11,226 nucleotides of DNA from Candidatus Undinarchaeales archaeon (lineage in GTDB: Archaea; SpSt-1190; JASMDC01), in the NCBI GenBank assembly GCA_030753015.1, contig JASMDC010000067.1, forward strand, positions 1 through 11,226. Direction: 5' to 3'. The notes under the pieces were generated by a model. That model did no database searches, was not told the DNA's origin, and saw only the letters and a list, made by a program, of their open reading frames with translations. The position numbers were made by a program, and so were the translations under genes. Below, in pieces: positions 1 to 11,226 of the stretch. Each line of letters begins with the position of its first letter. The stretch's first letter is position 1.

Positions 1-498
1 CTCCTGCAAGATGGTGAGCCGTGTAACGACGGCACTGGCGCCTGCACCGAGGGCGAATGCGTCGACATCATCGAGGATAACGCCAAGTGCCAGGTCGACG
101 ATGATTGCGAAACCGACCAGTACTGCGAGGACGGGGACTGCGTGTACAAGGCACCAGATCCGACTCTGGATCCGTCCGAATGCCAGGCCGACGATGACTG
201 TGACGAGGGCTTCTACTGCGAGGACGGGGACTGCCTGTACAAGGCACCAGATCCGACTCTGGATCCGTCCGAATGCCAGGCCGACGATGACTGTGACGAG
301 GGCTTGTACTGCGAGGACGGGGACTGCGTGTACAAGGCACCTGAGGGTGAAGGAGAGAAGACGTGTGACGATGGCTTCGTCTACGACGATGATCTCGATA
401 TGTGCGTGCCCGAACAGATTGATATGGACAAGGAGTGTGACCCGCCCTGTGGCGACGGTGAGAAGTGCGAAGCGGGTTACTGCGTGCTGACGTTCTAA
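1..498 (+). CDS. Secreted cysteine-rich repeat protein, C-terminal part (5' end outside window)
   Basis: The frame is open from the first base, so the start lies upstream of the window; 165 codons are visible before TAA at 496-498. The product is rich in Cys and Asp. It carries repeats of the form C-Q-x-D-D-D-C-(4 residues)-Y-C-E-D-G-D-C: one partial copy near 94-144 and two near-identical 31-residue units at 145-330. A divergent cysteine-rich tail follows and ends CxDPPCGDGEKCEAGYC. Even cysteine numbers per unit and the acidic loops suggest a disulfide-bonded, possibly metal-binding extracellular domain. Similar C-x-x-D-x-D-C-x-x-G-x-x-C motifs occur in secreted bacterial and eukaryotic cysteine-rich modules (Dickkopf- or EGF-like in pattern only). 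No membrane segment is visible at the C-terminus; any signal peptide would be outside the window. The gene ends just before a strong hairpin terminator. Exact function is unknown. Confidence 0.8.
   Translation, partial: LLQDGEPCNDGTGACTEGECVDIIEDNAKCQVDDDCETDQYCEDGDCVYKAPDPTLDPSECQADDDCDEGFYCEDGDCLYKAPDPTLDPSECQADDDCDEGLYCEDGDCVYKAPEGEGEKTCDDGFVYDDDLDMCVPEQIDMDKECDPPCGDGEKCEAGYCVLTF
145..330 (+). repeat. Two tandem 93-bp in-frame repeats
   Basis: Units 145-237 and 238-330 differ at only two bases (TTC versus TTG, and CTG versus GTG in the last codon). Each encodes 31 residues with four cysteines. The near identity at DNA level indicates recent tandem duplication and probable copy-number variation between strains. 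The 94-144 segment is an older, diverged copy of the 3' half of the unit. Confidence 0.95.
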
Positions 499-527
499 GG
501 AACGCTGCCGATAGACAGACGAGTAAC

Positions 528-571
528 GCGACGCCGCGGTACCCCCGCGGCGTCGCCTTTATTATTCTTTT
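528..571 (+). terminator. Hairpin terminator with T-rich tail
   Basis: A perfect 12-bp stem (528-539 with 545-556, loop TACCC) is followed by CTTTATTATTCTTTT. It lies 29 bases after the stop of the cysteine-rich gene. The GC-rich stem plus T-rich tail has the form of an intrinsic terminator; in archaea the T-tract alone is often sufficient. Confidence 0.8.
558..566 (+). promoter_or_regulatory. Possible TATA box of the disrupted lipoprotein gene
   Basis: TTTATTATT is centred about 27 bases upstream of the ATG at 589, the spacing expected for a leaderless archaeal transcript. No Shine-Dalgarno sequence precedes that ATG. The same bases form the tail of the preceding terminator, so the assignment is tentative. 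Confidence 0.35.
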
Positions 572-604
572 GTTCTCATCCGACCTCCATGGGGAAAAGG
601 ATAT

Positions 605-609
605 TCAGT
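605..609. repeat. Target-site duplication, left copy (TCAGT)
   Basis: TCAGT directly abuts the left inverted repeat and is repeated at 2622-2626 directly abutting the right one. It is 5 bp long, in line with the IS1634 family. In the interrupted gene these bases are the end of codon 6 and codon 7. Confidence 0.93.
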
Positions 610-627
610 CCCGTCTTCAAAAGTAAT
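610..627. repeat. IS left terminal inverted repeat
   Basis: CCCGTCTTCAAAAGTAAT matches the reverse complement of 2604-2621 at 16 of 18 positions. The match stops exactly at the border with the TCAGT duplication. Confidence 0.9.
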
Positions 628-760
628 CTGATTCGGGCCCGTATCTGAACGTCTACTTTTTGCACCATCTTCCTTGCGTACCACGATTTCCATAGAGGCT
701 CCATGAGTAATCAAGGACACCCCTAACACAAACCAAATAAAATCGTGTTACTACCCAAAC

Positions 761-770
761 AAATTTAAAA
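761..770 (+). promoter_or_regulatory. Putative TATA box of the transposase gene
   Basis: AAATTTAAAA is centred about 33 bases upstream of the transposase ATG at 799, within an AT-rich stretch of the element's left non-coding end. A 9-base direct repeat CCCTAACAC (721-729 and 779-787) brackets it. No Shine-Dalgarno motif is evident before 799, so a short-leader or leaderless transcript is likely. Confidence 0.45.
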
Positions 771-798
771 CTAATAAACCCTAACACTATTGAGCCTC

Positions 799-2538
799 AT
801 GGTCCAACTCGTCAAGAAGACGTTCGGCAAGTATTCCTACTACTACCTCGTGGAGAAGAAGAAGGTCGATGGTAAGGTGAAGACCCTCTGGCAGATCTAC
901 CTGGGCACCCCCGAGAAGATCGCCGAGTTCTACCGGGCCCACAAGGATCTTCCTGAGGTCAAGCTGAAGTCCTTCCCCTTCGGCCTCGACGCGGCCCTCC
1001 TCGCCGTGTCCGATGACCTCGGCTTCGTCGATGTCGTCGATACGCACACGTCCAAGAAGAAGATAAAAGGCCTCACTGTGGGCGAGTACGCCCTCCTCGT
1101 GCTCATGGGGCGGTGCAGCGCGCCCGTGAGCAAGGAGGGGGTGGAGCGGTGGTTCAACAAGGACACATTCCTTCACCTGCTCTGGAGCTTCCCGCACCAG
1201 CTCTCGGGCCAGAACGTGCGCAACCACCTCGACTACCTGCTCACCCCCGAAGAGGAGTCGCGCGGAGATCCTGGGGCGATCCGGAACATCGAGGAGGATC
1301 TGGCCCGCGCCCTGCTCGTGCAGGGCGTGAAACCGACCACGCTCATCTGGGACACCACCAACGTGTTCACCCACATCGAGAAGGGCGGCAAGCTGCTGAA
1401 GAAGACGAAGAGCAAGCAGATGCGGTTCGACAAGAACCACGTCGCGTTCGGCCTTGCCGTCAGTCAGGAGAACATCCCGTTCCTCAGCGAGGTGTACGAG
1501 GCTAACGAGCCCGACGTCACGCTCTTCCCCAAGGTCTTCGGTCGTCTCGTGGACCGCCTCGTCAGGCTGAACATCGACACAGAGGGCCTCACGCTGGTGT
1601 TCGACAAGGGCAACAACTCCGTGGACAACCTAAAGGCCGTCCTCGGGCACATGCATGTGGTTGGTGCCCTGCGGAGGGACCATCCCGTGGCCGCCGAACT
1701 GCTGGCCATCGACGCGAAGGAGTACGAACCCCTCTACACGACCGGCAAGGGGCACGCGGTGACGGGGCTGCGGAGGGACGACGTCGGGCTCTTCGGCATG
1801 GACCGGCCCTTCACGGTGGTGGCCAAGCACAACGATGGCACCCGGAGGAAGCAGGAGGGCACGTACGACAGAACCACGGCTCGGATCATCGAAACGCTGG
1901 AGGAGTTGAAGGCCAAGGCGGGGCGCGTTGGCGGGCGCGGGCGGCGCATGACCGAGGAGGGGCTGCACCGTGCCATCAACGACGCAATCTACAAGGACTA
2001 CCGCGCCCTGTTCCACTACACGGTCAGAAAGAAGGAGGTCGAGATCCCTGGAAAGAACAGGAGGTCCACCATCCTCGACCTTGAGTACTGGCTCGATGAG
2101 GAAAAGGAAAGGGAGCGCCCGGAAGGATTCGGCAAGAGCGTGCTCTTCACGGACAACACCGGCTGGTCCACTGCCGATATCTCCAAGGCGTACGACTCCA
2201 AGAACATCATCGAGGACGACTTCGCGTGCTTCAAGGGCAGGCTGTTCGTCCGTATCATGCCCATCGAGGTGCGCAAGGACAACAGGGTGCGCGTCCACGT
2301 CGAACTGTGCGTTTGGGGGATGCTCTTCTATCGCTACCTCGCACGCAAGCTGAAGACGATGGGGATTGACGTCACCTTTGGGCGGATGATCGAGGAGTTG
2401 AAGGACATACGGCTTGCTGTGGTCGAGAACAAGGAGAGCAATAAGATCGAGATAAAGCTTGAGGAGATGAATCCTCTCCAGGCGAGGATTTTCACCGCTC
2501 TCAACCTCGCACGCTACATTCCCGAAAGCAAGAGGTAG
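799..2538 (+). CDS. IS1634-family (IS4 superfamily) DDE transposase
   Basis: This 579-residue protein catalyses cut-and-paste movement of the surrounding element. The N-terminus (KTFGKYSYYYLVEKKKVDGKVK, then QIYLGTPE) is the opening typical of IS1634-type transposases. The catalytic triad can be placed at D185 (context LIWDTTN), D269 (LVFDKGNNS) and E472 (YDSKNIIEDDFACFK); the last fits the Y-(2)-R/K-(3)-E signature of the IS4 superfamily. An all-alpha C-terminal segment ends at residue 579. The length is usual for the family and no frameshift or internal stop is seen. ATG 799 is preferred over an in-frame TTG at 790 because it matches the family's start and places the TATA-like box upstream. 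Its codon use is GC-rich like its neighbours, so base composition does not mark it as foreign. Confidence 0.92.
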   Translation: MVQLVKKTFGKYSYYYLVEKKKVDGKVKTLWQIYLGTPEKIAEFYRAHKDLPEVKLKSFPFGLDAALLAVSDDLGFVDVVDTHTSKKKIKGLTVGEYALLVLMGRCSAPVSKEGVERWFNKDTFLHLLWSFPHQLSGQNVRNHLDYLLTPEEESRGDPGAIRNIEEDLARALLVQGVKPTTLIWDTTNVFTHIEKGGKLLKKTKSKQMRFDKNHVAFGLAVSQENIPFLSEVYEANEPDVTLFPKVFGRLVDRLVRLNIDTEGLTLVFDKGNNSVDNLKAVLGHMHVVGALRRDHPVAAELLAIDAKEYEPLYTTGKGHAVTGLRRDDVGLFGMDRPFTVVAKHNDGTRRKQEGTYDRTTARIIETLEELKAKAGRVGGRGRRMTEEGLHRAINDAIYKDYRALFHYTVRKKEVEIPGKNRRSTILDLEYWLDEEKERERPEGFGKSVLFTDNTGWSTADISKAYDSKNIIEDDFACFKGRLFVRIMPIEVRKDNRVRVHVELCVWGMLFYRYLARKLKTMGIDVTFGRMIEELKDIRLAVVENKESNKIEIKLEEMNPLQARIFTALNLARYIPESKR

Positions 2539-2573
2539 ACGGGAAACGAATTAATTCCTGATAGGTACAACCA

Positions 2574-2601
2574 AAAAACGCTAGACGCAAGGCCCGTTTT
2601 T
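2574..2601. terminator. Possible bidirectional terminator inside the IS right end
   Basis: AAAAACG (2574-2580) pairs with CGTTTTT (2595-2601) across a 14-base loop, 35 bases after the transposase stop. It provides a T-run on either strand and could limit transcription into or out of the element. Confidence 0.35.
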
Positions 2602-2603
2602 CA

Positions 2604-2621
2604 ATAACTTTTGATGACGGG
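2604..2621. repeat. IS right terminal inverted repeat
   Basis: The reverse complement reads CCCGTCATCAAAAGTTAT, matching the left end at 16 of 18 positions. It is directly followed by the second TCAGT copy. Confidence 0.9.
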
Positions 2622-2626
2622 TCAGT
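2622..2626. repeat. Target-site duplication, right copy (TCAGT)
   Basis: Identical to 605-609 and immediately outside the right inverted repeat. Downstream of it the lipoprotein frame resumes with GCC CTT CTT. Confidence 0.93.
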
Positions 2627-2677
2627 GCCCTTCTTGTCATCAGCCTGGTGCTGATCGCAGGCTGCGTCGACGGTGAG

Positions 2678-2773
2678 GACGTCAAGGTTGACACAGGTGA
2701 CGTCAAGGTGGATGTCAGCGGCGATGATGTGAAGGTTGACACGGGTGACGTCAAGGTGGATGCTGACGACGAG
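2678..2773 (+). repeat. Two 48-bp in-frame repeats in the disrupted lipoprotein
   Basis: Units 2678-2725 and 2726-2773 each encode 16 residues beginning DVKVDTGDVKVD. The first 12 codons are the same in protein and nearly the same in DNA; the last four differ (VSGD versus ADDE). Each unit itself contains two DVKVD motifs, so the pattern is a nested repeat. Confidence 0.85.
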
Positions 2774-2853
2774 GGTGTAGATGTGGATGTCGACGACCTG
2801 GACATCCCGGTAGATATCCCAACATAGGGGAAGATAGGAATCCTGGATGGCAT

Positions 2854-2894
2854 CGCCGCAGGTCTCGGCCTGCGACGTCGTCTTTTTATTCTTT
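2854..2894 (+). terminator. Hairpin terminator after the disrupted lipoprotein gene
   Basis: CGCCGCAGG (2854-2862) pairs with CCTGCGACG (2869-2877) with one mismatch. The T-rich stretch TCTTTTTATTCTTT follows at 2881-2894. It is 26 bases after the lipoprotein stop codon and separates that gene from the one starting at 2922. Confidence 0.7.
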
Positions 2895-2910
2895 AACTAA
2901 AATAGGTATA

Positions 2911-2915
2911 GAGGT
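2911..2915 (+). promoter_or_regulatory. Shine-Dalgarno site for the gene at 2922
   Basis: GAGGT lies six bases before ATG 2922. It is complementary to the usual archaeal 16S rRNA 3' end and fixes this ATG as the start of the 703-residue protein. Confidence 0.7.
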
Positions 2916-2921
2916 AATACC

Positions 2922-5033
2922 ATGAAGCACAACACACTAATTGCGCTCCTGCTGGCAGCGCTACTCTTGGGAACCATCCCTGCCGGATTGGCCCAGGACG
3001 CGGATACAGCCGTAGAGACCGTGACCGATGACACCTCCGCTGATGCGGCAGGTGATACCTTGAGTGCAGCTGTAGAGGACGGCGAGCTCGACCGAGTCGC
3101 CGTTAAGGAGGCGATCACCAATGCGTACGTCGCCAAGAAGCTCAATCGTGCCCATGTGCGACGGTTACTTGCGAGGATGTACGCCCGACGCGCGCTCAAG
3201 CGTGCTGATCTCAGGTGGTTGCTCATCAACTCCTACAAGGAGGGCAAGCTCACCCGCGACGATGTACGAGAGCTCATCTTCAACATGTACAAGGAGAAGC
3301 ACCTGCGCCGTGCGGACGTCCGCTGGCTCATCGTTCATGCCTACAAGAACAATGAGCTCACCCGCGACGACGTGCGTGAGATCCTTGGCGCTGCCCACAA
3401 GGCCGGCGTGCTCACAAAGGCGGACCTCAAGTGGCTTGTCGTCTCGGCATACAAGGCCGGAGAACTCAAGCGCTCGGACCTCATGGAGCTGGCAGGGGCC
3501 ATGTACAAGAACGGCCACCTCGCTCGCGCGGACCTGAAGTGGCTCATTATCAATGGCTACAAGGCCGGCGAGCTGCGGCGGAGTGACGTGCGGTTCATGA
3601 TTGCAAAGGCCCACAAGCTCGGCCACCTTAAGCGCTCTGACGTGCGCTGGATCCTGGTACAGGCCCACAAGGCGGGTGAGCTCGAGGCTGGTGACATCCA
3701 CTGGATCCTCAAGAACGCCGTCGCCCAGGGCGAGATGACCAAGGAGGACGCGACAGGGATTATCACCGAGGCCGTTGATGCCGGTGAGCTCACCGTCGAG
3801 GACGTGGACGCCGCAGAGGTCGTGGCGGAGGCTGATAAGGTCGTCGCCGTCGAGGAGGAGGACGAGCCCTTCACCAACGATGCTTCCGTGGTCGCCTTCC
3901 TCGCTGTGAAGGGTAGGCTCATGGAGATGGACATCCTCGCTCGTGCTATGATCGCCTTCCACCGCTCCAAGGGGCGTGACGTGACGCCCCTCGTCGAGAA
4001 GCGCACAGCCTTCATCGATGCTATCCAAGAGCTCGAGGACGCGGCCCAGGACGATGACAAGGAGCTCGTCAAGACGAAGGGTGCTGCGATCAAGGCGGCC
4101 GCCGTGGCCTTCCAGCAAGCGAACAAGGGTATGCTCCAGCAGGGTGACAAGGTCGCTATCGGTATGTTCATGATCAAGCACCGTAATAAGTACAAAGCTG
4201 AGATCGATGAGCTCAAGAAGGCGGTGGCCATGCGAGTCGCTGCCCGGCGTCTTGCAGCCTTCGACCGCCACGTTAAGCGCGCTGAGCGTATGGTGGCCAA
4301 GGCCAAGGCAGAGGGCATCGACACATCCGTCGTGGACCCGAAGCTCGCGGAGGTCAAGGCGGCACGGACAGCGCTGACCGATGCGTTCAACAGCGGTAAG
4401 AAGGCAGAGATCGCCAAGGCCGCTCGGGACGTGAAGAAGAAGAGTGCTGAGCTAAAGCGCGTGTTCGAGCGCGAGGCCAGGAAGGCCATGGCCACCAAGT
4501 TCCTTGCTAGGACAGAGGTGGCATCGGCCAAGGTGCACGGCTTCCTCGACGCTGCTGACGAGCAGGGCATGGCCACCGCTCAGGAACGGGCCAAGCTCGA
4601 GAAGATCGATGCTCATGTCGCAAAGGCACGAGCGAACCTCGAGGCCGGAAAGTACGGTATGGCCCTTGGCAACCTTCGCGCGGCCAACCGCCAGTTCCAC
4701 GCGCTCAAGCGTGGGATGAAGGCGCGCGCCCTGTTCGGCAAGCGCGGTGCGATCCGTGCCTATGTCAAGAAGGTGCGCCACCCGCTCCTGCGGCTCAAGC
4801 GTGCTGCTGTGGCCCTTGAGAAGAACGGTGTGGACATATCCGCCGAGAAGGAGCAGGCCGAGCAGGTCAAGACGCTGCTGGACAGCGCTGGCGAGAAGGT
4901 CAAGGCCGAAGATTATGACGGTGCCCTCGAGGACGCTAAGAAGGCACGAGAGACCTTCAACACCATGCGCAGCTCCCTGATCGAGAAGGTCAAGAGCCTG
5001 AAGGCCTCCAAGGCCACCGAGGGAGGTGCCTAA
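2922..5033 (+). CDS. Exported helical protein with fourteen 18-residue repeats
   Basis: The 703-residue product starts with a signal peptide (residues 1-25, ending AGLAQ) and an acidic Ala/Thr/Asp linker. Residues 50-301 are fourteen consecutive 18-residue repeats with consensus (A/M)YKAGEL-x-R-(S/A/D)-DVRWLI-x-N: short amphipathic helices joined by a G-E-L turn, suggesting an alpha-solenoid. An acidic joint (VAVEEEDEPF, near 308-317) leads to a Lys/Ala/Glu-rich helical region (330-700). That region contains three related hairpin modules near 460-500, 560-605 and 645-685, with K-(Y/D)-(2)-AL-(3)-(R/K)-x-A signatures in the last two. No C-terminal anchor or enzymatic motif is seen. The stop codon is one base from the next gene, whose ribosome site lies inside this gene's last codons, so the two are co-translated. 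A structural or scaffold role at the cell surface, perhaps anchored by the partner lipoprotein, is inference. I do not recognise a named family. Confidence 0.88.
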   Translation: MKHNTLIALLLAALLLGTIPAGLAQDADTAVETVTDDTSADAAGDTLSAAVEDGELDRVAVKEAITNAYVAKKLNRAHVRRLLARMYARRALKRADLRWLLINSYKEGKLTRDDVRELIFNMYKEKHLRRADVRWLIVHAYKNNELTRDDVREILGAAHKAGVLTKADLKWLVVSAYKAGELKRSDLMELAGAMYKNGHLARADLKWLIINGYKAGELRRSDVRFMIAKAHKLGHLKRSDVRWILVQAHKAGELEAGDIHWILKNAVAQGEMTKEDATGIITEAVDAGELTVEDVDAAEVVAEADKVVAVEEEDEPFTNDASVVAFLAVKGRLMEMDILARAMIAFHRSKGRDVTPLVEKRTAFIDAIQELEDAAQDDDKELVKTKGAAIKAAAVAFQQANKGMLQQGDKVAIGMFMIKHRNKYKAEIDELKKAVAMRVAARRLAAFDRHVKRAERMVAKAKAEGIDTSVVDPKLAEVKAARTALTDAFNSGKKAEIAKAARDVKKKSAELKRVFEREARKAMATKFLARTEVASAKVHGFLDAADEQGMATAQERAKLEKIDAHVAKARANLEAGKYGMALGNLRAANRQFHALKRGMKARALFGKRGAIRAYVKKVRHPLLRLKRAAVALEKNGVDISAEKEQAEQVKTLLDSAGEKVKAEDYDGALEDAKKARETFNTMRSSLIEKVKSLKASKATEGGA
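3069..3824 (+). repeat. Fourteen 54-bp (18-codon) repeats
   Basis: Repeat units keep an exact 18-codon period with no insertions over about 250 codons. From unit 3 to unit 10 the helix core alternates between a (R/K)WL form and a (R/M)EL or RFM form, implying growth by duplication of a 36-residue pair. Units are diverged at DNA level, so the array is old, unlike the near-identical repeats at 145-330. Confidence 0.85.
5022..5028 (+). promoter_or_regulatory. Strong Shine-Dalgarno site inside the upstream gene's end
   Basis: GGAGGTG overlaps the last codons of the 703-residue protein and sits six bases before ATG 5035. It decides in favour of ATG 5035 over the in-frame GTG at 5026, which overlaps this site, and indicates translational coupling. 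Confidence 0.85.
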
Positions 5034-5034
5034 G

Positions 5035-5406
5035 ATGGAACGGGACACCCTGTACACCCTCGTGGTACTGGGCCTGATCATGTGTTTGGCGATGACTGCT
5101 GGTTGTGTCGGGCGTGGCAAGCGCGCCGGTAAGCAACCACCGCCCAAGACGCCGCCCGGGCCCGCTGTGACGGGGACGCCCGCGGCTACTGCCGTACCGT
5201 CCGAGCCCACTGAGCCAGTCGAGACCGCTGCCCCTGTCACAGAGATGGACCTCGATGTCGAGGACATAGAGGATATCGATGTGCCCGATCTCTCGGATGA
5301 CGACTTTGAAGTACCCGATATCCCCGAGGACGAATTGACCATTGACGAGCCCGATTTCGCCGAGGAGTCGGAACTCGATGTCGGCGACATGGAAACGACC
5401 GCCTAG
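5035..5406 (+). CDS. Acidic, proline-rich lipoprotein
   Basis: The 123-residue product begins with a hydrophobic signal sequence ending in lipobox MTAGC; the predicted lipidated cysteine is residue 24. A short basic patch (GRGKRAGK) follows, then a Pro/Thr/Ala linker, and a tail dominated by Asp and Glu with repeated D-(V/I)-x-D and VPD/IPE motifs from about residue 67 on. There is no catalytic signature. It starts one base after the 703-residue protein's stop, with its ribosome site inside that gene, so the pair form one unit closed by the terminator at 5422. The tail is similar in style to that of the disrupted lipoprotein at 589-2827 (VDVDDLDIPVDIP), suggesting a paralogous or functionally related pair. 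The acidic tail could bind calcium or the Lys/Arg-rich helical partner; this is inference. Confidence 0.85.
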   Translation: MERDTLYTLVVLGLIMCLAMTAGCVGRGKRAGKQPPPKTPPGPAVTGTPAATAVPSEPTEPVETAAPVTEMDLDVEDIEDIDVPDLSDDDFEVPDIPEDELTIDEPDFAEESELDVGDMETTA

Positions 5407-5421
5407 GAAGGCATGGATAAT

Positions 5422-5461
5422 CCGCCCGGGTCACTTGGCCCGGGCGGTTATTTCTTCTTTT
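5422..5461 (+). terminator. Hairpin terminator of the two-gene unit
   Basis: CCGCCCGGG (5422-5430) pairs perfectly with CCCGGGCGG (5439-5447); one G-T and one C-G pair extend it to an 11-pair stem with a 4-base loop. TTATTTCTTCTTTT follows. It begins 15 bases after the lipoprotein stop codon. Confidence 0.85.
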
Positions 5462-5518
5462 CCCGAACGACGCCTTGTGTCGAGGTGCCCCGCTCCGGGA
5501 TTATACATGTGACATCCT

Positions 5519-5538
5519 CCCATGGATAAATCCATAGG
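5519..5538 (-). other. Small palindrome next to the tnpB relic
   Basis: On the minus strand CCTATGGAT and ATCCATGGG form a 9-pair stem (one G-U) with a two-base loop, 11 bases beyond the stop of the tnpB relic. IS200/IS605-type elements carry subterminal hairpins, and an omega-RNA scaffold, at this position. It may be a leftover of the right end; this is inference. Confidence 0.35.
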
Positions 5539-5548
5539 TTTCCAGTGT

Positions 5549-5987
5549 CTATCGCCCCGAAGGGCTCACCGCGTATAGTTCCTGGTTCCGCGACTCCACT
5601 TGCCCCCGCCTTACTGGTGGGAGTAGAGACGGGATCTCCACAGGCGTGACTTCGGACTCGTCCAGCCCTAGTTTCTGCGATTTTTTCTCTGCGACGTTCA
5701 AATCCAGATGCGCTTTTTATCCACAATGCGAGCACCAATGGACGCGAATCAGCACCGAGGGAACTATGTCCCCGCACAAGCTACACATCCGTGATGTGTT
5801 ACTCAGGCCCTAATCGACCAGCTCCGCTTCGGCCGCTATAGCCTGGTAGCGGAGCATACCGATGAAGGCATTCTACGGATTACTCCAAGGTACCATTGCT
5901 TCTTAATACCACCTGAATACCCTTGAGCATCCCTCCAGTCAGTAGTAGGTCGTTCAAGGATAAATTGGAAAGGGGGGTGGCGTGCCG
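5549..5987 (-). pseudogene. tnpB: Degenerate 3' fragment of tnpB (IS200/IS605-type)
   Basis: Read on the minus strand, this stretch matches the C-terminal third of TnpB in pieces. Near 5987-5900 one frame reads SNLSLNDLLLTGGMLKGI. After a frameshift, NAFIGMLRYQA (5872-5840) and AELVD appear, then a TAG at 5810-5812. NTSRMCSLCG (5800-5771) and CSHCG (5734-5720) form the zinc ribbon. A TAA follows at 5717-5719, then the RuvC-III region reads HLDLNVAE where DRDxNAA-type sequence is usual. The frame ends ESEVTPVEIPSLLPP and a short tail with stop at 5549-5551. Several stops, at least one frameshift and loss of the N-terminal two thirds make it non-functional. No tnpA partner is visible. Identification is by remembered family motifs; the several motifs in correct order make it fairly safe. 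Confidence 0.8.
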
Positions 5988-6084
5988 GTACTCAGGTAGG
6001 TATCTTACCTTTCGGATCTGGTATCCTTCAGAGGAACAGGACATTCATCCCTCCCATGAATATTAGGGTGTTTTACGTCAAACA
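5988..6084. other. Short region between the tnpB relic and the next promoter
   Basis: No gene is supported here. It contains a GGGGGG run near 5972-5977 just inside the relic, a small inverted repeat AGGTA/TACCT (5995-6009) and an in-frame ATG at 6056 that is probably not used. It may hold flanking sequence of the lost insertion sequence end. Confidence 0.4.
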
Positions 6085-6094
6085 TTTTATAAAT
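6085..6094 (+). promoter_or_regulatory. TATA box of the cysteine-rich/TPR membrane protein gene
   Basis: TTTTATAAAT is a near-consensus archaeal TATA element centred 27 bases upstream of ATG 6116. This spacing predicts transcription starting at or next to that ATG (leaderless), which excludes the upstream ATG at 6056 as the translation start. Confidence 0.75.
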
Positions 6095-6115
6095 GAAGTC
6101 CGCCTTTCTCCAACC

Positions 6116-8707
6116 ATGAGCAGGTGGAGCGCGGTCCCAGCAGGTATGGCCGTGATGGCATTCTGCCTTGTCCTGACACTCACCCAGGGCCAGTACCTGG
6201 GCGACCGGGCATTCCCCACCTATATGATCTCACAGGTGGGCCGGTGCGCCCCAATGAACTGCGCTCGCTGGGATTGCACCGAGAACCGGATATATATTGA
6301 GGGATTATTCGGCAGGGACCAGGAGACCTGCGACACCTGGGAGTGCGTCACGTGGAACGATGAGCTCTGTGATAAGTGGAACTGCACTAGCCTGGACCTT
6401 CCCAAGGACCGCTATCACGAGACCTGCGATGTCTACTCCTGCACGTCCTGGAAAGGCGAAGTGTGCGACAAGTGGGACTGTACAAAGGTCGATATGCCTG
6501 CAGGGAACGACAAGGAGACCTGTGATATCTACGAATGTACCCTCTGGAACGAGGACCAATGTCGGTCCTGGGACTGCACGGACGGGGACATCCCCTCCAG
6601 CGATGACCTCTCATCCTGCGACACTATGAACTGCACATCGTGGTTCGACGACGTGTGCCGTATCTGGGACTGTACGGCAGGGGACATTCCAGCCTCCAAT
6701 GACCGGGAGGTCTGCTATCGCTACCAGTGCGTGGCATGGCGGGGGCGGGTGTGCGCGGCATGGGACTGCGTGGAGGACCCGTTCTTCGTGGGAATGACAC
6801 GCAGCGAGACGTGCTTCTCCTGGGACTGCGCGAGCTGGAACGTCACCACACTCCCCGAGGAGTGCGGGTGCTCCAAGAACACCGATTGTGACTCTGGATG
6901 CTGCGCCTGGGACGTCTGCTCTCCCGCCGGCGCCGACGGGGATGGTGACGAGCAGACCTGCCAATGCCGGAACGGCGGCTGGTACGAAGGGAAGTGCTGC
7001 GGTGATGACTTCCTCGAGTCCTGGTGCGGCCTCACCGGACACTGCCAGGAGGGCAATTGGATCGAGGGCGCAGGATCCTTCTGCGAGACGTGCCGGAACG
7101 GTGTCTATCTCGAGGGTGCCTGCTGTACCGCCGGAGAATCGTTCTGCTACGCGGGCGGCCGATGCGAGGATGGGAGTATGAAGCCGGTCTGCGAGGGATG
7201 CGATTCGTGTGCAGGAGGTCGCTGCGAGGTAGTGTGCGATGGGACGACCTGTCCCCAGGGGGACGAGACCTGGTGCGAGCGGTGCGCCAATACTGACGGC
7301 GACGCAGATGAGTTCGCATGCACGTGCAAGAAGGGCGTGTGGCATGAGGGTCGCTGCTGTGGCGACGACACCATCGACGAATGGACCGGTGAGAAGGGTC
7401 GGTGCACACGTGGACAGTGGCGGAAAGGCAAGCCTCGTGTCAACACGACCGAGGTGAAGGCCCTCGAGTCCGCCGAATCGTGCGGGGACATGACGGGCCG
7501 GGAACTGAACGATTGCCTCCTCAAGGTGGCGGACGAGCTCTCGCTCTGGGATCCCATCGACGGCGCCACCGCCTGTGAGATGATCCTCGACGACGATGAG
7601 CTGCGGTACTCGTGCTTCGAGATGGTGCTCGCACGCACCGATGGTGTTGACCGGCTATCCGTGATGATCAGGCACCGTCCTATTCGGGTGCTCATCTGGC
7701 CGTTCCTGATGCTGTTTGTCGTCGCGCTCTGGGTGACGACAGTCTACAGTAAGAAAGGGAAGAAGAAGTATGTCGCCTACGAGGAGTCGAAGCCAAAGGA
7801 CCTCTCGGACACCCAGTTCGAGACCGAGGGCCTGGCGGAGGCTCTGGAGCACCTCTACAAGAACCTTAACATCCCTGACGTGCTGGAGTACGGCCAGAGC
7901 CGCCACATCGAGCAGTACATCGTCACCGACTTCCTGAATAACGAGGAATCGGTCATGGCTCTGAAGAAGGGGATGACGAAGGAGGAGTTCGATGACGTCG
8001 TCACACCGCGTCTCTATATGATGATGGGCAACGTCCACTTCATGCTCGGGGACTTCCAGGCCGCCAGGAAGCGCTACGAGCGCGGTATCGTCATGGACAG
8101 GACCAATGTCGCCCTCTGGAACAACATCGGGCTTGCTTTCCACCACATCGGTGACGAGGACAAGGCCGAGAAGGCGCTCAAGAAGGCCAAGGGGATCTCG
8201 CCTGAGGACAAGGTGGTGCTGCTCAACCTCGGGAAGCTCTATGGGACCCGGGCCTATATCCAGCGGACGGGCGGTTCGTGGCCCGCACAGACGGCCAAGA
8301 TGCCGGAGGGCATGCGGGATTATCGGAGCATGTCCTGGGACTATGGTCGCTATTCCAAGTCAGCGAACTGGGGCAGCCCACCCAAGTGGCGCGAGGAGTA
8401 CCTTGAGAAGGAGCAGACATCGCTCTACGACCGTCAGGTCGAGCTCTACTCGAAGGTGCTGGAGAAGGAGCCGAACAACGTGGAGGCCATCGTGAACCTC
8501 GGTATCGCCTATCGTCATAAGGGCATGATTGACCAGGCCCTCTATCACCTCGAACGGGTCGTCGCACTCCAACCGAAGAACACAGTAGCGCTATACGAGC
8601 TCGCCCGGGTCAGCGAGGAGCAGGGTGAAACCAAGAAAATGGTCGAGTACTACCGCCGGTGTCGGGACAACATCCATCTGGAACGCCCTTCTGGACCGGA
8701 CAAGTAG
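6116..8707 (+). CDS. Single-pass membrane protein: Cys-rich repeat ectodomain plus cytoplasmic TPR domain
   Basis: From ATG 6116 the product has 863 residues. Residues 8-24 form a signal peptide core. Residues 44-240 hold tandem 32-residue repeats of the form C-x4-C-x7-C-x4-C with recurring W-x-C and CDxW motifs. Residues 250-435 are a second cysteine-rich region with two related modules (C-x-C-(3)-G-x-W-x-EG-(K/R)-CCGDD at about 282-297 and 402-417). A third segment has four spaced cysteines (456, 467, 487, 500). A membrane helix lies at 525-544 (VLIWPFLMLFVVALW), followed by the basic stop-transfer KKGKKK. The rest is cytoplasmic, with TPR units near 632-708 and 765-850 (NxGxAYRHKGMxDQALYHLERV type) separated by a Trp/Tyr-rich insert (717-757). 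About 60 cysteines lie outside the cell. The layout suggests a surface receptor, adhesin or scaffold linking an outer structure to a cytoplasmic partner. I recognise no named family. A TATA box at 6085 supports this start. Confidence 0.88.
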   Translation: MSRWSAVPAGMAVMAFCLVLTLTQGQYLGDRAFPTYMISQVGRCAPMNCARWDCTENRIYIEGLFGRDQETCDTWECVTWNDELCDKWNCTSLDLPKDRYHETCDVYSCTSWKGEVCDKWDCTKVDMPAGNDKETCDIYECTLWNEDQCRSWDCTDGDIPSSDDLSSCDTMNCTSWFDDVCRIWDCTAGDIPASNDREVCYRYQCVAWRGRVCAAWDCVEDPFFVGMTRSETCFSWDCASWNVTTLPEECGCSKNTDCDSGCCAWDVCSPAGADGDGDEQTCQCRNGGWYEGKCCGDDFLESWCGLTGHCQEGNWIEGAGSFCETCRNGVYLEGACCTAGESFCYAGGRCEDGSMKPVCEGCDSCAGGRCEVVCDGTTCPQGDETWCERCANTDGDADEFACTCKKGVWHEGRCCGDDTIDEWTGEKGRCTRGQWRKGKPRVNTTEVKALESAESCGDMTGRELNDCLLKVADELSLWDPIDGATACEMILDDDELRYSCFEMVLARTDGVDRLSVMIRHRPIRVLIWPFLMLFVVALWVTTVYSKKGKKKYVAYEESKPKDLSDTQFETEGLAEALEHLYKNLNIPDVLEYGQSRHIEQYIVTDFLNNEESVMALKKGMTKEEFDDVVTPRLYMMMGNVHFMLGDFQAARKRYERGIVMDRTNVALWNNIGLAFHHIGDEDKAEKALKKAKGISPEDKVVLLNLGKLYGTRAYIQRTGGSWPAQTAKMPEGMRDYRSMSWDYGRYSKSANWGSPPKWREEYLEKEQTSLYDRQVELYSKVLEKEPNNVEAIVNLGIAYRHKGMIDQALYHLERVVALQPKNTVALYELARVSEEQGETKKMVEYYRRCRDNIHLERPSGPDK
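6323..6805 (+). repeat. Five 32-33-residue cysteine-rich repeats
   Basis: Units start at residues 70, 102, 134, 166 and 198 of the membrane protein. The first four are exactly 32 codons and the fifth is 33. Each has four cysteines in C-x4-C-x7-C-x4-C spacing and most end with a D-(I/L/M)-P turn. Degenerate half units flank the array (C44-C49-C54, and C233-C238). Confidence 0.88.
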
Positions 8708-8729
8708 AGCTGAAGACACCTCAGTTCCA

Positions 8730-8738
8730 TATTTAAAG
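8730..8738 (+). promoter_or_regulatory. TATA box of the Sm-like gene
   Basis: TATTTAAAG is centred about 29 bases upstream of ATG 8764, and no Shine-Dalgarno motif lies in the interval, which fits a leaderless transcript independent of the upstream gene. Confidence 0.7.
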
Positions 8739-8763
8739 GATAATATCATACTCGGCCTTCATC

Positions 8764-9081
8764 ATGGGTGAAACCATCAACTGGGGGGACCCGGTGAAGA
8801 AGGAGCGGTCGTACGATGACCGCCGTAGTGGTGGAGGCCGCCGTTTCGACCGCGGCTCGCGGGACAGGGACAGAGGCCCGTCCATGCCCATGCCCATCAA
8901 CTTCCTCGCGAACATGCTGGACACCAAAGTGACCCTCATCCACTGGATGGGTAACGAGCTCAGTGAGACCGAGGGACGGCTCAAAGCCCTCGATGGCAGT
9001 GGCAACACGGTCCTCGAGGTCGACGGCAAGCTCACTTGGTACCGCGGCGCTACTGTCCAGCGCATCGAGTTCAAAGAATAG
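8764..9081 (+). CDS. Sm/LSM-like RNA-binding protein with basic RG-rich N-terminus
   Basis: The product has 105 residues. Residues 12-39 are a low-complexity stretch rich in Arg, Gly and Asp (RRSGGG, RGSRDRDRG). Residues 46-103 resemble an Sm fold: an N-terminal helix INFLANMLD, then strands VTLIHWMGNELSETEGRLKALD fitting the Sm1 pattern (V-x-L-(4-5)-G-(6)-G-x-L-(3)-D-(3)-N-x-x-L), and YRGATVQRI fitting Sm2 (RG-x-x-V-x-x-I). Archaeal Sm proteins form heptameric or hexameric rings that bind U-rich RNA. This one has an extended beta2-beta3 region and an added disordered basic tail, so it may be a divergent member. Standard archaeal Sm proteins are about 70-80 residues. A separate TATA box indicates independent expression. 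Confidence is high that the gene is real and moderate for the Sm fold. Confidence 0.75.
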   Translation: MGETINWGDPVKKERSYDDRRSGGGRRFDRGSRDRDRGPSMPMPINFLANMLDTKVTLIHWMGNELSETEGRLKALDGSGNTVLEVDGKLTWYRGATVQRIEFKE

Positions 9082-9216
9082 ACCCTCCGGCAGGCCCCCC
9101 AACAGGAAACGGTGACGTGTTGGAGCGACAGCGATCAACCGCGTCATCCTTCGTATCTCTTGGCTCGGGGAAAAACGTATTAACCTATACCGCGTCCTCA
9201 TGCGCGGCGAGATTAT
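9082..9216. other. Intergenic region before the transporter gene
   Basis: No gene is visible. A 6-bp stem (9099-9104 with 9118-9123) lacks a T-tract and is not a convincing terminator. The AT-rich stretch AAAAACGTATTAACCTATA (9171-9189) is the likely promoter of the transporter gene. An ATG at 9200 lies at suitable distance but in a different frame from the transporter. Confidence 0.45.
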
Positions 9217-10518
9217 TTGGGGTTCGAGCTTTCCTTTATCGTGCCGCTTGCAATCGTCATCGCGACCTACGGCTTCATCGCGTTCGACCTCATGCATAGG
9301 ACCGTAGCTGCCCTCCTGGGCGCGCTCCTCCTCGTCAACCTGGGCTACATGGCGCCCGATGTCGCGCTAGCCAAGGTGAACATGGACACGATCCTCCTCC
9401 TGTTGGGGATGATGCTCATCCTATCGGTCGTTGAGAAGGTGGGTTTCTTCGAGTTGTTGACCTTGCGTGTCCTCTCTCTATCGGGGAGAAGCCTCTGGCG
9501 GTTACTCGTGGTGCTCGTGGTCACCACGGCGGTCCTCTCGGCCTTCCTTGACAACGTGACCACTGTCATGCTCCTCTGTCCCGTAGTGCTGGAGATAACC
9601 CTGCTCATGGACATCAATCCCATGCCCTTCCTCCTAGCCATGGCCTTCGCCTCGAACATCGGGGGGACGGCGACGCTCATAGGTGACCCCCCGAACATCA
9701 TGATCGGTACCGCCACTGACTTCTCCTTTATGGAGTTCATGGTGAACCTGGGACCGATCGTCGCGCTCAACGTCGTTGTTCTATTAGGCTACATCTGGTA
9801 CGTGTTCCGCGATCAGATACCCGATGAGGAGATCGGTCCCGAATGCATTCGCGAATGCAAGCGTCGCTTTAGGCGACGGGATACATCGAAGCTCAACCGG
9901 TGCTTGATCATCTTCATTATCACTCTCGTGGCCTTCATGTTCCACGAGGAGCTCCACCTCAAGTCCTACCTCGTGGCCCTGAGCGGGGGCACGGCGCTTC
10001 TCCTCCTCACGAAGATCAGGCCAGAGCAGGCCATGCGCGATATCGAGTGGAGCACATTGGTATTCTTCGCAGGGCTGTTCGTCGTGGTCGGAGCGTTGGA
10101 GGAGATAGGGCTCTCTGATGCGCTCGCGGGAGGGCTTTTACAATTGACCGAAGAGGCACGGAACCAGCTTCAGATGGGACTTTCGACGGAATCTGTCCTC
10201 ATCCCCTTCATCATCGGGATAGGCGGAGTGCTCTCCGGCCTCCTGGGTGCCATCCCGAACACGGCGGCCATGATCCCCGTCATCGACTCATTGCACACGA
10301 CGCTGGGGAACGACGGACTCTGGTGGGCGCTCTCGCTCGGGGCATGCTTCGGGGGCAACGCCACCCTCATCGGGACCTCAGCGAACGTCGTGGTAGCGGG
10401 CCTCTCCGAGAGAGAGGGCTACCCCGTCTCGTTCAGGGCGTTCATGAAATACGGCATCCCGCTCACCATACTCACGCTCACCACTTCAATGATCTATGTG
10501 AACCTGCTCTATACATGA
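9217..10518 (+). CDS. ArsB/NhaD-type ion transporter (ion transporter superfamily)
   Basis: The 433-residue integral membrane protein has about 11-12 hydrophobic segments. Signatures of the ArsB/NhaD group (Na+/H+ antiporter NhaD or arsenite permease, related to SLC13/CitMHS) are clear: SAFLDNVTTVMLLCPV (108-123), SNIGGTATLIGDPPNIMIG (146-164), and in the second half GAIPNTAAMIPVI (344-356) with GGNATLIGTSANVVVAG (379-395). The two NIGGTATLIG/FGGNATLIG motifs mark the inverted two-fold repeat. A charged cytoplasmic loop (197-227) separates the halves. Substrate cannot be fixed from sequence: Na+/H+, arsenite or an organic anion are possible, and no arsR, arsA or arsC neighbour is seen. The start is TTG 9217, the only usual start between the upstream stop (9181) and the first helix apart from GTG 9241. 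A UspA gene follows after 50 bases, probably in the same transcript. Confidence 0.88.
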   Translation: MGFELSFIVPLAIVIATYGFIAFDLMHRTVAALLGALLLVNLGYMAPDVALAKVNMDTILLLLGMMLILSVVEKVGFFELLTLRVLSLSGRSLWRLLVVLVVTTAVLSAFLDNVTTVMLLCPVVLEITLLMDINPMPFLLAMAFASNIGGTATLIGDPPNIMIGTATDFSFMEFMVNLGPIVALNVVVLLGYIWYVFRDQIPDEEIGPECIRECKRRFRRRDTSKLNRCLIIFIITLVAFMFHEELHLKSYLVALSGGTALLLLTKIRPEQAMRDIEWSTLVFFAGLFVVVGALEEIGLSDALAGGLLQLTEEARNQLQMGLSTESVLIPFIIGIGGVLSGLLGAIPNTAAMIPVIDSLHTTLGNDGLWWALSLGACFGGNATLIGTSANVVVAGLSEREGYPVSFRAFMKYGIPLTILTLTTSMIYVNLLYT

Positions 10519-10554
10519 GGGACCATTATCATGCTCACTGATAACAAAGGATCT

Positions 10555-10561
10555 GAGGGAG
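10555..10561 (+). promoter_or_regulatory. Shine-Dalgarno site of the UspA gene
   Basis: GAGGGAG lies about seven bases before ATG 10569, in the 50-base gap after the transporter stop. It fits translation from an internal position of a shared transcript. Confidence 0.55.
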
Positions 10562-10568
10562 AAACGCC

Positions 10569-11045
10569 ATGCCGCACAACGTGACACGGATACTCTGTTT
10601 AATCACCGGGGACATGGTCTCACGTCGGGCCGAGGACTGGGCCGTGTTCCTTGCCAAGCATATGGGGGCCAAGATCGAGTTCTTCCACGTGGTGGACGAC
10701 GAATTCCTGGACGGGCTACCAACGCCCATCGACATGCACCGGGAGGTGGACGATGAGCTGGATCATCTCACGCGCACCACAACCAGCAAGCTCAAGAAAA
10801 AGTTGCGGGGCACCGGTGTCGCCTACGAGATCATCGTTCGCCACGGCTCTTCGGAGACCGAGATCGTCAAGGAGTGCAAGGAGCGGAAGCCCGATCTGAT
10901 CATCATGCCGTACGAACCTCGCGGGATGCTAGGATTCCTCCTCACAAAGGGAATAGGACATGGACGTGTCATCGACGACGCCTGCTGCCCAGTTCTCGTC
11001 GTGAAGGGCGAGCCCGATGCTTGCTCCTGGGACACAACTGGTTAG
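10569..11045 (+). CDS. UspA-family universal stress protein
   Basis: The 158-residue protein has the usual length and fold order of a single-domain Usp: beta1 RILCLITG, an amphipathic helix, beta2 KIEFFHVV, then PDLIIMPY (108-115) and the C-terminal CCPVLVVKG. The ATP-site motif G-x2-G-x9-G-(S/T) appears as GMLG (119-122), nine residues, then G132 followed by Arg instead of Ser/Thr. The first loop has TGDM in place of the usual D-x-S. Nucleotide binding may therefore be altered. Standalone Usp proteins often lie beside transporters and can regulate them; here the gene lies 50 bases after an ArsB/NhaD-type transporter, so such a link is plausible but inferred. The cytoplasmic location is indicated by absence of a signal or membrane segment. 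Confidence 0.85.
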   Translation: MPHNVTRILCLITGDMVSRRAEDWAVFLAKHMGAKIEFFHVVDDEFLDGLPTPIDMHREVDDELDHLTRTTTSKLKKKLRGTGVAYEIIVRHGSSETEIVKECKERKPDLIIMPYEPRGMLGFLLTKGIGHGRVIDDACCPVLVVKGEPDACSWDTTG

Positions 11046-11226
11046 TACGCTTCGGGAACGGTCGTCACCCGGTCGCCAATCTGACGCAGGTATGCGCCAA
11101 TAGTGGCAAACGGTGCCGCGTCGCGGACACGGTTTCCCCGTATCCGTAAGTGTAGAGTCCTGAAATTATTTCGTCGGGGCGCTTCGCCTCGGGATTGTGC
11201 TGTGACGAAGCTCAACGACAAGAAGA
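11046..11226. other. Right-end region with no clear gene
   Basis: Nothing convincing is seen. A GTG at 11202 opens a frame (V-T-K-L-N-D-K-K) running off the window and could be the start of a plus-strand gene, with an AT-rich stretch AAATTATTT (11164-11172) upstream. On the minus strand a 61-codon frame is open from the window edge to a stop at 11042-11044 and could be the end of a convergent gene. Neither can be decided here. Confidence 0.4.

Follow-up and report, generated by a model that had tools for sequence, protein, structure and literature searches.

It is known that the insertion sequences of the IS1634 family, formerly IS1549, are typically 1500-2000 bp long, have poorly conserved ends of the form C-----YT, are bordered, in AT-rich tracts, by direct repeats of 5-6 bp, and encode a transposase with the YREK motif, in which the arginine is mostly absent ('IS4 family goes genomic', 2008; PMC2266710). 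Here we describe an element of this family in a window of 11,226 nucleotides (the whole of the analysed stretch, contig JASMDC010000067.1) from an assembly assigned to a Candidatus Undinarchaeales archaeon (GCA_030753015.1), where the element very probably was inserted into a small lipoprotein gene after the seventh codon.

The element (2012 bp; 610-2621, + strand) is present in a single copy in the genome and is flanked by two copies of TCAGT (605-609 and 2622-2626), identified by flank comparison and by a blind search. The left terminal inverted repeat, CCCGTCTTCAAAAGTAAT (610-627, + strand), and the right one, CCCGTCATCAAAAGTTAT (2604-2621, read on the - strand), were identified by end alignment and by the blind search; they are 18 bp long and imperfect (16/18 matching), with an alignment score reached by none of the 2000 shuffles. 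The motif built from both ends, CCCGTCNTCAAAAGTNAT, occurs only at these two sites in the genome of 3,845,586 bases. The target duplication is exactly 5 bp, as comparisons at 4 and 6-9 bp fail, and the blind search, which required inverted repeats together with a flanking duplication, independently recovered the exact coordinates. Thus, the earlier note, which had placed a 2012-bp element at 610-2621 between the TCAGT copies, was right to the base, and the insertion itself is certain.

The only long gene of the element encodes a DDE transposase of 579 aa (799-2538, + strand), read from ATG 799; the mechanical open reading frame opens earlier, at TTG 790. The protein matches the IS1634 transposase model of NCBIfam, NF033559, with 201.8 bits (E 2.2e-59), that is, with twice the curated cut-off of 100 bits, and has no match in Pfam. 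Its catalytic triad is intact (D185, D269, E472), and in the alignment of nine IS1634-type transposases of this genome the three positions are conserved in 9/9, 9/9 and 8/9 sequences, respectively. The YREK-like motif retains Y465 and K479, with the arginine replaced by lysine. The left end of the element, CCCGTCTT, matches C-----YT in full, and the right end, CCCGTCAT, departs from it at position 7, where Y is replaced by A; the duplicated TCAGT, 5 bp with A/T at three positions of five, agrees with the direct repeats described for the family. Among the collections searched, the best relative of the transposase comes from Rhodococcus plasmids at about 28% identity, and no close relatives were found in GTDB contigs, viral contigs or phages. 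The element is a divergent addition to the known IS1634 family.

The source genome is archaeal by its TFIIB genes, the TFIIB search matching only the archaeal genomes among the controls. The SSU rRNA search of the assembly found nothing, and the assembly comprises 3.85 Mb, compared with only 0.6-1.1 Mb in nine relatives of the same class.

If the element and one copy of TCAGT are removed, 589-609 is joined to 2627-2827, and the resulting frame encodes 73 aa plus a stop, beginning with MGKRIFSALLVISLVLIAGC. In the joined translation, the 5' part of the gene (589-609, + strand) starts with ATG, holds seven codons (MGKRIFS) and ends in the left TCAGT, and the 3' part (2627-2827, + strand) supplies the remainder of the signal peptide, the lipobox IAGC, an acidic repeat region and the stop. 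We required a lipoprotein signal to have K/R in the n-region, a hydrophobic core and a lipobox [LVI][ASTVIG][GAS]C near residue 20; the joined frame has all of these, with MGKR as the n-region. The claim that the deletion restores a lipoprotein frame of 73 residues from ATG 589, with a signal peptide and IAGC, was thus confirmed, and with the family match, the ends, the target duplication, the restored frame and the signal peptide all in agreement, the locus is best read as a lipoprotein gene split by an insertion sequence.

The body of the 73-aa protein is acidic, and no Pfam family scores above its cut-off. Sequence comparison revealed two tandem in-frame repeats of 48 bp, VDGEDVKVDTGDVKVD and VSGDDVKVDTGDVKVD (2666-2761, + strand), which differ at 7 bases, 5 of them third positions of codons; judged by this pattern, the 3' half resembles a coding sequence that was formerly constrained. 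Within this half there is also a GTG-started frame of 59 codons (2648-2827). The earlier note expected neither half to be annotated as a gene, but gene-calling software might pick up this frame as a hypothetical protein, although one lacking a usable signal peptide.

Upstream of the gene there is a terminator-like hairpin (528-556) followed by a T-rich stretch (together 528-575, + strand; sequence and fold), and another hairpin with a T-run, 3' of the stop codon (2847-2894, + strand), is judging by its predicted fold a likely terminator. Since terminator-like hairpins are situated both upstream and after the stop, the lipoprotein gene looks like a single-gene unit. The T/A-rich TTTATTAT, about 26 nt upstream of ATG 589, could be a candidate TATA box or promoter element. 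Before the insertion, a membrane-anchored lipoprotein would presumably have been expressed from this gene.

Elsewhere in the window, at 2922-5033, a secreted protein of 703 aa with many repeats of the RADLKWLIxxxYKxGEL type is predicted; it matches nothing in Pfam, and searches of 61 genomes and of GTDB contigs gave no convincing relatives. The gene at 6056-8707 encodes a protein of unusual make-up, in which Cys/Trp repeats (WDCT, CDxWxCT) are combined with a hydrophobic segment and, at the C-terminus, a TPR domain; translation may in fact begin at the ATG near 6117, which lies 3' of TTTATAAAT. At the contig edge (1-498), a Cys-rich protein with near-identical repeats (PDPTLDPSECQADDDCDEG) has a weak match to DUF7107.

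An uninterrupted relative of the gene was sought at several levels. In its own genome we found neither an uninterrupted gene nor, in the assembly, an empty-site copy. No uninterrupted homologous locus was seen in the relatives searches of 61 and 297 genomes, where the nearest genomes share only the class with the source genome; it was likewise absent from all 10 genomes of the phylum that were examined and from GTDB contigs approached via the neighbouring 703-aa gene, and the exact empty-site string was not found in viral contigs. The search of 297 genomes yielded three distant matches near E 7e-4 (38-42% identity), covering only a part of a low-complexity acidic protein. As no uninterrupted relative was found, the ancestral gene is reconstructed from the sequence of this locus.

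We estimated how frequently a similar frame would arise by chance. Among 200,000 random joins of genome DNA, 34 yielded a comparable lipoprotein frame, for which we demanded a start at ATG, a length of 60 aa or more and a strictly defined lipoprotein signal; this figure flatters the case, since the lipobox sits in the right flank alone, together with the greater part of the hydrophobic stretch. When the right flank was kept constant, about 19% of random left flanks offered an in-frame ATG, open and no more than 60 nt away, and about 5% offered an ATG with a short positively charged n-region. The join itself is independently proven by the duplication and the inverted repeats, and the joined frame is well supported rather than proven; in the light of these comparisons, ATG 589 is only moderately supported as the exact start codon.

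These estimates bear on the alternative in which the insertion is real, the element having landed in an intergenic or leader region, the true start of the gene is elsewhere, and ATG 589 is fortuitous. A comparable start is, as shown, expected from about one in twenty random left flanks, and there is no uninterrupted homologue for comparison. However, the first other in-frame start past the element, GTG 2648, is inside the signal peptide, whereas the left flank does provide a suitable ATG and n-region, preceded by TTTATTAT at a leaderless-type spacing. Hence we consider a fortuitous ATG 589 improbable. Still less credible is the possibility that the element serves as a reversible on/off switch (phase variation), its precise excision restoring the surface lipoprotein in coexisting empty-site cells: the perfect duplication and the otherwise undamaged gene would permit such excision, but DDE elements as a rule seldom excise precisely, this one is present in a single copy without a dedicated excision gene, and the assembly lacks an empty-site copy.

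Returning to the insertion into the lipoprotein gene, the event would have proceeded as follows. An autonomous IS1634-family element, moving by DDE cut-and-paste transposition (a chemistry assumed from the family), would have entered the gene via 5-bp staggered cuts at the target, with the subsequent fill-in duplicating TCAGT. As a lipoprotein the gene is now switched off, because 2 kb of DNA, including stop codons, lie between its start with the positively charged n-region and the part that encodes the hydrophobic core and lipobox. The perfect duplication and the otherwise undamaged gene suggest that the insertion is recent, and the transposase is presumably active.

The genome contains nine diverse IS1634-type transposase genes above the cut-off, and the blind search found inverted repeats flanked by duplications of 5-7 bp in 8 of these 9 elements. 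Apart from the window element, inverted repeats with duplications of 6-7 bp were observed in seven of the other eight (L017-L024; six of the seven being L019-L024), the remaining one being at a contig end. The transposases of these eight are only about 16-22% identical to that of the window, and hence the IS1634-type elements of the genome represent independent lineages. The L017 element (1412-3137 of contig 24), flanked by the 6-bp duplication TTGCCA, interrupts an oppositely oriented GNAT acetyltransferase gene; when rejoined, this gene has a frame of 154 aa that matches PF13673 with E 3.1e-18. The L022 element may split a small membrane protein gene, and the L023 element a large exported-looking protein gene, these two cases not being confirmed by family matches. 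Given nine IS1634-type transposases and another split gene in the same genome, the knockout of the lipoprotein gene is routine for a known family of insertion sequences.

The event is thus an ordinary one, and no general picture is changed. What is documented is a divergent IS1634 element, its ends defined exactly, in a little-sampled archaeal lineage, in which the family proves to be both diverse and gene-breaking; for annotation, this provides a new insertion sequence entry and a pseudogene note.

Another lipoprotein gene of the same window (5035-5406) resembles the broken one in being short and in encoding a lipobox (in this case, TAGC) and an acidic body, but it is intact, its product has 123 aa and a proline-rich linker, and no sequence homology between the two was demonstrated. 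The window element and L017-L024 have in common the family, the end structure (in seven, with duplications of 6-7 bp) and, in at least one case, the splitting of a gene, whereas the transposases differ. With the IS1634 family as described, the window element shares the transposase family, the terminal C, the 5-bp duplication, the YREK motif lacking the arginine and a single unshifted transposase gene; it differs in that no close relative was seen in the collections searched and in that its 2012 bp marginally exceed the typical 1500-2000 bp, by 12 bp, the related elements of the same genome being 1699-2101 bp long.
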